From: Cyanobacteria bacterium FACHB-63
GTDB taxonomy: Bacteria; Cyanobacteriota; Cyanobacteriia; Leptolyngbyales; Leptolyngbyaceae
Assembly (NCBI GenBank): GCA_014695255.1
Contig: JACJNX010000060.1
Coordinates: 124,001-188,000, forward strand
Reading direction: 5' to 3'
Length of the DNA: 64,000 nucleotides
Shown: positions 1 through 64,000 of the stretch, in pieces
Numbering within the stretch: position 1 is the first letter of the stretch
Layout of the letters: every line of letters begins with the position of its first letter
The notes under the pieces: model-generated
The model's input: the letters and a program-made list of their open reading frames with translations, nothing else
Databases searched by the model: none
What the model was told of the DNA's origin: nothing
Translations under genes and position numbers: made by a program

Positions 1-2
1 TC

Positions 3-314
3 ACGTTGAATTATGCCTGGATTCGTCCTGTCCAAGCTCCGCTCCGATTTTTCCAAGATTTGCTGGCGTATGACTTTTACGTGGATCGTTTATATCGCGT
101 CAGTGTGGTTCTGATTGTGAACGCGATCGCTCAATTTAGCGCCTGGTGCGATCGTTACATCGTTGATGGAGTGGTCAATTTCGTCGGATTAGCTTCACTC
201 TTTAGCGGTGAGACTTTGAAATATAGCGCTTCGGGACGATCGCAAGCTTATATGTTGACCATTTCGCTTGTGGTTGGCTTGTTAGGCGCATTTCTAACTT
301 GGTCGATGTGGTAA
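3..314 (+). CDS. ndhF4: NAD(P)H-quinone oxidoreductase subunit F, CO2-uptake type (NdhF4), 3' end only
   Basis: The window opens inside this gene; only about the last 103 codons are present, ending at TAA 312-314. The visible tail (FFQDLLAYDFYVDRLYR..., LFSGETLKYSASGRSQAYML) aligns closely with the tail of the complete NdhF at 3818-5716, so it is an antiporter-like membrane subunit of a CO2-uptake NDH-1 complex in the thylakoid membrane. It is followed 20 bp later by ndhD and then by the short form of Cup, the order of the NDH-1MS' (NDH-1_4) operon. The assignment to NdhF4 rather than NdhF3 comes from the CupB partner, not from the fragment itself. Confidence 0.85.
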   Translation, partial: TLNYAWIRPVQAPLRFFQDLLAYDFYVDRLYRVSVVLIVNAIAQFSAWCDRYIVDGVVNFVGLASLFSGETLKYSASGRSQAYMLTISLVVGLLGAFLTWSMW

Positions 315-334
315 CTCTTTCTGAAGAATGACTT

Positions 335-1855
335 ATGTTGAGTGCGTTGATTTGGATACCGATTTTGGGTGCGATCGTGGTTGGACTGTTGCCGGGTTCG
401 ATCTCCGATCAATCTGTGAGAAGGACAGCGATTGCAACCGTTAGCATTGCCTTGGCTGTGTCGCTTTGGATTGCGACTCAGTTTGATGTGATTAATATCG
501 GACTTCAGTTTCAAGAAGATTTGCCCTGGCTAGAACCGCTGGGACTGACTTACCGATTAGGGTTAGACGGTTTATCGCTGCCGCTGATTGTTCTGAATTG
601 CTTTTTAACCCTGATTGCGCTGTTTTCCACGCCTCCAGCCGTTCAACGTCCTCGGCTTTATTACTCGCTGATTCTAGTGATTAATGCTGCCGTTGCTGGA
701 GCATTTCTCGCTCATAACTTATTGTTGTTCTTCTTGTTTTATGAGTTAGAACTTATTCCGCTTTATTTACTGATTGGAATTTGGGGAGGAGCAAAGCGGG
801 GGTATGCTTCGACAAAGTTTCTGATCTACACGGCGGTTTCAGGAATATTAATTCTAATTGCATTTCTAGGTTTAACTTGGTTGAGCGGCGCGACATCCTT
901 TGAATACAACCCAGCATTAACCGAAGCGTTGCCGTTAACATCGCAAATAGTATTGCTGGGCGCAATTCTAATCGGATTTGGCATCAAGATTCCGTTGTTT
1001 CCGCTACACACCTGGTTGCCCGATGCTCACGTTGAAGCTTCCACGCCAATCTCGGTGCTACTTGCAGGGGTATTGTTGAAGCTTGGAACCTATGGACTGT
1101 TGCGGTTTGGATTGCAATTGTTTCCGCAAGCGTGGGCGGTATTGGCTCCTTATCTAGCGATTTGGGCAGTCGTCAGTGTGTTGTTCGGGGCATTTACCGC
1201 GATCGCTCAAACCGATATGAAAAAGATGGTGGCTTACAGTTCAGTCGGGCATATGGGATTTATCCTTCTCGCAGCCGCTGCCGCAACACCGTTAAGTCTA
1301 TTGGGCTGTGTGTTTCAGATGGTGAGCCACGGTTTGATCTCTGCGCTGCTATTTGCCTTGGTCGGTGTGGTCTATACCAAAACAGGAACCCGCGACATTA
1401 CCGTTTTGAAAGGGTTGTTAACCCCGGAGCGGGGCTTGCCGATCGTCGGTAGTTTGATGATTTTGGGTGTGATGGCGAGTGCTGGAATTCCAGGAATGGT
1501 TGGGTTTATTTCGGAGTTTCTGATATTCCGGGGGAGTTTCATCGCATTTCCAGTGCAAACCCTGCTCAGTATGATTGGCACAGGGTTAACTGCGGTTTAC
1601 TTTCTGCTGTTGGTGAATCGCACCTTCTTTGGTCGGCTGCCGGATCAGTTTGCAAATCTGCCACCAGTGTATTGGTCAGAGCGAATTCCTTCTATCATGG
1701 TAGCGGTTTTGATTGTGCTGTTAGGCTTGCAACCCAGTTGGCTGGTGCATTGGACTGAGACGACAACGACTGCAATGTTGAGCGAATATCCAACGATCGC
1801 AGTTCATTCCGCCCCAACTCAATCTCATCCCGTCTCAGTCTTACCGTTGGAGTAA
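335..1855 (+). CDS. ndhD4: NAD(P)H-quinone oxidoreductase subunit 4, CO2-uptake type (NdhD4)
   Basis: This 506-residue polytopic protein is a full-length NdhD/NuoM-type proton-pumping subunit. The conserved antiporter signature around residues 225-255 (LPLHTWLPDAHVEASTPISV) and the following LLKLGTYGLLRF segment are intact. It pairs with NdhF4 and CupB to form the distal arm of NDH-1MS', which couples plastoquinone reduction by ferredoxin to one-way CO2 hydration. It is very similar along its length to NdhD3 at 5765-7282, consistent with an old duplication of the whole three-gene unit. cupB begins 2 bp after its stop, so the genes are one transcript. The D4 label depends on the neighbouring Cup type. 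Confidence 0.9.
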   Translation: MLSALIWIPILGAIVVGLLPGSISDQSVRRTAIATVSIALAVSLWIATQFDVINIGLQFQEDLPWLEPLGLTYRLGLDGLSLPLIVLNCFLTLIALFSTPPAVQRPRLYYSLILVINAAVAGAFLAHNLLLFFLFYELELIPLYLLIGIWGGAKRGYASTKFLIYTAVSGILILIAFLGLTWLSGATSFEYNPALTEALPLTSQIVLLGAILIGFGIKIPLFPLHTWLPDAHVEASTPISVLLAGVLLKLGTYGLLRFGLQLFPQAWAVLAPYLAIWAVVSVLFGAFTAIAQTDMKKMVAYSSVGHMGFILLAAAAATPLSLLGCVFQMVSHGLISALLFALVGVVYTKTGTRDITVLKGLLTPERGLPIVGSLMILGVMASAGIPGMVGFISEFLIFRGSFIAFPVQTLLSMIGTGLTAVYFLLLVNRTFFGRLPDQFANLPPVYWSERIPSIMVAVLIVLLGLQPSWLVHWTETTTTAMLSEYPTIAVHSAPTQSHPVSVLPLE

Positions 1856-1857
1856 CT

Positions 1858-2997
1858 ATGGTTGTCGCACGTTCAAAATCCTCGCATTTGTTAGCCGATA
1901 TTATTGAGCGCGTCGAGTCAGGCGGCGCACTTTTGCCGGAATCCCCCACGAACTTGCTTGAAGTCGTTGGCGTTCTCAAAAGCTATGGCGTTGTTTTAGG
2001 TGCTTACTCTCGCAATCTCAAATTTATTGCTGAGAATCAGTTTTTAGTGTTGTTTCCATTTTTCAAGTATTTCGACGGAGACGTTTCAACGAAGAAACTT
2101 CTAAAGCATTGGTGGCACGATCGAATCAACTACGAATTCTCTGAATACTGCATGAGAGCGATGCTGTGGCATGGTGGCGGTGGCTTAGATCAGTATGTCG
2201 ATAGCCCCGAATTTGTCGATCGTGCTCAACAAGCGATTCAGGCCAAGATTAAAAGTAATTTCTTTATCCGAAATCTGTCGCAAATCTTTCCGAGTTTTCT
2301 GCTGGAACAAGTGCGGATGTCTTGTTACTACAGCGCACTTGGGCAGTTTTGGACTGTGATGAGCGATATGTTTCTTAAATTGTCCGATCGCTATGACAAT
2401 GGTGAAATTAAAACCATTCAAGATGTTGTCAATCATGTCAAAGCGGGATTAGTGGACAATGCAGCCTTGCCGATTACTTATGCGGTGAAGGTTGGCGATC
2501 GTACTTACGAAATTATTCCAGAATCCGCAGGCTTACAGTTTTTGCTGGATACAGCAGTACCTTATGTGGAAGCGGTGTTCTTCAAGTCTTTTCCGTTCAT
2601 GGGAACCGTCTCTTACAATGCTCAAGCGCGACAAATTCCCTTAGAGCAAGAACGATTCTCTTACGGTGCGCTGTATGCAGATCCGTTACCGATTGGCGGC
2701 GGTGGAATTCCACCCACGTTGCTGATGCAAGACATGATGCATTATCTGCCGGAATATCTGCTTGATTTTTACCGTCAATCACTCAGAGGCGAAAGTGATA
2801 TGCGTGTCAAAATCTGTATTAGCTTCCAGAAATCGATGTTCTGCGTGACGACAGCCGCAATTTTGGGATTGGCTCCTCATGCGATCGACACCCAAGATCC
2901 AAAAGAACAGGAGGAAAATCGCAAATACTTGGAAGGCTGGATGGATAAGCTAATAGAGTCACGCCTGATTAGTTTTCAAGCTTGCGACGTTGTATGA
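1858..2997 (+). CDS. cupB: CO2 hydration protein CupB (ChpX), constitutive NDH-1MS' subunit
   Basis: This 379-residue soluble protein belongs to the CO2 hydration (Chp/Cup) family, which has carbonic-anhydrase-like activity when docked on NDH-1. It carries the family signature WHDRIN at residues 86-91, whose His and Arg match the proposed zinc ligands in published NDH-1MS structures, followed by CMRAMLWH. Compared with CupA at 7313 it lacks an insertion of roughly 40 residues before this motif, the length difference that separates CupB from CupA. GGAG sits just before the ATG. Its TGA overlaps the ATG of the next gene (ATGA), indicating translational coupling to the RibK-like protein. Confidence 0.9.
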   Translation: MVVARSKSSHLLADIIERVESGGALLPESPTNLLEVVGVLKSYGVVLGAYSRNLKFIAENQFLVLFPFFKYFDGDVSTKKLLKHWWHDRINYEFSEYCMRAMLWHGGGGLDQYVDSPEFVDRAQQAIQAKIKSNFFIRNLSQIFPSFLLEQVRMSCYYSALGQFWTVMSDMFLKLSDRYDNGEIKTIQDVVNHVKAGLVDNAALPITYAVKVGDRTYEIIPESAGLQFLLDTAVPYVEAVFFKSFPFMGTVSYNAQARQIPLEQERFSYGALYADPLPIGGGGIPPTLLMQDMMHYLPEYLLDFYRQSLRGESDMRVKICISFQKSMFCVTTAAILGLAPHAIDTQDPKEQEENRKYLEGWMDKLIESRLISFQACDVV

Positions 2998-3455
2998 ATC
3001 AACTGAATCAGCAGCTTGACGGCATTATTCAAGCAGGATATGGGGTTGCATCGGGCAGGACAGACAGCAGCCCCTATCCTAAAGGCACGATCGAGATGCA
3101 AACTCCATTTTTCAAGCAGTTAGGACTCGATCTCACCCCGTTTTTTCCGGGTACGCTCAACGTCAATATCAGCCCGAACGAATTTGAATTAATATCGCCT
3201 CTACATACTTTTAGAAATGTGCAATGGGCAGAAGGATTTGATCCGGAGGATTTTTCTTTTACGCCTTGCCAGATTATCTATCAGAACAGAAGCTTCGACA
3301 GCCTGATTTACTATCCGCATCCAGAGACAAAAATTGGGCATTTTCAGAACCCATCGATCGTAGAAGTGATCGCTCCGCTCATCTCCGATTTGAAATATGG
3401 CGATCGCGTAACGCTCAGCGTCAATCCTCAGCAAGTGCGAATTCTTGAGAAATAG
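2994..3455 (+). CDS. RibK-like (CTP-dependent riboflavin kinase fold, DUF120-like) protein coupled to cupB
   Basis: The 153-residue product starts at an ATG that overlaps the cupB stop (ATGA). It matches the layout of archaeal CTP-dependent riboflavin kinase: an N-terminal GYGVASGR loop, FFPGTLNV near residue 50, a middle stretch with PEDFSFTPCQI, and SIVEVIAPLISDLKYGDRVTL near the C-terminus, equivalent to the EIIEIIAP...L..GD end of RibK. Bacteria normally use the unrelated RibF for this step, so kinase activity is not implied; it may bind a nucleotide or flavin, or be structural. Coupling to cupB suggests a role in the CO2-uptake complex. The similarity was recognised from memory of the family and was not computed. 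Confidence 0.7.
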   Translation: MNQLNQQLDGIIQAGYGVASGRTDSSPYPKGTIEMQTPFFKQLGLDLTPFFPGTLNVNISPNEFELISPLHTFRNVQWAEGFDPEDFSFTPCQIIYQNRSFDSLIYYPHPETKIGHFQNPSIVEVIAPLISDLKYGDRVTLSVNPQQVRILEK

Positions 3456-3817
3456 ACTTTTGGTGATGGAATGCGATCGCAATATTAATCGATCAGCCAT
3501 GAATAGTCTCTGTTATCACCATAGGATTTCTCAATTGTTAAGTTAAGTATTGATGATAATTGATTCTGACAATCTCTATCATAGAAATTAGATTATAACT
3601 CCTACGCTGACTGGATTTCAGTGCCTCGTCTAAATGACTTGCTCTGTTCCTTTCAATGCTTAAGTGTGATAAACATTATAGTTACTACAGACTGTTTAAG
3701 AATTTGTGAAATAAGTCTCAGAGCGCTGTTGCGGTGAGTTGGGCACTGCTTGTCTCTGATAGACATTCTCTCATTCATTTGATTTCGATTCAGCTTGCTA
3801 TCTAGAGGTGAATTTCG
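3456..3817. promoter_or_regulatory. Intergenic region upstream of ndhF3, probable NdhR-controlled promoter region
   Basis: These 362 bp separate the constitutive and inducible CO2-uptake units and carry no credible gene. The stretch 3530-3600 is AT-rich. It contains CTAT-C-ATAG (3576-3584) and ATAG-N8-TTAT (3581-3596), one base off the ATAG-N8-CTAT motif proposed for NdhR in Synechocystis. The inducible ndhF3 operon is the classic NdhR target, so this is the natural place for its operator. No -10/-35 pair could be assigned with confidence. Confidence 0.5.
3581..3596 (+). promoter_or_regulatory. Near-match NdhR/CcmR operator (ATAG-N8-TTAT)
   Basis: ATAG at 3581-3584 and TTAT at 3593-3596 are separated by 8 bp, one mismatch from ATAG-N8-CTAT. 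An additional CTAT at 3576-3579 is immediately upstream. The site is about 220 bp before the ndhF3 start. The regulatory role is inferred from the operon it precedes. Confidence 0.4.
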
Positions 3818-5716
3818 ATGGCTCACCCATTGCTTCAAAGCATTTGGTTAATCCCTTGCTACGCTCTTCTTGGAGCTGTCCTTTCTGCGCTTTGGTTTCC
3901 GGGTATTACTCGACGGACTGGCCCACGTCCATCCGGCTACCTGAATGGACTCATGTCTTTGGTCACATTCTTGCATGCTGCGTTTGCGCTGCCTGCAATT
4001 TGGGGTCAGCCTCCCCAAGAGATTTTGATTCCCTGGCTGGATGTTGCAGGGCTGAATCTGACGATTCCGATCCAGATTTCCACCCTCAGCGTGGGTGCGA
4101 TCATTCTCGTGGCTGGAATCAATCTTCTGGCGCAGACCTACGCTTTCGGCTACATGGAAATGGATTGGGGTTGGGCGCGATTCTTCTCGCTGCTCGGCTT
4201 GTTTGAAGCGGGAATGACCGCCCTGGTTCTCTGTAATTCCCTCTTCTTTAGCTACTTCATTCTGGAAATCCTAACGCTTGCCACGTATCTGCTTGTCGGT
4301 ATCTGGTTCAATCAGTCGCTTGTGGTGACAGGTGCGAGAGATGCCTTTCTGACGAAGCGGCTCGGAGACTTGTTCTTGCTGATGGGTGTCGTTGCACTAT
4401 TGCCGCTTGCCGGAACCTGGAATTTCGACGAGCTTGCAGTGTGGGCACAAACCGCTCAGGTCGATCCGAAAGTCATCACCTTAGTGGGTTTAGCGTTGAT
4501 TGCAGGCCCAATGGGTAAGTGCGCTCAATTCCCACTGCACTTGTGGCTTGATGAAGCGATGGAAGGTCCGGTTCCTGCTTCGATTCTGCGGAACTCGGTA
4601 GTCGTCGCAACAGGCGCTTGGGTGCTGTACAAGCTCGAACCCGTTTTAGCGCTATCTCCGACGGTGTTGGCGGTCACTATCTTTATCGGTGCGGTCAGCG
4701 CGATCGGTGGCTCGTTGATTGCGATCGCTCAAATTGATATTAAGCGGACACAATCCTATTTAGTCACCGCCTATATGGGCTTGGTGTTTATCGCGATCGG
4801 AACTCAGCAACCCGAAGCGGCTCTCCTGCTCGTATTGACTCACTCGCTGGCATCTGCATTGCTCATCATGGGCGGTGGCGCAGTCGTCTGGAACAGCATC
4901 ACCCAGGATGTTACTCAACTCGGTGGCTTGTGGTCGCGTCGTCCGGTTTCAGGCTTTAGTTTCTTGATTGGTTTAGCTGGATTGGTCGCGCTTCCTCCGT
5001 TTGGTGGATTCTGGGCGGCTCTAGAAATCGCACAAGGCGTTTGGGAAACTCAGCCCTGGATTGTTGGAATTATTTTGCTGGTGAATGCGTTTGCAGCATT
5101 TGGCATCACACGAGTCTTCTGCTTACTCTTTCTGGGCGAAGCAAAGCAAATGGCTCAACGATCGCCCGAAATCCACTATTGGATGGCACTGCCGATGATC
5201 GTGATGATGGGCTTCGTGCTGCACCTGCCGTTAATTCTGCAATCCTTGAATCTCTTACCGAGTTGGGCAGGCATCAATACCGACGTTGCACTCTTGCTGA
5301 TCTGGTCAACGATTACAGGCATTGCTTTAAGCGCGATTGTCTACACCAACAACAACATTGCAAAACCCGTGGTTCTGCCCTGGAAAGGACTGCAAGACCT
5401 GTTGGCGTATGACTTCTACACGCAGAATCTGTATCGCAGCAGCATCGTCTTTATCGTTGCGCTCGTTTCTCAAATCACATCCTGGTTCGATCGATATCTC
5501 GTGGACGGAGGACTGAATCTCTTTGGTGTTCTCACTCTGTTTAGCGGTCGGAACTTGCGCTACAGCACCTCTGGTCAATCGCAGTTTTATATGCTGACGA
5601 TCGTATTCGGAATCGCCTTGATCAGTGTATTGCTGAGTTTGCCATTCCTCTCGCACGTCACGGTTTCGCTTTTCCCGCAGAACGCCACCGAAATTGTGAT
5701 GAATGTTCAGCGTTAA
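3818..5716 (+). CDS. ndhF3: NAD(P)H-quinone oxidoreductase subunit F, CO2-uptake type (NdhF3)
   Basis: This 632-residue membrane protein is a complete NdhF/NuoL-like antiporter subunit. It shows the conserved core (GPMGKCAQFPLHLWLDEAMEGPVPAS, residues about 230-255), a long series of hydrophobic helices, and the amphipathic C-terminal region with DLLAYDFYTQNLYR that is also seen in the ndhF fragment at the window start. It heads the inducible operon ndhF3-ndhD3-cupA, whose products form NDH-1MS (NDH-1_3), the high-affinity low-CO2-induced CO2-uptake complex of the thylakoid. The start was chosen at ATG 3818. It is likely repressed by NdhR under high carbon. Confidence 0.92.
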   Translation: MAHPLLQSIWLIPCYALLGAVLSALWFPGITRRTGPRPSGYLNGLMSLVTFLHAAFALPAIWGQPPQEILIPWLDVAGLNLTIPIQISTLSVGAIILVAGINLLAQTYAFGYMEMDWGWARFFSLLGLFEAGMTALVLCNSLFFSYFILEILTLATYLLVGIWFNQSLVVTGARDAFLTKRLGDLFLLMGVVALLPLAGTWNFDELAVWAQTAQVDPKVITLVGLALIAGPMGKCAQFPLHLWLDEAMEGPVPASILRNSVVVATGAWVLYKLEPVLALSPTVLAVTIFIGAVSAIGGSLIAIAQIDIKRTQSYLVTAYMGLVFIAIGTQQPEAALLLVLTHSLASALLIMGGGAVVWNSITQDVTQLGGLWSRRPVSGFSFLIGLAGLVALPPFGGFWAALEIAQGVWETQPWIVGIILLVNAFAAFGITRVFCLLFLGEAKQMAQRSPEIHYWMALPMIVMMGFVLHLPLILQSLNLLPSWAGINTDVALLLIWSTITGIALSAIVYTNNNIAKPVVLPWKGLQDLLAYDFYTQNLYRSSIVFIVALVSQITSWFDRYLVDGGLNLFGVLTLFSGRNLRYSTSGQSQFYMLTIVFGIALISVLLSLPFLSHVTVSLFPQNATEIVMNVQR

Positions 5717-5764
5717 GCGCCATTTCAATTCTCTCTAGATTCTCAAGCCAAAGGAAAGTGTTCT

Positions 5765-7282
5765 ATGCTGAGTCCGTTGATTTGGCTACCGCTGATTGGT
5801 GCGTTAGTCATTGGATTAATTCCTAAACTGTCTGCAAAGCAAGCAAAATTAAGTGCGATCGCGGTTTCCGGTGCCGTTCTAGTTTGGACGATCGTGCTGA
5901 TGCTCAACTTCGATTTGAGCCAGCCCGGAATGCAAATGCAGGAGTATCACACCTGGATTCCAACTCTGGGAATTAGTTACAGCTTGGCGATCGATGGATT
6001 ATCCCTACCGCTCATAGCGTTGGGCAGTTTGATTACGATCGTGGTAGCTTCCAACAGCGAAGTTGGATTGAAACCTGGAGCAACCTTACAGCGTCCGCAA
6101 CTGTTCTACTCACTGCTGCTGATTGTGTATTCAGGGGTAGCGGGTGCGTTTCTGGCGCAAAACTTGCTGTTATTCTTCTTATTCTATGAAGTCGAACTCG
6201 TTCCGTTCTATCTGCTGATTCTGATTTGGGGCGGACAGAAGCGCGAATATGCTGCGATGAAGTTCCTGATTTACACAGCGATTTCAGGCATCCTGATTTT
6301 GGCAGCGTTCCTCGGTGTCGCTTGGTTAGGTCATTCTGCAAGCTTTGATTACAGCGACATCAACACAGCGGTTCTGCCTCAAAAAGCTCAGTTGATTTTG
6401 TTGACCCTTTTACTGATTGGCTTTGGGATCAAAACTCCGCTGGTTCCACTGCATACTTGGTTGCCTGATGCTTATGTTGAGGCTTCGACTCCGGTTGCTA
6501 TCCTGCTAGGTGGAATCTTAGCGAAGCTTGGAACCTATGGGTTAGTCCGGTTTGCGCTCGGAATGTTCCCGGAAACGTGGAAGTTGATTTCACCCGGACT
6601 TTCCATTATTGCAGCCGTTTCAATTCTCTACGGTGCATTCTCGGCGCTGGCACAGCATGACATTAAGCGGATGGTGGCATTTAGCTCGATCGCTCACATG
6701 GGCTATGTATTGCTCGGAGCGGCAGCGCTAACACCGCTGGCAATGGTCGGTGCAGTATCGCAAATGATTGCACACGGTTTGATTCTGGCGTTGCTGTTCT
6801 ACCTCGTGGGCTTGGTCGAATCGAAGACGGGAACCCGCGATCGCGACATTCTCAACGGGTTACTCAATCCCATTCGAGGATTACCGCTCACGAGTGCATT
6901 GCTGATTCTTGCTGCAATGGCGAGTGCTGGCATTCCTGGACTCGCTGGATTTGTGGCTGAGTTTCTCGTCTTCCAAGGCAGCTTCTCGACCTTCCCCGTT
7001 CAGACCTTAGTTGCAATTCTAGGTACGGGCTTAACGGCAGTGTATTTCGTGATTCTGCTAAACCGTACTTGCTTCGGTAAGCTCGACAACAAGACGGCTT
7101 ACTTCCCCAGAGTCAAGTTCACTGAATACGTGCCTGCACTCGTTCTAACCGCATTAATCTTCTGGCTCGGTGTTCAACCGATGTGGCTGGTGCGCTGGAG
7201 TGAGCAAACTACGAAAGCACTGGTGACAGCCGCAGTCCCCCAGGTTGAACAAGTTGCGTTTAATTCTGTCGATCGCCCTTAA
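5765..7282 (+). CDS. ndhD3: NAD(P)H-quinone oxidoreductase subunit 4, CO2-uptake type (NdhD3)
   Basis: This 505-residue NdhD/NuoM-type proton-pumping subunit has the family signature VPLHTWLPDAYVEASTPVAI near residues 230-250 and KLGTYGLVRF just after. It works with NdhF3 and CupA in the inducible NDH-1MS complex. The gene lies 48 bp after ndhF3 and 30 bp before cupA, in the standard operon order. It is a paralogue of NdhD4 at 335-1855. Confidence 0.92.
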   Translation: MLSPLIWLPLIGALVIGLIPKLSAKQAKLSAIAVSGAVLVWTIVLMLNFDLSQPGMQMQEYHTWIPTLGISYSLAIDGLSLPLIALGSLITIVVASNSEVGLKPGATLQRPQLFYSLLLIVYSGVAGAFLAQNLLLFFLFYEVELVPFYLLILIWGGQKREYAAMKFLIYTAISGILILAAFLGVAWLGHSASFDYSDINTAVLPQKAQLILLTLLLIGFGIKTPLVPLHTWLPDAYVEASTPVAILLGGILAKLGTYGLVRFALGMFPETWKLISPGLSIIAAVSILYGAFSALAQHDIKRMVAFSSIAHMGYVLLGAAALTPLAMVGAVSQMIAHGLILALLFYLVGLVESKTGTRDRDILNGLLNPIRGLPLTSALLILAAMASAGIPGLAGFVAEFLVFQGSFSTFPVQTLVAILGTGLTAVYFVILLNRTCFGKLDNKTAYFPRVKFTEYVPALVLTALIFWLGVQPMWLVRWSEQTTKALVTAAVPQVEQVAFNSVDRP

Positions 7283-7312
7283 GTTCGTTGCCAACCCAGG
7301 AGAGAATTCGCT

Positions 7313-8617
7313 ATGAACATGCCCGCTCCCACCAAGACCAAGCTTCCTCCCTCACAGCACCCGTTTGCGGAAGTAATTCATCGCCTCGAAGCAGGCGGCG
7401 CAATGCTTCCCGACACACCCGAAAATCTGATGCAGATTATCGGACTGTACAAAGCATATGCAGTGCCGATGGACTTCTACTGGCGCGATTTGCTCTACAT
7501 TGGCGAGCAAGTGTTTCTCAATCCGCTGCCCGTCTTCAAGTATTTCATCTCGGATGAGTACATGAAGCGCCACAATCACTATGCAGGCGACGATGCAGAT
7601 TTGCGAATTTGGCGCGGCACCGCAGAAGCCCATCCAGAACTGATTGAGTTCATGGAAAAAGGCGAACTGAACAAGAAGTTACCCCGCGCCTTGCATCACC
7701 TCTGGCACGATCGCATCAACATGGAGTTCGCAGAAGAATGTATGCGAGCAATGCTGTGGCACCGGGGAATGTATGTTCCAGTGAATCAGTTCGATCCGTA
7801 CCTCGATAGCGATGAGTACAAGGCAAACGCCGATCGAGCGATCAAGGCATACTTCCGCAAGAATCCGGTGATGGCAGGCTTATACAAGCTGTTCCCCGAT
7901 ATGTTCTTAGAGCAGTGCCGTCAAGCTTCCTATTATGCGAATCTCGGATTGTTCTGGGAAGTGATGGCTCCGGTGTTCTTCGAGATGTCGGACTTGTACG
8001 ATGAAGGCAAAATCGCGACGGTTCCACAAGCGATGGACTTCTTGGTGAATGGAATCTTCGCGATCGCAGGTCGCCCGATCTATCACCACGTTTACATCGA
8101 TGGTGAATGCTACGAAATCATTCCCAAATCGAAAGGATTTACCTGGCTGTACGAAGCAGCTTTACCTTACGTGGAAGCCGTGTTTTACAGAACGTCTCCG
8201 TTCCGGGGTACGAAGTCTTATAACGCTCAAGCAGGACAAGTTCCATCTGATCAGAAAGACTTCCATTATGGCGTTCTGTATGCAGATAAATTTCCGGTTG
8301 GAACCGCTGGAATTCCGCCGACATTCTTGGCTCAAGATATGCTGCATTTCTTGCCGCCTTACTTGGTGGAATACTATAAGCAGCATTGTCGAGGCGAAGA
8401 CGATATGCTGGTGCAGCTTGCTGTTAGTTTCCAGAGATCGATGTACTGCGTCACCTCTGCGGTCATTCAAGCGTTGCGAGCTGCATTGTTGTATCCGCTC
8501 GATGACACCAATCCAAATCACCTGATGGCAAATCGACGCTTCTTTGAATCGCAGCTCGATCGTTTCTTGCGTCCTGAATCGCGAATTCGCGAAATTCAGA
8601 GCCAAGATTATCGGTAA
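7313..8617 (+). CDS. cupA: CO2 hydration protein CupA (ChpY), inducible NDH-1MS subunit
   Basis: This 434-residue Cup/Chp family protein is the CO2-hydrating subunit of the inducible NDH-1MS complex. The WHDRIN signature falls at residues 131-136, followed by CMRAMLWH as in CupB. A segment of about 40 residues before it (around positions 83-125, with a TAEAHPELIEF stretch) is absent from CupB, which identifies this copy as CupA. AGGAGAG lies 9 bp before ATG 7313. It is the last gene of ndhF3-ndhD3-cupA and is followed by two hairpins and a convergent cupS-like gene. Confidence 0.92.
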   Translation: MNMPAPTKTKLPPSQHPFAEVIHRLEAGGAMLPDTPENLMQIIGLYKAYAVPMDFYWRDLLYIGEQVFLNPLPVFKYFISDEYMKRHNHYAGDDADLRIWRGTAEAHPELIEFMEKGELNKKLPRALHHLWHDRINMEFAEECMRAMLWHRGMYVPVNQFDPYLDSDEYKANADRAIKAYFRKNPVMAGLYKLFPDMFLEQCRQASYYANLGLFWEVMAPVFFEMSDLYDEGKIATVPQAMDFLVNGIFAIAGRPIYHHVYIDGECYEIIPKSKGFTWLYEAALPYVEAVFYRTSPFRGTKSYNAQAGQVPSDQKDFHYGVLYADKFPVGTAGIPPTFLAQDMLHFLPPYLVEYYKQHCRGEDDMLVQLAVSFQRSMYCVTSAVIQALRAALLYPLDDTNPNHLMANRRFFESQLDRFLRPESRIREIQSQDYR

Positions 8618-8625
8618 TCTAAGAA

Positions 8626-8658
8626 TTTGCGGTTCGTTATTTCTAAACGAACCGCAAA
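8626..8658 (+). terminator. Perfect 13-bp hairpin after cupA
   Basis: TTTGCGGTTCGTT (8626-8638) pairs perfectly with AACGAACCGCAAA (8646-8658) across a 7-nt loop, 9 bp after the cupA stop. There is no T-tract on the plus strand, so it could act as an mRNA 3'-end stabiliser or a factor-dependent terminator rather than a classical intrinsic terminator. Confidence 0.6.
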
Positions 8659-8670
8659 TCCAGCAGACAC

Positions 8671-8700
8671 ACAAAAAACGATCGCGGTTCCACGATCGTT
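8671..8700 (-). terminator. Intrinsic terminator of the cupS-like gene
   Basis: AACGATCG (8677-8684) and CGATCGTT (8693-8700) form an 8-bp stem. Read on the minus strand the stem is followed by a run of six T, just after the cupS-like stop. This is a standard rho-independent terminator in a convergent gap. Confidence 0.7.
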
Positions 8701-8718
8701 CTCTCATTCATCTGATTC

Positions 8719-9120
8719 TTATCCCATCAAAATTACGGTATCAATCACATGAATGACACCATTATCTGCTTCGATGTCAGCCGCTAGAACCGTTGCATTC
8801 TTTACCTCAAATCCATCCTCGAAGTGAAACGGAATGGGTGATCCTTCAAGCGAAGTCACGGAGCCTAATTTCTCCAAGTCCGCTTTCATGTACTTCCCTG
8901 AAGCGACGTGAAACGTCAAGATTCGGGTCAGTTGCGGAATGTTTTGGACAAGCGTTTGAATCGTTCCGGGTGGAAGCTTTGCAAAGGCATCGTCATTCGG
9001 TGCAAATACGGTAAAAGGTCCTGGACTCTTAAGCGCATCCACCAAGTTTGCCGCCTTTACTGCGGTTACAAGGGTGTTAAATGAGCCAGCGCCAACTGCA
9101 ATATCAACAATATCTGCCAT
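8719..9120 (-). CDS. cupS: Fasciclin-domain protein, probable CupS
   Basis: This 133-residue single fasciclin (FAS1) domain protein starts at MADIVDIAV and has no signal peptide. The FAS1 H1 motif ([15 protein letters not shown], about residues 36-50) and H2-like end ([12 protein letters not shown]) are present. CupS, the fasciclin subunit of NDH-1MS, is also a leaderless single FAS1 domain and is normally co-directional after cupA. Here the gene faces cupA tail to tail and lies between cupA and ndhR. A stand-alone cytosolic fasciclin protein is the alternative; position next to cupA favours CupS. It is separated from ndhR by a 434-bp divergent intergenic region. Confidence 0.7.
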
Positions 9121-9460
9121 AGTGCGATCGAGGATAAAGGGTAACGGAAAGAGCGTGACAGAACTTTTAACTGTAGTCACCCACTGAACTTTACAATGAG
9201 AAGGCTCGTTTTGGTTGTTAAAGTTCTGTTGCGTTTCGCCAGTGTGAGAAAGCGTTCGATCTATGATCCGCAAGCCATAAGAAAAGCGTTACACGCGATA
9301 GACCTGAAGGGGTAGAGCTACAAACTGCGACAGAGTACAGCGAACTCACTCCAACAAAATTCTGATTCGTGTAACGCCAAATTGGAAGGGAGCATATGCT
9401 CTTGTGTATTATCATAACTACAAAAGCTATAAGGAAAAATCGCTGTTCTCTATAAGTTTC

Positions 9461-9476
9461 ATAGAACTATTTCTAT
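9461..9476 (+). promoter_or_regulatory. Exact NdhR/CcmR-type operator (ATAG-N8-CTAT)
   Basis: ATAG (9461-9464) and CTAT (9473-9476) are separated by exactly 8 bp, the motif proposed for NdhR in Synechocystis. A further CTAT at 9450-9453 lies 7 bp upstream, giving a symmetrical CTAT-N7-ATAG-N8-CTAT array. It sits 78 bp before the ndhR start, as expected for autoregulation, and could also reach the divergent cupS-like gene. Confidence 0.6.
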
Positions 9477-9554
9477 ACAGCGATTTTGTTACCTCGAATA
9501 AATGCAAGTTTTGACCGTTTGTTGCGATCGTTTCTCAAATCAGGAGAGTTCACT

Positions 9555-10502
9555 TTGCAGAATGCTACATTGCACCAATTAAAGGTTTTTGAAGCGGTTG
9601 CCCGCCATAGCAGTTTTACTCGCGCTGCTGAAGAACTGTTTTTGACTCAGCCCACGGTTTCGATGCAGGTGAAGCAGCTCTCGAAAACAGTTGGCTTGCC
9701 CTTATTCGAGCAAGTCGGTAAACGTCTATATCTAACGGCGGCTGGGAAAGAACTTTATTCGACCTGTCGCGAGGTGTTTGAGCGCTTAGAGCAGTTTCAG
9801 ATTGCGATCGCCGATCTCAAAGGTCTTAAACAAGGGACGCTTCGCCTTGCTGTGGTCACAACCGCAAAATATGTGATTCCGCGTATTTTGGGTCCGTTCT
9901 GCCAGCGCTACCCCGGAATTGATGTTTCGTTGACGGTGACGAATCATCAGTACGTCCTTGATAGCTTGGCGGATAACCGGGATGACTTGTACATCCTCAG
10001 TCAGCTTCCGGATGATTCAGAGGCGCACTGTGAACCGTTCATGGAGAATCCGCTGGTTGTGCTTGCGCCGAGAAACCACCCTCTCACCAAAGAGAAGAAT
10101 ATCCCACTGTCTCGGATTTCTGAAGAACCGTTTATCATGCGGGAACCGGGATCGGGTACGCGCAAAGCCGTTCAAAAGCTGTTTGATGCTCAAGGTTTGC
10201 CCATGAAAGTCAAATTAGACCTAGGCAGCAACGAAGCGATTAAACAAGCGATCGCAGGCGGGATGGGCTTATCGGTGTTGTCGAAGCATACGTTAGCGCT
10301 GGAAGGAGTCAATAATCAGCTCGCCATTTTGGATGTTGAAGGCTTCCCGATCGAGCGCTATTGGTATGCCGTGCATCCCTCTGGCAAACAGCTCTCTGCG
10401 ATTGCGAAGGCGTTTTACGACTACCTGATGAACGAGGGCAAGCGAGTGGCTGAAGAGACTTCTGTTTTAGGCGTGTTGGAAAAGGAAAAAGTAGAAGTGT
10501 AG
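9555..10502 (+). CDS. ndhR: LysR-type transcriptional regulator of inorganic carbon genes, NdhR/CcmR
   Basis: This LysR-family regulator has an N-terminal winged helix (ATLHQLKVFEAVARHSSFTRAAEELFLTQPTVS-type, residues 3-40 of the chosen start) and a C-terminal effector-binding domain. The chosen start is TTG 9555, because AGGAGA lies 7 bp before it and the homologous domain begins right after; a longer reading from 9486 would add 23 unlike residues. RbcR, CmpR and NdhR are close paralogues. NdhR is preferred because the gene sits beside ndhF3-ndhD3-cupA and has an exact ATAG-N8-CTAT site upstream. NdhR represses CO2-uptake genes when 2-oxoglutarate is high. Confidence 0.75.
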   Translation: MQNATLHQLKVFEAVARHSSFTRAAEELFLTQPTVSMQVKQLSKTVGLPLFEQVGKRLYLTAAGKELYSTCREVFERLEQFQIAIADLKGLKQGTLRLAVVTTAKYVIPRILGPFCQRYPGIDVSLTVTNHQYVLDSLADNRDDLYILSQLPDDSEAHCEPFMENPLVVLAPRNHPLTKEKNIPLSRISEEPFIMREPGSGTRKAVQKLFDAQGLPMKVKLDLGSNEAIKQAIAGGMGLSVLSKHTLALEGVNNQLAILDVEGFPIERYWYAVHPSGKQLSAIAKAFYDYLMNEGKRVAEETSVLGVLEKEKVEV

Positions 10503-10510
10503 AAAGGGCG

Positions 10511-10544
10511 GGAGAGTTTGCTACACCTGCATAGCAAGCTCTCC
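10511..10544. terminator. Bidirectional terminator hairpin between ndhR and bciB
   Basis: GGAGAG-T-TTGCTA (10511-10523) pairs with TAGCAA-G-CTCTCC (10532-10544), with one T-G wobble and an 8-nt loop. It lies in the 51-bp gap between two convergent genes and can serve both. T-tracts are weak. Confidence 0.6.
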
Positions 10545-10553
10545 TTCAGTCAA

Positions 10554-11744
10554 TTACTCAGGCAGCTTGTATTGGCTCACAATCTTTTTGGCATAATCGG
10601 GAACGTGCTGTTCTAGCTTTTCAGGATGATTGCGTTTCACATACAAATAGTTGCGAGTGAAATGTGAATCGATCGAAAATCGAGCGTACTCCAATCCTTT
10701 CGGGCCAATTTTCTCGATCACAACACCCATCAGCTTTGCTGCCCACATGGGTAACGTCACGCCTTTATCGTATGCAGGAATACTCTGCTGCACCGCTTGA
10801 TGGCGATCGCCCTTTGACATCACAGGCTGAGTTTGAATTTGATCTTGAACCAAATCAAGCATTTCTTGACCACGATCGTTTCTGACCACAATCCACTGCC
10901 AGCCAAACGGCGCACCCATATATCCCACAACCAAATCCGCAAGTGAGTTCACATAGTCAAAGCAGCTTAAACACGAAGGCGCAAACACATCTTTGAGTTG
11001 GTTGGTTTTCAAGCCGAAGAACGGTACTAATTCGGTTGAGCCGTCCTCGTGCTTGAAGTGGACTTGGAAATCCTGCATAAATTCGTAATACACAACTGTT
11101 TCAGGCGATCGGCTGGTGGTATCCAGGAATTTCTGTAAGCCTGCGCGGGTCACATTATCGGTGCAAGGCGTTCCCAATACATAAAGCTTTTCTAGCCCTA
11201 ACTCTTTCTCAACCGCCCGCAAAGCCTGAATCTGACATCCGACTCCAATTACTAGAAGCCGTTTCATTCCCGACTGTTCGATCTGCTCCAAGACCGAAAG
11301 ATTTGGCGAAAGGGTCGGTTTGTTGACTCGTGCTGCCAAAATTTCTTCAGGAGTCGTTGCAATAATCGGGTGCGGCTGAAAGCGATCGTCCTTTGTGTTT
11401 TGCACACAGACTACGCCTTCGACAAGTCCGCGTGTCAGCATCTCAATGGCGATCGTACTTACAATTCCTGTCCACTGTGCCCCCGCGATCGGCTCAGTTT
11501 TGCGGGCTGCCATCATCTCTTGATGCACCCCAAAATACACATCGTCCGCATTCTCTAAGTCTCGACTGCGCCCGTGAGCCTGTTCTTCTAGTGTTGGAAT
11601 TTGTTGATTGATAAACGCACAAGCTTCCTTCACATAATGAATATAGTAGGTATCACACAGTCCACATTCACTACACAGTTCTTTCGCAGGACGGCGACTC
11701 GAAGGTTTGAGCGCTTTTGCTTTCTTATGAGGAACCAGGGTCAT
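10554..11744 (-). CDS. bciB: Ferredoxin-dependent divinyl chlorophyllide a 8-vinyl-reductase (BciB)
   Basis: This 396-residue protein belongs to the FrhB (F420-hydrogenase beta subunit-like) family. In cyanobacteria the member of this length is BciB, which reduces the C8 vinyl group of 3,8-divinyl (proto)chlorophyllide, using FAD, two iron-sulfur clusters and ferredoxin. Cluster cysteines are visible in CSECGLC near residues 19-25 and CLSC near residue 262. The related plant enzyme is 7-hydroxymethyl chlorophyll a reductase, which is the main alternative assignment within the family. The gene is convergent with ndhR and divergent from a NarL-type regulator. Confidence 0.8.
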   Translation of the reverse strand: MTLVPHKKAKALKPSSRRPAKELCSECGLCDTYYIHYVKEACAFINQQIPTLEEQAHGRSRDLENADDVYFGVHQEMMAARKTEPIAGAQWTGIVSTIAIEMLTRGLVEGVVCVQNTKDDRFQPHPIIATTPEEILAARVNKPTLSPNLSVLEQIEQSGMKRLLVIGVGCQIQALRAVEKELGLEKLYVLGTPCTDNVTRAGLQKFLDTTSRSPETVVYYEFMQDFQVHFKHEDGSTELVPFFGLKTNQLKDVFAPSCLSCFDYVNSLADLVVGYMGAPFGWQWIVVRNDRGQEMLDLVQDQIQTQPVMSKGDRHQAVQQSIPAYDKGVTLPMWAAKLMGVVIEKIGPKGLEYARFSIDSHFTRNYLYVKRNHPEKLEQHVPDYAKKIVSQYKLPE

Positions 11745-11833
11745 TTTTGAAAGGTTGAATTTGATCGCTATTGATCACAATAACTCAGGACTGTCACTCA
11801 ATTGAGCGATCGTACAGGGAATCCATAGACTAT

Positions 11834-11861
11834 GATGATTCAGCTCGGATGATTCAGCTCG
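11834..11861 (+). repeat. Two-copy 14-bp tandem repeat in the bciB / response-regulator divergent region
   Basis: The 14-mer GATGATTCAGCTCG occurs twice back to back (11834-11847 and 11848-11861), followed by a partial third copy (AATGAATT). The region between bciB and the NarL-type gene (11745-12082, 338 bp) otherwise shows no gene. Confidence 0.6.
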
Positions 11862-12082
11862 AATGAATTGACAGTTTTTGGCAGAAGTAGCGAAGCTCAG
11901 CGTAACTCTGTATTAAAACTTAACAAGAACCAGCCCTTAGATAGAGTTCTGAATTGATTTTTTTTGTCGTAAACCTCTGACTGTGGGTAGACCGAGAATT
12001 GCAGCAACTCAGTCTAGAATTGTTTCAGCAAAATAAATCTGCAATTGAGCGTAAAGATTATATTTCTATTGGAGTAGCCAAG

Positions 12083-12775
12083 ATGGATAAGATTCGAGTT
12101 GTACTGATTGAAGATCATGATCTGACTCGGTTTGGTATTCGTGCGCTCCTGAAAGAGCAAGGAATCGAACTGGTTGGAGAAGCGCGTGATGCTCGATCGG
12201 GATTAAACCTGATTCGCTCGGTTCAGCCGGATATTGCCATCGTAGATATTGGCTTACCCGATATGACAGGAATTGAGCTGACCCAGCAGTTTAGAGCCGA
12301 AGCCGAGTCACCGACCACCAAAGTCTTGATCATGACGATGCACGATGATGAGGAGATGGTGTTGGCAGCGTTTGCCGCAGGCGCAGACTCATACTGCATG
12401 AAGGACATCACTGGTAGCCGTTTGGCAGAAGCCATTCAAACGACCGCAGAAGGAAATGCTTGGATCGATCCAGCGATCGCTCGAATTGTTCTCTCCCAGG
12501 TGAAAGTTGGACAGCCTGCTGCTGCCACAACCGTCACGATCAATCGGCTTTCTTCCGAAGACAGCGGCATGATCTCGGATTATCCACTGACGACCCGCGA
12601 ACTCGATGTGCTGGAACTGATTGTAGACGGGCGCAGCAATGCTGAAATTGCGGAGCGGCTTTACATTACGATCGGTACTGTGAAAACCCACGTTCGTAAC
12701 ATTCTGAACAAGCTGTGTGTGAACGATCGCACTCAAATCGCAGTCCGAGCATTGCGGGCAGGTTTGATCAAATAG
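12083..12775 (+). CDS. NarL/FixJ-family response regulator
   Basis: This 230-residue regulator has an N-terminal receiver domain with the acidic pair (EDHD at residues 9-12), phospho-acceptor Asp in IVDIGLPD, and the conserved Lys in CMKDITG. A LuxR-type helix-turn-helix follows at residues about 165-225 (LTTRELDVLELIVDGRSNAEIAERL). ATG 12083 was chosen over an upstream in-frame start because GGAG lies 8 bp before it and the receiver begins immediately. No partner histidine kinase is adjacent, so the signal is unknown. A strong intrinsic terminator follows. Confidence 0.85.
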   Translation: MDKIRVVLIEDHDLTRFGIRALLKEQGIELVGEARDARSGLNLIRSVQPDIAIVDIGLPDMTGIELTQQFRAEAESPTTKVLIMTMHDDEEMVLAAFAAGADSYCMKDITGSRLAEAIQTTAEGNAWIDPAIARIVLSQVKVGQPAAATTVTINRLSSEDSGMISDYPLTTRELDVLELIVDGRSNAEIAERLYITIGTVKTHVRNILNKLCVNDRTQIAVRALRAGLIK

Positions 12776-12843
12776 TTCGGGTTTAGAGCGGTTATTTTGT
12801 TGGGTTCAATTGCACCGCAATCTCAATTTGATTTCGTTAACTC

Positions 12844-12884
12844 AAAACACCAGCTTTTCGTCTGAGCAAAGCTGGTGTTTTTTT
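12844..12884 (+). terminator. Intrinsic terminator of the NarL-type gene
   Basis: AAAACACCAGCTTT (12844-12857) pairs perfectly with AAAGCTGGTGTTTT (12868-12881), with a 10-nt loop, and runs into a T-tract (12878-12884). It is a textbook rho-independent terminator and would also serve the minus-strand gene that ends at 12949. Confidence 0.85.
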
Positions 12885-12948
12885 ATAAGCTGTTAATTGT
12901 GATTTTTTTCGAGCCTACAGATCCGTGTCAGTAGAATTCAGCAGTGTT

Positions 12949-13920
12949 TCAGGCGGATTGAGTCGATCGTCTGCGGCTGCAATAGCGCACGAGGGCAATG
13001 AATAAACCAATTCCAGCCAGATATTTTAATGGATCAGGAACAATTGGATTCGGCGAGAAAAACCCTTCAATTACCCCCGCTACGATCAATAGTGGAATTA
13101 CGCCAAACATTAGCTGCGCCGCTTTCAAGCCATAGACTTTAATGGCATCAATACGGTGGTATTGTCCTGGAAACAGAATGCTGCGTGCAATTAACAATCC
13201 TGCACCCCCAGAGAAGAAGATGGCTGGAAGTTCTAGCGATCCATGCGGGAAAACAAATGCCCAAAATGGGAGCGCGAGATTATTCTGAGCGACCAGGGTT
13301 CCCACGCCACCGATTAGCAAGCCATTCATAAACAGGATAAACATCGTAAAGATCCCGATCGTCACCCCTCCAGCAACGGCTTTGAACGTCACGCCCAAAT
13401 TATTCGTCATAATCTGGCTTGCTGCGGTCGGTTCACTGCCTAAAATCGAACCCATCCAAAGTTTGCCTTCATCGCGGACTGTCCGAATTAGATGATCGGG
13501 TACAACCAATTCGAGAAATTGCGGATCGCGCCACGAAAACCACCACGCAATTAATCCACCCAAGAGAAACAATCCGGTTGCGATCGCCGTGTACACGATC
13601 GTTTGCTGTATGACTTCCGGTAAGCCCCATTTGTAGAAGTCGATCGCATTTTTCCACTCTTGTTTGCGCGACCCTTGATACACCTGGCTATACCCGCGAG
13701 AAGTCAAGCGCTGGAGATCTTGCACGATCGTATGACCAACTAGCGTTTGATGCGTCCGCGCTCTAGCAAGATCAGCCGAAACTGATCGATATAGACTTGC
13801 AAGCGCTTTGATCTCTTCGGTGGAGAGCGATCGTAGTCCGCGTTTTTCAATGCGCGTTAGCAATTCATCTAGCCGTTTCCAGTTGGGTTCCCGTCGAGCA
13901 ATCCAGCGTTTTACATTCAT
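12949..13920 (-). CDS. Stage II sporulation protein M-like (SpoIIM family) membrane protein
   Basis: The 323-residue product has a charged, helical N-terminal third (residues 1-110) followed by about six membrane segments, the layout of the SpoIIM/DUF95 family. FPHGSLELPAIFFSGGAG near residue 225 is the family's most conserved stretch. In non-sporulating bacteria these proteins occur beside RDD-domain membrane proteins, and here an RDD gene lies on the opposite strand 0.9 kb away. ATG 13920 (MNVKRW) was taken as start; an in-frame TTG at 13953 would add 11 residues. The molecular role is unknown; an envelope or transport function is inferred. Confidence 0.75.
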   Translation of the reverse strand: MNVKRWIARREPNWKRLDELLTRIEKRGLRSLSTEEIKALASLYRSVSADLARARTHQTLVGHTIVQDLQRLTSRGYSQVYQGSRKQEWKNAIDFYKWGLPEVIQQTIVYTAIATGLFLLGGLIAWWFSWRDPQFLELVVPDHLIRTVRDEGKLWMGSILGSEPTAASQIMTNNLGVTFKAVAGGVTIGIFTMFILFMNGLLIGGVGTLVAQNNLALPFWAFVFPHGSLELPAIFFSGGAGLLIARSILFPGQYHRIDAIKVYGLKAAQLMFGVIPLLIVAGVIEGFFSPNPIVPDPLKYLAGIGLFIALVRYCSRRRSTQSA

Positions 13921-14004
13921 AGTTTTGTGAAAAGAGGGGAGCGTTTTTATCAACCTCGCCTAAGATAGCCTCAGCCTTTCTGGTGATTCATTCACGTTGA
14001 GCCT

Positions 14005-14823
14005 ATGTCTAATCTCAATCCAAGTAACCCCATTCAACCGCTCAGCGTTGGGGATGTCGTTAGCGCGGGTGTTCGCATTTATCGCTCTAACCTCAAACGC
14101 TATTTGATTTTAGTCTTGAGATCCTACCTCTGGATCTTTGTTCCCATTTATGGATGGGCAAAATCTGCTGAAATCTCTGGGCGCATTTCCCGCCTTGCTT
14201 ATCAGGAGTTGATTAACCAACCCGAAACACTAACAGAAGCAGAGCAAAAAACGAAACCGCAACTTTGGAACTTTTTTGGGGCTGCTTTGCTGCTGGGTCT
14301 GATTTATATCGGACTGTACATGGCATTCGCGATCGCATTTCTCATCTTAATTGGTCTAGCCGCAGTGTTTGTAGCGGCAAATCCGGTATTAGGTGTAGTT
14401 GGTGCACTGTTAATGGCAGCATTGGTGATTGCAGCGATCTTTGTATTCATTCGAGTATTCTCACGATTGCTAATCTATGAAGTACCCTTAGCGGTTGAAG
14501 AGAATGTCGATGCAACAACTTCTCTAAGTCGAAGTTGGAATCTAACCAAGGGTTCGGTCGGTCGAATTCAGTGGATTGTCATCGTCGCGTTTCTGCTGAC
14601 GTTAATCGTCAATGTACCAAGCCAAATTGCCGGGGCAGCAGTGCCTACAGGCGACACTGTTGATCCAGGTGTAGCCGCGATCGCACTCTTGCTGGTTGTC
14701 GTGGTGAGTTTGGCATCGAGTGCGCTGATTACACCGTTTTGGCAGGTGATTAAAGCTGTGATTTACTATGACTTGCGATCGCGACGGGAAGGTTTGGGGT
14801 TAGAGTTGCGCGATCGCGGCTAA
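14005..14823 (+). CDS. Polytopic membrane protein of unknown function
   Basis: The 272-residue product has an amphipathic N-terminus (LSVGDVVSAGVRIYRSNLKRY), then four to six hydrophobic segments between residues about 30 and 250, including a long one at 90-160. Such proteins resemble the YciC / glycerophosphodiester-phosphodiesterase membrane-domain family, where the start pattern GDVL..G..IYR..... is common, but no catalytic residues can be named. It is divergent from the SpoIIM-like gene and 31 bp upstream of an RDD gene, suggesting an envelope function. Confidence 0.65.
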   Translation: MSNLNPSNPIQPLSVGDVVSAGVRIYRSNLKRYLILVLRSYLWIFVPIYGWAKSAEISGRISRLAYQELINQPETLTEAEQKTKPQLWNFFGAALLLGLIYIGLYMAFAIAFLILIGLAAVFVAANPVLGVVGALLMAALVIAAIFVFIRVFSRLLIYEVPLAVEENVDATTSLSRSWNLTKGSVGRIQWIVIVAFLLTLIVNVPSQIAGAAVPTGDTVDPGVAAIALLLVVVVSLASSALITPFWQVIKAVIYYDLRSRREGLGLELRDRG

Positions 14824-14854
14824 ATTGGGAACATCCTCGATTCAATCCCTGGCT

Positions 14855-15625
14855 ATGAGCTTGTTTAATCGCATTAAAATCCGCACTCCAGAAAGCGTCG
14901 AATTAGAGTTTACGCTGGCGGGCATTGGCAATCGCACGATCGCGCTCGTGGTGGATTATCTAATCTGGGGTGCGGTGCTGATTGGGGTACTGATTCTTTG
15001 GGGTGTCTTGTCGTTTCAGCTTCAGCGGTATTTTCCCACGGTTAATAATATTGAACTCTGGCTAACTGCGATCGCGATTCTGATTTCATTCGCAGTGTAC
15101 ACAGGATATTTTGTTTTTTTTGAAACCTTATGGCAGGGGCAAACCCCAGGAAAGCGATACTGCAAGATTCGCGTCATTCGCGATGATGGGCAACCTGTAG
15201 GAGCCGCGCAAGCGATTCTTCGAGCGCTGATTCGCCCGATCGATGACACTTTTTTTATCGGAATGCTGTTAATCATTCTGACTAAGCGCGAGAAACGCTT
15301 GGGCGATTTGATTGCAGGAACACTGGTGATTCAAGAAGAACGCCCGATCGCGGCTTCCACGTTTGCGGTTTCTACTGAAGCGGAATCTTTGGCAGATCAA
15401 TTGCTGGCAACTCAGAATTTGAATGCGCTCTTACCTGATGATTTTGCAGTGATTCGGGAGTATTTGCAGCGACGATCGCTGTTAGCTCCCAAAGCGAGAA
15501 CTGACTTAAGTTTGAAATTAGCGCGGCAGGCGAGAGACTTGATCGGAATGCAGGAATTACCGTTTCAAATGACACCGGATCTGTTCTTAGAAGCAGTTTA
15601 TCTAGCGTATCAAAAGCGCGACTGA
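14855..15625 (+). CDS. RDD-domain membrane protein
   Basis: The 256-residue protein has the RDD-family pattern: a short cytoplasmic start, Arg-Asp motifs around the first helices (NRTIALVVDYLIW), two to three membrane segments, and the downstream TPGKRYCKIRVIRDDG and RLGDLIAGTLVI motifs. RDD proteins are poorly understood; some take part in ion exchange. The ATG at 14855 was chosen because the conserved MSLFNRIKIRTPE begin there. It follows the membrane protein at 14005 in the same direction and precedes a LOG-family gene by 42 bp. Confidence 0.8.
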   Translation: MSLFNRIKIRTPESVELEFTLAGIGNRTIALVVDYLIWGAVLIGVLILWGVLSFQLQRYFPTVNNIELWLTAIAILISFAVYTGYFVFFETLWQGQTPGKRYCKIRVIRDDGQPVGAAQAILRALIRPIDDTFFIGMLLIILTKREKRLGDLIAGTLVIQEERPIAASTFAVSTEAESLADQLLATQNLNALLPDDFAVIREYLQRRSLLAPKARTDLSLKLARQARDLIGMQELPFQMTPDLFLEAVYLAYQKRD

Positions 15626-15667
15626 CTTTTGTGGTAGAGTTTGCACTCAAGTTTTGAGGGAGTTCCT

Positions 15668-16249
15668 GTGCGATCGATTTGTGTATTTTGTGGGTCGAGT
15701 ATGGGGCAAAATCCCGACTACGAGAAAGCAGCAGTAGAGTTAGGAACTGCGATCGCCAATCGCGGCATCAGTCTCGTTTACGGAGGGAGCCATCTAGGAT
15801 TGATGGGCGCTGTTGCAGATGCCGCACTTGCCGCAGGAGGAGAAGTCTTCGGCATCATTCCAGGGTTTTTGGCATCGAAGGAACTCGCGCATCAGGGATT
15901 GACCCGATTGGAAACGGTAGAGTCGATGCACGATCGCAAAGCCAGAATGGTAGAGCTTTCAGATGCGTTTATCGCGCTGCCGGGGGGCTACGGTACGCTA
16001 GAAGAGTTTTGTGAAGTGCTGACTTGGGCACAATTGGGTTTGCATCAGAAGCCGCAAGGATTGCTAAATGTTGCAGGGTACTACGATTCGCTGTTGCAGT
16101 TCTTTGATCAAGCGGTGGCAGAGAAACTGGTGCGTCCGATTCATCGCGCCTTAGTGATTGAAGCAACAGAGCCAGGGGTATTGCTCGATCGTTTGTTTGC
16201 TTACCAACCGCAGAACGTGGATAAGTGGATTAAACAAGAGGAAGTTTAG
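15668..16249 (+). CDS. LOG-family protein (cytokinin riboside 5'-monophosphate phosphoribohydrolase-like)
   Basis: This 193-residue Rossmann-like protein carries the LOG motif PGGYGTLEE (residues about 103-111) and [11 protein letters not shown] at the N-terminus. LOG enzymes cleave nucleoside 5'-monophosphates to base and ribose 5-phosphate, and the typical annotation is TIGR00730 Rossmann-fold protein. GTG 15668 is the chosen start: GAGGGA lies just upstream and the conserved V/M-R-S-I-C begins there. The in vivo substrate in cyanobacteria is not certain. Confidence 0.85.
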
Positions 16250-16458
16250 ACCGACCTATGCCAATCGTGAAAAGCAGAAAATTATATCAGAAACAGCGCA
16301 GTTAAGCTTATTTCCTGATTAAAATAATTTCACGTATTAGGTAATTCTACGAAATTCAACTGTCTGAAGGAAAGATTCATATAGAACTAAGTATGAACCG
16401 GGAGGGCACTGTAGATTACATCACCTAACATGGGCGCGTGTACTTCTCAATCTGAAAA

Positions 16459-19400
16459 ATGCGAACCCTAAATCTCGCTGACCCAAGCGGCATCAATAAC
16501 CTTGGCATTCTCGATGCCTCCAAAAGCTTTCAAAGCCTCCTTGCAAACTCTACTGAAACCTACAACTTCGAGATTAAAGCCCGAAGTAGTTTCAGCGCAA
16601 TCTTAAATAGCTTAGTCTTAAAGAGTTCGGACGGCGATACGAATCTCAAACTCACGAAAGCTGGCAGCGACTTGCAAGTTGTTTCAAACAATCCAGGCGA
16701 GATTACCGATGGTATTACCCGCATTCTTGATCCAGGCACTTACACGCTGACGATCTCGGTCGCAAATAAAACCAGTTCCGGGGATTTTGATGGTCCCGGT
16801 TACGACCTGGCGTTATTTGCTGAGCCTGGAATTGCAAGCTCGATCGTTTGGCGCAACTCACTCGCCGATCAAACTGCCTTTTGGGATTTGGATCGAGATG
16901 AACAGGTAGGCGGTGCTTTTGTTAACAATGCCCCACAACTCGACAGCAATTCCGACTGGAAACTGATTGGCGCAGTCGAACCAACCGACAATGGCGATCG
17001 CGTTTTAGTGTGGCGCAATGGTGTAACTGATGAAACAGCAATCTGGACAGTCAATGGAAACAACGAGTTCACAGGCAGTGGGTTCATCAAAGATGCACCG
17101 AAGCTGGGTAGCAACTCGAACTGGCACCTGATAGATGCCAATATCGTCAACGACGATTTGAGCTTGCTGTGGCGTGATGCAGTCGCAGATCAGACAGCAT
17201 ACTGGACGATCGACGATAACTTCACTATGGTAGACAGTGGCTTCTTCACCAATACGACAGCCCTCGGCAGCAATTCGGATTGGAAGCTGCTCGATGAATT
17301 GGTTCTGGGAGACAACACCCAGTTAGTCTGGCGCAATGCAGCTAGCAGCGAGACAGCATATTGGACGGTCGATGCAAGTGGGTCTGTTATAGATCGCGGA
17401 TTCTTTGATGCACCCAAAGTGGGCGGAGAATGGGAGCTGACAGAAGTTGCTCAAGTGGGCAATGATCCGCATTTCATCTGGCGCAACAGTGCGACAAACG
17501 AGATGGCAGCCTGGTTCTTTGATGGCACAAAGTTCCTGTCTAGCACATTCATTGATGCACCCAGAGTGGGCGGTGAGTGGCAAATTGCTAGCGTGATCTC
17601 TGAGTATGCTGAACCAATGCCGATGCCGTTGGGCGGCGAGTCGATCGACACTGCATTTGATGTGGGTGTACCAGATAAAAATGCGAGCTTCACGGATTCG
17701 ATTCTGCCCGATAGCTCAAACTTCTATACTTTCACCATCAGAGAGCCACAAGCTCTCCTCTATGACTTAAGTGCTCAAGGTCTGGAGACGAAGGTGCTGA
17801 ATGCGGAAGGCGAGCAGTTTACGCTTGAGCCGTCCCAGCCTCTGGCTCCCGGCAAATACTATTTCCAAGTGACCAACTCAAACATTACAACCGCAACGGC
17901 GACAATCGACCTGTTTGCGAACCTTACGCCTACGTTCACCTTGGCGAGCACAACCATTGGCACCTACGAGCAGTCACAAGGCAGCGCTCCAGTGATCACT
18001 GGCACACCCTCGATTTCAGACCCCGATTCTACAGGGCTAGCCTCTGTCAGGGTGAGCATCACCAACCTCAAGGATGGAGCCGATGAAAAGCTTACCTACG
18101 ATCGGGCAGGTTCATTGATTGACAGCATCTACAATGCTAACACCGGAGTTCTCACTCTCTTTGGCGCTGGTTCATTTGCAGATTACGAAGCCGCGCTGAA
18201 GCGTATCTCGTACAGCAATACCGCACTCAATCCAGACAAGAGCGATCGCATCTTCTCGATTGTGTTGGCTGACGATTTCACAGAAAGTGCAGCCGTGACC
18301 ACAACGCTGAAGCTGTCATTTAACACGGCTCCTTCGCTCGATGCAGATGTGTCTCTCGGTTCGATTCTGGAGAATGCTTCGTCTCCGGCTGGAGAAACAA
18401 TCTCCACTTTCTTGAGCAATCAGTTCAGCGATCCAGATACCAATTCCAGCTTGAAAGGCATTGCGATCGTAGGCAACTCGGCTCCAACCAGTCAGGGTAG
18501 ATGGCAGTTTTCGGCAGATGGTAGCAATTGGCTGAACGTGGGAGCGGTGGCTGAGGCTAATGCCCTGATGCTTAGTGCGACCACAAAATTGCGTTTTGTG
18601 CCGACTGCGTTTTATAACGGTACACCCGATGGTTTGACGATTCGGGTGATCGACAATACTTACACCGGAGAGTTGACCGAAACGAAGACCAACGCTGGAG
18701 TGACGTTGACTGAACCTGTGACGCAAGATGTGAGTCGCAATGGTGGAACTAGCGCGTTCTCAAGTACGACGAAATCGATCGGCACTTCCGTTCTGTCAGT
18801 GAACCAAGCACCAACCTTTACAGTTGGACAAAACATATCGGTTGCGACAGTCGGCGGCGCTCAAATTGTGGAAGCGTTCGTGACTGACGTGACCAAAGGG
18901 GCAGCGGATGAGTCGAATCAGAACTTAACTTATGAGGTTACAGTCGATCAGCCAGAATTGTTTACGAACAACGGACAACCGACGATCGACCCGACAAATG
19001 GAGCGCTGAGCTATACTCCGGCAGGAACCGCAGGAGTCGCAACGGTGACGGTGACACTGAAGGATAGCGGGGGCACTGCGAACGGCGGCAGTGACACCAC
19101 CTCGAAGACGTTTACGATTACGATGAATGAGCCATTACCGTTCGTGCAGTTTGGAACAAGCAGTGACGATTCTGCTGAGAGCGTCGCGGTAGACAGCAAC
19201 GGTAATCGCTACATCGTGGGATTCACCCCGGGAACATTGAGCGGCAACACAAATGCAGGAGGGCATGATGCCTTCTTGGCGAAGTATGACATCATAGGCA
19301 AGCAGGTGTGGGTCAAACAGTTTGGTACAAGCAGCACCGACTTTGCTTATGGTGTGGCAGTAGGCAGTAATGGCAATGTGTTCGTAGTTGGTCAGACTAA

Positions 19401-20379
19401 TGGCACGTTCACTGGCAACAAGAATTCAGGAGACGTTGATGCCTTCTTAGCCACATTCGACAGCACAGGCAACCAGATTGCGGTCAAGCAGTTTGGTACA
19501 AGCAGCGCCGACTTTGCTAGGGGTGTGGCAGTGGGCAGTAATGGCAGTGTTTTCGTAGTTGGTGAAACTGGTGGCGCGTTTACTGACAACACGAATTCAG
19601 GAGACGTTGATGCCTTCTTAGCCACATTTGACAGCACAGGCAACCAGATTGCGGTCAAGCAGTTTGGTACAAGCAGTGCCGACATTGCTAGGGGGGTAGC
19701 AGTGGGCAGTAGTGGCAATGTGTTCGTAGTTGGTGACACTGGTGGTGCATTTACCGGCAACACGAATGAAGGAGGCAATGATGCCTTCTTAGCCACATTT
19801 GACAGCACAGGCAACCAGATTGCGACCAAGCAGTTTGGTACAAGCAGCACCGAGATTGCTCCTGGTGTGGCCGTGGGCAGTAATGGCAATGTGTACATAG
19901 CTGGTTTCACCAATGGCACGTTTACTGGCAACACGAATTCAGGAAGCTTTGATGCCTTCTTAGCCACATTCGACAGCACAGGCAACCAGATTGCGGCCAA
20001 GCAGTTTGGTACAAGCAGCGTCGACCTTGCTTATGGTGTGGCAGTGGGTAGTAATGGCAATGTGTTCGTAGTTGGTCAGACTAATGGCGCATTTACCGGC
20101 AACACGAATTCAGGAGACGTTGATGCCTTCTTAACTACATTCGACAGCACAGGCAATCAGATTGCGGTCAAGCAGTTTGGTACAAGCAGCGCCGACCTTG
20201 CTAGGGGTGTGGCAGTGGGCAGTAATAGCAGTGTTTTCGTAGTTGGTCTAACTAATGGCACGTTTACTGACAACACGAATGAAGGAGGCTTTGATGCCTT
20301 TCTTTATCGTGAAGCCGTTACTTCTAATCCTGCGCCAACCCTAACCCTACCAGAACCAACACCAACAGATGGGGTTTAG
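16459..20379 (+). CDS. Large repeat protein: PPC-like, WRN-repeat, cadherin-like and SBBP beta-propeller domains
   Basis: This 1306-residue acidic protein has no signal peptide, so if it is exported a type I route is plausible. Residues 1-115 resemble a bacterial pre-peptidase C-terminal (PPC) domain. About 130-390 hold five repeats with a W-R-[ND] ... A-x-W pattern, typical of cyanobacterial FG-GAP/VCBS-like proteins. About 400-480 form a second PPC-like segment, and 490-890 hold cadherin-like or Ig-like repeats. Residues 897-1295 are seven 57-residue SBBP (beta-propeller) repeats starting QFGTSS. No catalytic motif is seen, so a surface or matrix role is inferred. Starts at ATG 16459 without a clear ribosome-binding site. 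Confidence 0.7.
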   Translation: MRTLNLADPSGINNLGILDASKSFQSLLANSTETYNFEIKARSSFSAILNSLVLKSSDGDTNLKLTKAGSDLQVVSNNPGEITDGITRILDPGTYTLTISVANKTSSGDFDGPGYDLALFAEPGIASSIVWRNSLADQTAFWDLDRDEQVGGAFVNNAPQLDSNSDWKLIGAVEPTDNGDRVLVWRNGVTDETAIWTVNGNNEFTGSGFIKDAPKLGSNSNWHLIDANIVNDDLSLLWRDAVADQTAYWTIDDNFTMVDSGFFTNTTALGSNSDWKLLDELVLGDNTQLVWRNAASSETAYWTVDASGSVIDRGFFDAPKVGGEWELTEVAQVGNDPHFIWRNSATNEMAAWFFDGTKFLSSTFIDAPRVGGEWQIASVISEYAEPMPMPLGGESIDTAFDVGVPDKNASFTDSILPDSSNFYTFTIREPQALLYDLSAQGLETKVLNAEGEQFTLEPSQPLAPGKYYFQVTNSNITTATATIDLFANLTPTFTLASTTIGTYEQSQGSAPVITGTPSISDPDSTGLASVRVSITNLKDGADEKLTYDRAGSLIDSIYNANTGVLTLFGAGSFADYEAALKRISYSNTALNPDKSDRIFSIVLADDFTESAAVTTTLKLSFNTAPSLDADVSLGSILENASSPAGETISTFLSNQFSDPDTNSSLKGIAIVGNSAPTSQGRWQFSADGSNWLNVGAVAEANALMLSATTKLRFVPTAFYNGTPDGLTIRVIDNTYTGELTETKTNAGVTLTEPVTQDVSRNGGTSAFSSTTKSIGTSVLSVNQAPTFTVGQNISVATVGGAQIVEAFVTDVTKGAADESNQNLTYEVTVDQPELFTNNGQPTIDPTNGALSYTPAGTAGVATVTVTLKDSGGTANGGSDTTSKTFTITMNEPLPFVQFGTSSDDSAESVAVDSNGNRYIVGFTPGTLSGNTNAGGHDAFLAKYDIIGKQVWVKQFGTSSTDFAYGVAVGSNGNVFVVGQTNGTFTGNKNSGDVDAFLATFDSTGNQIAVKQFGTSSADFARGVAVGSNGSVFVVGETGGAFTDNTNSGDVDAFLATFDSTGNQIAVKQFGTSSADIARGVAVGSSGNVFVVGDTGGAFTGNTNEGGNDAFLATFDSTGNQIATKQFGTSSTEIAPGVAVGSNGNVYIAGFTNGTFTGNTNSGSFDAFLATFDSTGNQIAAKQFGTSSVDLAYGVAVGSNGNVFVVGQTNGAFTGNTNSGDVDAFLTTFDSTGNQIAVKQFGTSSADLARGVAVGSNSSVFVVGLTNGTFTDNTNEGGFDAFLYREAVTSNPAPTLTLPEPTPTDGV
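19147..20343 (+). repeat. Seven tandem 171-bp coding repeats
   Basis: Units begin at 19147, 19318, 19489, 19660, 19831, 20002 and 20173, spaced exactly 171 bp. Each encodes 57 residues of an SBBP propeller blade, with QFGTSS, GVAVGSNGNVFVVG, FTGNTN and DAFLATFDSTGNQIA conserved. Units 2-7 are very similar at the DNA level, pointing to recent expansion or homogenisation; the first unit is more diverged. Confidence 0.9.
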
Positions 20380-20469
20380 GCGATATGGCTTGTGCACCAC
20401 GTTTGAGTTAGGCAAGCTTTAGTTTCATCGCTTCTTTCAGAGACAGAGATCGACCCCTGAATTAAATTC

Positions 20470-20505
20470 AAACGAGTAGGACAATCTTAGTCCTGCTCGT
20501 TTTTC
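20470..20505 (+). terminator. Intrinsic terminator after the large repeat protein
   Basis: AAACGAGTAGGAC (20470-20482) pairs with GTCCTGCTCGTTT (20490-20502) with one wobble, a 7-nt loop, and a T-run at the end of the stem. Confidence 0.8.
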
Positions 20506-20575
20506 TATATTCGGGTAGATGCCCTAAGCTGAACGATCGCGCTAAATCTGCGACAGTTTTTTCGAGGAGATAGCT

Positions 20576-21463
20576 GTGCGTCGATCGCTTAAATTTCTTG
20601 GAGTCCTGGTTGCGATGTCGATCGTTGCCACCGACATTCCGAAAACTCACGCCGCAGATCCACCCAGTTCAGAGTTGGCGACTCCTGCGGTTCCGTATGT
20701 TCCCACGCCTGAAAGTGTTGTGATGGGAATGTTAGAACTGGCAAAGGTTGGACGCGACGATGTTGTTTATGATTTGGGTTCTGGCGATGGCAGATTAGTG
20801 ATTACTGCTGCACAAAAGTTCGGTGCAAAGCGAGGAGTCGGAATCGAAATCAATCCGGGATTAGTCAATAAGAGTAATGAAAATGCCCGACAAGCGGGAG
20901 TCAGCGATCGTGTTCGATTCCTTCAGCAAGATCTATTTCGGGCAGATTTCCGCGATGCAACGGTCGTAACGCTGTATCTGCTGCCTCGAATTAACCTGGA
21001 ACTGCGTCCAAAACTCCTCAGTGAACTCAAACCCGGAAGCCGCGTTGTTTCTCATGCCTTTTCGATGGGAGATTGGCAACCCGATCAGCGAGTCACCATC
21101 GACGATCGCACTGCCTATCTTTGGATCATTCCCGCTCAAGTCGAAGGCACTTGGACAGGAACACTTTCGACGCAGTCTGGACAATCGATTCCTTACACTC
21201 TGCAAATGAAACAATCGTTTCAGAATGCACAAGCAATGGCGGAAGTTGCAGGCACAACGATCAGCCTACCGAGAATCAAATTAGTCGGAGATCGCTTATC
21301 TCTCGAACATCGCCAAAAGATTAATGGGCAAGACATTCGAGTGCGGTTCAATGCTCAAGTGGTGCAAGATACCTTGCAAGGAACGGCTGAAGTGCTAAGC
21401 GGCAATTCAACCGAAACCTTAACCATGACCGGAAAACGCACTTTAACCCAAAAAGGTGGATAA
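20576..21463 (+). CDS. Exported class I SAM-dependent methyltransferase-like protein
   Basis: This 295-residue protein has an N-terminal signal peptide (RRSLKFLGVLVAMSIVATDI..THAAD, cleavage near residue 26) followed by a Rossmann methyltransferase core: motif I VYDLGSGDGRLV (about residues 62-73), acidic end of strand 2 VGIEIN, and an aspartate before LYLLPRINLELRPKLL. The C-terminal 100 residues are a beta-rich extension. GTG 20576 is the start; GAGGAGA lies 8 bp before. An exported SAM enzyme is odd because SAM is cytoplasmic. Its 3' end overlaps a convergent gene by 21 bp. Confidence 0.75.
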   Translation: MRRSLKFLGVLVAMSIVATDIPKTHAADPPSSELATPAVPYVPTPESVVMGMLELAKVGRDDVVYDLGSGDGRLVITAAQKFGAKRGVGIEINPGLVNKSNENARQAGVSDRVRFLQQDLFRADFRDATVVTLYLLPRINLELRPKLLSELKPGSRVVSHAFSMGDWQPDQRVTIDDRTAYLWIIPAQVEGTWTGTLSTQSGQSIPYTLQMKQSFQNAQAMAEVAGTTISLPRIKLVGDRLSLEHRQKINGQDIRVRFNAQVVQDTLQGTAEVLSGNSTETLTMTGKRTLTQKGG

Positions 21464-22405
21464 ATCGATCGTGCCTACAAGGGTACGATCGGGGGTCACT
21501 AGATTGCTGGTTACAAGGCCTTGATCAAAGCTGACTGTACCTTGTGTGTTTGCCAGAATTGAACCAAAGTCTTGAGCGAGTTGCGGGAGGTTTAGCGTCG
21601 TTTGCACGGTGCCTAAACCTCCCGTTGTGTCGATCGTCGCAATGCCACTGTTAAACGTCACTGTTCCAGAGCCATTCAACGCATCTGTTACCGCCTCAGT
21701 TGCAAGGGCTGATAGATCAAAGTTTGTCGCTAACGTGCCAAATGGAGTCGGAATGTTCAAGGTTGCTTGTCCATTGTTAAACACGACAGTTCCACTGATG
21801 GCATTAATCGGAGCTGCAATGTCTCCGCCTTGAGTTTGAGGCTGTAGATCCAGAATTACTAAGCCATCATCGAAGTTCACAACACCCGGAACGCTGCCAA
21901 AGTTAAACGCAACTTGCTCCTCTAAGTCGATCGATGAAAAATAGCTCCCGATCGGCGTACTTAGATTCGTCACTAATGCACCGTTCCCAAACTCGATCGT
22001 GCCATTTACCACAGACGGAATGTCAATCACCAGACGACCATCCGAGAACGGAACACTTCCCGAAATGCTTTTCACCGCATTTTCTACAAAATTGCTTGCA
22101 GTTTCAGCAAACGCGATCGTCCCGGTGAAGTCCTCGATTGGGGTTGCGAGATTGCTAGTTACGCTACCTTGATTAAAGCTGAGCGTTCCTTGGAGTTGCT
22201 GAAGTGCGCTAGAAACATCATTCGCAACTTGGGCGATCGAGATCGTTTGATTTGTTTCTCCAGTCGGAGTGTTAACGTCGATCGCGAGTTGTCCGTTGTT
22301 AAAGCGTAGTGTTCCGCTCGACTGCATCAGCATCGGTAGGCTCAAAGGAGCGATCGCAGATGGTTTGAGAATTGGCAATGTTGTTAGGGTAGATGTCTCA
22401 AACAT
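21443..22405 (-). CDS. Eight-repeat beta-rich protein of unknown function
   Basis: This 320-residue protein is not recognised. From residue 30 on it consists of about eight imperfect repeats of roughly 35-40 residues built on G-[TS]-[VL]-x-F-[ND]-x-G ... TP.G, for example SGTLRFNNGQ, QGTLSFNQGS, SGTVVFNNGQ and QGTVSFDQGL. The pattern of short strands and turns suggests a solenoid or stacked beta-hairpin structure. There is no clear signal peptide or membrane helix. It is tail-to-tail with the methyltransferase and divergent from the cobalamin riboswitch/cbiM. Confidence 0.6.
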   Translation of the reverse strand: MFETSTLTTLPILKPSAIAPLSLPMLMQSSGTLRFNNGQLAIDVNTPTGETNQTISIAQVANDVSSALQQLQGTLSFNQGSVTSNLATPIEDFTGTIAFAETASNFVENAVKSISGSVPFSDGRLVIDIPSVVNGTIEFGNGALVTNLSTPIGSYFSSIDLEEQVAFNFGSVPGVVNFDDGLVILDLQPQTQGGDIAAPINAISGTVVFNNGQATLNIPTPFGTLATNFDLSALATEAVTDALNGSGTVTFNSGIATIDTTGGLGTVQTTLNLPQLAQDFGSILANTQGTVSFDQGLVTSNLVTPDRTLVGTIDLSTFLG

Positions 22406-22554
22406 AAGAGTCTTAAGCGCAGTGCTTGTACCTTATCAAGCGACCTGCACCGTAATTTACGCCCTTAGAAGTAGATCACAAAATCCAGAAATATGGAGTT
22501 GCGTGAATCAAAATCAGAATACTTTAATTGATAGTGATACAGTAAGGCACGGAT

Positions 22555-22675
22555 AAAAGTTGGTTCGATCTGAGGATCAATCGATCGAGGAAACGGGGAA
22601 AGAGCAGTGTAAATCTGCCGCTGTCCCGCAACTGTGAAGGGAGTTTTTCCCCAGTCAGAATGCCCGCCAGCTTGC
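22555..22675 (+). promoter_or_regulatory. Cobalamin (AdoCbl) riboswitch upstream of cbiMN
   Basis: The 5' region of cbiM carries conserved cobalamin-riboswitch elements in order: AGTTGGTT near 22559, a GGAAACGGGGAA segment near 22589-22600, the core GCCGCTGTCCCGCAACTGT (22617-22635), and CCAGTCAGAATGCCCGCC (22650-22667), which matches the B12-box AAGxCAGGAxACCxGCC. Binding of coenzyme B12 would repress the cobalt transporter. It ends about 30 bp before the cbiM ATG, so control of translation initiation is plausible. Confidence 0.85.
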
Positions 22676-22703
22676 CGATTCTCGAAGTTCTGCGAGGTAC
22701 AGA

Positions 22704-23450
22704 ATGAAGACGCAAAAATGGATCAGCCTTGCCGCGATGGTGGGGTTAAGTTTGTATCTAGTCCTCGGTGCTGCCGCTCCTGCACAGGCAATGCACATTG
22801 CAGAAGGATTCTTGCCTGCTCAGTGGGCGGCTTTGTGGTGGGCAATTTCGCTACCGTTCTTTTTGATTGGGCTACGATCGCTCACCCGCATCACCCGCCA
22901 AAATCCAGAATTGAAATTACTTCTAGCGCTAGCCGGAGCATTCACGTTTGTTCTATCCGCGCTCAAGATTCCATCCGTTACTGGAAGCTGCTCACATCCA
23001 ACCGGAACCGGACTCGGCGCAATTTTGTTTGGTCCTTCAATCATGACCGTATTGGGTGGATTGGTGCTGCTATTTCAGGCAGTCTTGCTGGCACACGGAG
23101 GAATCACAACACTTGGAGCAAACTTATTTTCGATGGCGATCGTAGGTCCCTTTGTTGCCTATGCGGTTTATCATCTGATTCTAAAAACAGGTCATCAAAA
23201 AGCGGCGATTTTTCTCGCTTCCGCTTTAGAGAATTTACTCACGTATGTCACAACTTCCTTTCAACTGGCATTAGCATTTCCCGCCGCGTCCGGTGGCGTT
23301 TGGGCTGCATTTCTCAAGTTTGCTGGAATTTTTGCCCTGACGCAGATTCCATTAGCAATTAGCGAAGGACTGTTAACGATATTGGTTTGGAATTGGCTAC
23401 AAACCTACAACCGCAGTGAATTAGAAACTTTAAACCTGATTAAACAATGA
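22704..23450 (+). CDS. cbiM: Cobalt ECF transporter substrate-specific membrane subunit CbiM
   Basis: This 248-residue polytopic protein has an N-terminal leader of about 31 residues, then the hallmark mature start MHIAEGFLP, whose Met-His coordinate the metal in CbiM/Nik[17 protein letters not shown] (about residues 92-107) is a family signature. It imports Co2+ for cobalamin synthesis as part of an energy-coupling-factor transporter. It is controlled by the riboswitch just upstream and its stop overlaps cbiN by 4 nt (ATGA). The CbiQ and CbiO partners are not in this window. Confidence 0.9.
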
Positions 23451-23734
23451 AACGATCGATTGCTCGACAAAATTGGCTGCTTGTGATCGCCGTGGTCAGT
23501 CTCGCAGCGTTTCCGTTAGTGTTTGTCCGGGGCGAGTTTAGCGGCTCAGACGGTCAAGCAGAAGTCGCCATTCAAGAAAGTCATCCGACTTATCAACCCT
23601 GGTTTAAACCTTTATTTGAACCTGCAAGTCCCGAAGTTGAAAGCCTCCTCTTTGCCACCCAAGCGGCGATCGGCGCTGGGATAATTGGCTATGTGATCGG
23701 ATTGTACAAAGGTCGATCGCAGCGGAATAAATAG
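23447..23734 (+). CDS. cbiN: Cobalt transport protein CbiN
   Basis: This 95-residue protein has two membrane helices (about residues 9-28 and 66-86) flanking a periplasmic loop ([10 protein letters not shown]..., [20 protein letters not shown]), the usual CbiN layout. CbiN assists metal loading of CbiM. The start overlaps the end of cbiM, so the two are translationally coupled. There is no cbiQO immediately downstream. Confidence 0.85.
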
Positions 23735-23780
23735 AAATTTTCCTAAAGTGCGATCGTTTGGCGATCGAGCAACTTCAGAC

Positions 23781-24824
23781 TCATTCATGATCTTGCTCGA
23801 TTCGAGCAATGCCCGTCTTCGGATAGTACCGCGCTAGAATCTGCCGATAGTTATATCCAGTTTCCGCCAGTTGCAGAGCGCCAAGCTGACTCATGCCTCG
23901 ACCCCGAAACGCATCTGCAACAATATCATCCGATGCCGCATACAGCGACTCCACAATCCCGCCCCTGTAACTGACAAATTCACCTGCCGTCTGATCCACA
24001 GCTTGATTAGAGCGCTCTGATTCCCGCGACATGCCGCTATAGACCTGAAAATACTCATCCGACCCCATGTGGTACAGCGGTTGTGCCCGTCGAAAATAGT
24101 AGGTCAGGGCATACGATCGCGCTGCAACCGCCTGCGCTTTCAACGCTTCTTTGTTCCAACTCGGTGACACTTCACTTGCAACCACACTGTAGAGATAGTG
24201 GCGCAAATCAATATAGTTCACGACCCAAATTCGCCCGCCCTGCGCCGCTAACAAAAAGCGCCCTCGATACGGCTTGTCACCCAGATACAGCATCCCATTC
24301 GGTGCGGGTTGAATCATCACCATTCCCGGCAACTGTCCATTGCCAAAACTGACACGATCGCCTGCTGCCCCAATCGTGTAGGAATTTCCCGCCGCAAGCT
24401 GACTTAGCGATCGACCCTCTGCACCTGAAATGGTTGCCCCTTGAGAGGCAGTAATCGAAATCGTGGGCTGCCCCATTGCGATCGCCACCTGCATCTCGAT
24501 CAGTGAATCTACCGTTCCTACGGATGCGGCAAAGGCGGCTTTCGATCGCTCATTAATAGCGGCTTGCTCTTTTGTGTATTTCTTCGGATCGATCGGAGTT
24601 AAGGACGATTTTGGGGTCGGAGGGTTAAGAATGGGCCGCGGTAGGGGTGAAGTTAGCGCAAACGGCGTAGGACTTGGAGAGGCAGCAAGCGGAGTTGGAG
24701 CGGGTTTTGCCTCAGTTTGAGTGTGTTGATTTAAGTACAGTCCAGTGAGGGGAATCACTGCCAGAAACGGCACCAACAGCCAAGGACGATCTTTTAGCCA
24801 CTCTAAATTTGATTTAAGCCACAT
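23781..24824 (-). CDS. SpoIID/LytB-domain protein
   Basis: This 347-residue protein has a single N-terminal membrane anchor (about residues 16-32), a proline/threonine-rich linker (residues 40-85), and a C-terminal SpoIID/LytB domain. The domain signature ASEVSPSWNKEALKAQAVAARSYAL lies near residues 222-247, and GRGMSQLGA near 313. In sporulating bacteria SpoIID is a peptidoglycan lytic enzyme; in cyanobacteria the function is not established, probably cell-wall remodelling. ATG 24824 is the chosen start. Convergent with cbiN. Confidence 0.8.
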   Translation of the reverse strand: MWLKSNLEWLKDRPWLLVPFLAVIPLTGLYLNQHTQTEAKPAPTPLAASPSPTPFALTSPLPRPILNPPTPKSSLTPIDPKKYTKEQAAINERSKAAFAASVGTVDSLIEMQVAIAMGQPTISITASQGATISGAEGRSLSQLAAGNSYTIGAAGDRVSFGNGQLPGMVMIQPAPNGMLYLGDKPYRGRFLLAAQGGRIWVVNYIDLRHYLYSVVASEVSPSWNKEALKAQAVAARSYALTYYFRRAQPLYHMGSDEYFQVYSGMSRESERSNQAVDQTAGEFVSYRGGIVESLYAASDDIVADAFRGRGMSQLGALQLAETGYNYRQILARYYPKTGIARIEQDHE

Positions 24825-25721
24825 ACGCTGCAAGTTTAGGAATTCAGCACAAACCGGACAGAATCTCTACCTTACCCTTTATACAAGGTTGAATTCTCAA
24901 ATCCGCCTACCCGTCAGTCTTCACTGTTTCTGATAGGAGCATCTTGCAGGCGGTTGCATCAATGTGCCTACCTCGCCTTTCTAGAGGATTGCTCTGAACA
25001 AAAGCCAGTTTATGACTATTACATAATCGCAGTTTATCTTAACGATTAGCACACTCTTGAAAATAAGCTTTATTTTGCTCTTCAATAGCACCATGTCACG
25101 GGCATCATATTGACGCAAAGAGTATTGATTTAGAAGCGCAAATCTTCTAGCAACGTAGAACTTGCGATCGCAGCGATTGATTTATATCTGCATTAATCAG
25201 GGAAGATTTCTATACTTTAATTTGGTTCGTTCAACGATTAGAAAATCTACCGAAAAACGGCGTAAAACTGCCTAACTATCTATTCATCTCGATACCAATC
25301 AAAGGTACAGTTTGAATGAAGTTAAATTTCTTATTGTTTGAATTTAGAATTTCTTTAGTTTGAGTCGTTTTTTGACTAGACGCAGGTTCATAAAGACGAT
25401 AATCTTATTTCAATCCAAACGTTGAGTTTAATACATTCAATCGAATGGTTAGTGGGACAAATTGAAACTATTGATTTAATTCAATGGTTTCAATTGCATT
25501 CAAAACAGACATTTCCTCGTAAAAATACGCAAGCATAATTCGTTCTCTGGCAATTTCTATTCAATCTAATTCAGTCATTTCGAACTTGCCAATTCGACAA
25601 ATTTGAAAACTGAAAGATTAGGTTTTAGTCAGTCTGCAATGAGTTATTTGCTTGTTGAATCTCCCCGCGATCGCGTCCGATTTGTTGTGGGAGAAACTTT
25701 GCTATCCTTGGAGACTCGACC
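24825..25721. promoter_or_regulatory. Long AT-rich intergenic region upstream of cmpA
   Basis: These 897 bp contain no supportable gene. The part from 25000 is markedly AT-rich compared with the flanks. It carries a long inverted repeat at 25460-25495 and must hold the cmp operon promoter. No clear GTA-N8-TAC (NtcA) site was found. Confidence 0.5.
25460..25495. promoter_or_regulatory. 15-bp inverted repeat, candidate operator of the cmp operon
   Basis: ATTGAAACTATTGA (25461-25474) and TCAATGGTTTCAAT (25481-25494) are inverted copies with one mismatch, extended by one more pair and separated by 6 bp. The core TTGA-N6-TCAA fits a LysR-type T-N11-A box. It lies about 230 bp upstream of cmpA. 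A LysR regulator (CmpR) controls cmp in other cyanobacteria; the assignment here is inferred. Confidence 0.45.
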
Positions 25722-27080
25722 ATGACCGAATTGGACTTCTTGACTCGCCGAAAGTTCTTATGGACGGCTAGTGCAGCAGCCGGAGCCGTTGCGCTAAAAG
25801 GGTGTACCTTAACTCCCCCTTCTCCGTCCGATATGTCCCCGAAAGCGCAAGTTCTTTCGCTTTCGCCAACTGAACAACCCGAAACCACTCGGATCAAACT
25901 TGGTTATATCGCGATCGTTGAATCTGCTCCCTTGATTATTGCTCAAGAAAAGGGATTCTTCGCTCGATATGGCATGGCGAATGTAGAACTTTCTAAACAG
26001 CCTTCGTGGGGAGCAGCTCGCGATAATGCTGAACTCGGTTCAGCCAATGGCGGCATTGATGGTGGACAATGGCAAATGCCAATCCCCCATCTGTTAAGTG
26101 AAGGATTGATTACCAAAGGAAACCGTAAAATTCCAATGGTCGTTCTATCACAACTTTGCACACATGGAAACGGAGTTGCAGTTGCAAACACTCACATCGG
26201 CAAAGGCTTTGAGTTAAATCTTGCAAAATCCGGTGCAGCAGATTACATTCGCGACCTGAAAAAGGCAGGGACACCCTTTAGAGCCGCTTATACGTTTCCG
26301 AAGGTGAACCAAGACTTTTGGATTCGGTACTGGATGGCAGCAAACAGCATTGACCCAAACACTGAAATCAATTTGATGGCAGTTCCATCGGCACAGACAG
26401 TTGCCAACATGAAAACGGGAACAATGGATGCCTTTAGCACAGGTGATCCTTGGCCCTACCGGATCGTCCGCGATCGTGTTGGCTTCCTCGCTGTCTTGAC
26501 CGCACAAGTCTGGCAGTATCACCCTGAAGAATATCTTGCGGTTCGCAAAGAGTGGATCGAGAAACATCCAAAAGCAACCAAAGCTGTCCTTAAAGCGGTG
26601 ATGGAAGCTCAGATGTGGTGCGACAAGCCAGAAAACAAAGAAGAACTCTCTCGGATCTTAGCGCAGCGTAAGTTCTTCAATGTTCCGCCTGATTTCCTGC
26701 GTGGACCTTATGCGGGGCAGTATCAGTTAGGCGACACCCAGAAAGCCGAGAACAATCCAGAACTCGCGGTCAAATACTGGAAGGACGGCAGAGGCAGCGT
26801 GTCTTATCCCTATAAGAGCCACGATTTGTGGTTCCTCACTGAAAGTGTACGGTGGGGATTCCTGCCGCAGGGCGCGCTTGGAGAAGCCGATCGCATTGTA
26901 AACGAAGTCAACGGCGAGAAGTTTTGGAAAGCAGCCGCTCAGGAAATGGGAGTGGCACAAGCAGAAATTCCACAAGAGTCATCGCGTGGAGTTGAAAGGT
27001 TTTTCGATGGTGCGGAATTTGATCCAACAAAACCGCAGGCGTATCTTGACAGTTTGAAGTTCAAGAGTTTGAAAGCCTAG
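25722..27080 (+). CDS. cmpA: Bicarbonate ABC transporter substrate-binding lipoprotein CmpA
   Basis: This 452-residue protein starts with a Tat-type TRRKFLW motif and a lipobox (ALKGC, Cys28), so it is anchored on the periplasmic side. It is a full-length NrtA/CmpA-family binding protein. It carries signatures I recall for CmpA and not Nrt[16 protein letters not shown] (NrtA has GGIDGAHILTPMPYL), [14 protein letters not shown] (NrtA TFPGGTHDMWIRYW) and [13 protein letters not shown] (NrtA ESFCVGEPWPLQ). It captures HCO3- for the high-affinity CmpABCD importer. GGAG precedes the ATG. Confidence 0.82.
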
Positions 27081-27132
27081 TTGCGACTAGGGCGAAAGAT
27101 GTTTGCACTCACTTGCAGTAAGGAGAATCGAT

Positions 27133-27957
27133 ATGACAGCTACGTTGGGAAAGAGTAGAGCAGGGGTTGGTGGAATTAATCTTGCAAAGATCGGCAAAGA
27201 AGTTTTGCCACCTTTGATTGCGATCGCGATTTTCTTGATCATTTGGGAATTGCTTTCGGCATCGAAAGTCATTCTTCTGCCACCACCGTCAAGCTTATGG
27301 ACAGAAGAGCGGACACGCGAACTCCTGTTATATCCGTTCTTCGATCGCGGTGGCACCGACAAAGGAATTTTCTGGCAAACCTTCGCGAGTCTGCAACGGG
27401 TCGCATTTAGCTACACTGCGGCTGCAATTGTGGGAGTTGCGATCGGGATTCTCGTCGGAACAAAGCCTCTGATCTCGAAAGCCCTCGACCCGCTCTTTAT
27501 GTTCCTGCGTACTGTTCCGCCGTTGGCATGGGTACCAATTTCGCTGGCTGCACTGCAAAAGAACGAGCCTGCTGCATTGTTCGTAATCTTCATTACTGCG
27601 ATTTGGCCCATTTTGATTAACACCGCAGTGGGTGTTAAAGAAATTCCCCAAGACTACAACAACGTTGCAAAAGTGCTGCAAATCTCGCCGAAAAAATACT
27701 TCTTCAAGATTCTGCTGCCGTCTGCGCTGCCTTACATCTTCACTGGCATGAGAATCTCGATCGGTCTTGCATGGTTGGCAATTATCGCGGCAGAAATCGT
27801 GATGTCCGGGATTGTGGGAATCGGTTTCTTTATCTGGGAAGCGTATCAGAACAACTACATCAGTGAAGTGATTCTGGCGTTGGTCTATATCGGTGCGGTT
27901 GGTTTGTTGCTCGATCGCTTCGTGGGCTGGATTCAGTCCCTCATCGTTAAACAGTAA
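27133..27957 (+). CDS. cmpB: Bicarbonate ABC transporter permease CmpB
   Basis: This 274-residue permease has about six membrane helices and the EAA-type cytoplasmic loop (NVAKVLQISPKKYFFKILLPSALPYIFTGMRI, near residues 180-210) that contacts the ATPases. It belongs to the NrtB/CmpB/SsuC family. ATG 27133 was chosen because AGGAGA sits 6 bp before it; an in-frame reading from 27103 is less likely. It lies between cmpA and cmpC in the conserved operon order. Confidence 0.85.
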   Translation: MTATLGKSRAGVGGINLAKIGKEVLPPLIAIAIFLIIWELLSASKVILLPPPSSLWTEERTRELLLYPFFDRGGTDKGIFWQTFASLQRVAFSYTAAAIVGVAIGILVGTKPLISKALDPLFMFLRTVPPLAWVPISLAALQKNEPAALFVIFITAIWPILINTAVGVKEIPQDYNNVAKVLQISPKKYFFKILLPSALPYIFTGMRISIGLAWLAIIAAEIVMSGIVGIGFFIWEAYQNNYISEVILALVYIGAVGLLLDRFVGWIQSLIVKQ

Positions 27958-27980
27958 TTTCTAGGAGGGAGAATAAGCAC

Positions 27981-29954
27981 ATGAGCAATTTTGTTTCTGT
28001 TGAACAGGTTGAAAAGTCGTTTCCGCTTCCGGGTGGACAAGAGTACCTGGCACTCAAAGGCATCGATTTACAGATTAGAAAAGGCGAATTCATTTCGCTG
28101 ATCGGTCACTCTGGTTGCGGTAAGTCTACGCTGCTAAATATGATTGCAGGCTTGGATAACCCAACCGGTGGCATGGTCACCCTAGAAGGACTGGTGGTGA
28201 AGCAACCCGGACCCGATCGCATGGTCGTGTTCCAAAACTACTCGCTTTTACCGTGGTTAACGGTACGCGAGAATGTGGGATTGGCAGTGGATGAAGTGCT
28301 GACCGAGAAATCGCCCCAAGAGCGTGCAGAACTGATCGAGCGGTACATCAAATTAGTCGGACTCGGACACGCGATCGACAAGTATCCGCACGAAATTTCC
28401 GGCGGGATGAAGCAACGGGTTTCGATCGCTCGCGGTCTTGCGATCCAACCGAAGCTCCTGCTGCTGGATGAGCCGTTTGGTGCGTTGGATGCACTAACTA
28501 GAGGAAACCTGCAAGAGCAGTTGATCAAGATCTGTGAAGAGAACCAAGTCACAGCGGTGATGGTGACGCACGATGTAGACGAGGCAGTGTTGCTGAGCGA
28601 TCGTATCGTCATGCTCACCAACGGACCCGGTTCCAAGATTGGTAACATTCTCGATGTCGATATTCCGCGTCCGCGTAGACGGATGGAAGTGGTGAAGCAT
28701 CCCAGCTATTACAGCTTGCGGAGTGAACTCATCTACTTCTTGAACCAGCAAAAGCGCGTGAAAAAGATTCGGGCGCAGAAAGTTGCAACCGTGGCGCGAC
28801 ACGGCTTAGAGAAAGTCAACCTTGAAATTGGATTTGTGCCGCTCACCGCTTGCGCTCCGCTCGCTGTGGCAAAAGAAAAAGGATTCTTTACAAAGCATGG
28901 TCTTGATGAAGTGTCGCTAGCGCGGGAAACAAGCTGGCGCGGCATTGTAGACGGCATAACGGCTGGATACTTGGATGCCGCTCAGATGCCTGCGGGAATG
29001 CCTTTATGGATTACCCTCGGCGGCAATGAGCGCAACGATAATCCTACTGTCGTGACATCGTTAACGATGACTCGCAACGGTAACGGCATCACGCTCGATC
29101 GTCGCTTCCAAGAACAAGGTGTAACCTCCTTGGAAAGCTTCAAGGCGATGGTGGAGCGATCGCCGGAAAATCCGCACCGCTTCGGCGTGGTTCACCCTTC
29201 CTCGATGCACAATCTACTGCTTCGCTACTGGTTAGCTTCTGCCGGAATCGACCCCGATCATCAAGTGCATCTGCAAATCATTCCCCCCGCACAAATGGTG
29301 GTGGACTTGAAAGCAGGCACGATCGACGGATTCTGCGTCGGCGACCCGTGGAATCTGCGGGCAGAGCGCGAAGGAGTTGGAACGACGATCGCGTCAGATA
29401 TGGATATCTGGCGCGGTCACGTCGGTAAAATTCTGGGTGTGCGCGAAGAGTGGGCAGCAAGATACCCGAATACACACATTGCGCTAGTAAAAGCGCTACT
29501 TGAAGCTTGCCGCTACTGTGCTGATCCAGCGAACACGACCGAAATCCGTCAGATTCTGGCGCGTAAAGAATATGTCGCAACTCAGGTAGAATACATTCAG
29601 CTTGGGTTAGGAACTACTGATCCAGCACACCACTTGTTCTTCGGCGAAGGCGCGAACCGTCCAAGTCGGACTGAACACCTCTGGATCATGACGCAGATGG
29701 CGCGATGGGGTGATATTCCTCTACCGCGTAACTGGGTGGAAGTGTTGGAAAAAACCTGCCGCGTTGATGTGTTTAGTACGGCGGCGCGGGAGTTGGGTCT
29801 AGCAGAACTGAGCTACGCTCGCAACAAAATCGAATTGTTCGACGGCGTTCCGTTTAATGCAGAAGACCCGATCGCTTATCTAAACAGCTTAGCGATCAAG
29901 CGGGACTACACAATGGCAGAGATTGCTCTGCAACCCGCTAGAGCCACTGCTTAG
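27981..29954 (+). CDS. cmpC: Bicarbonate ABC transporter ATPase fused to a CmpA-like domain, CmpC
   Basis: This 657-residue fusion has an N-terminal ABC ATPase (Walker A GHSGCGKST near residue 43, signature SGGMKQR, Walker B LLLLDEPFGALD) spanning about residues 1-255. The C-terminal 380 residues resemble the CmpA/NrtA binding protein (GFVPLTACAPLAVAKEKGFF, FCVGDPWNLRAE). This ATPase-plus-regulatory-domain layout is unique to CmpC and NrtC. The C-terminal domain is thought to sense substrate in the cytoplasm. GGAGGGAG precedes the ATG. Confidence 0.85.
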   Translation: MSNFVSVEQVEKSFPLPGGQEYLALKGIDLQIRKGEFISLIGHSGCGKSTLLNMIAGLDNPTGGMVTLEGLVVKQPGPDRMVVFQNYSLLPWLTVRENVGLAVDEVLTEKSPQERAELIERYIKLVGLGHAIDKYPHEISGGMKQRVSIARGLAIQPKLLLLDEPFGALDALTRGNLQEQLIKICEENQVTAVMVTHDVDEAVLLSDRIVMLTNGPGSKIGNILDVDIPRPRRRMEVVKHPSYYSLRSELIYFLNQQKRVKKIRAQKVATVARHGLEKVNLEIGFVPLTACAPLAVAKEKGFFTKHGLDEVSLARETSWRGIVDGITAGYLDAAQMPAGMPLWITLGGNERNDNPTVVTSLTMTRNGNGITLDRRFQEQGVTSLESFKAMVERSPENPHRFGVVHPSSMHNLLLRYWLASAGIDPDHQVHLQIIPPAQMVVDLKAGTIDGFCVGDPWNLRAEREGVGTTIASDMDIWRGHVGKILGVREEWAARYPNTHIALVKALLEACRYCADPANTTEIRQILARKEYVATQVEYIQLGLGTTDPAHHLFFGEGANRPSRTEHLWIMTQMARWGDIPLPRNWVEVLEKTCRVDVFSTAARELGLAELSYARNKIELFDGVPFNAEDPIAYLNSLAIKRDYTMAEIALQPARATA

Positions 29955-29962
29955 GTTGAATT

Positions 29963-29981
29963 GGGGCATTGCGAATGCCCC
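29963..29981 (+). terminator. Short perfect hairpin between cmpC and cmpD
   Basis: GGGGCATT (29963-29970) and AATGCCCC (29974-29981) form an 8-bp stem with a GCG loop, 9 bp after the cmpC stop. There is no T-tract, so it is more likely an RNA processing or stability element, or partial terminator, within the operon than a full stop. Confidence 0.45.
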
Positions 29982-30027
29982 TGATTCTCGCCAATGTCCA
30001 CGTTCATAACCTCACAGCTCCATCTCT

Positions 30028-30885
30028 ATGAATCTCCCCATTGCAATGAATACAACAGAATCAGGTACCACTACTTCTGTTCAATCGTCGTTGACTCAAC
30101 CGTTTCTTACTTTAAAGAACGTCGTTAAAGTCTATAACACTCGTACCGGACCTCAAACTATCATTAAAGATATTCATCTTGACGTGAAGCAGGGTGAGTT
30201 TATCTGTGTAATCGGTCACTCTGGCTGCGGTAAGTCTACGATGCTGAATACGGTTTCTGGGTTTGTGTCTCCGACCGAAGGCGAAGTGAGACTGAAAGGG
30301 AAACTGATTGAAAAGCCAGGTCCCGATCGCATGATGGTGTTTCAAAACTATGCGCTGCTTCCCTGGTTGACTGCGTTTGAGAACGTTTATTTGGCGATCG
30401 ATTCCGTTTTCCCACAAAAATCGAACTCTGAGAAAACCACGATCGTGAACGAGCACTTGGCGATGGTTGGTTTGTCGGAAGCCGCTCAGAAAAAGCCGCC
30501 TCAGTTATCAGGTGGGATGAGACAGCGGGTTGCGATCGCTCGTGCCTTGTCGCTCCGCCCGGAAGTGCTGGTTCTCGATGAGCCATTTGGAGCATTGGAT
30601 GCCATCACTAAAGAAGAATTGCAGGAAGAACTTGCAAAGATCTGTTTGGATCATGGTTGTACCGTGCTGATGGTCACGCACGACATCGATGAAGCGTTGT
30701 TCCTTGCGGATCGTCTCGTGATGATGACGAATGGACCCGAAGCCACGATCGGGGAAATCCTCACGATTCCGTTTGCTCGTCCTCGCGATCGTGCTCAAGT
30801 GATGGAAGATCCGCTCTACTACGATTTGCGGAACCAAGCACTAGACTTCCTCTACAACCGCTTTGCTCACGACGATATCGAATAA
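30028..30885 (+). CDS. cmpD: Bicarbonate ABC transporter ATPase CmpD
   Basis: This 285-residue stand-alone ABC ATPase has Walker A GHSGCGKSTM (about residues 66-75), the Q-loop VFQNYALLPW, signature LSGGMRQR and Walker B VLVLDEPFGALDA. It pairs with CmpC as the second ATPase of the bicarbonate importer. The 73-bp gap to cmpC contains a hairpin. An internal ATG at 30046 is an alternative start. An intrinsic terminator follows directly. Confidence 0.85.
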   Translation: MNLPIAMNTTESGTTTSVQSSLTQPFLTLKNVVKVYNTRTGPQTIIKDIHLDVKQGEFICVIGHSGCGKSTMLNTVSGFVSPTEGEVRLKGKLIEKPGPDRMMVFQNYALLPWLTAFENVYLAIDSVFPQKSNSEKTTIVNEHLAMVGLSEAAQKKPPQLSGGMRQRVAIARALSLRPEVLVLDEPFGALDAITKEELQEELAKICLDHGCTVLMVTHDIDEALFLADRLVMMTNGPEATIGEILTIPFARPRDRAQVMEDPLYYDLRNQALDFLYNRFAHDDIE

Positions 30886-30896
30886 GGAATGGGGAG

Positions 30897-30937
30897 TCGG
30901 GAATGGGTTCGTTTTCCATTCCCGATTTTCTTTTTTT
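30897..30937 (+). terminator. Intrinsic terminator of the cmpABCD operon
   Basis: TCGGGAATGG (30897-30906) pairs perfectly with CCATTCCCGA (30916-30925), followed by TTTTCTTTTTTT. It starts about 12 bp after the cmpD stop. Confidence 0.85.
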
Positions 30938-31865
30938 AATCGCGTTCGAGTTTCACTTTCAGTTGACGATATTGAATTTGATAGGGTTCTAAAGTTGCGA
31001 TCGTGCCATTGCGCTCTGCAATTTCTAGGTCATACGGCATCGTTGTACAAGGTTCCATGACTAGAACGTAATAATCGTTCCAGCCACCGTAGCTTTGGAA
31101 CATCCAAACATAGGGAAAATCATTCAAACTAAAACTCATCATCAGACTGGAGCGCGATTGCGGATTTCTTACGCCACATTGCCCGATTGATAATCCAGAA
31201 CTGTAGTAAAACTCCTGTAGCTGCGACGATCGCGCCGGAGTTTGATTGAGATAAACCACTTCACCATTTTTATCGAGCGCAGTCGGAAATTTTGTTTTTC
31301 CGGGCTGTCCAATAATGCGGCTAAAGTCGAGCACGACGGGTTCGATATCACAATCGGGCAGAATGATTTCGTCGCCTGCCTCGATCGCGATCGCTGCGTG
31401 TTGTTTGAACAAAAATGAAACGGGCTGATCCGAGAGATTCTTGAATTCGTAGCCTAATTGAATCTCAGCCTTTTCGACACGAATCGTTTTTTGGACTTGA
31501 ACCGGAACCGTATGACAAGTTAAGCCGAGGGTGAGGCAGTCCGGCTTATGTTCTAAGACCGCCCAAGACCCTGACCAACACTCTCCGTGATCCACCAATT
31601 GCCGTCCTTGAAACTCTCCTGCTGCATCGTTTGGGAAGATTTCATCCCAACCTCCTGTCCAATGCTGATCGAAGGATTCGCCAATCGCGATCGTTCTGGT
31701 TTGGGTAGGGTCATAATGCGGCGGGTGCCAGATCCAATCGTGTCCGGTGCGTTTGTCGAGTAGGCGATCGATCCGGGCACCTAAATCGGGTCGAATCACG
31801 ACCTCAATTTCTACAGTTTCAAGTGTGATAGCAGGGACTTGTAAAAGTTCAAGATTTTGCGGCAC
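30936..31865 (-). CDS. Aldose 1-epimerase / galactose-mutarotase-like protein
   Basis: The 309-residue beta-rich protein resembles the galactose mutarotase-like (supersandwich) superfamily. Pieces such as IRPDLGARIDRLLDKRTGHDW, GWDEIFPND and CHTVPVQVQKTIRV fit sugar-epimerase family members, although the catalytic His/Glu pair of GalM cannot be placed with certainty. GTG 31865 is the start, with GAGGA upstream. It is convergent with the cmp operon. Physiological substrate unknown. Confidence 0.65.
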   Translation of the reverse strand: MPQNLELLQVPAITLETVEIEVVIRPDLGARIDRLLDKRTGHDWIWHPPHYDPTQTRTIAIGESFDQHWTGGWDEIFPNDAAGEFQGRQLVDHGECWSGSWAVLEHKPDCLTLGLTCHTVPVQVQKTIRVEKAEIQLGYEFKNLSDQPVSFLFKQHAAIAIEAGDEIILPDCDIEPVVLDFSRIIGQPGKTKFPTALDKNGEVVYLNQTPARSSQLQEFYYSSGLSIGQCGVRNPQSRSSLMMSFSLNDFPYVWMFQSYGGWNDYYVLVMEPCTTMPYDLEIAERNGTIATLEPYQIQYRQLKVKLERD

Positions 31866-32036
31866 CGTCTTATCCTCAGCAATAGTGGTGCAAATTCTAC
31901 TGTTATCTAAAATTCAATTGCTTCTGCCTTGAGAAACAGGCTGAAATCGAAGCTGATTTTGTTTGCGATCGTCTGCTTCTGCACTTTACTCGCGCTAGGT
32001 TACAGCTTCAGATTTGGGTTGATCTAAGGTTAGCGT

Positions 32037-32229
32037 CAGTTCGACGAGTCTTTCCGCTTCCATTCTGTCTCGCCCGTGACTGCAAGTCCGGGCTAGCAGT
32101 GCAAAGTCCCGAAGGGACTGCAAGCCCTGTGGAATCCGTCTTTAGCCCCCTTCAGTGGGCTTCGCACCGTTAGCCCCGAATTCTATTCCGGGGCGAGATA
32201 GAAACGAAGTGAAAGGAACTGTCGAACTG
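32037..32229. mobile_element. 193-bp foldback element with 9-bp terminal inverted repeats (MITE-like)
   Basis: CAGTTCGAC (32037-32045) and GTCGAACTG (32221-32229) are perfect inverted ends. The next 30 bp on each side are also imperfect inverted copies (CTTTCCGCTTC...TCTCGCCC versus GGGCGAGATAG...GAAGTGAAAG). Inside are further hairpins: AGTCCC-GAA-GGGACT (near 32105-32119), AGCCC...GGGCT (near 32143-32161) and CCCCG...CGGGG (near 32174-32193). No ORF and no clear target-site duplication. It could be a MITE, a REP-like element or a structured RNA gene. Confidence 0.5.
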
Positions 32230-32553
32230 CCATCAGGGTTAAAGCAACAGCCGATTCAACAGGAATAATGACGATAAATTCTCATACTTTCGCTGTTGAG
32301 CGTGCGATCGTTCTTATTTCGTGATGGAATAAACTAAGTTTTGTGTAATTTTCTAAACTGCTTTAGCCGCTTCGAGAGAAATCGGGTTAGATCTAAAGAA
32401 AGTGTTAAGGAATATAAAAAGAATTAAGTTGTCTACAAGACTGCGCTACCGTTTTTTGGGCTTGTGGGCGCTCTCAGCTTTGGAAAAACCGAGGCGGAGT
32501 TTTATGTTCTTGATGCTGATTGACTAACTCTCTACGTTCTAGGAGTGGTTCCG

Positions 32554-33117
32554 ATGCAATTAGTTTCACGATCGACCCAAGCCAGTTCACCGCTTCCAAA
32601 AGTTAACCCGCCTGGAACCGCTCAATCTGAACGAATCGTTGTTTTTATTGATGGCGCAAACTTGTTTTATGCAGCGATGCAGCTTGGGGTCGAGATTGAC
32701 TATACCCGACTGTTGCACTGTTTAACCAAGGGTCGATCGTTGATCCGCGCCTATTTCTACACGGGAGTCGATCGTACGAACGAAAAACAACAGCGCTTTC
32801 TGCTCTGGATGCGCCATAACGGTTATCGAGTTGTCGCTAAAGACTTAATTCAACATCCCGACGGCTCTAAAAAAGCAGACCTCAACATCGAAATGGCAGT
32901 CGATATGCTGACGCTTTCCGAACACTGCGACACGATCGTATTGCTCAGCGGAACTGGAGATTTAACTTATGCAGTCGATCATGTAGCATATCGGGGTGCT
33001 CAAGTTGAAGTTGTCAGCTTACCGACAATGGCAAGTGAGAGCTTGATTAATGTATGCGATCGCTTTATCGATCTAACCAAGCTGAAACCTGAGATTGAGA
33101 AGCTCCGTCCGAGTTAA
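32554..33117 (+). CDS. LabA-like NYN-domain protein
   Basis: This 187-residue protein contains a NYN (PIN-like) domain of the LabA/DUF88 family: VVFIDGANLFYAAM near residues 29-42, KKADLNIEMAVDMLTL near 108-123, and LLSGTGDLTYAVDH near 131-144, giving the conserved acidic residues of a nuclease-like site. LabA in Synechococcus affects circadian output; other members are RNases. ATG 32554 follows AGGAG by 8 bp. The first 25 residues are a low-complexity Pro/Ser-rich tail. Confidence 0.8.
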   Translation: MQLVSRSTQASSPLPKVNPPGTAQSERIVVFIDGANLFYAAMQLGVEIDYTRLLHCLTKGRSLIRAYFYTGVDRTNEKQQRFLLWMRHNGYRVVAKDLIQHPDGSKKADLNIEMAVDMLTLSEHCDTIVLLSGTGDLTYAVDHVAYRGAQVEVVSLPTMASESLINVCDRFIDLTKLKPEIEKLRPS

Positions 33118-33154
33118 TGAACGTATGTCTGAAGGCGATAACATCCTCTAACGA

Positions 33155-33255
33155 GAATCAGTCATCTTTCGGTGATGAGCTAGACCTGTGGAGCAAGTTA
33201 ACAGAACCTATCGGCAATGAGCCTTGCAACAAAAGGCATCTCCGGGTCTAGACCA
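33155..33255. ncRNA. Candidate structured non-coding element between labA-like gene and the GGDEF regulator
   Basis: The 186-bp gap between two convergent genes contains three nested or adjacent helices. TCATC/GATGA closes a TTTCGG-type loop (33162-33178). An outer arm TAGACCTGTGGAG (33181-33193) can pair imperfectly with CTCCGGGTCTA (33240-33250). GCCTT...AAGGC (33221-33237) sits inside the arm. It cannot be a leader of either neighbour. Strand and class are unknown. Confidence 0.35.
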
Positions 33256-33303
33256 ATACCCAGATGAGAAAGCAATGAGGCGCTTGACAGGAGTACAAAG
33301 CGA

Positions 33304-35652
33304 TCAGGATTTCAGTAAAGGTTCAGCTTCGGCGGGGAGAATTGAACTATAGGGATGCGCTTCTTCTTGCAATCGTTTTGCTTGACGGAGTGCCAAATTT
33401 GCAACACGATATAGAGTCTTTAAGTCTTTGCCGTCGGCGGGATACTGTGCAACGCCTGCGCTGAATGTTACTTGCAAAGCTTCCCCAGTGTCGATTAGCA
33501 TTGCTTGTTGATTAATGCGTTCTAGCACTCGAATCAAGCGCTGTACACCGTCTTCTCGCGTCATGCCATACATCCCAACGACAAATTCTTCGCCGCCCCA
33601 GCGAGCAACAATGTCTTCGTCGCAGAAGGATTGTTGGAGCAAAATAGCAAATTGCCGCAGTACGGAATCTCCTGCTGCATGACCGTACTGAGTATTTACA
33701 TCTCGTAGGCGATCGATGTCAATGACTGCAAGCGCAGTCGGTTGGTTATTACAGTCTGACGATCGTAAAAATGCCTCTAAGCTTTGTGTGGATTTTTGTC
33801 GGTTTGCAACGCCTGTCAGCAAATCCGTTTCTGTGAGCTGTCGCAGCAATCTTACTCGCTCTAATTGATTGAACAGATGCGCCACTAACTCTGATTCCAG
33901 AATTGGCTTGATCACAAAGTCATCGGCTCCGGCGGTAAAGGCTGGCACAATTGCATCAGACTGCGGCTGTGTTGCCAACATGACTATGGGGAGATGCAAC
34001 CAACGCCAGTTACTACGAACGACCTGACATAGCTCAATTCCATCTACATCTGGGAACTCAAGATTGAGGATTAACACATCCGGCTCAATGGTTTCCAAAG
34101 CTTCACAGAGGCAGTGGGGATTATCCAAAGTGAATACAATTAAGCCCGATAAGCTTAATTGTTTAACTAAGACCTCTAATAGAGCAATTTCATTGCCTAC
34201 TATTAAAATCCTTGCTGAAGTGCGTGGAGTTTTTGGAACAACTTGATGAATTGCTTCTAGAGTTTGTGCCCCTGTGCTCGATCGTGGAAGCAGAAGTCGT
34301 CCGCCCCGTCGAACGACTTCTAGGCGCTCACTGAAGTCATTTCGAGGCGTAAATACGATCGCCGGAATTACAGAAGAATGGTGCTGAAAAGAGGAGAGTA
34401 ATTCTAATCCGGTGTTTAACGAATCAAAGCATTCGAGATCAAGCAAGACAAGGCTGGGGGATTCATTCTCACAGAGCTTAGTAACTGATTTGGAAGTTGA
34501 TGCAATCACGCTTTGATAGTTCCAGACGCGCATCTCACTTTCAATGGGTTTGATAAAACTAGGATCACGCGAGACAATCAGGATTAGGGGCTGGGGTGTG
34601 CTCGATTTAGGCAGATCTGTACGCGATTCCGGGCAGGTTTGATCAGTTGTAGAAGCAGGAAGATCAATCACTCGGCGCAAAGTTGAGATGAGTTCATTTA
34701 ATTGCTTTAAGCTCTTGGCGTTCAGGGATGGCTTTACGAGAATCGATTCAATCTGTCGTGCAATTTGCGATCCTTCTGGAAAACCAAGTGATCCGAGTGA
34801 CCCTATTAATGAATGAGCTTGCTGAATCGCTTGTGGCTGTACTCTCGCATCTGCCTGATGCACCGTCTGCTCAATGATCGCAATTTGCTGATTGACTTGA
34901 TCTTTGTGACGGCACCAGATTGTACTCAGTTTCGATCGAAGCTCCTGTTTTACCAATCGAGCATCAGTAGAAACTGAACTGATTGGCTTCAATCGATAGC
35001 CTATTCCGTAGACTGTTTCGATAAAATCGGTGGGTGCGCCTGCGGATTTAAGCTTTTGTCGCAATCCTTTGATATGTGTTCTGACCGCTTCTTCACCGGG
35101 CGCATCTTCGAATGCCCATAGATGTTCGATGATACTCCCGCAGCTAAAAACTCGCCGCCCGTTACGCAGGAAGAGTTCAAGCAGTGCGTATTCTTTAGGT
35201 GTAAGAATGAGGGGATGCGATCGGTACTGAACTTCACAGGTACTCGGATCAAGTTGAAGGTCGTTCCATTCCAGAAGCGGTGAGGATGCAGCGTTCCCTC
35301 GTCTAAGCAGGGCGCGAATTCGTGCAACTAGCTCCTCTTGATCGAAGGGCTTGACCAAGTAATCATCCGCGCCTGCATCAAGTCCAAGTGCTCGATCGTG
35401 ATAGCTCTGATGAGCGGTTAGGAGCAGAATCGGGAGTTGGGCTGGAATTGAGCGGATACGCCGACAAATTTCGATGCCGTCGAGGTCAGGGAGTCCTATA
35501 TCTAAAATTAGTAGGTCATATTCAAAGCTATTCAGCAGGTCGAGTCCTGCTTTTCCGGTTGTTGCAACTTCGATCGCGTAGTGATGAGCAGTGAGAACGG
35601 TCGTGAGCGCTTCTGCGGTCAGGTTGTCGTCTTCGATGACTAGAATTCTCAT
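33304..35652 (-). CDS. Multidomain response regulator: REC-wHTH-HPt-REC-REC-GGDEF
   Basis: This 782-residue protein combines an OmpR-type regulator with a diguanylate cyclase. REC1 (1-118) keeps ED pair, Asp51 (LILDIGLPD) and Lys (VKPFD). A winged helix (about 125-230) follows, then an HPt-like segment (240-330, AHSLIGSLGSLG with candidate His). REC2 (350-475) lacks most catalytic residues, and REC3 (480-600) has Asn in place of the phospho-Asp (LILNLEFPD). The GGDEF domain (610-765) has an active-type GGEEF but no RxxD inhibitory site (CDED at that position). It is a likely c-di-GMP output protein for an unlinked kinase. Confidence 0.85.
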   Translation of the reverse strand: MRILVIEDDNLTAEALTTVLTAHHYAIEVATTGKAGLDLLNSFEYDLLILDIGLPDLDGIEICRRIRSIPAQLPILLLTAHQSYHDRALGLDAGADDYLVKPFDQEELVARIRALLRRGNAASSPLLEWNDLQLDPSTCEVQYRSHPLILTPKEYALLELFLRNGRRVFSCGSIIEHLWAFEDAPGEEAVRTHIKGLRQKLKSAGAPTDFIETVYGIGYRLKPISSVSTDARLVKQELRSKLSTIWCRHKDQVNQQIAIIEQTVHQADARVQPQAIQQAHSLIGSLGSLGFPEGSQIARQIESILVKPSLNAKSLKQLNELISTLRRVIDLPASTTDQTCPESRTDLPKSSTPQPLILIVSRDPSFIKPIESEMRVWNYQSVIASTSKSVTKLCENESPSLVLLDLECFDSLNTGLELLSSFQHHSSVIPAIVFTPRNDFSERLEVVRRGGRLLLPRSSTGAQTLEAIHQVVPKTPRTSARILIVGNEIALLEVLVKQLSLSGLIVFTLDNPHCLCEALETIEPDVLILNLEFPDVDGIELCQVVRSNWRWLHLPIVMLATQPQSDAIVPAFTAGADDFVIKPILESELVAHLFNQLERVRLLRQLTETDLLTGVANRQKSTQSLEAFLRSSDCNNQPTALAVIDIDRLRDVNTQYGHAAGDSVLRQFAILLQQSFCDEDIVARWGGEEFVVGMYGMTREDGVQRLIRVLERINQQAMLIDTGEALQVTFSAGVAQYPADGKDLKTLYRVANLALRQAKRLQEEAHPYSSILPAEAEPLLKS

Positions 35653-35752
35653 AGAACATCTTCTCGACTGTATTATTCCTCATTGCCAAGTTTAAAAGGT
35701 TCACATTCTCCTGTTATGGAACAGTTACAAATCGACAAAGAGATTGCGTGAG

Positions 35753-36160
35753 TTACACGCTGGGAGTGAGATCGAGGAGTCTTTCTAGATGGCTACGTGC
35801 TTCTAAGCTGGGAGATGGCGATTTTAACTGCATGGTGATTGAAATCGTTTGATCGTCTTGCCGAACGATCAAAACTGAGCAAGGCAACGATCGCTGCAAC
35901 TCTGGATTCAAAGCGCGAGCCGTAACAATGAGATCTGCATCCCAAAGCTGCGCTGCTTCAACTAAGGCTTGATCTGTTTGTTCTACAAGCTGAGTGATGT
36001 CGATGGAAGCATCACTCTCAGCTTCGATTAGAAGTTTATCTTCAGATGAAGTGATCAAGCGGAGCTGAGCGTGATTTGCTCTGGCGTAACTAAGAGCCGT
36101 ATCTAGAACACAATGACAGGGTTGAGCAGGATCGAGAACAGCGAGAATTTTTTGAAACAT
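35753..36160 (-). CDS. Small universal-stress-protein-like hypothetical
   Basis: The 135-residue protein starts MFQKILAVLDPAQPCHCVLDTALSYARANHAQLRLIT, the strand-helix-strand opening of the UspA fold, and has a central ADLIVTAR strand and a SVLIVRQ strand. It lacks the G-x2-G-x9-G-S/T nucleotide-binding motif, so it would be a non-ATP-binding or degenerate family member. It lies 100 bp upstream of the REC-GGDEF gene in the same direction and downstream of a CheY-like gene, so it may belong to a signalling group. Function unknown. Confidence 0.5.
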   Translation of the reverse strand: MFQKILAVLDPAQPCHCVLDTALSYARANHAQLRLITSSEDKLLIEAESDASIDITQLVEQTDQALVEAAQLWDADLIVTARALNPELQRSLPCSVLIVRQDDQTISITMQLKSPSPSLEARSHLERLLDLTPSV

Positions 36161-36275
36161 TGCTTTTCACCCATCTGCACTGTTCTCATCTTAGTTAAGC
36201 AATCTGAGGAAGTTGTGAGGGTAGTCAAGCTTTTGTCTGTAGTCAGAGCTTGTCTGTGAAACCCCTCTAACGCCC

Positions 36276-36665
36276 TCAACTTCCTGAAGTATCCCAGCCT
36301 AGCACTTGAGCAATCTCGGTTGATAAGTGGACTGGCTCGAAGGGCTTGACGATTACAGCCTTAAATCCCATCTCTTCGTAAGAGAAACCATCGTCTGGTA
36401 GAACTTTTGCGGTGAGCAAAATTACAGGAATAGACTGAGTTATGGGATTGGACTGCAATTTCTGAAAGGTTGAAATTCCATCCATCTCAGGCATCATCAC
36501 ATCGAGTAAAATCGCATCTGGCTGGCTTGTCTCGGCTTTGGCTAATCCTTCCTGTCCAGAACCAGCAGTAGTTACTTCCCAGCCTGCAACCGTTTCCAGG
36601 CAAATTTGGGTCACTTCTCGAATTAATGGATCATCGTCGATCATCAAAATGCGCTTAACCATCAT
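36276..36665 (-). CDS. Single-domain (CheY-like) response regulator
   Basis: This 129-residue stand-alone receiver domain has the DDD acidic cluster (LMIDDDPLI), phospho-Asp in ILLDVMMPEMDG (about residue 54), Thr in LLTAKV, and Lys in IVKPFEP. No output domain is present, so it signals by protein contact or phosphotransfer. It is followed on the same strand by the Usp-like and REC-GGDEF genes. Start at ATG 36665 (or the adjacent ATG 36662). Confidence 0.85.
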   Translation of the reverse strand: MMVKRILMIDDDPLIREVTQICLETVAGWEVTTAGSGQEGLAKAETSQPDAILLDVMMPEMDGISTFQKLQSNPITQSIPVILLTAKVLPDDGFSYEEMGFKAVIVKPFEPVHLSTEIAQVLGWDTSGS

Positions 36666-36881
36666 GAGAGGTGCCGCTTCAGGGGTAATCTGCTGTTTAT
36701 CTTTTCTGAGAGTACGTCATTTAGTAAGGTATCTCAAGGAAAAATCGATCGCTCTTTTTAAGACTTGACCCTGAGCAAACCAGTTAAACTAAGAGTAAAG
36801 CATCAAGGAATAATTTCGCTTCACGATTCCTCAGTGCCTGCACTCTAAAAATCGCTTCAATCTCTTAATAGAAGAGGAATT

Positions 36882-37547
36882 ATGATTCATCGTCAACCGA
36901 TTATTTATAGTCTTGCTGGTGTTCTAGCCGGAGGCATTATTGCTGCCCTGATTCTACTGACCGCTAAGCCAACGGCTCCAACTTTTTCTAGCAATCAGTC
37001 TTCTCAGACTGACTTGAATTCAGCAACTTCCGATCGGGCACTTACTCCCTTAGAACTCAGAAGGCACGGACAAGCCGAACAGCACTTTATTGTAATGATG
37101 ATTCCGCATCATGAAGATGCTGTAGAGATGTCTAAGTTAGCTCTACAGCGTGCAACGCATCCTGAGCTTAAAACGTTAGCTAGCACCATTCAAACCACTC
37201 AAAGCCGCGAAATTGAACAGATGAGAACCTGGTACAAGCAATGGTACGGAACGGAGGTTCCTGCATGGCAGTCTGGTGTTCGCAATTCTGGCACGAGACA
37301 TCAAGGAATGATGAGGATGCGAAGCGATCTTGCAACGCTAGAATCTGCAAAAGACTTCGATCGAGCTTTTCTAGAGGAGATGATTCCGCACCATCAAATG
37401 GGAGTCAGGATGACACAAATGTTACTGTCAAATCCTCAGCACCCTGAACTTCGGGATTTAGCTACATCGGTGATTAAAACTCAAACAGAGGAGATCAACC
37501 AGATGCAACAGTGGTATCAATCCTGGTATCCCACTTCGAGTCAGTAA
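36882..37547 (+). CDS. DUF305 protein with N-terminal membrane anchor
   Basis: This 221-residue protein has an N-terminal hydrophobic helix (residues 8-28) and two DUF305 units, each with a MIPHH motif (MMIPHHEDAVEM near residue 74 and EMIPHHQMGVRM near 167) and QT..EI.QM..WY after it. The fold is a ferritin-like four-helix bundle and the paired His suggest metal binding; some members are linked to copper. Likely anchored in a membrane facing the periplasm or lumen. GAGGAA precedes the ATG. Confidence 0.8.
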   Translation: MIHRQPIIYSLAGVLAGGIIAALILLTAKPTAPTFSSNQSSQTDLNSATSDRALTPLELRRHGQAEQHFIVMMIPHHEDAVEMSKLALQRATHPELKTLASTIQTTQSREIEQMRTWYKQWYGTEVPAWQSGVRNSGTRHQGMMRMRSDLATLESAKDFDRAFLEEMIPHHQMGVRMTQMLLSNPQHPELRDLATSVIKTQTEEINQMQQWYQSWYPTSSQ

Positions 37548-37552
37548 ATATA

Positions 37553-38365
37553 TTACTCGATTTGGGAGGACTGGCGCAGTGAGACCAGTGAGACGACAAC
37601 AGCCATGCTCCATAAGAGAACTGTGGCAATGCTATAGGGGCGCAAGCTATCCGCAGCCCTTGGCAAGATGGGGAAAACCCACGCCCAACTGTTAACAGCA
37701 GTATGTAAGACGATCGCAATTACAACACTGCCGCCAGTCCGGTTGAATAGCCAAGTAAATAAAATTGATAGGGCAGTCGTATTGAGAAAGAATAGTGCGA
37801 TCGGCAATTGCTGCTGCACTGTTCCAGGCGTAAAGAATAAAGGCAAGTGCCATATTGACCAAATAATGCCCAAGATGATGCTTGCCCACAAAGCACTGAA
37901 TCGTCTTTGCAAGCGAGGCAATAGATAGCCTCGCCAACCAAATTCTTCACCCAGTGGGCCTCCAATTAGCAATACCAAGATAAAATTCAAGACCGCAAGT
38001 AACCAGCGCCCTGAAGCTGGGGAAGGTGGTAAGGTTCCTCCAGAAGCTAGGTGCAGTCCAAGCGCAATCGCCATAGCTGCCGCAGGGAGCAAGAATGCAA
38101 TGCCGTACCAAACCCAACTGACTCGCCAACGGCAGGACTGGGCTAAAAATGCATGAATTCCCGATGATCCCAAAGCAGATAACACGATCGCGGCTAGAGA
38201 AGGCCCAAAACTGGCTAAAATCCCTAAGACCGTTGCGGCAACTCCTGCAAAGGGTAAAACAAGATTTGCACAGAGCCAACAGAGCCAAGACCAACCGAAA
38301 GCAATCAGGCAATAGGTGAATAAATTCGCTGTGTAGGAACGTTGATTTTCAGAGGGTTGCATCAT
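37553..38365 (-). CDS. CPBP-family intramembrane glutamic endopeptidase
   Basis: The 270-residue polytopic protein carries the CPBP (Abi/CAAX protease) motifs: GEEFGWRGYLLPRL (about residues 139-152, EExxxR), IIWSIWHLPLFF near 167-178, and HTAVN near 222. These Glu/Arg/His residues form the intramembrane active site. Substrate unknown; in cyanobacteria such proteins are numerous. Convergent with the DUF305 gene and codirectional with futB. Confidence 0.85.
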   Translation of the reverse strand: MMQPSENQRSYTANLFTYCLIAFGWSWLCWLCANLVLPFAGVAATVLGILASFGPSLAAIVLSALGSSGIHAFLAQSCRWRVSWVWYGIAFLLPAAAMAIALGLHLASGGTLPPSPASGRWLLAVLNFILVLLIGGPLGEEFGWRGYLLPRLQRRFSALWASIILGIIWSIWHLPLFFTPGTVQQQLPIALFFLNTTALSILFTWLFNRTGGSVVIAIVLHTAVNSWAWVFPILPRAADSLRPYSIATVLLWSMAVVVSLVSLRQSSQIE

Positions 38366-38387
38366 TGCTTAATAGACTCGCGTTGTC

Positions 38388-40028
38388 TTATCTTTTCTCC
38401 ATTTGCCAACTCAGCAGCATCACCGGAATTAAACCAACCAGTACGATCGCCAGTGCCGATCCAGAAGCTTCTGCCAATCGTTCATCCGATGCAAGATTGT
38501 AGACGTGAACCGCTAACGTATCAAAGTTAAACGGTCGGATGATCAGCGTTGCAGAAAGTTCCTTCATCACATCGACAAACACCAAAATTGCAGCCGCCAG
38601 AACGCCCTTCCACAATAGCGGGATATGAATACGGAACAGTGTGTTCGTTGCTCCAAATCCTAAACTCCGAGACGCATCATCTAAGCTCGGTTTAATGTTC
38701 GTCAAACTGGCCTCGATGCTGTTAAACGACAATGCCAGGAATCGCACTAAATAAGCAAAGATGAGTGCGAAGATAGTTCCGCTGAGTAGCAATCCGGTCG
38801 AAATGTTAAAGGTCGATCGCATCCAGCTATCGATCGCATTATCAAACAATCCAAACGGCACTAAAATTCCAACCGCAATCACTGATCCCGGCACTGCATA
38901 GCCCATTGAAGCAATGTAAGCTGCAATCCGCATCGTAATTGATCGATTCAAGCGCAGTCCATACGCCAGAATAATGCCGATGACGATCGTAACGGCTGCC
39001 GCTAATCCCGACACGATTAAGCTATTGCTAGCAAAGTTCCAAAATCGCTGATCAAAGGCTTGCTCCCAGTTGTCCAAAGTCATTTTTAATAAAAATCCTC
39101 CGGGTACAAAGAAGCCTAGCAACAACGGAACTAAACAGAACAACAAAGCTGAGATCGCCCTCAATCCCCGAAGCTGGTATTTCTGAATCGACTGCGACCC
39201 ACTCGATTGATAGTATTTTCCCCATCCGCGTGAGAGCTGTTCCAACAGAATTAGAGCAAAAATAAACATCAACAGAAACGCAGATAACTGCGTCGCAGCC
39301 AGTCTTTCACCCATGCCAAACCAGGTGCGATAAATTCCAGTCGTAAAGGTACTCACCTCAAAAAACTGTACGGTTGCATAGTCATTGAGTGTTTCCATCA
39401 ATGCAAGCGACAGTCCCGCTACGATCGCCGGACGCGCTAACGGTAATGCAACTTTTCTAAAGCTCTGCCAAGGGCCACAACCGAGACTCCGACTTGCTTC
39501 GATCGTACAAACCGACTGCGAGAGAAACGCCGATCGCGCCAGCAAATACACATACGGATACAGCACCAGAACGAGCATCAATGCAGCACCCCAGAGCGAT
39601 CGCACATTCGGAAACCAATAGTCCTGCATTGTTTTCCAGCCGAACCACGATCGCAGACTCATCTGCACAATTCCGTAATAATCAAGCAGATCAGTATAGG
39701 TGTACGCCAAGATGTAAGCTGGAGCAGCTAACGGTAGCAACAACGCCCACGTTAAGATCCGACTTCCCGGAAAACGGCACATCGTCACCAGCCAAGCGGT
39801 TCCGGTTCCGATTACACCAACTCCAAGTGCAACCCAAACCATTAACAACAAGGAATTGATCACATAAGTTGACAACACCGTTTCGGCTAGGTGTTGCCAA
39901 ACTGGTCGGGCATCTGCGAACAATCCACTTAAAACTGAAATAATTGGAAGCGCGATTAACAAAGCGATCGCCATCACCAAAATTGTCCAGCCACTCAGTC
40001 CCGTCTTTTTCTCCGATGAAATCTGCAT
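38388..40028 (-). CDS. futB: Iron(III) ABC transporter permease FutB-like
   Basis: This 546-residue permease has two fused six-helix halves, each with an EAA-type loop (EASRSLGCGPWQSFRKVALPLARPAIVAG near residues 179-207 and DASRSLGFGATNTLFRIHIPLLWKG near 450-474). This double permease is the FutB/SfuB/FbpB type for ferric iron. It is divergent from a matching ATPase gene (futC) with an 80-bp shared promoter region. No FutA-like binding protein is in this window. Confidence 0.8.
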   Translation of the reverse strand: MQISSEKKTGLSGWTILVMAIALLIALPIISVLSGLFADARPVWQHLAETVLSTYVINSLLLMVWVALGVGVIGTGTAWLVTMCRFPGSRILTWALLLPLAAPAYILAYTYTDLLDYYGIVQMSLRSWFGWKTMQDYWFPNVRSLWGAALMLVLVLYPYVYLLARSAFLSQSVCTIEASRSLGCGPWQSFRKVALPLARPAIVAGLSLALMETLNDYATVQFFEVSTFTTGIYRTWFGMGERLAATQLSAFLLMFIFALILLEQLSRGWGKYYQSSGSQSIQKYQLRGLRAISALLFCLVPLLLGFFVPGGFLLKMTLDNWEQAFDQRFWNFASNSLIVSGLAAAVTIVIGIILAYGLRLNRSITMRIAAYIASMGYAVPGSVIAVGILVPFGLFDNAIDSWMRSTFNISTGLLLSGTIFALIFAYLVRFLALSFNSIEASLTNIKPSLDDASRSLGFGATNTLFRIHIPLLWKGVLAAAILVFVDVMKELSATLIIRPFNFDTLAVHVYNLASDERLAEASGSALAIVLVGLIPVMLLSWQMEKR

Positions 40029-40112
40029 ACGTTTTGAACAAATTCTTCAAACTACTTTACTGTGGTTCCAAAATTGTTGATGATAAATCTCAATAAGCTC
40101 GAATCACCAAAA

Positions 40113-41180
40113 ATGCTTGAATCCATTCTCCTGCAACTTGACAACGTTTCAAAACGGTTTTCTGATACTCCTGTGGTGGACGTAGTGTCCTTGAAACTGC
40201 GGCAGGGAGAGCTATTGAGCCTCTTAGGTGCTTCTGGCTGTGGGAAAACAACGTTATTGAGATTAATTGCAGGATTCGAGCATCCTCAATCGGGAAGTAT
40301 CGAGCTTGCAGGGCAGGAAGTCGCGGGCGAGAAACGATGGCTCCCACCCGAACAGCGCGATATTGGAATGGTATTTCAGGACTATGCGCTGTTTCCGCAT
40401 CTGACTGTGGCAGAGAATGTGGGCTTTGGGTTAAAAAAATCTCGACGGAAGCGATCGGGCTATCCCTTCAAGGAAGCCAAAAAGCTGATTGCCGATGCGA
40501 TCGCTCAAGTTGGACTATCTGGCTTAGAAAAGCGCTATCCGCATGAGCTTTCTGGAGGGCAGCAGCAACGGGTCGCACTTGCGAGAGCGTTAGCGCCTCA
40601 GCCCGCTCTAATTTTGCTTGATGAGCCTTTGAGTAATTTAGATGTGCAAGTGCGATCGCACCTTCGTCAAGAAATCCGCTCAATTATAAAAACAGCAGGA
40701 ACGACCGCAATTTTTGTCACCCATGACCAAGAAGAAGCGCTATCGATTTCCGATCGTGTTGCCGTGATGAACCAAGGGCGAATTGAGCAGTTAGCGACTC
40801 CTGAAGCGCTTTATAGTGAGCCTGCCACGCGATATGTCGCTGAGTTTGTCACGCAAGGAAATTTTTTACCTGCAACTTTCGATGGCAAAGGCTGGAAAAC
40901 TGCGATCGGAACAATCCTGCTCAACCATCTGAGCGATCCCATCTCAGATCAAGCAGATTTGATGATTCGGCAGGAAGATATTCGTTTAGAACCCGATGCG
41001 AATGGTGCGATCGTCGTGGTCGATCGACAGTTTTTAGGACGAGAGCATCGCTACTGCGTTCAATTTAGTTCTGGAAGCCGTTTGCAAGTGTTAAGCGCCA
41101 TCAAACCTGCTTTAAGCATCGGAACACGAGTAAGAGTCCGAGCGAATTTACCTGCGATTCGAGCTTTCTTTAAGGATTAA
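40113..41180 (+). CDS. futC: Iron(III) ABC transporter ATP-binding protein FutC-like
   Basis: This 355-residue ATPase has Walker A GASGCGKTT (about residues 36-44), Q-loop VFQDYALFPHL, signature LSGGQQQR, Walker B LILLDEPLSNLD and H-loop VTHDQEEA, followed by a TOBE-like regulatory C-terminus (residues 235-355). FbpC/FutC proteins share this layout. The start was placed at ATG 40113 (MLESILLQLDNVSKRF); upstream in-frame starts at 40062 (GTG) and 40080 (ATG) lack ribosome-binding sites too. Divergent futB supports a ferric iron importer. Confidence 0.8.
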   Translation: MLESILLQLDNVSKRFSDTPVVDVVSLKLRQGELLSLLGASGCGKTTLLRLIAGFEHPQSGSIELAGQEVAGEKRWLPPEQRDIGMVFQDYALFPHLTVAENVGFGLKKSRRKRSGYPFKEAKKLIADAIAQVGLSGLEKRYPHELSGGQQQRVALARALAPQPALILLDEPLSNLDVQVRSHLRQEIRSIIKTAGTTAIFVTHDQEEALSISDRVAVMNQGRIEQLATPEALYSEPATRYVAEFVTQGNFLPATFDGKGWKTAIGTILLNHLSDPISDQADLMIRQEDIRLEPDANGAIVVVDRQFLGREHRYCVQFSSGSRLQVLSAIKPALSIGTRVRVRANLPAIRAFFKD

Positions 41181-41269
41181 TACCAGTTCTCAAACATCCT
41201 GTTATATCTCAGTCTCCTTGTCAGTGCCCTCGTATTACCCGCTCGTCAGCCCCTCGTCCCACTCCTCTC

Positions 41270-41320
41270 GTAAAGACTCAATTAGGAGCTTCGCTGCACC
41301 TATGGTGTTCGCGTCTTTAC
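41270..41320. repeat. 51-nt palindrome downstream of futC
   Basis: GTAAAGAC (41270-41277) and GTCTTTAC (41313-41320) are perfect inverted arms enclosing a smaller imperfect hairpin. It lies between the convergent futC and the gene ending at 41366. Could be a repeat element or a weak bidirectional terminator. Confidence 0.4.
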
Positions 41321-41365
41321 CCAAGCTCTGTGCGAGTATCCAGAGATTTGGTATGAACGATCGTC

Positions 41366-42022
41366 CTACTTGAGAAACTTACTTAGATCAAAGTTCTTTT
41401 GCCATTTCTGTTGTTGTTCCGGCGTGAGGACTTGTGCAACTGCATCCCTATAGTTACTTAGAGGCTGCGAGAGCGTTTGATTCAGTCGTCCTGCTTGTAA
41501 GTCCGCTTGCAGTTGTTTGACCAATTGAGGATTATTTTGCAACTGTCGAACGATCTCAGTCTGCATTTGCTGACGTGCCCTCTCAAGTCGATCGATTTGC
41601 TCAGCAGATAGCTTCATGCCTTTGAACTCATCTGAAAATGTGCGCGATCGTTGAGTCACTTCTCCTGTTACTGCTTCGCGGAGCGCACCAACTACAGCCT
41701 GTTTCAGGTGATCACGCTGTTCTGTTGTCTTTTGCTGGATAAAGTCTCCGATCGCGCTTTTCGAGTCTTTAACTTTGGCATCTGCTTCATTAGAAAGCTG
41801 TTTGAGCAGTTGAGCCGCGTTGGATTGTTCCAATTGATTGGTAATGTCTTGCGATCGGTTTTGTTGCGGTGCTTTCTGAATTGGTTTTGCGATCTGCTCT
41901 CTCGGTTGTGCTTGAGACAAAGCGACCTGATGCGGTGGTTGTCTTATCGCAAGCCCAACTCCCACTAATGCTGAAACAAATAACGATAATGCAAGCAGTA
42001 CCTTACCTTGGTTCGGATTCAT
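41366..42022 (-). CDS. Membrane-anchored helical protein of unknown function
   Basis: The 218-residue product has one N-terminal hydrophobic helix (residues 7-24) and then a long, charged, Gln-rich helical region. The C-terminal half (LSAEQIDRLERARQQMQ...VLTPEQQQKWQ) looks like Spy/CpxP-type LTxxQ-like repeats, suggesting a periplasmic stress or chaperone-like protein, but this is only a pattern resemblance. ATG 42022 is used as start; a GTG 18 bp upstream is possible. Confidence 0.55.
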   Translation of the reverse strand: MNPNQGKVLLALSLFVSALVGVGLAIRQPPHQVALSQAQPREQIAKPIQKAPQQNRSQDITNQLEQSNAAQLLKQLSNEADAKVKDSKSAIGDFIQQKTTEQRDHLKQAVVGALREAVTGEVTQRSRTFSDEFKGMKLSAEQIDRLERARQQMQTEIVRQLQNNPQLVKQLQADLQAGRLNQTLSQPLSNYRDAVAQVLTPEQQQKWQKNFDLSKFLK

Positions 42023-42156
42023 CGCCTTTGTCCAAATCACTACTGTTAGGATTCACCTCGATCGCCCAATTTTCCACAAGCACCCAAGAAACTCCCACAG
42101 CAGATAAATATCGTACACTTGTTCTGTTATCTTTCAGCGTAGAGTACATGGGCGTG

Positions 42157-42186
42157 ACCCGATCTTTTAGCACCCGATCTTTTATC
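42157..42186 (+). repeat. 15-bp tandem duplication at the broken 5' end of the DUF4351 gene
   Basis: ACCCGATCTTTTAGC (42157-42171) is repeated as ACCCGATCTTTTATC (42172-42186), two mismatch-poor copies back to back. It falls exactly where the conserved start of the downstream DUF2887/DUF4351 gene should be and brings an in-frame TAG (42168-42170). Confidence 0.6.
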
Positions 42187-43031
42187 AAATGTTCCAGCGA
42201 TCGCCTGCACTGCTGTTCGACTTAATCGGCGATCGTCCCCTAAATGCTGAGGAATACCGCTTTGATAGCGTTGCAGTAAAAGAACCAAAGTTTGAAACTG
42301 ATGGGGTATTTCTGCCACCAAAATCAGAACCCGGAGTCGTATATTTCTGCGAAGTCCAATTTCAGAAAGATCCGGAGCTATACGAACGATTATTCGGTGA
42401 ATCATTGTTGTACTTCTACCGCAATAGTTCTCGATTCTCAGATTGGCAAGCGGTTGTCATCTACCCATCGCGGAATACCGAGTAGGATAAAGTCTATCCC
42501 CACCGATCGCTGCTCAACGGCAAACAAATCCATCGCATTTACTTAGATGAATTAGGCGATGTCAGGGCATTACCTGTCACAGTGGCAGCAACCGTACTGA
42601 CGCGCTGCTTCGCAGATATCGCAAGGGTCGTAGATGAGGAAGAAGCCCCAGAAGCCGCAAGATTTCTGCTCGACAGAACCGAGCGTGAGGAGATGACTAC
42701 TAGAGAAAAAGCAAACCTCATTGATATCGTCACCTCTATAATGATGTACAAGTTCGCAAACTTAAGTCAGTTGGAGGTTCGGGCAATGTTGGGATTGAAT
42801 TTAACCGAAGAACCCCGCGCTATCCGGGAAGCCAAAGAAGAAGGACAGCAAGAAGGACGAGAAGCAGAAGCGCTCTCGTTAGTGATTCGCCTTCTAACCC
42901 GCAGGCTGAGACAAGAACTTTCTGAAGAGATGCGATCGCGCCTTGCAACCCTTTCTCTCTCACTTCTCGAAGCACTGTTAGATTTCACAAATCTGTCGGA
43001 TTTAGAACATTGGTTAGTGGAACATAGATAG
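42177..43031 (+). pseudogene. DUF2887/DUF4351 (Rpn-family-like) gene interrupted by an in-frame TAG
   Basis: One reading frame runs from PIFYQMFQRSPALLFDLIG (42174 on) to HLVEHR at 43031, interrupted only by TAG 42483-42485 between SRNTE and DKVYPHRSLLNG. Both sides are in the same frame and together make a normal-length cyanobacterial PD-(D/E)xK nuclease-like protein: DUF2887 with VYFCEVQFQ core, then a C-terminal DUF4351 region. A CAG-to-TAG change would explain the stop. The usual N-terminal MKTD is missing and a 15-bp duplication sits there. It is therefore a pseudogene or two-part remnant; its end overlaps the GTG of the transglutaminase gene by one base. Confidence 0.75.
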
Positions 43032-43873
43032 TGCTGTATCAAATCTCTCACTCTACAACCTACACTTACAGCGACCCTGTAACTTTGCAGCCGCATTTGA
43101 TTCGACTGCGACCTCGATCGGATGGCTGGCAAACGCTTACAATGTTCTCGCTGCAAGTTACACCGATTCCGATCGCACAATCCGAACTCAGCGATCTCGA
43201 CGGCAATACATTGATCAAGGTCTGGTTTTCTCCTGAACTAACCACATCGCTTAATGTTCAAGTTCTCTCGCAAACTTCCACTCAACAATCAAATCCATTT
43301 AACTATCTGTTGGAACCTTGGGCGATCGCACTCCCGATCGACTATCCTACTTCACTGTTGAAACAACTCCAGCCTTATCTAAGTTCAACAGATAGTGTTG
43401 CACTTCAACTCGCTTATGAAATAGCAGAAGCTTCAGGAAACAGTGTAACTCAGTTTCTCAATGAGCTGAATCAGAGGATTTATACAAGCTGTCAGTACAT
43501 GATTCGAGAAACAGGCAATCCTTATCCTGCTGGACTCACTTGGACGCAGAAACGGGGATCTTGTCGAGATTTAACTGTGTTGTTCATGGAAGTCTGTCGA
43601 TCGATTGGACTGGCAGCACGATTTGTGAGCGGCTATCAAGAAGGCGATCCAGAGCATCCAGATCGACATCTTCATGCTTGGGCAGAAGTGTATCTTCCGG
43701 GTGCAGGCTGGCGCGGATATGACCCGACACATGGATTAGCGGTCAGCGATCGACACATCGCACTCGCAGCCAGTGCAATTCCTGAATATGCGGCTCCGAT
43801 TGTGGGTAAAGTCACCCGATCGGGAGGCGCACAAACAACAATGAACTATACCTTACAAATTCAGCGACTCTGA
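43031..43873 (+). CDS. Transglutaminase-like cysteine protease family protein
   Basis: This 280-residue protein has an N-terminal bacterial transglutaminase-like domain (LYQISHSTTYTYSDPVTLQPHLIRLRPR) and a catalytic core with KRGSCRDLTVLFMEVCRSIGLAARFVSGYQ (Cys near residue 178), HLHAWAEVYLPGAGW (His near 214) and YDPTHG (Asp near 234). This family travels with Anbu, an ancestral proteasome-like protein, here encoded convergently next door. Starts at GTG 43031 overlapping the preceding stop by one base. Confidence 0.85.
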   Translation: MLYQISHSTTYTYSDPVTLQPHLIRLRPRSDGWQTLTMFSLQVTPIPIAQSELSDLDGNTLIKVWFSPELTTSLNVQVLSQTSTQQSNPFNYLLEPWAIALPIDYPTSLLKQLQPYLSSTDSVALQLAYEIAEASGNSVTQFLNELNQRIYTSCQYMIRETGNPYPAGLTWTQKRGSCRDLTVLFMEVCRSIGLAARFVSGYQEGDPEHPDRHLHAWAEVYLPGAGWRGYDPTHGLAVSDRHIALAASAIPEYAAPIVGKVTRSGGAQTTMNYTLQIQRL

Positions 43874-44617
43874 TCCGCGGCTTAAATAATGCTCCCAATC
43901 AATGTTCGGCATCTGCTCAAATGCTTCGTTCAAACACCGTTCCCACTGTTTGCGAATTTGAGTCAAATAAGGCGCATCAATGTTCAAACAAAGCTGATGT
44001 CGAACTTTGAAACTATCCGCTTCGTACATCACTAAATTAATCGGCGGGCCTACCGAGATGTTAGAAATCATCGTGGAATCGATCGACAACAGCGCACATT
44101 TCGCCGCCGCCTCGATCGGAGTGTGGAACGACAACACGCGATCGAGAATTGGTTTACCATATTTCGCTTCCCCAATCTGCAAAAAGGGCTTTTCTTTAGA
44201 GGCTTGAATAAAGTTTCCTTGGCTGTAAATCATATACAGTTCAGGTGCAGACCCACGAATCTGCCCACCGAGCAGAATTGTGGATTGATAATCAATGCCG
44301 TCTTTTTCTAACCACGGGCGATTCTCGTCTTGCACGTGCCGCATGATTCCCCCCACATAACGGGCAATCTCATACAAACTCGGCAGCGTGTGTAGGCTAA
44401 CTTCTGATTTGGCAGCGATTGCCTGCCGCATTAGAGCCAGAACTGACTGAGTGACAGAAAGATTCCCAGACGTGCAGAAGAACAATGCGCGATCGCCTTC
44501 GATCGAAAAATCAAACAGCTTCCGATAGGTCGAAATATAATCCACCCCCGCATTCGTGCGCGAGTCTGCTGCCATGACTAAACCTGTTTGGGTCAGAATT
44601 CCAAGGCAATACGTCAT
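43853..44617 (-). CDS. Anbu-type proteasome-like protein (ancestral beta subunit)
   Basis: This 254-residue protein begins MTYCLGILTQTGLVMAADSRTNAGVDYISTYRKLF, the Anbu N-terminus: an Ntn-hydrolase fold close to HslV and the 20S beta subunit, with the nucleophile candidate at the second residue (Thr2). Anbu assembles into spiral or ring-like oligomers; its substrate is unknown. It is commonly linked to transglutaminase, alpha-E and ATP-grasp genes, and the transglutaminase lies tail to tail here with a 21-bp overlap. ATG 44617 is chosen over an in-frame upstream start at 44635. Confidence 0.85.
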   Translation of the reverse strand: MTYCLGILTQTGLVMAADSRTNAGVDYISTYRKLFDFSIEGDRALFFCTSGNLSVTQSVLALMRQAIAAKSEVSLHTLPSLYEIARYVGGIMRHVQDENRPWLEKDGIDYQSTILLGGQIRGSAPELYMIYSQGNFIQASKEKPFLQIGEAKYGKPILDRVLSFHTPIEAAAKCALLSIDSTMISNISVGPPINLVMYEADSFKVRHQLCLNIDAPYLTQIRKQWERCLNEAFEQMPNIDWEHYLSRGSESLNL

Positions 44618-44698
44618 AGAAAAAATCCTGCACATGAAGCAATAGCAGCATCACTGTACAGGCATTTCACGGAATTAATCCGACTGTGCAAAAATCTT

Positions 44699-45271
44699 TT
44701 ATTTGCCCAGGTTGCGCTTCATTTCGTTGAGTTCTTCTTGAGTCTCCCACTGCCGGAATTTTTGCTCTAGTGGATCAGTCGATTTCTCGGTTTCAGTAAA
44801 GCTTTGATTCCAGCCATCAACCGCCCAACGTTGCTCTACTTGAGCCGCTTGAGCCGACTTCACCTGCCGCAATTCCGATTGCACTTCCTGACGGCGAATC
44901 TGAATTCTGCGCTGGAGTTCTTCGGTTTGCTGAATTCTTTCCTTGAGCACCTGCATTTGTCCCCATTTCTGGTTGCCTTCGCGTAGCAGAGACGCTTCAT
45001 GTGATTCAGCAGGTTCGGCTAAATCCCTTCGTCCTGCCGATCGCGCCTTTTCAATCCGAACGTGCCAGCGCTGAATCTCTTGAGCCGTGGTTAAAATTTC
45101 AGATTCCACCTGCTTTTCTCGCAGGCGCAAATCTGTCAACAGTCGGCGCGTTTCTTGTTCTTGCTGATACAGCTTTTCTTCTAATGCCTGAAGTTCAAGC
45201 TGCGGATTGTTCTTCAAAAATTCGTCAATCCGCGTTTCTAAAAAGCGTCCTAAATCGTCGAACAATCCCAT
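44699..45271 (-). CDS. Conserved cyanobacterial coiled-coil protein (TIGR04376-like)
   Basis: This 190-residue protein starts MGLFDDLGRFLETRIDEFLKNNPQLELQALEEKL and continues as a long charged coiled coil to about residue 150, then a short Trp-containing tail. The opening matches the cyanobacterial family named TIGR04376 of unknown function. There is no signal peptide or membrane segment. ATG 45271 is chosen; a 4-residue extension to 45283 is less likely. Confidence 0.7.
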   Translation of the reverse strand: MGLFDDLGRFLETRIDEFLKNNPQLELQALEEKLYQQEQETRRLLTDLRLREKQVESEILTTAQEIQRWHVRIEKARSAGRRDLAEPAESHEASLLREGNQKWGQMQVLKERIQQTEELQRRIQIRRQEVQSELRQVKSAQAAQVEQRWAVDGWNQSFTETEKSTDPLEQKFRQWETQEELNEMKRNLGK

Positions 45272-45328
45272 AAGCAACTCCAAGAAAGGCTGAAGGATGA
45301 AGAACGTTCTTCATCCTTGCTCTTTATT

Positions 45329-46390
45329 CTAGAGTTTTTGACCAATGGAGATCGATCGAACCTCACCGTTTCGCCGCACACTTACATAATTGCTCGAAAT
45401 ATCCACCACGCTCCAACCGCTCGACCCGACGCTTTCTCCGATGTAATAGCGTTGAGTCACGCCATTCATTTCAAACAGAATCGCGGATTGGCTCGGATCA
45501 GACGCGATCGCAATGCCGCGTAAGACCCGTTGCGGTTCGCTTGACACTGCCTGAGCAGGCTGGATCGCGATCGAAGTCGCAGACATAGCAGACCGAGGAG
45601 CCGGATTGATCGACAATCGCTCCAAGACCGAAGTTAAGCGCGTGAGCACCTGATTCAGTTCTTGCGGACTCTTATTCAGTGCAGTTACAACGGGCATCGG
45701 CGAGGGGAGGGGAGGAACATTCACCACGACGGGCAGCCTATTTGATTCAGCATTCGATCGTGCAGTTCCAGGAATCGAAGTCGTCGATGAGCTGCTATTT
45801 AAAGCAACCGGAATCGCGGTTGGAGTTTTGGCTTTGCGATCGATGTTTTCCAGTGACCGCTTCATGTATTGAGCAAACTGAGCGTTTGCGTCGATCGACA
45901 TTGCTTTCGGGACAGACGCGACTACCACTGGTTCTCGCGTCGCCACGGCAAAAAGCCGCTGCATGGTTCCACGCTGAATCAGCCACGCGGAAGCCGCAGA
46001 AAGTGCCGATAGCCCAAAGACGATCGCAACGAACTTGGGAAAGCGGGAGTTACGCCTGATCGCTTTCTCGGCAATTTGATTTCCAGTCTTCGGCACAACG
46101 GCAGGAGAAGTCCATTGTGGGAGTTGTGGCTGGGCAACGAGCGGTGCCACCGATGCCACAACGGGACGCGGAAGGTCGAGCGCGGGCTTGGGTCTTGCTT
46201 TGGACGATTCAGGAGGAGGGACGCTGCCCGATAGGAGGTCTTCCACATCCTCAAACAAGTCATCCATTAATCGATCGGCGTAGGTATCGACCTGGACAGG
46301 TGCTGGCATCAGCCCATAGGAATTGCTTGACGGCTGTGCGGAAGTCGCCTGTGAGGATTGGTTTTGAGCGCCGCTGATGGTTTGAGGCAT
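45329..46390 (-). CDS. Single-pass membrane protein with GspC/PilP-like C-terminal domain
   Basis: This 353-residue protein has a disordered acidic/proline-rich N-terminal 120 residues (DRLMDDLFEDVEDLL), one membrane helix near residues 138-155, a long low-complexity linker, and a compact C-terminal region of about 70 residues (VLRGIAIASDPSQSAILFEMNGVTQRYYIGESVGSSGWSVVDI). The C-terminal strand pattern resembles the homology-region domain of GspC or PilP from type II secretion and type IV pilus systems. No pilus genes are adjacent, so the role is open. Confidence 0.5.
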   Translation of the reverse strand: MPQTISGAQNQSSQATSAQPSSNSYGLMPAPVQVDTYADRLMDDLFEDVEDLLSGSVPPPESSKARPKPALDLPRPVVASVAPLVAQPQLPQWTSPAVVPKTGNQIAEKAIRRNSRFPKFVAIVFGLSALSAASAWLIQRGTMQRLFAVATREPVVVASVPKAMSIDANAQFAQYMKRSLENIDRKAKTPTAIPVALNSSSSTTSIPGTARSNAESNRLPVVVNVPPLPSPMPVVTALNKSPQELNQVLTRLTSVLERLSINPAPRSAMSATSIAIQPAQAVSSEPQRVLRGIAIASDPSQSAILFEMNGVTQRYYIGESVGSSGWSVVDISSNYVSVRRNGEVRSISIGQKL

Positions 46391-46675
46391 AGCTTTGGAT
46401 TCAAAGGCTTGTCAAGTATAAGAATTGCTAGACATCCAACAGAAGGATCAAAATAAAGTGAACAAAAGTTAGCCTTGCATCACGCATGGAGCGATCGAGC
46501 CTCAAATCAAGATCTGAAAGTCTACCGCTATACGTGTTTGGGATTATACTCGACGATTTTTTGGACGGCGCAGTGAAGCGAAAGAAACCCCGGATTCTAC
46601 GGAGATCAAGCGAAAAGCGACGCTGTATCGCTGTTACAGCAGGCTCTAATTTGATGACACCGAAGCTATAGATCG

Positions 46676-47173
46676 CTACTCCTGCGGTAAATTCTCAAAC
46701 ACCTGTTCAACAATTCGCTTCGTCTTATCTTCTAAAAGATTCCAATCCACCTCGCCTGTCGGATCAAACAGAGCCGTATCAATTTCAACCGGAAAATCGT
46801 CTCGCCATTCACCGTTCTCCGATCGAAAACAAATTCGATAGCACAATGCCCAAAGATCAACATTGACTTGTCGATCGTCCTTCTCTAAGCACAGTTCATA
46901 CCCCGGATAAGGCGAGGGCAAATGAGCTAATGTTTCCTGAATTTCTGCGGCTTGTTCTGGGGGAGCCGTTTCGAGTTGCTGCTGAAGTTGAAGTACCGTG
47001 TGTTTGGTTTCATCCGGAATATCGTCTGCCCAAACTTGGACATCGCGGTACTGTCCTCGCCAAGTGGAGGTATCGAGTTGTTTGCGTAAATTGTCAATCA
47101 GGCGAATGAAGGCAGGCTGCATTAAGAGTTCTGCCTGCTGCCAGGTTTCGATCGTTGCAAATCTCGGCTTCAT
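46676..47173 (-). CDS. Conserved cyanobacterial protein of unknown function
   Basis: This 165-residue acidic soluble protein is not recognised. It has a helical N-terminal half (TWQQAELLMQPAFIRLIDNLRKQL) with a Gln-rich patch, then a beta-strand-like region (YPGYELCLEKDDRQVNVDLWALCYRICF). It ends with an acidic tail (EQVFENLPQE). It is divergent from fmt with a 60-bp gap. Confidence 0.55.
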   Translation of the reverse strand: MKPRFATIETWQQAELLMQPAFIRLIDNLRKQLDTSTWRGQYRDVQVWADDIPDETKHTVLQLQQQLETAPPEQAAEIQETLAHLPSPYPGYELCLEKDDRQVNVDLWALCYRICFRSENGEWRDDFPVEIDTALFDPTGEVDWNLLEDKTKRIVEQVFENLPQE

Positions 47174-47233
47174 AGGTTCAAAATATCAGCTTGAATAAGT
47201 GTAGAACGTCTGCCAGGAGCGAGAGTTAGATTG

Positions 47234-48250
47234 ATGAAAATTGTATTTTTTGGGACACCTCAGTTTGCTGTGCCGACGTTGGCAGCGCTGTTAAAAGTGG
47301 CAGAGTTCGAGGTCGTTGCTGTAGTGACACAACCGGATAAACGACGCGGACGGGGCAATGAGTTATCTCCAAGTCCTGTGAAATTGATCGCCGAAACGCA
47401 TCAAATTCCCGTTTGGCAACCCAAAAGCGTGAAAAAAGATGCCGAAACCCTGGAGAACCTGCGATCGCTCAACGCCGATGTTTTCGTTGTCGTTGCGTAT
47501 GGACAGATTTTGTCGCAGGAAATTCTCGACATGCCAAAATACGGCTGCGTAAATGTCCACGGGTCAATCTTGCCGAAATACCGGGGTGCGGCTCCGATTC
47601 AGTGGTGTCTGTATCACGGTGAAGCGGAAACGGGAATTACGACAATGCTAATGGATGCGGGAATGGATACAGGCGCGATGCTGTTGAAAGCGACGACTCC
47701 GATCGCACCCTTCGACACCGCACAGGATTTAGCGGTTCGATTGAGTACGATCGGCGCAGATTTACTCGTTGAAACCTTGCCAAAGCTGGTTAACGGTGAA
47801 ATCAAACCGATTCCGCAAGACAACGATCAAGCGACTTACGCACCGTTGATCAAGAAACCCGATTATGAATTGGATTGGTCGCGCAGTGCGATCGAGCTTC
47901 ACAATCAAATTCGCGGCTTTTATCCAAACTGTACGACTTCATTCCGGGATTCTGCGCTGAAAGTGCTGCAAACGATTCCACTCGAACCCGAATTTTTGAC
48001 TCAGTTTGAAGAGCTAAAGACGATTGCTTTTGAGCCAAGATTGCCCGGTGAGGTGATTGGTGCTGTGAAAAATTGGGGGGCAGTGATTCAAACCGGAAAT
48101 GGCGCATTGCTGCTGCGGCAAGTCCAACTGGCAGGTAAGCGACCTCAATCCGGCTGGGACTTTGCCAACGGAACTAGAATTGCGATCGCAGAACCGCTTA
48201 ATCCTTCGGGCGGTAGTGACGACAGCCTGCACAAAGACCGTCAGGATTAA
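47234..48250 (+). CDS. fmt: Methionyl-tRNA formyltransferase
   Basis: This 338-residue enzyme formylates Met-tRNAfMet with 10-formyl-tetrahydrofolate for translation initiation. The N-terminal formyltransferase domain has the [16 protein letters not shown] start, [20 protein letters not shown] (residues about 106-125, with the catalytic Asn and His) and the following catalytic Asp region ([17 protein letters not shown]). A C-terminal OB-fold-like domain covers residues 210-315. ATG 47234 is the start. The last 53 bp overlap the end of a convergent gene. Confidence 0.93.
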
Positions 48251-48554
48251 CCGCACAGCGCATGATTTCCGATCGCGCATTGTATTCGCAAGTGGCATCA
48301 CCCAGCACCCAGCGCCCTTCAACGAGCGATCGCTCGATCGGGCGTTGTACGGTTTGAACATACAGCGCGACTTTGTGTAAGCGATAGCGCCCTGACCTCA
48401 GTTCATATCGGTGGCGACGCTCCAGAACAGCGTAGGTCTGACCTTCCAAATCGAAATAGGCTCCGGGCTGTGGCGACCAATCGAGTTGCACACTGCCCAG
48501 AGATTTACGAGGGTGATTCAGAATAACCTCTGTGGGAAGTAGTTGTTGCTCCAT
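48198..48554 (-). CDS. Conserved cyanobacterial protein (DUF6464-like)
   Basis: This 118-residue protein has [26 protein letters not shown], then [22 protein letters not shown] and ALYVQTV. The C-terminal cysteines ([25 protein letters not shown]) end in C-x2-C, suggesting a metal-binding or structural cluster. It looks like the DUF6464 family found in cyanobacteria. It overlaps the end of fmt by 53 bp on the other strand. Function unknown. Confidence 0.6.
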
Positions 48555-48650
48555 GAAAATGTGTTCTAGCAAACTCAGAGTTATTCGATGGTATCGCACT
48601 CGCGTCCCGACCCGGAGCGAGTTTAGATTTTGAACAGGATTAGAGTTTGA

Positions 48651-50171
48651 TTATCTCGATCCGTACCAGGGGTTAACTTGCAAAACTCCACTCGGCTTGA
48701 ACACAACTTTGAACGATGCCGCAGGTTCAGCCGGGGCATTCGGATCAATCTGTTTCCCTAACTGGGGGAGCGGCGTGTCTTTCGTGTACTGACCTGCTGC
48801 TGAGTTGTCGGGTTCATAGCCAGCGATCGCTCCATCCGGTTTAATCCGAACTCGAAACACAAGATCTTGATTAAACGGAGGTCTGCCCTTCCAATTTTGA
48901 TTGATCGTATCGTAGAGTTTGGGCTGCAAATTATCGAGCGTCGCTTCATCGGTCAGTTCTGTCGGAGTCGTCGCGGGATTTGCGGCAACGGCAGGAGTCG
49001 TCGCGGGATTCGCAACGATCGTCGTATTGGTCGTCGGACTTGCCGTAGGACTCAAAGGCACAGCGGAAGTCGGAGATGCGATCGGCGTGACCTCAAAGTT
49101 TCCTTGCGGCTTGAAGATCACGCGGTACTGCGCCAGAGGCTCTGACGAGGGAGGACTGCCACCTGCGGGTAAATACAGCAAATCGAGCAGCGGTGTACGT
49201 CGGGCATTGTCAACTGCCGCAGGGGTTTCGGCTTTAAATCCGACGACATCCCCGGTGCGAGCCACGCCAACGCGATAAGCTAACTCCTCGGTGACAGCCG
49301 ATTGCGTTTTCCATCTGTCCCGGATTTGAGCCGACAAGCGATCTCTCAGCGATTTTACTTCTTGAGGATCGGTAATCGGAGGAGCCGCATTCAGTGCGGT
49401 TTCAAGCTGTGCTAGATCCGGAGAAGCCGTTGGGCTGGGAGAGGTGACAGCGCTGGGAGAAGCCGTTGGGCTAGGAGAAGCGGCGGGGCTAACCGTCGGA
49501 CTCGGACTTGCGCCCGGACTTTGGGGGTTTGCAACGACACCCGGACAATCGGATGCGCCAGGAGCTAAACATTCTGGCGTTTTCACCCGCATCGTCGGCA
49601 ACGAGAAGAACGCGATCGCCGCCAATGCCAGTCCCGAAACCCCAATTGAGGCGGGAACGACTTGCTTGGCGATCGGTTCACCCGATCGTGCGTACCGTTT
49701 CGGAACAGGCGAAAGATTCAGTGACCAATACGGCAACGTTTGAGTATCAGCGACGAATTGATCGATCGCTTCAACCAAGTCAAACAACTGCACGGTCGTT
49801 AAATCGACCGCTCGTTCTTCGCTATTGGGATTGTTCGGATCTTTTTCGACGATCAGGCGATGATGGGCACGATCAAGCCGCGCCAAGCGAATAAATGAGG
49901 GACGATCGCTATAAGTATGTCGGGGTAAGTGAACACCGCTCAAGAATTCCTGAGCGTACAAACTCACAGCAGTCACCAAACTTTCAAAAAACTCGCGTCC
50001 GCCGACCAGTGGCTTATCTTGTCCGGGCAGATGGCATTCTGCATTAATCAGCAGCGACATCACCGGGCGAATTTCCGGTTGTGCATATCCGGTTGTATCC
50101 GACAAGCCTTCTAAAATTAACGTGCAATTTGGCAAGCTGTACTGGCGTTGCAGCGTCATCGCGTTCGTCAT
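48651..50171 (-). CDS. DUF4335 protein
   Basis: This 506-residue protein starts with the DUF4335 domain (QRQYSLPNCTLILEGLSD... to about residue 200), then one hydrophobic segment (about 173-193). A Pro/Thr/Ser low-complexity linker (220-260, TASPSPTASP-like) leads to two related C-terminal units (RWKTQSAVTEELAYRVGVARTGDVVGF and NWKGRPPFNQDLVFRVRIKPDGAIAGY). The duplicate units end in an FKVVFKPSGVLQV-type strand. ATG overlaps the stop of the DUF3038 gene (ATGA), so the two proteins are translationally coupled. Confidence 0.75.
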   Translation of the reverse strand: MTNAMTLQRQYSLPNCTLILEGLSDTTGYAQPEIRPVMSLLINAECHLPGQDKPLVGGREFFESLVTAVSLYAQEFLSGVHLPRHTYSDRPSFIRLARLDRAHHRLIVEKDPNNPNSEERAVDLTTVQLFDLVEAIDQFVADTQTLPYWSLNLSPVPKRYARSGEPIAKQVVPASIGVSGLALAAIAFFSLPTMRVKTPECLAPGASDCPGVVANPQSPGASPSPTVSPAASPSPTASPSAVTSPSPTASPDLAQLETALNAAPPITDPQEVKSLRDRLSAQIRDRWKTQSAVTEELAYRVGVARTGDVVGFKAETPAAVDNARRTPLLDLLYLPAGGSPPSSEPLAQYRVIFKPQGNFEVTPIASPTSAVPLSPTASPTTNTTIVANPATTPAVAANPATTPTELTDEATLDNLQPKLYDTINQNWKGRPPFNQDLVFRVRIKPDGAIAGYEPDNSAAGQYTKDTPLPQLGKQIDPNAPAEPAASFKVVFKPSGVLQVNPWYGSR

Positions 50172-50803
50172 TGCACTTCTCCATCAAACAAACTAATCCA
50201 CAATCGCTGGACTCCAGAAGTCCCCGTACAGAACAAAAGCTGTTCCAGCAAATCTAGCGCTAGTTCATTCAGCTTTTCATCAGAACTGTAAGCCATTACG
50301 CCTGCGCGTCGGGAATTCATGCGGCTACGGTAGTGAGCGCGAAATCTTTCTAAATATTCCGATAAACGAAAATGATGATCGATCGATAAATTCTTTTCGC
50401 TAAGTTGCTGATACGCCAGCAATAATTGCCGAATCAGCACCGTTAGTCGGCGGGCTAAATAGCACGTCACCAACACTAATGCTTTCGCTTCCATTAGCGT
50501 CAAGGGTCGGCGTTGGGCATAGCGTCGGAAGGGATTCGTCGAGCGCATCCGCCACAAAGAGACGCGATTTTTCAGCACTCCGCGCAGTTCAAACTCCGAG
50601 GCAACCGCCAAAATCGCTTCTGATCCTGCCAGATCCAGCGCTTCGATCGCCAACAGCAGCAAATCGATCTGCATCCGCGTGCGACGCGGACACACACCGT
50701 CAGCAACGGGTGGATCGGGCAAAGTATCGAGAATAATCGGCGTGGGGGGCGGTAGCGGAGCAGGTGGGCTATTCAACTGCATTACATTCACGGAGGCACT
50801 CAT
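50168..50803 (-). CDS. DUF3038 protein
   Basis: This 211-residue protein has a proline-rich N-terminal stretch (LPPPTPIIL) followed by a mostly helical domain. TRMQIDLLLLAIEALDLAGSEAILAVA (residues about 42-68) and LRGVLKNRVSLWRMRSTNPFRR are the DUF3038 core. It always seems to precede a DUF4335 gene in cyanobacteria, and here the two overlap by 4 nt, which points to a stable complex. No enzymatic motif is visible. Confidence 0.75.
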   Translation of the reverse strand: MSASVNVMQLNSPPAPLPPPTPIILDTLPDPPVADGVCPRRTRMQIDLLLLAIEALDLAGSEAILAVASEFELRGVLKNRVSLWRMRSTNPFRRYAQRRPLTLMEAKALVLVTCYLARRLTVLIRQLLLAYQQLSEKNLSIDHHFRLSEYLERFRAHYRSRMNSRRAGVMAYSSDEKLNELALDLLEQLLFCTGTSGVQRLWISLFDGEVQ

Positions 50804-51306
50804 TCCTTATTAATTTATTCGTAATGGGGGTTTTGATTGAAGCAACCTGACTGAAGGTAGAAATCCTCTAAATTTGATCGCTTCCGACTGACATACAGTT
50901 CCTTTCACTCACTACGAATTGCGTATCCCAAATTACGAAGTTCCAGCATTTTACCGAAATCTCACGACAAATCTGTGGATGATCTGCTGAGCCAAGCAAA
51001 TTGTGAAGCCGAAGTTAAATTCGTGCCTCCGTAGACTTGCGGGAAGTTGCAATTCTAGATACGCTCTGCCCAAACAGTTTTACAGTTTAGCGGACATTTT
51101 GGATGCTGATTCATTCTGCCAAATTTGATTGGGGGTTGGAGTGGGGGAGATGGGTGCTGCGTTTTCTTTACTCTCTCCAAATCCCTGCGAATTTCCCGGC
51201 ACGATCGCGCTCCCGAAAATGGGAGAATAAGAAATGTTGTCTGCCCGATAGCGCGTCGTTTGTGCGTGGTTTGACAGAGTAAGACGTTTTGTGGAGAAGT
51301 GGTTTG
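50804..51306. other. Gene-free region upstream of cyanoP
   Basis: About 500 bp between divergent transcription units (DUF3038 leftward, cyanoP rightward). It contains a G-rich stretch at 51131-51154 and no supportable ORF, repeat or RNA. It should hold both promoters. Confidence 0.5.
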
Positions 51307-51849
51307 ATGCTCAAGCGAATCATTGCGGTGATGCTCATTGTCCTGGCGCTAGGGCTACAGGGTTGTGTGTCTGGCGTGGGTGGACTGAAAAGCTTTATTG
51401 ATAGTACCGATGGCTATCGATTTTTATATCCGAATGGCTGGCTACCTGTGAAAGTGACAAACGGGCCAGACGTGGTGTTTCATGACATCATCGTGCAAAC
51501 CGAAAATATTAGTATGGTGATTAATCCGGTTCCGGGTAAAAAGAAGCTAGCGGATCTGGGAACACCGAGCGAGGTGGGGTATCAGTTGGGCAAAAGCGCG
51601 ATCGCGCCTCCCGATTCTGGTCGCACAGCAGAGCTAGTCAGTGCCGATGCTCGCGACATTGCCGATCGAACTTATTACCTACTCGAATATCTAGTCACCT
51701 TGCCGAATCAAGAGAAGCGGCATAACCTAGCAAGCGCGATCGTCTATCGCGGCAAGTTGTACACGCTGAATGCTTCGACCTCAGAGGAGCGCTGGGAGAA
51801 GATGGCTCCGGTTCTCACGAAGTCTGTGAAGTCGTTTATGGTGGATTAG
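51307..51849 (+). CDS. PsbP-domain lipoprotein CyanoP
   Basis: This 180-residue protein has a lipoprotein signal peptide ending in the lipobox LGLQGC (Cys20). A PsbP fold follows, with [71 protein letters not shown] and [12 protein letters not shown]. CyanoP is associated with photosystem II on the lumenal face and seems to act in PSII assembly. ATG 51307 was chosen so that the hydrophobic leader starts promptly. maf follows 4 bp after the stop. Confidence 0.85.
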
Positions 51850-51853
51850 GTCG

Positions 51854-52537
51854 ATGGTGGTTCCCTTCGTGCTAGCTTCGGCATCTCCGGCTCGTCGTCG
51901 GCTCTTGGCGATGGCAGGAATTTCTGTGATGGTATATCCGAGTGACTTTGACGAGTCACAGATTCAGATTACTGACCCGTCTAAATTGGTGCAGGTTCTT
52001 GCCGAAGGGAAAGCCCGATCGACGATGCAATCGCTCTTTTCCAAGCAGTCTGAACTACCGTCTGGATTTTTTTCAACCACGCCCGGACTCATTCTCGGCT
52101 GCGATTCGATTTTGGCGATCGATGGCGAGATTCACGGCAAGCCGAAAGATCCAGACGAAGCGATCGCTCGCTGGAAGAAGATGCGCGGTAATGTGGGTGA
52201 ACTGTTTACAGGTCATGCGTTTTTGCAGCCTTATACGACCGCTCAGGGTGTATTGATGCCTTATCCGCCCTTGGTACGAACCCAGATGACGCGGGTGTAT
52301 TTTGCTGAAATTAGCGATCGACAGATCGAGGCTTATGTTGAGACGAAAGAGCCGCTCAACTGTGCAGGATGTTTTGCGCTAGAGGGTCGCGGCGGGCTGT
52401 TTGTGGAAAAAATCGAGGGCTGTCATACTAATGTGATCGGCTTAAGCCTACCTTTGTTGCGTCAAATGCTGACAGAGCTTGAATATGATGTCACGGATTT
52501 TTGGCAGGATAAAACGGATAACCGATTCTCAATATGA
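51854..52537 (+). CDS. Maf-family nucleotide pyrophosphatase
   Basis: This 227-residue protein has the Maf N-terminal motif [11 protein letters not shown] (residues 8-18), the central [19 protein letters not shown] (about 80-98) and the [26 protein letters not shown] segment that completes the active site. Maf proteins hydrolyse non-canonical or modified dTTP/UTP/CTP and have been linked to cell-division arrest. It is in an operon with cyanoP. A CDS-specific substrate cannot be assigned. Confidence 0.85.
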
Positions 52538-52606
52538 AGATTTCATCGGATGCGGAATAACGCCCTTAAATTAGAAATGATGTGTGTGCTGATGATGTAG
52601 GGCGAC

Positions 52607-53635
52607 ATGAGTTTTGGCGCGGATTCTTCACAGCAGCGGATCGATTTGAGTCAGTCCGATCGGTTATTGCACGATCGGTATTTGGTCGATCGCATGCTGG
52701 GTCGAGGTGGCTTTGGTGTAACCTACCTGGCGCGGGATACCCGATTGCCGGGACACCCTCGTTGTGTGATCAAACAGCTTTGCCCCAAAGTCCGCGATCG
52801 CTCCGCTCTGAAAAAAGCTCGTCAGCGATTTGAACAAGAGGCGAAAACGTTAGCGCGGTTGGGGAGCCATTCACAAATTCCACAACTGCTGGATTACTTC
52901 GAGATCGAGGGTATCTTTTATCTGGCTCAAGAATTCATTCGGGGGCGGACGCTTGCTCAAGACGTGCAGAAATTCGGCGTATGGAAAGAAGCAGCCGTCA
53001 AACAGTTTCTTCAAGAATTTCTGCCGGTGTTGCAGTATGTTCACGCTCAGCAGGTGATTCACCGAGACATCAAGCCCTCGAATATCGTGCGCTGTCGAGA
53101 AGATGGACATTGGGCGCTGATCGATTTTGGAGCGGTAAAAGAGCGGATCTCACTATCTGAGCCGACTTCTCGATCGCTTGTGACTCGATTTGTAGGGACG
53201 ATCGGATTTGCACCGCCCGAACAAGTTGCCATGCGTCCGGTGTACTCCAGTGATGTTTATGCGCTCGGAATTACCTGTCTGTACCTGTTAGGGGGACGGG
53301 TTCCCATCGAACAAGACTACGATGCTTATACAGGCGAATTGCAGTGGCGAAAACTGGTGAGAGTCAGCGATTATTTTGGGCGTATTCTCGACAAAATGCT
53401 AAAAGGCTCGACTTGCGATCGCTTCAAGTCCGCCGATGAGGTATTTCGAGCGCTAGAACTCGAAGCACACTTAGATAGCTTGCGCCCTTGTTTAAGCCAT
53501 CATCCGCTCTCTCAGACTGAACCTACCGCAGCAAATCACGAATTTGTTTCGCCAATGATGAGAACAGCAATGGCAATTCGAGCTTGGCAAGTGCGGCTTG
53601 CCGCGAGACAAGCGAAAGAAAATCAATCACAGTAA
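52607..53635 (+). CDS. Serine/threonine protein kinase
   Basis: This 342-residue Hanks-type kinase has GRGGFGVTYLA (glycine loop, about residue 28), a conserved Lys in CVIKQL, HRDIKPSNIV (catalytic loop, about 147-156), LIDFGAVKE (DFG, 166-174) and APPEQ (activation segment). It ends shortly after the kinase domain with no membrane helix or sensory repeats, so it is a cytosolic, catalytic-only kinase. It overlaps a convergent pentapeptide gene by 13 bp. Substrate unknown. Confidence 0.88.
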   Translation: MSFGADSSQQRIDLSQSDRLLHDRYLVDRMLGRGGFGVTYLARDTRLPGHPRCVIKQLCPKVRDRSALKKARQRFEQEAKTLARLGSHSQIPQLLDYFEIEGIFYLAQEFIRGRTLAQDVQKFGVWKEAAVKQFLQEFLPVLQYVHAQQVIHRDIKPSNIVRCREDGHWALIDFGAVKERISLSEPTSRSLVTRFVGTIGFAPPEQVAMRPVYSSDVYALGITCLYLLGGRVPIEQDYDAYTGELQWRKLVRVSDYFGRILDKMLKGSTCDRFKSADEVFRALELEAHLDSLRPCLSHHPLSQTEPTAANHEFVSPMMRTAMAIRAWQVRLAARQAKENQSQ

Positions 53636-54111
53636 AGCGTTTCGCGAGTGTCGCGTCCGGTTGTCGGGTTCGTTCCCTTTGCCACCGAGCATAGAATCTT
53701 TTGGGCATCGGGTCTGAGCAGGACATCAGTAAAGTCGGCTCCATCGATGATTGCGCCCTCAAATTTTGCATTTGCGGCAAATGCGCCTTCTAAATTGGCA
53801 TTGGTTAAATTTGCGCGGGTCAATCGAGCTGAATCCAATACACAGTCGCGCAAATCTGCCCCTTCTAAGTTCGCTCGGTCTAGATTCGTCGCAAAAAATC
53901 TCACGCCTCTCAAGTTTGTATGGCTCAAATTACCGTCGCGCAAATTCGCTTTGGTAAACTCCGAATCGGTCAAGTCCTGTCCCGCAAAATCAGCCCCGAT
54001 TAGGATTTCTTTGGTGTAGTCCAGCGCAAAAACGGGTGCAGCGAAGAGCATCCAAGACGCGACTAGAATCACAGCGGCGCAAACGAAACCTTTTAAGCAA
54101 TTAGAGCGCAT
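53623..54111 (-). CDS. Exported pentapeptide-repeat protein
   Basis: The 162-residue protein has a signal peptide (about residues 1-29, ending APVFA-LDY) followed by about 15 pentapeptide repeats of the A(D/N)Lxx type (DFAGQDLTDSEFTKANLRDGNLSHTNLRG...) forming a right-handed beta-helix, and a short tail with a Cys pair (CSVAKGTNPTTGRDTRETLYC). Such small exported pentapeptide proteins are typical of the thylakoid lumen, like plant TL15/TL17. ATG 54111 was chosen to give the usual length of signal. Confidence 0.75.
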   Translation of the reverse strand: MRSNCLKGFVCAAVILVASWMLFAAPVFALDYTKEILIGADFAGQDLTDSEFTKANLRDGNLSHTNLRGVRFFATNLDRANLEGADLRDCVLDSARLTRANLTNANLEGAFAANAKFEGAIIDGADFTDVLLRPDAQKILCSVAKGTNPTTGRDTRETLYCD

Positions 54112-54160
54112 TGGCAAAATTAGGGAATGTTTTAAGAAGAACACTTTAAAAATCCTACCT

Positions 54161-54589
54161 GTGGATCAGCCGAATTCGACATCTAATCTCGGAACATCCG
54201 GCGAAGACTTCGTTGCAGACTGGCTTCAGTCACAGGGAGCGCTAATTTTGGCGCGGCAGTGGACTTGTCGATCGGGCGAACTCGATCTAGTGGTCAAAAC
54301 CAGCGATGAGATTGTTGCTTTTGTCGAAGTCAAAACTCGCAGTCGAGGCAATTGGGATAGCGATGGAATGTTATCAATCACGCCAACCAAGCAAAGAAAA
54401 CTCCTCACCGCAGCAAGGTTCTTTTTGCTCAAGCATCCACACCTGGCAGAATTCCCCTGTCGCTTTGATGTTGCCCTCGTCCGATATCAGGCACGAAAAA
54501 GGGGAAATCAGCCTTTTGCGACGACTTCCCCCCACCTCACCAAAAATCAATTTTCAATACAAGACTATATCCGCGATGCGTTTAGTTAA
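54161..54589 (+). CDS. YraN-family (UPF0102) putative endonuclease
   Basis: This 142-residue protein has the YraN core: GTSGEDFVADWLQSQG, WTCRSGELDLVVKTSDEIVAFVEVKTRS (residues about 38-65, a PD-(D/E)xK-type E..D..ExK site) and a C-terminal IDVALVRY-like strand. Family members are predicted nucleases of unknown role. Starts at GTG 54161. Its last 4 bases overlap the stop of a convergent gene. Confidence 0.8.
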   Translation: MDQPNSTSNLGTSGEDFVADWLQSQGALILARQWTCRSGELDLVVKTSDEIVAFVEVKTRSRGNWDSDGMLSITPTKQRKLLTAARFFLLKHPHLAEFPCRFDVALVRYQARKRGNQPFATTSPHLTKNQFSIQDYIRDAFS

Positions 54590-54975
54590 GCCAGCGTTTC
54601 GGGGCAATATCCCAACCCTTGAACAAACTGTTTGCGAAACTCTTCGATTTCTTCACGTTCAGGGCTACCATGCGAAACCACTGCCACTTGATAACGCTGC
54701 ATCACATCGATCGGGGATTGTCCCGTTTCGAGTCCCCACAATACCATTTGAATGCGAATGTTTGGACAATAAGGAATTCCTAACTCATTCAGAAACGCTC
54801 TAAAATCGCCCTCGGTTTGGGCATCGATCGCCTGGGACAGCTTGACCCTAACAACCCAACCATCGATTTGGTGAATGACAGTCAAGAAGCTGAGCGGGAG
54901 TTGCTTCGAGTGGTGCAAGTGTTCCACAATTCTCAGGGTTAGACTGGCATTCGCGAGGTAGTAGAGGTACTCCAT
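54586..54975 (-). CDS. Small conserved cyanobacterial protein of unknown function
   Basis: This 129-residue protein is not recognised. It opens MEYLYYLANASLTLRIVEHLHHSKQLPLSF, has a beta strand GWVVRVKLS, and an alpha-rich C-terminal half with CPNIRIQMVLWGLETGQSPIDVMQRY. No signal peptide or metal motif. ATG 54975 was chosen; it follows queA's promoter gap of 180 bp on the other side. Confidence 0.55.
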   Translation of the reverse strand: MEYLYYLANASLTLRIVEHLHHSKQLPLSFLTVIHQIDGWVVRVKLSQAIDAQTEGDFRAFLNELGIPYCPNIRIQMVLWGLETGQSPIDVMQRYQVAVVSHGSPEREEIEEFRKQFVQGLGYCPETLA

Positions 54976-55156
54976 AGAATTGACACCTAGCAAATGCGGC
55001 TTACATTTCTATTGTGCGGTAACACTCACGATTGCAATAGGGGAGAAGCCCCCGATATCGTCTGGGGAATCTCACCCATTTTGTAAATTATTGAGTGATC
55101 CGGATCAAAATTATCCGAAAATACTAACCACTCACCTGTAACGATCGCCCCTTATT

Positions 55157-56233
55157 ATGACCGTGGAAGCTGACCAACTCCTTTCGGCTTATGACTATCA
55201 CTTACCTGAAGAGCGTATTGCTCAGAATCCCGCCACTCCAAGGGATAGTGCACGGTTGCTCGTGATTGAAAGTCAGACTCAGCACTGTCACCGAATTTTT
55301 CGAGAGCTGGATGAGATTCTTCGTCCTGGGGATTTGCTGGTGTTGAATAACACGCAGGTGATTCCAGCGCGGCTGCACGGGCACAAAACGACGGGGACTG
55401 AAGTGGAGATTCTGCTGCTCGAAGAACATCAGCCAAATCAGTGGTTAGCTTTAGTCAAACCGGGAAGGCGCTTAAAGCCTGGAAATCAAGTTGTGTTTAA
55501 GCCGCAGAAGGATACCCAGGTTGAATTGACGGCATCGATTCTGTCGAGTGATCCAGAGACACGCGGACGGATTCTGCAATTTCAGGCTTCGGATGGTCGA
55601 TCGCTGCTCGAAGTGATTGATCAGTTTGGTGAAGTGCCGCTACCGCCGTATATCCACGAAACAGAAGCAGAACCCAATCGCTATCAAACCGTGTACGCCG
55701 ATCGCGTTGGAGCCGTTGCTGCACCGACTGCCGGACTCCACTTCACGCCCGAACTTCTAGAACATTTAGAGCAAAAGGGCATTGAAAAGACTTTTATCAC
55801 GCTGCACGTTGGAGTGGGGACGTTTCGCCCGGTTGAAGTTGAGGATATTACTCAGCACCAGATGCACGGCGAATGGATCGAGGTTTCTCCGAAGGCGGTG
55901 GAGAAGATTCGAGAAACGAAAGCGCGAGGGGGACGAGTGTTTGCGGTAGGGACAACTGTGGTGCGATCGCTCGAAGGGGCATCGCAATCGGGTCAGATTG
56001 AACCTTACTGCGGCAAGACGAATTTATTTATCTATCCGGGCTATCAGTGGCGCACCGTTGACGGTTTGATCACGAATTTTCACTTACCCAAGTCGAGCCT
56101 ATTGATGTTGGTGAGTGCTTTGATTGGGCGTGAGCGGTTGTTAGAACTGTACCAGGATGCGATCGAGAACGAATATCGCTTCTATTCTTTCGGTGATGCG
56201 ATGCTAATTCTGCCGGAAGCACGATTACATTAA
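55157..56233 (+). CDS. queA: S-adenosylmethionine:tRNA ribosyltransferase-isomerase
   Basis: This 358-residue enzyme transfers the ribosyl moiety of SAM to preQ1-tRNA in queuosine synthesis. Signatures include YDYHLPEERIAQNPATPRDSARLL near the N-terminus, LNNTQVIPARLHG (about residues 61-73), LHFTPELL, HVGVGTFRPV (about 221-230) and FHLPKSSLLMLVSA near 319-332. The length is standard for the family. It overlaps the 3' end of priA by 9 bp. Confidence 0.93.
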   Translation: MTVEADQLLSAYDYHLPEERIAQNPATPRDSARLLVIESQTQHCHRIFRELDEILRPGDLLVLNNTQVIPARLHGHKTTGTEVEILLLEEHQPNQWLALVKPGRRLKPGNQVVFKPQKDTQVELTASILSSDPETRGRILQFQASDGRSLLEVIDQFGEVPLPPYIHETEAEPNRYQTVYADRVGAVAAPTAGLHFTPELLEHLEQKGIEKTFITLHVGVGTFRPVEVEDITQHQMHGEWIEVSPKAVEKIRETKARGGRVFAVGTTVVRSLEGASQSGQIEPYCGKTNLFIYPGYQWRTVDGLITNFHLPKSSLLMLVSALIGRERLLELYQDAIENEYRFYSFGDAMLILPEARLH

Positions 56234-58666
56234 ATTCATTGGATCAACATCGATCGTTAAGCTCACCGTTGAGGGACAGTGCGATCTCAGTTCCATCACA
56301 TCAGGCATTCGATAGCTTTGCTGCACTCCGTGTTCGTCGCCCAGCTTGAGTAAGATTTGCCATCGGTAGCGTTGGGCAATTCTGACGATCGTTGCGGGTG
56401 CAGGGCCTAAAACCTGATAATTTTCGTTGGATTTAACTAAGAGGTCAGCGATCGTTTCTGCGGTGGACTGAACAGTGTTGGCGTTGAGACCGCTAAATCG
56501 CAGCAATACTAAGCGTCCGTAGGGGGGATAGTTGAGCAGCGATCGTTGTTCGAGTTCGCTGGCGACAAAAGGTTCATACTGCTGGCGTTTGACCGCTTGG
56601 ATCACCGGATTTTCGGGGGCATAGGTTTGTAGGATTACTCGTCCTGGTTCAGTGCCTCGTCCGGCGCGCCCTGCCACTTGCACTAAGGTTTGGAAGGCTC
56701 TTTCACTGGCTCGAAAGTCTGCCAAGTTAAGTAACCCATCGGCTGAGATGATTCCAACCAGGGTGACTTGAGGGAGATCAATCCCTTTGGTGAGCATTTG
56801 TGTTCCTACCAATAAATCTGCATCACCGTGAGCAAATTGGCTTAACAATGCTCGATGTGCTCCTTTAGCGCGAGTTGTATCGCTGTCGAATCGAATCGTT
56901 TTTAAGTCAGGAAATAACTTAGCGATTTCTTGCACGACCCGTTGAGTGCCGCTGCCAAAGTTTTTGAAATATGATGAACCGCAAGAAGGACAACACTGCG
57001 GTTGAATCTGAGTGTGATTGCAGTAATGGCATCTTAAAAGCGGTTGAGCATTTTCGTGAACCTGATGATAAGACAGTGAAACATCACAGTTCGGACAGTC
57101 CATCACATAGCCACAACTGCGACAAGATACAAAGGTACTGTGTCCGCGACGATGAATGAATAACAGTCCTTTTTGATTGTTTTCTTTGAGTTTCTTGAGT
57201 TTAGCTTGCAGCGATCGACTTAAAATCGAACGATTACGATCGTGCAGTTCCTGCCGCATATCAACCACATCAATCTGTGGTAATGGACGGTCTAAGATAC
57301 GCTTCGGCAACGATACATAGAGAGAAGATTGCGCGGCTAACCAAGACTCTAGTGAAGGCGTTGCCGATCCAAGAATTAATGGACAATCTTCTAGCTCTGC
57401 CCGCCATTGAGCCACCGATCGTGCATGATAACAAGGAGCAGGCTGATCCTGCTTAAAGCTCGAATCATGTTCCTCATCCAGCACGATCAATCCGAGGTTG
57501 GGCAACGGCGCGAAAATTGCCGATCGTGTCCCGATCGCAACTTGCGGCGAACCTGTGAGCATTTGTCTCCAAGTATCAAAGCGTTCGCCATCTGATAAAG
57601 CACTGTGATACACACAGACTTGATCGCCAAACCTTGCCCGAAAGCGATCGGTTAACTGGGGCGTTAATCCAATCTCAGGCACTAACACTAAAGCGGATTG
57701 ACCCCGCTGAAGAATCGGAGCGATCGCTTGAAGGTAAATTTCAGTTTTGCCTGATCCGGTCACACCATGCAGCAAGATTTGCTCAAATCCCGTTACCGCT
57801 TGAATTCGCTCCAAGGCTTGAGCTTGATCTGGAGTAAGTGATTTCGCGGCATCATGATTGACCTGTGGACTGTTTTCACTCCGCAGAACTTCCCGACCTT
57901 GAAGAATCACACAGCCTTGCTCTTGCAGCCGCTTCACCGTCGCAGAAGTCGTGCGGCAATGCTGCAACAAATCAGTCAGCCACATTTCACCCCCGTTGCG
58001 CTTTAGAACTTCTAAAATCTCGCGCTGACGTTCTCGCAACTCTCCCTGCATCGACACTAGGATTGCGGCTTGTCTCAGTTGCGGTCGAATCGTTGCAGGC
58101 GGCTCTAGATAGCTTTCAACATAATTGAGCCTCAATAAGTCCTGAAGCCCCCGATGCGCCCCTTTGACCTGTCGCTGAATGAATTGCCAAGAGTATCCTT
58201 TGGTCTTACTCGCTTTCAGCAGCTTGAGAATTTGTTGCGCGGCAGGATTGAGAAAGACTTCATTCGCTTCGGGATTCATCAATCGAATGCGTCTTTGCGA
58301 TCGCGCCAACAATCCCGGCGGTAAAGCGACTCGAACCACCTGCATCAGTGAAGTCTGATAATAGCGTGCCACGCGATCGAGCAATGCCCAATACGACACC
58401 GGGAAAAAGCCTGCACTGACAATCGAATCAATCGATCGAATCTGCTCTAGCTCTGGCAGCTCACTCAGCACCCGAACGGCAATACCCCCGATCTGCTGTG
58501 CCCCAAACGGAACACTAAGAATGTCTCCAGGCTGCACCCACAGATTCGACGGTACACTATAGGTAAACACCCCCTGCGCCCCTGGGCAATCCACCAACAC
58601 CTCGACCCACATCGGCACAGCGCAAGGCTCTACCCTCGATTCCGCCACAGATTGCAACTCAGACAT
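56225..58666 (-). CDS. priA: Primosomal protein N' (PriA helicase)
   Basis: This 813-residue replication-restart helicase has Walker A GVTGSGKTE (about residues 298-306), the DEEH box LDEEHDSSFKQ, TLVLGSATPSLES-type motif (LILGSATPS), and a zinc region with paired Cys (CRSCGYVMDCPNCDVSL... CHYCN...CCPSCGSSYF, about 513-568). QVAGRAGRG and downstream motifs complete a superfamily 2 helicase. The protein binds stalled forks and loads DnaB. Longer than E. coli PriA (732) owing to the N-terminal domain. Confidence 0.93.
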   Translation of the reverse strand: MSELQSVAESRVEPCAVPMWVEVLVDCPGAQGVFTYSVPSNLWVQPGDILSVPFGAQQIGGIAVRVLSELPELEQIRSIDSIVSAGFFPVSYWALLDRVARYYQTSLMQVVRVALPPGLLARSQRRIRLMNPEANEVFLNPAAQQILKLLKASKTKGYSWQFIQRQVKGAHRGLQDLLRLNYVESYLEPPATIRPQLRQAAILVSMQGELRERQREILEVLKRNGGEMWLTDLLQHCRTTSATVKRLQEQGCVILQGREVLRSENSPQVNHDAAKSLTPDQAQALERIQAVTGFEQILLHGVTGSGKTEIYLQAIAPILQRGQSALVLVPEIGLTPQLTDRFRARFGDQVCVYHSALSDGERFDTWRQMLTGSPQVAIGTRSAIFAPLPNLGLIVLDEEHDSSFKQDQPAPCYHARSVAQWRAELEDCPLILGSATPSLESWLAAQSSLYVSLPKRILDRPLPQIDVVDMRQELHDRNRSILSRSLQAKLKKLKENNQKGLLFIHRRGHSTFVSCRSCGYVMDCPNCDVSLSYHQVHENAQPLLRCHYCNHTQIQPQCCPSCGSSYFKNFGSGTQRVVQEIAKLFPDLKTIRFDSDTTRAKGAHRALLSQFAHGDADLLVGTQMLTKGIDLPQVTLVGIISADGLLNLADFRASERAFQTLVQVAGRAGRGTEPGRVILQTYAPENPVIQAVKRQQYEPFVASELEQRSLLNYPPYGRLVLLRFSGLNANTVQSTAETIADLLVKSNENYQVLGPAPATIVRIAQRYRWQILLKLGDEHGVQQSYRMPDVMELRSHCPSTVSLTIDVDPMNLM

Positions 58667-59304
58667 ATCAACAAATGAAGAGAAAAACTTAAGAAGTCCC
58701 GTAAGGAAGAAAAACTACGGTATGAAATACCAAGGAATCGAAAGTAATACAGTAAAGTACTACAGTGCAGATGAACTATTGAATAATTTTAACGTGAGAC
58801 TGAGTGTACCGGATCGATCGCCCCAACGGCTGAGGACTTGTCTAAAGATAGATTGAAACGTCTGGCTTTGGCTTTTCCCACCATTGGTAGAGATGAAAAT
58901 CGGAACGGGTATGAGAGTCTGTTATAGCAACCAGACGGTTTGAGATCTTGTCTTATGGGCAAAATTTCTAACCCAATTCAGGTGCAATTCGCTACTTCAG
59001 CGAATCGGAAACGTGCCGAAGCTGAAAACGCATCTCCAGGATTCCTCCCGATTCAGAGACGGCGGTTCCGAGCAGATTTTCTATCTCGCTCATGACTAAA
59101 TGTTTCCAGAAAGTTTCTCACCAAACTTACAAATTCGTCATAGGTTCAGGAGGAGTTCTAAAGCTACATGATTCAAATTTAATTAGAAAACATTCAAGAT
59201 AAAACGATTCAATACTGGCTTAAGCCTTCAGCCTAAATTGATCACTTAACTGGCAACTCTCTCACTAACTCGATTGCGTAAAACTACCTCAATATCACAT
59301 TACT
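58667..59304. promoter_or_regulatory. 638-bp gap between priA and the sigma-factor gene
   Basis: Divergent promoters are expected here, priA leftward and the sigma gene rightward. A short palindrome GGTATGAAATACC (58718-58730) and a clustered TAC/GTA motif region (58749-58767) are present, but none matches GTA-N8-TAC. No ORF or RNA is supportable. Confidence 0.45.
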
Positions 59305-60510
59305 ATGAACGAACAAAGCAACAGTTCTCACACAGAAGCCCTCTCTAGTGATTTGGACTTTGCAATGGACGTTGCTGAGTTAGATTCAGTGGACTCTTTG
59401 CAATTAGAAGCCGATTTCGCAGACAGCACTCCGATCGAAATTGAACCTGATTTACTCGAACTTACTTCGGCTGCCGCTGATTTAGAAGACTCATCCGCTT
59501 CCGACGAATCTGAAATTGATCAGATGGCATCGGCTCGATCTTCTGGATATAACAAAACTGTCGCAGATGATGCGGTAGGAGCATTCTTTAAAGAAATGGC
59601 GCGTTATCCGCTCCTTAAAGCCGATGAAGAAGTCGAATTAGCTCGGCGGGTACAGTATCTAGTAGAAGTAGATGAGGTACAACGTAAGCTTTATAGCGAA
59701 TTAGGTCATATGCCCTCCAAAGCCGAACTAGCAGAGCGGATGGGCTTGACCGAAAGACAATTAGAACATCGATTACACCGCAGTCGTGTGGCGAAGCGGA
59801 AGATGATTCGATCGAATCTCCGCTTAGTCGTCTCGATCGCGAAACGATATCTCAATCGCGGTGTTCCATTTTTAGATTTAATTCAAGAAGGGGCTTTAGG
59901 ATTAAATCGGGCAACCGAAAAGTTTGATCCCGATAAAGGCTATAAGTTTTCAACCTATGCGTACTGGTGGATTCGGCAGGGGATCACGCGAACGATCGCG
60001 AATGATGCTCGTACTATTCGCTTACCGATTCACATTGTTGAAAAGCTCAACAAACTGAAAAAAGCGCATCGCGAACTCAAGCGCGAGCTCGGACGCAATC
60101 CGACCGAGGCAGAAATGGCTCAATCGCTCGAACTAACCGTAGAGCAATTGCAGCATCTCCAACAGGTTCGCCGTCAATCGCTTTCGTTAAATCACCGAGT
60201 CGGTAAAGGTGAAGATACAGAGTTGATGGATTTGCTCGAAGATGGAGACACACAATCGCCAGAGTCGCAAATGAGCGAAACCATGTTGCGCCAGGAGATT
60301 TGGGATGTATTGGGCAACGTTCTGACTGAGCGTGAGAAAGACATTATCTCGTTGCGCTATGGTCTGACCACAAGCAAGCCTTGTACGCTTGAAGAAGTGG
60401 GCGGAATGTTCAACCTATCACGGGAACGGGTGCGCCAAATTCAAAGTAAAGCGATGCGGAAATTGAGAAGACCTCAAATTGCAGAGCGGTTGAAAGGTTG
60501 GTTAGGCTAG
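59305..60510 (+). CDS. Group 2 RNA polymerase sigma-70 factor, SigC-like
   Basis: This 401-residue sigma factor has an acidic, Ser/Asp-rich N-terminal 75 residues, then region 1.2 (DDAVGAFFKEMARYPLL), region 2 (NLRLVVSIAKRYLNRGVPFLDLIQEGALGLNRATEKFD and YAYWWIRQGITRTIA), region 3, and region 4.2 (CTLEEVGGMFNLSRERVRQIQSKAMRKLR). The FFKEMARYPLL variant of region 1.2 is what I associate with SigC, as opposed to the SYLREIGRIPLL of SigA, B, D and E; this is from memory. SigC supports survival in heat and low-carbon conditions. Promoter not assigned. Confidence 0.75.
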   Translation: MNEQSNSSHTEALSSDLDFAMDVAELDSVDSLQLEADFADSTPIEIEPDLLELTSAAADLEDSSASDESEIDQMASARSSGYNKTVADDAVGAFFKEMARYPLLKADEEVELARRVQYLVEVDEVQRKLYSELGHMPSKAELAERMGLTERQLEHRLHRSRVAKRKMIRSNLRLVVSIAKRYLNRGVPFLDLIQEGALGLNRATEKFDPDKGYKFSTYAYWWIRQGITRTIANDARTIRLPIHIVEKLNKLKKAHRELKRELGRNPTEAEMAQSLELTVEQLQHLQQVRRQSLSLNHRVGKGEDTELMDLLEDGDTQSPESQMSETMLRQEIWDVLGNVLTEREKDIISLRYGLTTSKPCTLEEVGGMFNLSRERVRQIQSKAMRKLRRPQIAERLKGWLG

Positions 60511-60570
60511 TCAATCCCCGAAATATGAGTTATGAGTTTTGAGTTGCTGCAACTTGAAACTCATAATTTT

Positions 60571-61053
60571 ATGTTTGAAATTCGTTCTGCTACTCCTGCT
60601 GATGTGCCTGAGATTTTCGTCTTGATTCAGGCATTGGCGGAATATGAAAAACTTTTACATCAAGTAACGGGATCGATCGAGAGTCTTCATGCCCATCTTT
60701 TCGGCGAAAAACCTTATGTCGAGGTACTTGTAGCGATTGTTGAAAACAGAACGATCGGTTTTGCACTATTTCTACACAACTATTCAACTTTTCTTACAAA
60801 GCCCGGAATCTACCTAGAAGACCTCTTTGTTCTGCCCGACTATCGAGGACTGGGGATCGGTAAAGCACTGCTGACGGAATTGGCTGGGATCGCAGTATCG
60901 CGGGACTGCGGGCGATTGGAGTGGAGCGTGTTGGACTGGAACGAAAGCGCGATCGGATTCTACAAACGTATGGGAGCAGCAGTGCTTCCAGACTGGCGAA
61001 TCTGTCGAGTGACGGGAGAAGCGCTAACGCAGATGGCAACACGTTCCTCGTAA
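60571..61053 (+). CDS. GNAT-family N-acetyltransferase
   Basis: This 160-residue protein has the GNAT fold: IRSATPADVPEIFVLIQALAEYEKLL at the start (the spermidine/diamine acetyltransferase-like pattern), central VEVLVAIVENRTIGFALF, and motif A VLPDYRGLGIGKALLTELA (about residues 89-107). WSVLDWNESAIGFYKRMGA is motif B. Similar proteins acetylate polyamines or thialysine. ATG 60571 is preferred over the in-frame ORF start at 60532. Confidence 0.82.
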   Translation: MFEIRSATPADVPEIFVLIQALAEYEKLLHQVTGSIESLHAHLFGEKPYVEVLVAIVENRTIGFALFLHNYSTFLTKPGIYLEDLFVLPDYRGLGIGKALLTELAGIAVSRDCGRLEWSVLDWNESAIGFYKRMGAAVLPDWRICRVTGEALTQMATRSS

Positions 61054-61093
61054 ATATGGCAAAATTCTCTGTAGGGTCTTGGAGGACACAATT

Positions 61094-61300
61094 ATGGCAA
61101 TTTGGGTAAACGAACAGGTTGATCCATCGGGGCTGATGTATGCATGTATCGCCTGCTGCAACGAATCTCAAGCGCAAGAATGCCACGAATCCTTTGAAGC
61201 AAATCTCACCGACAAGCAAAAAGCAGAAGGTTGGGTCGCCCGGATGCGTCTCGTTAAATCTTGGGACGAAGTTCCGGTCAATTCGCTCAAGCTTGACTAA
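61094..61300 (+). CDS. Small conserved cyanobacterial protein
   Basis: This 68-residue protein is acidic and Cys-rich at CIACCNESQAQECHESF (residues 16-32), an arrangement suggesting a metal or disulfide site, then ends KAEGWVARMRLVKSWDEVPVNSLKLD. I believe it belongs to a small cyanobacterial family that databases label only tentatively. GGAGGACACAATT precedes ATG 61094, a good ribosome-binding site. It lies 40 bp after the GNAT gene. Confidence 0.6.
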   Translation: MAIWVNEQVDPSGLMYACIACCNESQAQECHESFEANLTDKQKAEGWVARMRLVKSWDEVPVNSLKLD

Positions 61301-61361
61301 GAGCTTCGGTTTTTGATCGCTCATGCTTTAGGCTAGAAGCATCAATCGTGAGTCAGAAGCT

Positions 61362-62039
61362 ATGTACGTTTTAATCGGAGGCGCGGGTCTGATTGGTCTA
61401 AATCTGGCTCAGCGTCTCATTGATCTGAGGCATACGGTTGCAGTGATTGATGTAAATCCTGCGGCTTGTCGATATGCACGGGAACAGTTAGGGGTGATGG
61501 CATTCGAGGGCAGTGCGGTGAGTACCGAAGTGCTGATCGAAGCTGGAATTCGTAAAGCGGATGCGATCGCGGCGGTGCTGCGAGATGATGCTTTGAATTT
61601 GGCGATGGTGACGCTGGCAAAACATTATGGTGTGCCGATGATTATTGCCAGAATGCGGCACAAAGATTTTGCCGAACCCTATCAGCTTGCGGGGGCAACT
61701 CATGTGATTAATGCGATCGAGCTTGCGGTTTCGACGATGGTGAATTCGATCGAGTACCCGGAAGTGGAATCGATGATGCACTTTGAGCAGGGTCAAATTG
61801 AAGTGTTTAAGCTGGCGATCTCGCCAAATTGTAATGTAGTGGGTTGCAGCGTAGCGGAGGTAGCGCAAAATCCTCGCTTTCCGCGTGGTTCTTTGATTAT
61901 TGGCTATCAGCCCCATGCCCACATGGATTTAGAGATTCCCAACGGCAGCACGATTTTGGAGCCAGAGTCTACGGTGCTGGTTGTGACCAAACCGGGATTT
62001 ATGCACGAAGTGATTGATTTTATTCAGAAGTGCGATTAG
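61362..62039 (+). CDS. TrkA-N domain protein (Ktr/Trk-type potassium-uptake regulator-like)
   Basis: This 225-residue protein has an N-terminal NAD(H)-binding RCK_N fold: GGAGLIGLNLAQ (residues 7-18), Asp at the end of strand 2 (VIDVN), then a second unit ADAIAAVLRDDALNLAMVTLA. The C-terminal 90 residues form a TrkA-C-like domain (NPRFPRGSLIIGYQPHAHMDLEIPNG). It would gate a K+ channel/transporter, but no membrane partner is present in this window. Confidence 0.85.
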   Translation: MYVLIGGAGLIGLNLAQRLIDLRHTVAVIDVNPAACRYAREQLGVMAFEGSAVSTEVLIEAGIRKADAIAAVLRDDALNLAMVTLAKHYGVPMIIARMRHKDFAEPYQLAGATHVINAIELAVSTMVNSIEYPEVESMMHFEQGQIEVFKLAISPNCNVVGCSVAEVAQNPRFPRGSLIIGYQPHAHMDLEIPNGSTILEPESTVLVVTKPGFMHEVIDFIQKCD

Positions 62040-62103
62040 GTGCGAACGCGCTTCGCGGGTGCCAAAGGCATCGAGTTTGAGTGTCTGCGGTTAACGGATC
62101 TGG

Positions 62104-62131
62104 GTAGAGACGCGATTCATTACGTCTCTAC
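62104..62131. repeat. Palindromic repeat GTAGAGACG...CGTCTCTAC
   Basis: A perfect 9-bp inverted pair (62104-62112 and 62123-62131) with a 10-nt loop. It belongs to a type of palindrome widespread between cyanobacterial genes. It sits between two convergent genes together with a GCGCTTCGCG hairpin (near 62049-62058). Confidence 0.55.
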
Positions 62132-62160
62132 GGAAGGAGCAGTTGATCGCACCGATGCCG

Positions 62161-62784
62161 TTAAATCAGGTTTGAGGATTGTTGCCAGCGTCCAGTAAAC
62201 ACAAAGTCCTTAAACGGTTTTCGAGATCGTGGAGCCGATAGTCTTTGCTGCAATCGGTCCGATAACTGATGCGGATCACCGAGATAGCCGAGCGCGATCG
62301 CATCAACAGGTTCATATCCTTGAGGAATGCTATACAGTTCTTTCGCTTTGGCAACATCAAAGCCTGCCATCTGGTGAACATAAAGCCCTAATGCTGTCGC
62401 TTGAGCGGCTAAATTTGCTTCTGCTGCTCCCACATCATGAAAGGCATGGCGATTTTCACTACCATTCTTTTCAAAGTTGAGCTTAGCCACCGAAATCATC
62501 AGCACCGGGGCGCTCTTTGCCCATTCCTGATTGCCTTCCGCTAAACAACCAAGCAATCGATCGAATTCTGTCGGATTGTCTTTTGTCGCAACAATAAAAC
62601 TCCACGGTTGCTCGTTGAAAGACGAGGCTGCCCATCTCGCGGCTTCTAGAGCACTGCGTAATTTTTCCGGTTCAACGGGGCGATCGGAAAACGCAAGCGG
62701 ACTCCAGCGATTCTGAAGAATGGGTTCGATCGGGTACTCTGTAGGGACGACCTTGTCGATTAATGGATCAGAGCTAACAGTCAT
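62161..62784 (-). CDS. Nitroreductase-family FMN protein
   Basis: This 207-residue protein has the family start RWSPLAFSDRPVEPEKLRSALEAARWAASSFNEQPWSFIVAT (residues about 26-66; the RWSP-type Arg and Ser-Ser-Asn bind FMN), and KNGSENRHAFHDVGAAEANLAAQATALGLYVHQMAGFD. It ends with the family GYLGDPHQLSDRL segment. Reduces nitro or quinone compounds with NAD(P)H; physiological role not specified. Single gene, convergent with trkA. Confidence 0.85.
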   Translation of the reverse strand: MTVSSDPLIDKVVPTEYPIEPILQNRWSPLAFSDRPVEPEKLRSALEAARWAASSFNEQPWSFIVATKDNPTEFDRLLGCLAEGNQEWAKSAPVLMISVAKLNFEKNGSENRHAFHDVGAAEANLAAQATALGLYVHQMAGFDVAKAKELYSIPQGYEPVDAIALGYLGDPHQLSDRLQQRLSAPRSRKPFKDFVFTGRWQQSSNLI

Positions 62785-63046
62785 AGCAATTTACTTGAAG
62801 AAACGATCGCTTAATCGTGATTGAAGCATTCCTCAATGCCCTCACTCTTTAGACGGGAACCATCTAGCGTAGCCCTCTACATCCCGCATCGGCTCGCCTC
62901 ACTAAGCTAGGGCAAACGCAAGAAAAAATGACGTGGGCTAAGAGCAGTATAGAACATTAGAAAGGCAGTACTCATGCACTTCAGCACTTGAAAGATTTAG
63001 ATTGTACGAATCGCACCTCCCGCGCTACAATCTCAGAAATTGGTTA
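62785..63046. other. Gene-free region with repeat-like GC-rich segment
   Basis: No ORF is supported between the nitroreductase and the tRNA-Pro remnant. A segment at 62872-62914 (CGTAGCCCTCTACATCCCGCATCGGCTCGCCTCACTAAGC in pieces) resembles dispersed intergenic repeats. Confidence 0.4.
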
Positions 63047-63122
63047 AGGGATGTAGCGCAGCTTGGTAGCGCGCCTGCTTTGGGAGCAGGATGCCGCAGG
63101 CAAACCCGGTAACTGCATCGAA
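63047..63122 (+). tRNA. tRNA-Pro (UGG), degenerate 3' half
   Basis: The 5' half is intact: D-stem GCGC (63056-63059 with 63069-63072), anticodon stem CCTGC/GCAGG (63074-63078 and 63086-63090) and anticodon loop TTTGGGA with TGG at 63081-63083. The T-arm is abnormal: GCAGG (63096-63100) is followed by CAAACCC, lacking the TT of TTCAAAT, and the 3' strand does not pair. The acceptor 3' strand only keeps a GATG/CATC match. It may be a pseudogene. A mobile element boundary is possible because tRNA genes are common integration sites. Confidence 0.6.
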
Positions 63123-63267
63123 ATCTTGACCAAATACAACTGAATATTCTGAAGGGTGGGGTCGCTTTTACATGATCCTACTCTTTTTTAGTCCAGATTT
63201 AGTCCAGAAAATCGGGCCCGTTTTCGAAAGGTCAACGCAGGATTTTAACCTTGGCGGGACTCTCCGT

Positions 63268-63639
63268 TTAAGGCTCGCTACTGTCAACCCCATTCTCGGT
63301 GGCTTGCTGTTCAATCCCTGGCTGAAGAGTCCGCGCGATCTTTTCTGATCGAGTCCATGTATGGATGCTTCGATAAATCGTAAACGTATTACCGTGTTCA
63401 TCGGGTTCGCGGCTCTGCAAGACGATATAAGAGATTCGTTCATTTTCCGTTTCAAACTCATAGGACGAGGTTCCTATCCCGGTCGCTTCATTTACTTCTT
63501 CAGGTACAAATCTTGTTCCAATCGCGCCTTCAAGCTCACGCAACCGGGCGCTAGTCGATTTATAAAACTTCAGCGCCGCCTCTGCTTGGATTTGTAACTT
63601 GACGCATTCATCTAACATCTCCCTGAACTCTGCATCCAT
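63268..63639 (-). CDS. Hypothetical protein, possibly of mobile-element origin
   Basis: This 123-residue protein is not recognised. It has a helical N-terminus (EFREMLDECVKLQIQAEAALKFYKSTSARLRELEGAIG) and a beta-rich middle (YEFETENERISYIVLQSREPDEHGNTFTIYRSIHTW). AGGAGG lies 8 bp before ATG 63639, a very strong ribosome-binding site. It is downstream of a partial gene on the same strand and beside a degenerate tRNA-Pro. Confidence 0.55.
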   Translation of the reverse strand: MDAEFREMLDECVKLQIQAEAALKFYKSTSARLRELEGAIGTRFVPEEVNEATGIGTSSYEFETENERISYIVLQSREPDEHGNTFTIYRSIHTWTRSEKIARTLQPGIEQQATENGVDSSEP

Positions 63640-63756
63640 AGCCGTGCCTCCTGAATGGAATAAACTACAACCATAGTTCAAGTGATCTAGTTAGCACCAG
63701 AGTAGAGCGCGCGTTAAAAAGCTAACGTAGCCGGGATTACTCTTGCTTCAGGTTAG

Positions 63757-64000
63757 CTATACCTGCTCGTCCACGGGCACCAATAAAGGAGCGCGGCTGT
63801 TCTCAGTGTCGAGCCAGTAATAAGCAATCTGTTGTCCTCTACCTCCTATCCTTTTTGACTTAAAGCGCAATCCCAGTGGGCTTCTACAGAAGCGGGAAAA
63901 CGCATCCATAGCTGTCGTGGTTTCTGTAATCGTTAGACCGTAACAAGTCTTGTACGCTCTCTTGTGTTGTTTAACGAATGCAAGGAATTCTTCGATTTCT
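63757..64000 (-). CDS. Hypothetical protein, partial (cut by the window end)
   Basis: An 81-codon open stretch runs from the window edge to TAG 63757-63759. The visible part reads EIEEFLAFVKQHKRAYKTCYGL..., then RSPLGLRFKSKRIGGRGQQIAYYWL and LLVPVDEQV at the C-terminus. No family is recognised. It lies upstream of, and codirectional with, the gene at 63268, so they may form one operon. Confidence 0.45.
   Translation of the reverse strand, partial: EIEEFLAFVKQHKRAYKTCYGLTITETTTAMDAFSRFCRSPLGLRFKSKRIGGRGQQIAYYWLDTENSRAPLLVPVDEQV

Follow-up and report, generated by a model that had tools for sequence, protein, structure and literature searches.

RibK, the CTP-dependent riboflavin kinase that forms the vitamin-B2 cofactor FMN, is known from archaea. 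Both MJ0056 and the Thermoplasma acidophilum protein RbkR are cited in the sections of PMC8305020 that we draw on, where MJ0056 is described as the enzyme-only form of RibK. A second described system bears on position rather than fold: for the cyanobacterium Leptolyngbya boryana CZ1, the excerpted text of PMC10536570 (2023) places the NDH-1 3 and NDH-1 4 CO2-uptake clusters close together, gives this tandem layout as new for the species and lists a hypothetical-protein gene, Q2T42_08970, that overlaps cupB by 8 bp. Our literature search found no description of a RibK-like protein in cyanobacteria among the matches listed. Here we analyse such a gene in Cyanobacteria bacterium FACHB-63, where it overlaps cupB near the start of a 64,000-nucleotide stretch of DNA (the window). 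The RibK-like family is real and scattered in cyanobacteria; its position behind cupB is an event of one lineage and carries no sign of membership of the CO2 pump.

A gene overlapping cupB

The gene lies last in an ndhF4-ndhD4-cupB cluster, with the following features.

1–314, + strand: 3′ end of an ndhF gene, probably ndhF4 from synteny, cut by the start of the window
335–1855, + strand: ndhD4-type NDH-1 subunit M gene (NCBIfam NF005060, above cut-off)
1858–2997, + strand: cupB (ChpXY family), the upstream overlapping gene (Pfam PF10216, E 2.6e-189)
2994–3455, + strand: RibK-like protein gene, 153 amino acids plus stop (MJ0056 fold match; sub-cut-off match to Pfam DUF120)
2994–2997, + strand: ATGA, overlap of the RibK-like start codon and the cupB stop codon, read from the sequence
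8719–9273, strand opposite to the RibK-like gene: CupS-like fasciclin gene

A gap of 362 bases follows the RibK-like gene on its 3′ side, and then come ndhF3 (3818), ndhD3 (5765) and cupA (7313), so that positions 1–9273 hold the ndhD4-cupB and ndhF3-ndhD3-cupA clusters in tandem, as do two of the related loci (L002 and L003). The syntenic ndhF gene of loci L002–L004 and L006 shares about 50% identity with NdhF3.

The ATG of the RibK-like gene (2994–2996) and the TGA of cupB (2995–2997) interlock as an earlier note on this DNA had claimed, and the four motifs that it had named all lie in the protein (GYGVASG, residues 15–21; PGTLNV, 52–57; SIVEVIAPL, 121–129; YGD, 135–137). An in-frame TTG at 2982, upstream of this ATG, is not the preferred start. 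Counted with ATG as the start, the overlap with cupB recurs in 8/8 genomes of the window's genus, by 1, 4, 8 or 17 nt, the 8-nt form being found in four of them. Translational coupling to cupB is predicted from these overlapping codons. Counts of promoter-like and terminator-like sites between 2800 and 3900 are near chance (4 versus 2.3 in shuffles and 2 versus 1.0, respectively).

Because the protein is kept in the seven other genomes of the genus, 68–93% identical over the aligned part, the reading frame is not there by chance. Among the nine intact cupB-linked copies described below, dN/dS could be computed for 31 of the 36 pairs and gives values of 0.066–0.197, which are rough because many dS values exceed 1. 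The gene is real and under purifying selection.

A diverged RibK fold

Family profiles detect the relationship to RibK at scores below their curated cut-offs. The Pfam family DUF120/CTP-dep_RFKase (PF01982) matches the protein with E 2.8e-4 and 21.3 bits against a cut-off of 25, and NCBIfam NF010762 scores 20.1 against a cut-off of 279. In alignment A1, a set of 29 relatives that served as input for AlphaFold and for profile comparison, 15 members match DUF120 at E ≤ 1, the best at 3.3e-5.

The AlphaFold model built from A1 (mean pLDDT 88.5, pTM 0.85) has five Foldseek matches in the PDB with E ≤ 0.001, every one of them MJ0056. Alignment of the model by VIA-align to MJ0056 (2vbv_A) covers 127 residues with Z 14.0, an rmsd of 2.4 and 20% identity; RbkR follows with Z 11.5 (5trd_B) and 7.7 (3cta), and the best entry that is no riboflavin kinase reaches Z 6.8. 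Comparison of A1 by hhalign with MJ0056 plus the Thermoplasma enzyme gives E 1.2e-5 and a probability of 80.9. MJ0056 is reached by fold and by profile–profile comparison only: a PDB sequence search with the single protein returned one meaningless antibody match (E 0.49) and did not reach RibK, and the A1 profile matched none of the PDB chains. The resemblance to RibK that the earlier note had read from motifs is thus borne out over the whole domain, and common ancestry with RibK is well supported. Because DUF120 scores remain sub-cut-off and the CTP loops differ even though the G-T-x-N motif and a C-terminal Glu are kept, the protein is a member of a diverged RibK-fold family and not RibK proper.

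The residues that carry this distinction, with conservation counted over 61 aligned relatives, are as follows.

3036–3056, + strand: GYGVASG loop, residues 15–21, in place of the MJ0056 GLGEGRY loop
3150–3161, + strand: GTLN, residues 53–56, aligned by hhalign with MJ0056 GTLN 42–45
3309–3332, + strand: YYPHPETK family signature, residues 106–113
3363–3365, + strand: Glu124, aligned with MJ0056 Glu107

On the side shared with RibK, T54 and N56 of GTLN are present in 61/61 rows and G53 in 59/61. We take the G-T-x-N of RibK to be its Mg/phosphate site, Thr43 and Asn45 of MJ0056 presumably binding Mg. Glu124, found in 60/61 rows, is the Glu of an IVEVIAP strand that corresponds to IIEIIAP in MJ0056, and Pro108 (YYP) aligns by hhalign with MJ0056 Pro96 (VVP). 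By eye, Thr112 may match MJ0056 Thr99, a pair that hhalign does not align.

On the CTP side the protein departs from RibK. The GxGEGRY and LRE loops, common to MJ0056 and the Thermoplasma enzyme, are both absent: GLGEGRY has become GYGVASG, without E17, G18 and R19 of MJ0056, and the stretch L114-R115-E116 of MJ0056 falls in a gap of the alignment. Kinase activity could have been lost or changed, since these residues are not kept. The replacement loop is itself conserved (G15, A19, S20 and G21 in 61/61 rows, V18 in 58/61). Examination of the conserved RibK residues gives a divided result, in which G-T-x-N and the C-terminal Glu are nearly invariant but the CTP loops differ.

New relative to MJ0056 are the YYPHPETK and EDFSF signatures. 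In the former, Y106, P108, T112 and K113 are invariant, H109, P110 and E111 are present in 60 rows and Y107 in 55; W78, E85, F87 and F89 are further residues found in 61/61. This family-specific invariant set is absent from MJ0056 and from the Thermoplasma enzyme.

Distribution and genomic neighbours

A scan of the genome_contigs collection gave 30 loci, most of them in cyanobacteria, with others in Shewanella surugensis and a Tatlockia metagenome-assembled genome (MAG). In an even draw of cyanobacteria the gene was matched in 48 of 386 genomes, three of them with an internal stop, and in the phylum of Shewanella in 2 of 299, S. surugensis itself among them. The Tatlockia contig (L011) has the QueF-side neighbours seen in Chlorogloea and Aliterella and is probably a cyanobacterial contig wrongly binned. 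Elsewhere, 44 stretches of viral_contigs matched the search pattern and none was confirmed as a relative, and the phage collection gave no match. Five plasmid records matched: one, from Pseudanabaena, carries a full copy, and four Synechocystis records carry the same short remnant. On pSYSM (L063, about 4938–5171) this remnant is unannotated and consists of N-terminal and C-terminal pieces in two frames.

Decay recurs across the family. Decayed or truncated copies are found in genome G185, on pSYSM and at loci L030 and L031, and stop-containing matches in genomes G183 and G268. At L031 (7995–9884) a truncated, fused copy consists of the family's first 59 residues continued by a von Willebrand A protein. 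Another locus, L009, has a second, partial C-terminal copy (9055–9237) after an intact gene.

The earlier note was right that bacteria use RibF, and the RibK-like gene does not contradict this, as the window's genome has RibF too, and so have 44/44 other holders tested, all of them without an internal stop in the RibK-like gene. Replacement of RibF by the RibK-like protein is ruled out by the same counts.

No constant partner gene was found, the sets of neighbours varying by lineage. A Rieske-domain gene lies on one side and ScpB on the other in Crocosphaera and relatives; QueF and GST adjoin the gene in Chlorogloea, Aliterella and one further genome (G308), Cupin_5 in Pleurocapsales, and TerC and DUF6464 in family f19; the remaining contexts are single cases. 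Among the neighbour genes scanned there is no sign of a flavin pathway. In S. surugensis (L029, 8435–9706) the RibK-like gene shares its end with an overlapping gene for a FAD-dependent oxidoreductase (DAO). A fusion protein, cpYpsA/SLOG domain first and RibK-like domain second, occurs in two genomes of a single genus (L067, 7451–8368, and L068, genome G193), which fits a nucleotide-handling enzyme. The number is small: cpYpsA was matched in 9 of the 386 genomes, six over cut-off, and the two that also have the RibK-like gene have it fused.

Candidate activities

Of the readings considered, we hold as moderately probable that this is a bacterial enzyme of diverged RibK fold, standing alone and accessory in role: a Mg-dependent kinase acting on a small molecule, probably a flavin, whose gene came to lie behind cupB once and is co-translated with it. 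Several features suggest this. First, retention of G-T-x-N and of the Glu points to a protein that binds Mg-nucleotide and transfers phosphate: Thr54 and Asn56 would still bind Mg-nucleotide, and phosphate would pass to a small acceptor. Second, the RibK fold suggests an acceptor of flavin type, with riboflavin itself or a flavin relative the likeliest. Third, because the CTP loop has been rewritten from GLGEGRY to GYGVASG, the preferred donor may differ from the CTP of RibK. Fourth, an accessory role is suggested by scattered distribution, changing neighbours and repeated decay.

The strongest competitor is a kinase with a non-flavin substrate, in which the WxxxxxxE(x)FSF and YYPHPETK residues form a new acceptor site. 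The large invariant set missing from MJ0056 and the Thermoplasma enzyme argues for it, as do the variable neighbours with no flavin pathway sign among those scanned; against this, in the solved structures found the fold is peculiar to flavin kinases, and both Glu124 and Pro108 have aligned counterparts in MJ0056. We regard it as rather unlikely.

A true second riboflavin kinase, still using CTP and making FMN beside RibF, would account for the match (Z 14.0) to MJ0056 with CDP and FMN bound and for the kept G-T-x-N and Glu. It sits poorly with the absent GxGEGRY and LRE residues on the CTP side, with scores under the family cut-offs and with the RibF already found in all tested holders, and we consider it unlikely.

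Less probable again is a catalytically dead sensor of nucleotides or flavins, a reading to which the changed CTP loop and the cpYpsA/SLOG fusion in one genus would lend themselves. In such a protein one would not look for T54 and N56 in every row and E124 in all but one, and the RibK-matching positions are the last to change.

We also put forward, more tentatively, a general picture that may hold for the family: RibK-fold kinases with a donor loop (GxxVASG) and an acceptor signature (YYPHPETK) of their own. Their substrate would be a flavin or another metabolite whose phosphorylation is not yet known from RibF-bearing bacteria, and in one cyanobacterial lineage their synthesis would keep pace with that of the constitutive CO2-uptake complex.

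Position behind cupB

The earlier note had proposed that the protein is a repurposed accessory of the CO2-uptake complex NDH-1MS′, and had treated absence of linkage to cupB in other cyanobacteria as counting against this. ChpXY, the family of cupA and cupB, was matched in 42/42 genomes of the window's family, of which the best 30 cupB loci were compared. An intact RibK-like copy lies behind cupB at nine of the 30, namely in 8/8 genomes of the window's genus and in one of a sister genus (G289). A second genome of that sister genus (G185) carries a remnant with an early stop behind an intact cupB, at a contig end. The other 20 loci have no RibK-like gene in the available downstream DNA, which at one of them is only 166 bases.

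In the genome_contigs scan 4 of the 30 loci have cupB next door, and among the 44 other holders a ChpXY gene lies within 20 kb only in G289. Gene and ChpXY share a contig in 26/44, at least 119 kb apart, and lie on different contigs in 16/44, where closeness across contig ends is possible; as far as the contigs allow, the two are unlinked in 43/44. One genome alone (G276, 99% complete) has the RibK-like gene with no ChpXY match. Conservation beside cupB, for which the note had called, thus holds throughout the window's genus and for one intact copy in the sister genus; beyond these two related genera the gene is, as far as the contigs allow, unlinked to cupB.

Two loci lie near other CO2-uptake genes. 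In Nodosilinea (L014, 8001–16435) the RibK-like gene is 2.3 kb from a cupS-cupA-ndhD3-ndhF3 cluster, on the other strand. In G116 a CupS-like fasciclin gene is 4.4 kb away, and the locus was not counted as linked because there is no cupA, cupB or ndh match in the 19.9 kb examined.

In the tree the nine linked copies fall on one side of a branch with support 96/94, recovered in 98% of 200 bootstrap trees. The gene thus settled behind cupB a single time and has remained there. Residues invariant among unlinked copies are kept in the linked ones, so no repurposing shows.

A role in NDH-1MS′ is accordingly not supported by linkage, presence and absence, the tree or decay. As an accessory or regulatory subunit that binds a nucleotide or flavin through its RibK fold and was recruited to CO2 uptake, the protein would fit the cupB overlap across its genus, the intact adjacent copy in the sister genus, the strong purifying selection among linked copies and the Nodosilinea locus near the other CO2-uptake cluster, but homologues that in other lineages lie at a great distance from ChpXY, a holder with no ChpXY match, 20 same-family cupB loci with no such gene in their available downstream DNA, the remnant behind an intact cupB in G185 and the unaltered family-invariant residues make this quite improbable. 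It keeps what weight it has because linkage in the genus is stable and the Nodosilinea gene lies near a cupA cluster; that every sampled genome of the genus keeps it may not be due to chance alone.

For the preferred accessory kinase, we would picture one insertion in the window's lineage that put the gene at the end of the ndhF4-ndhD4-cupB cluster; through the overlap it would share the transcript and ribosomes of cupB. The protein would then be made together with NDH-1MS′ yet be no part of it. The case cautions that operon position alone is no proof of membership of a CO2-uptake complex. It also raises the question of what purpose a second kinase serves, given a diverged, stand-alone RibK relative found across cyanobacteria next to RibF.

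Comparison with known systems

Four described systems frame this family. With RibK MJ0056 (PF01982/DUF120; PDB 2vbv, 2oyn, 2vbu, 2vbs and 2p3m) the RibK-like protein shares its whole-domain fold; it differs in being bacterial, in having RibF alongside and in scoring under the curated cut-offs. RbkR of T. acidophilum (PDB 5trd and 3cta), a riboflavin kinase and regulator, has a kinase domain of like fold, but its winged-helix DNA-binding domain is absent from the 153-residue protein. RibF (PF01687) is a separate gene in the same genome with unrelated family profiles, and fold matches to the Thermotoga FAD synthetase are weak (Z 5.0–5.8); its activity, the phosphorylation of riboflavin, is nonetheless the one that we judge likeliest for the RibK-like protein. 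Finally, Q2T42_08970 of L. boryana, for which the excerpted text of PMC10536570 gives neither fold nor function, is by its position beside cupB a putative member of the RibK-like family, and its 8-bp overlap has the length seen in four genomes of the window's genus; a gene previously only hypothetical there would now have a fold and testable residues assigned to it.
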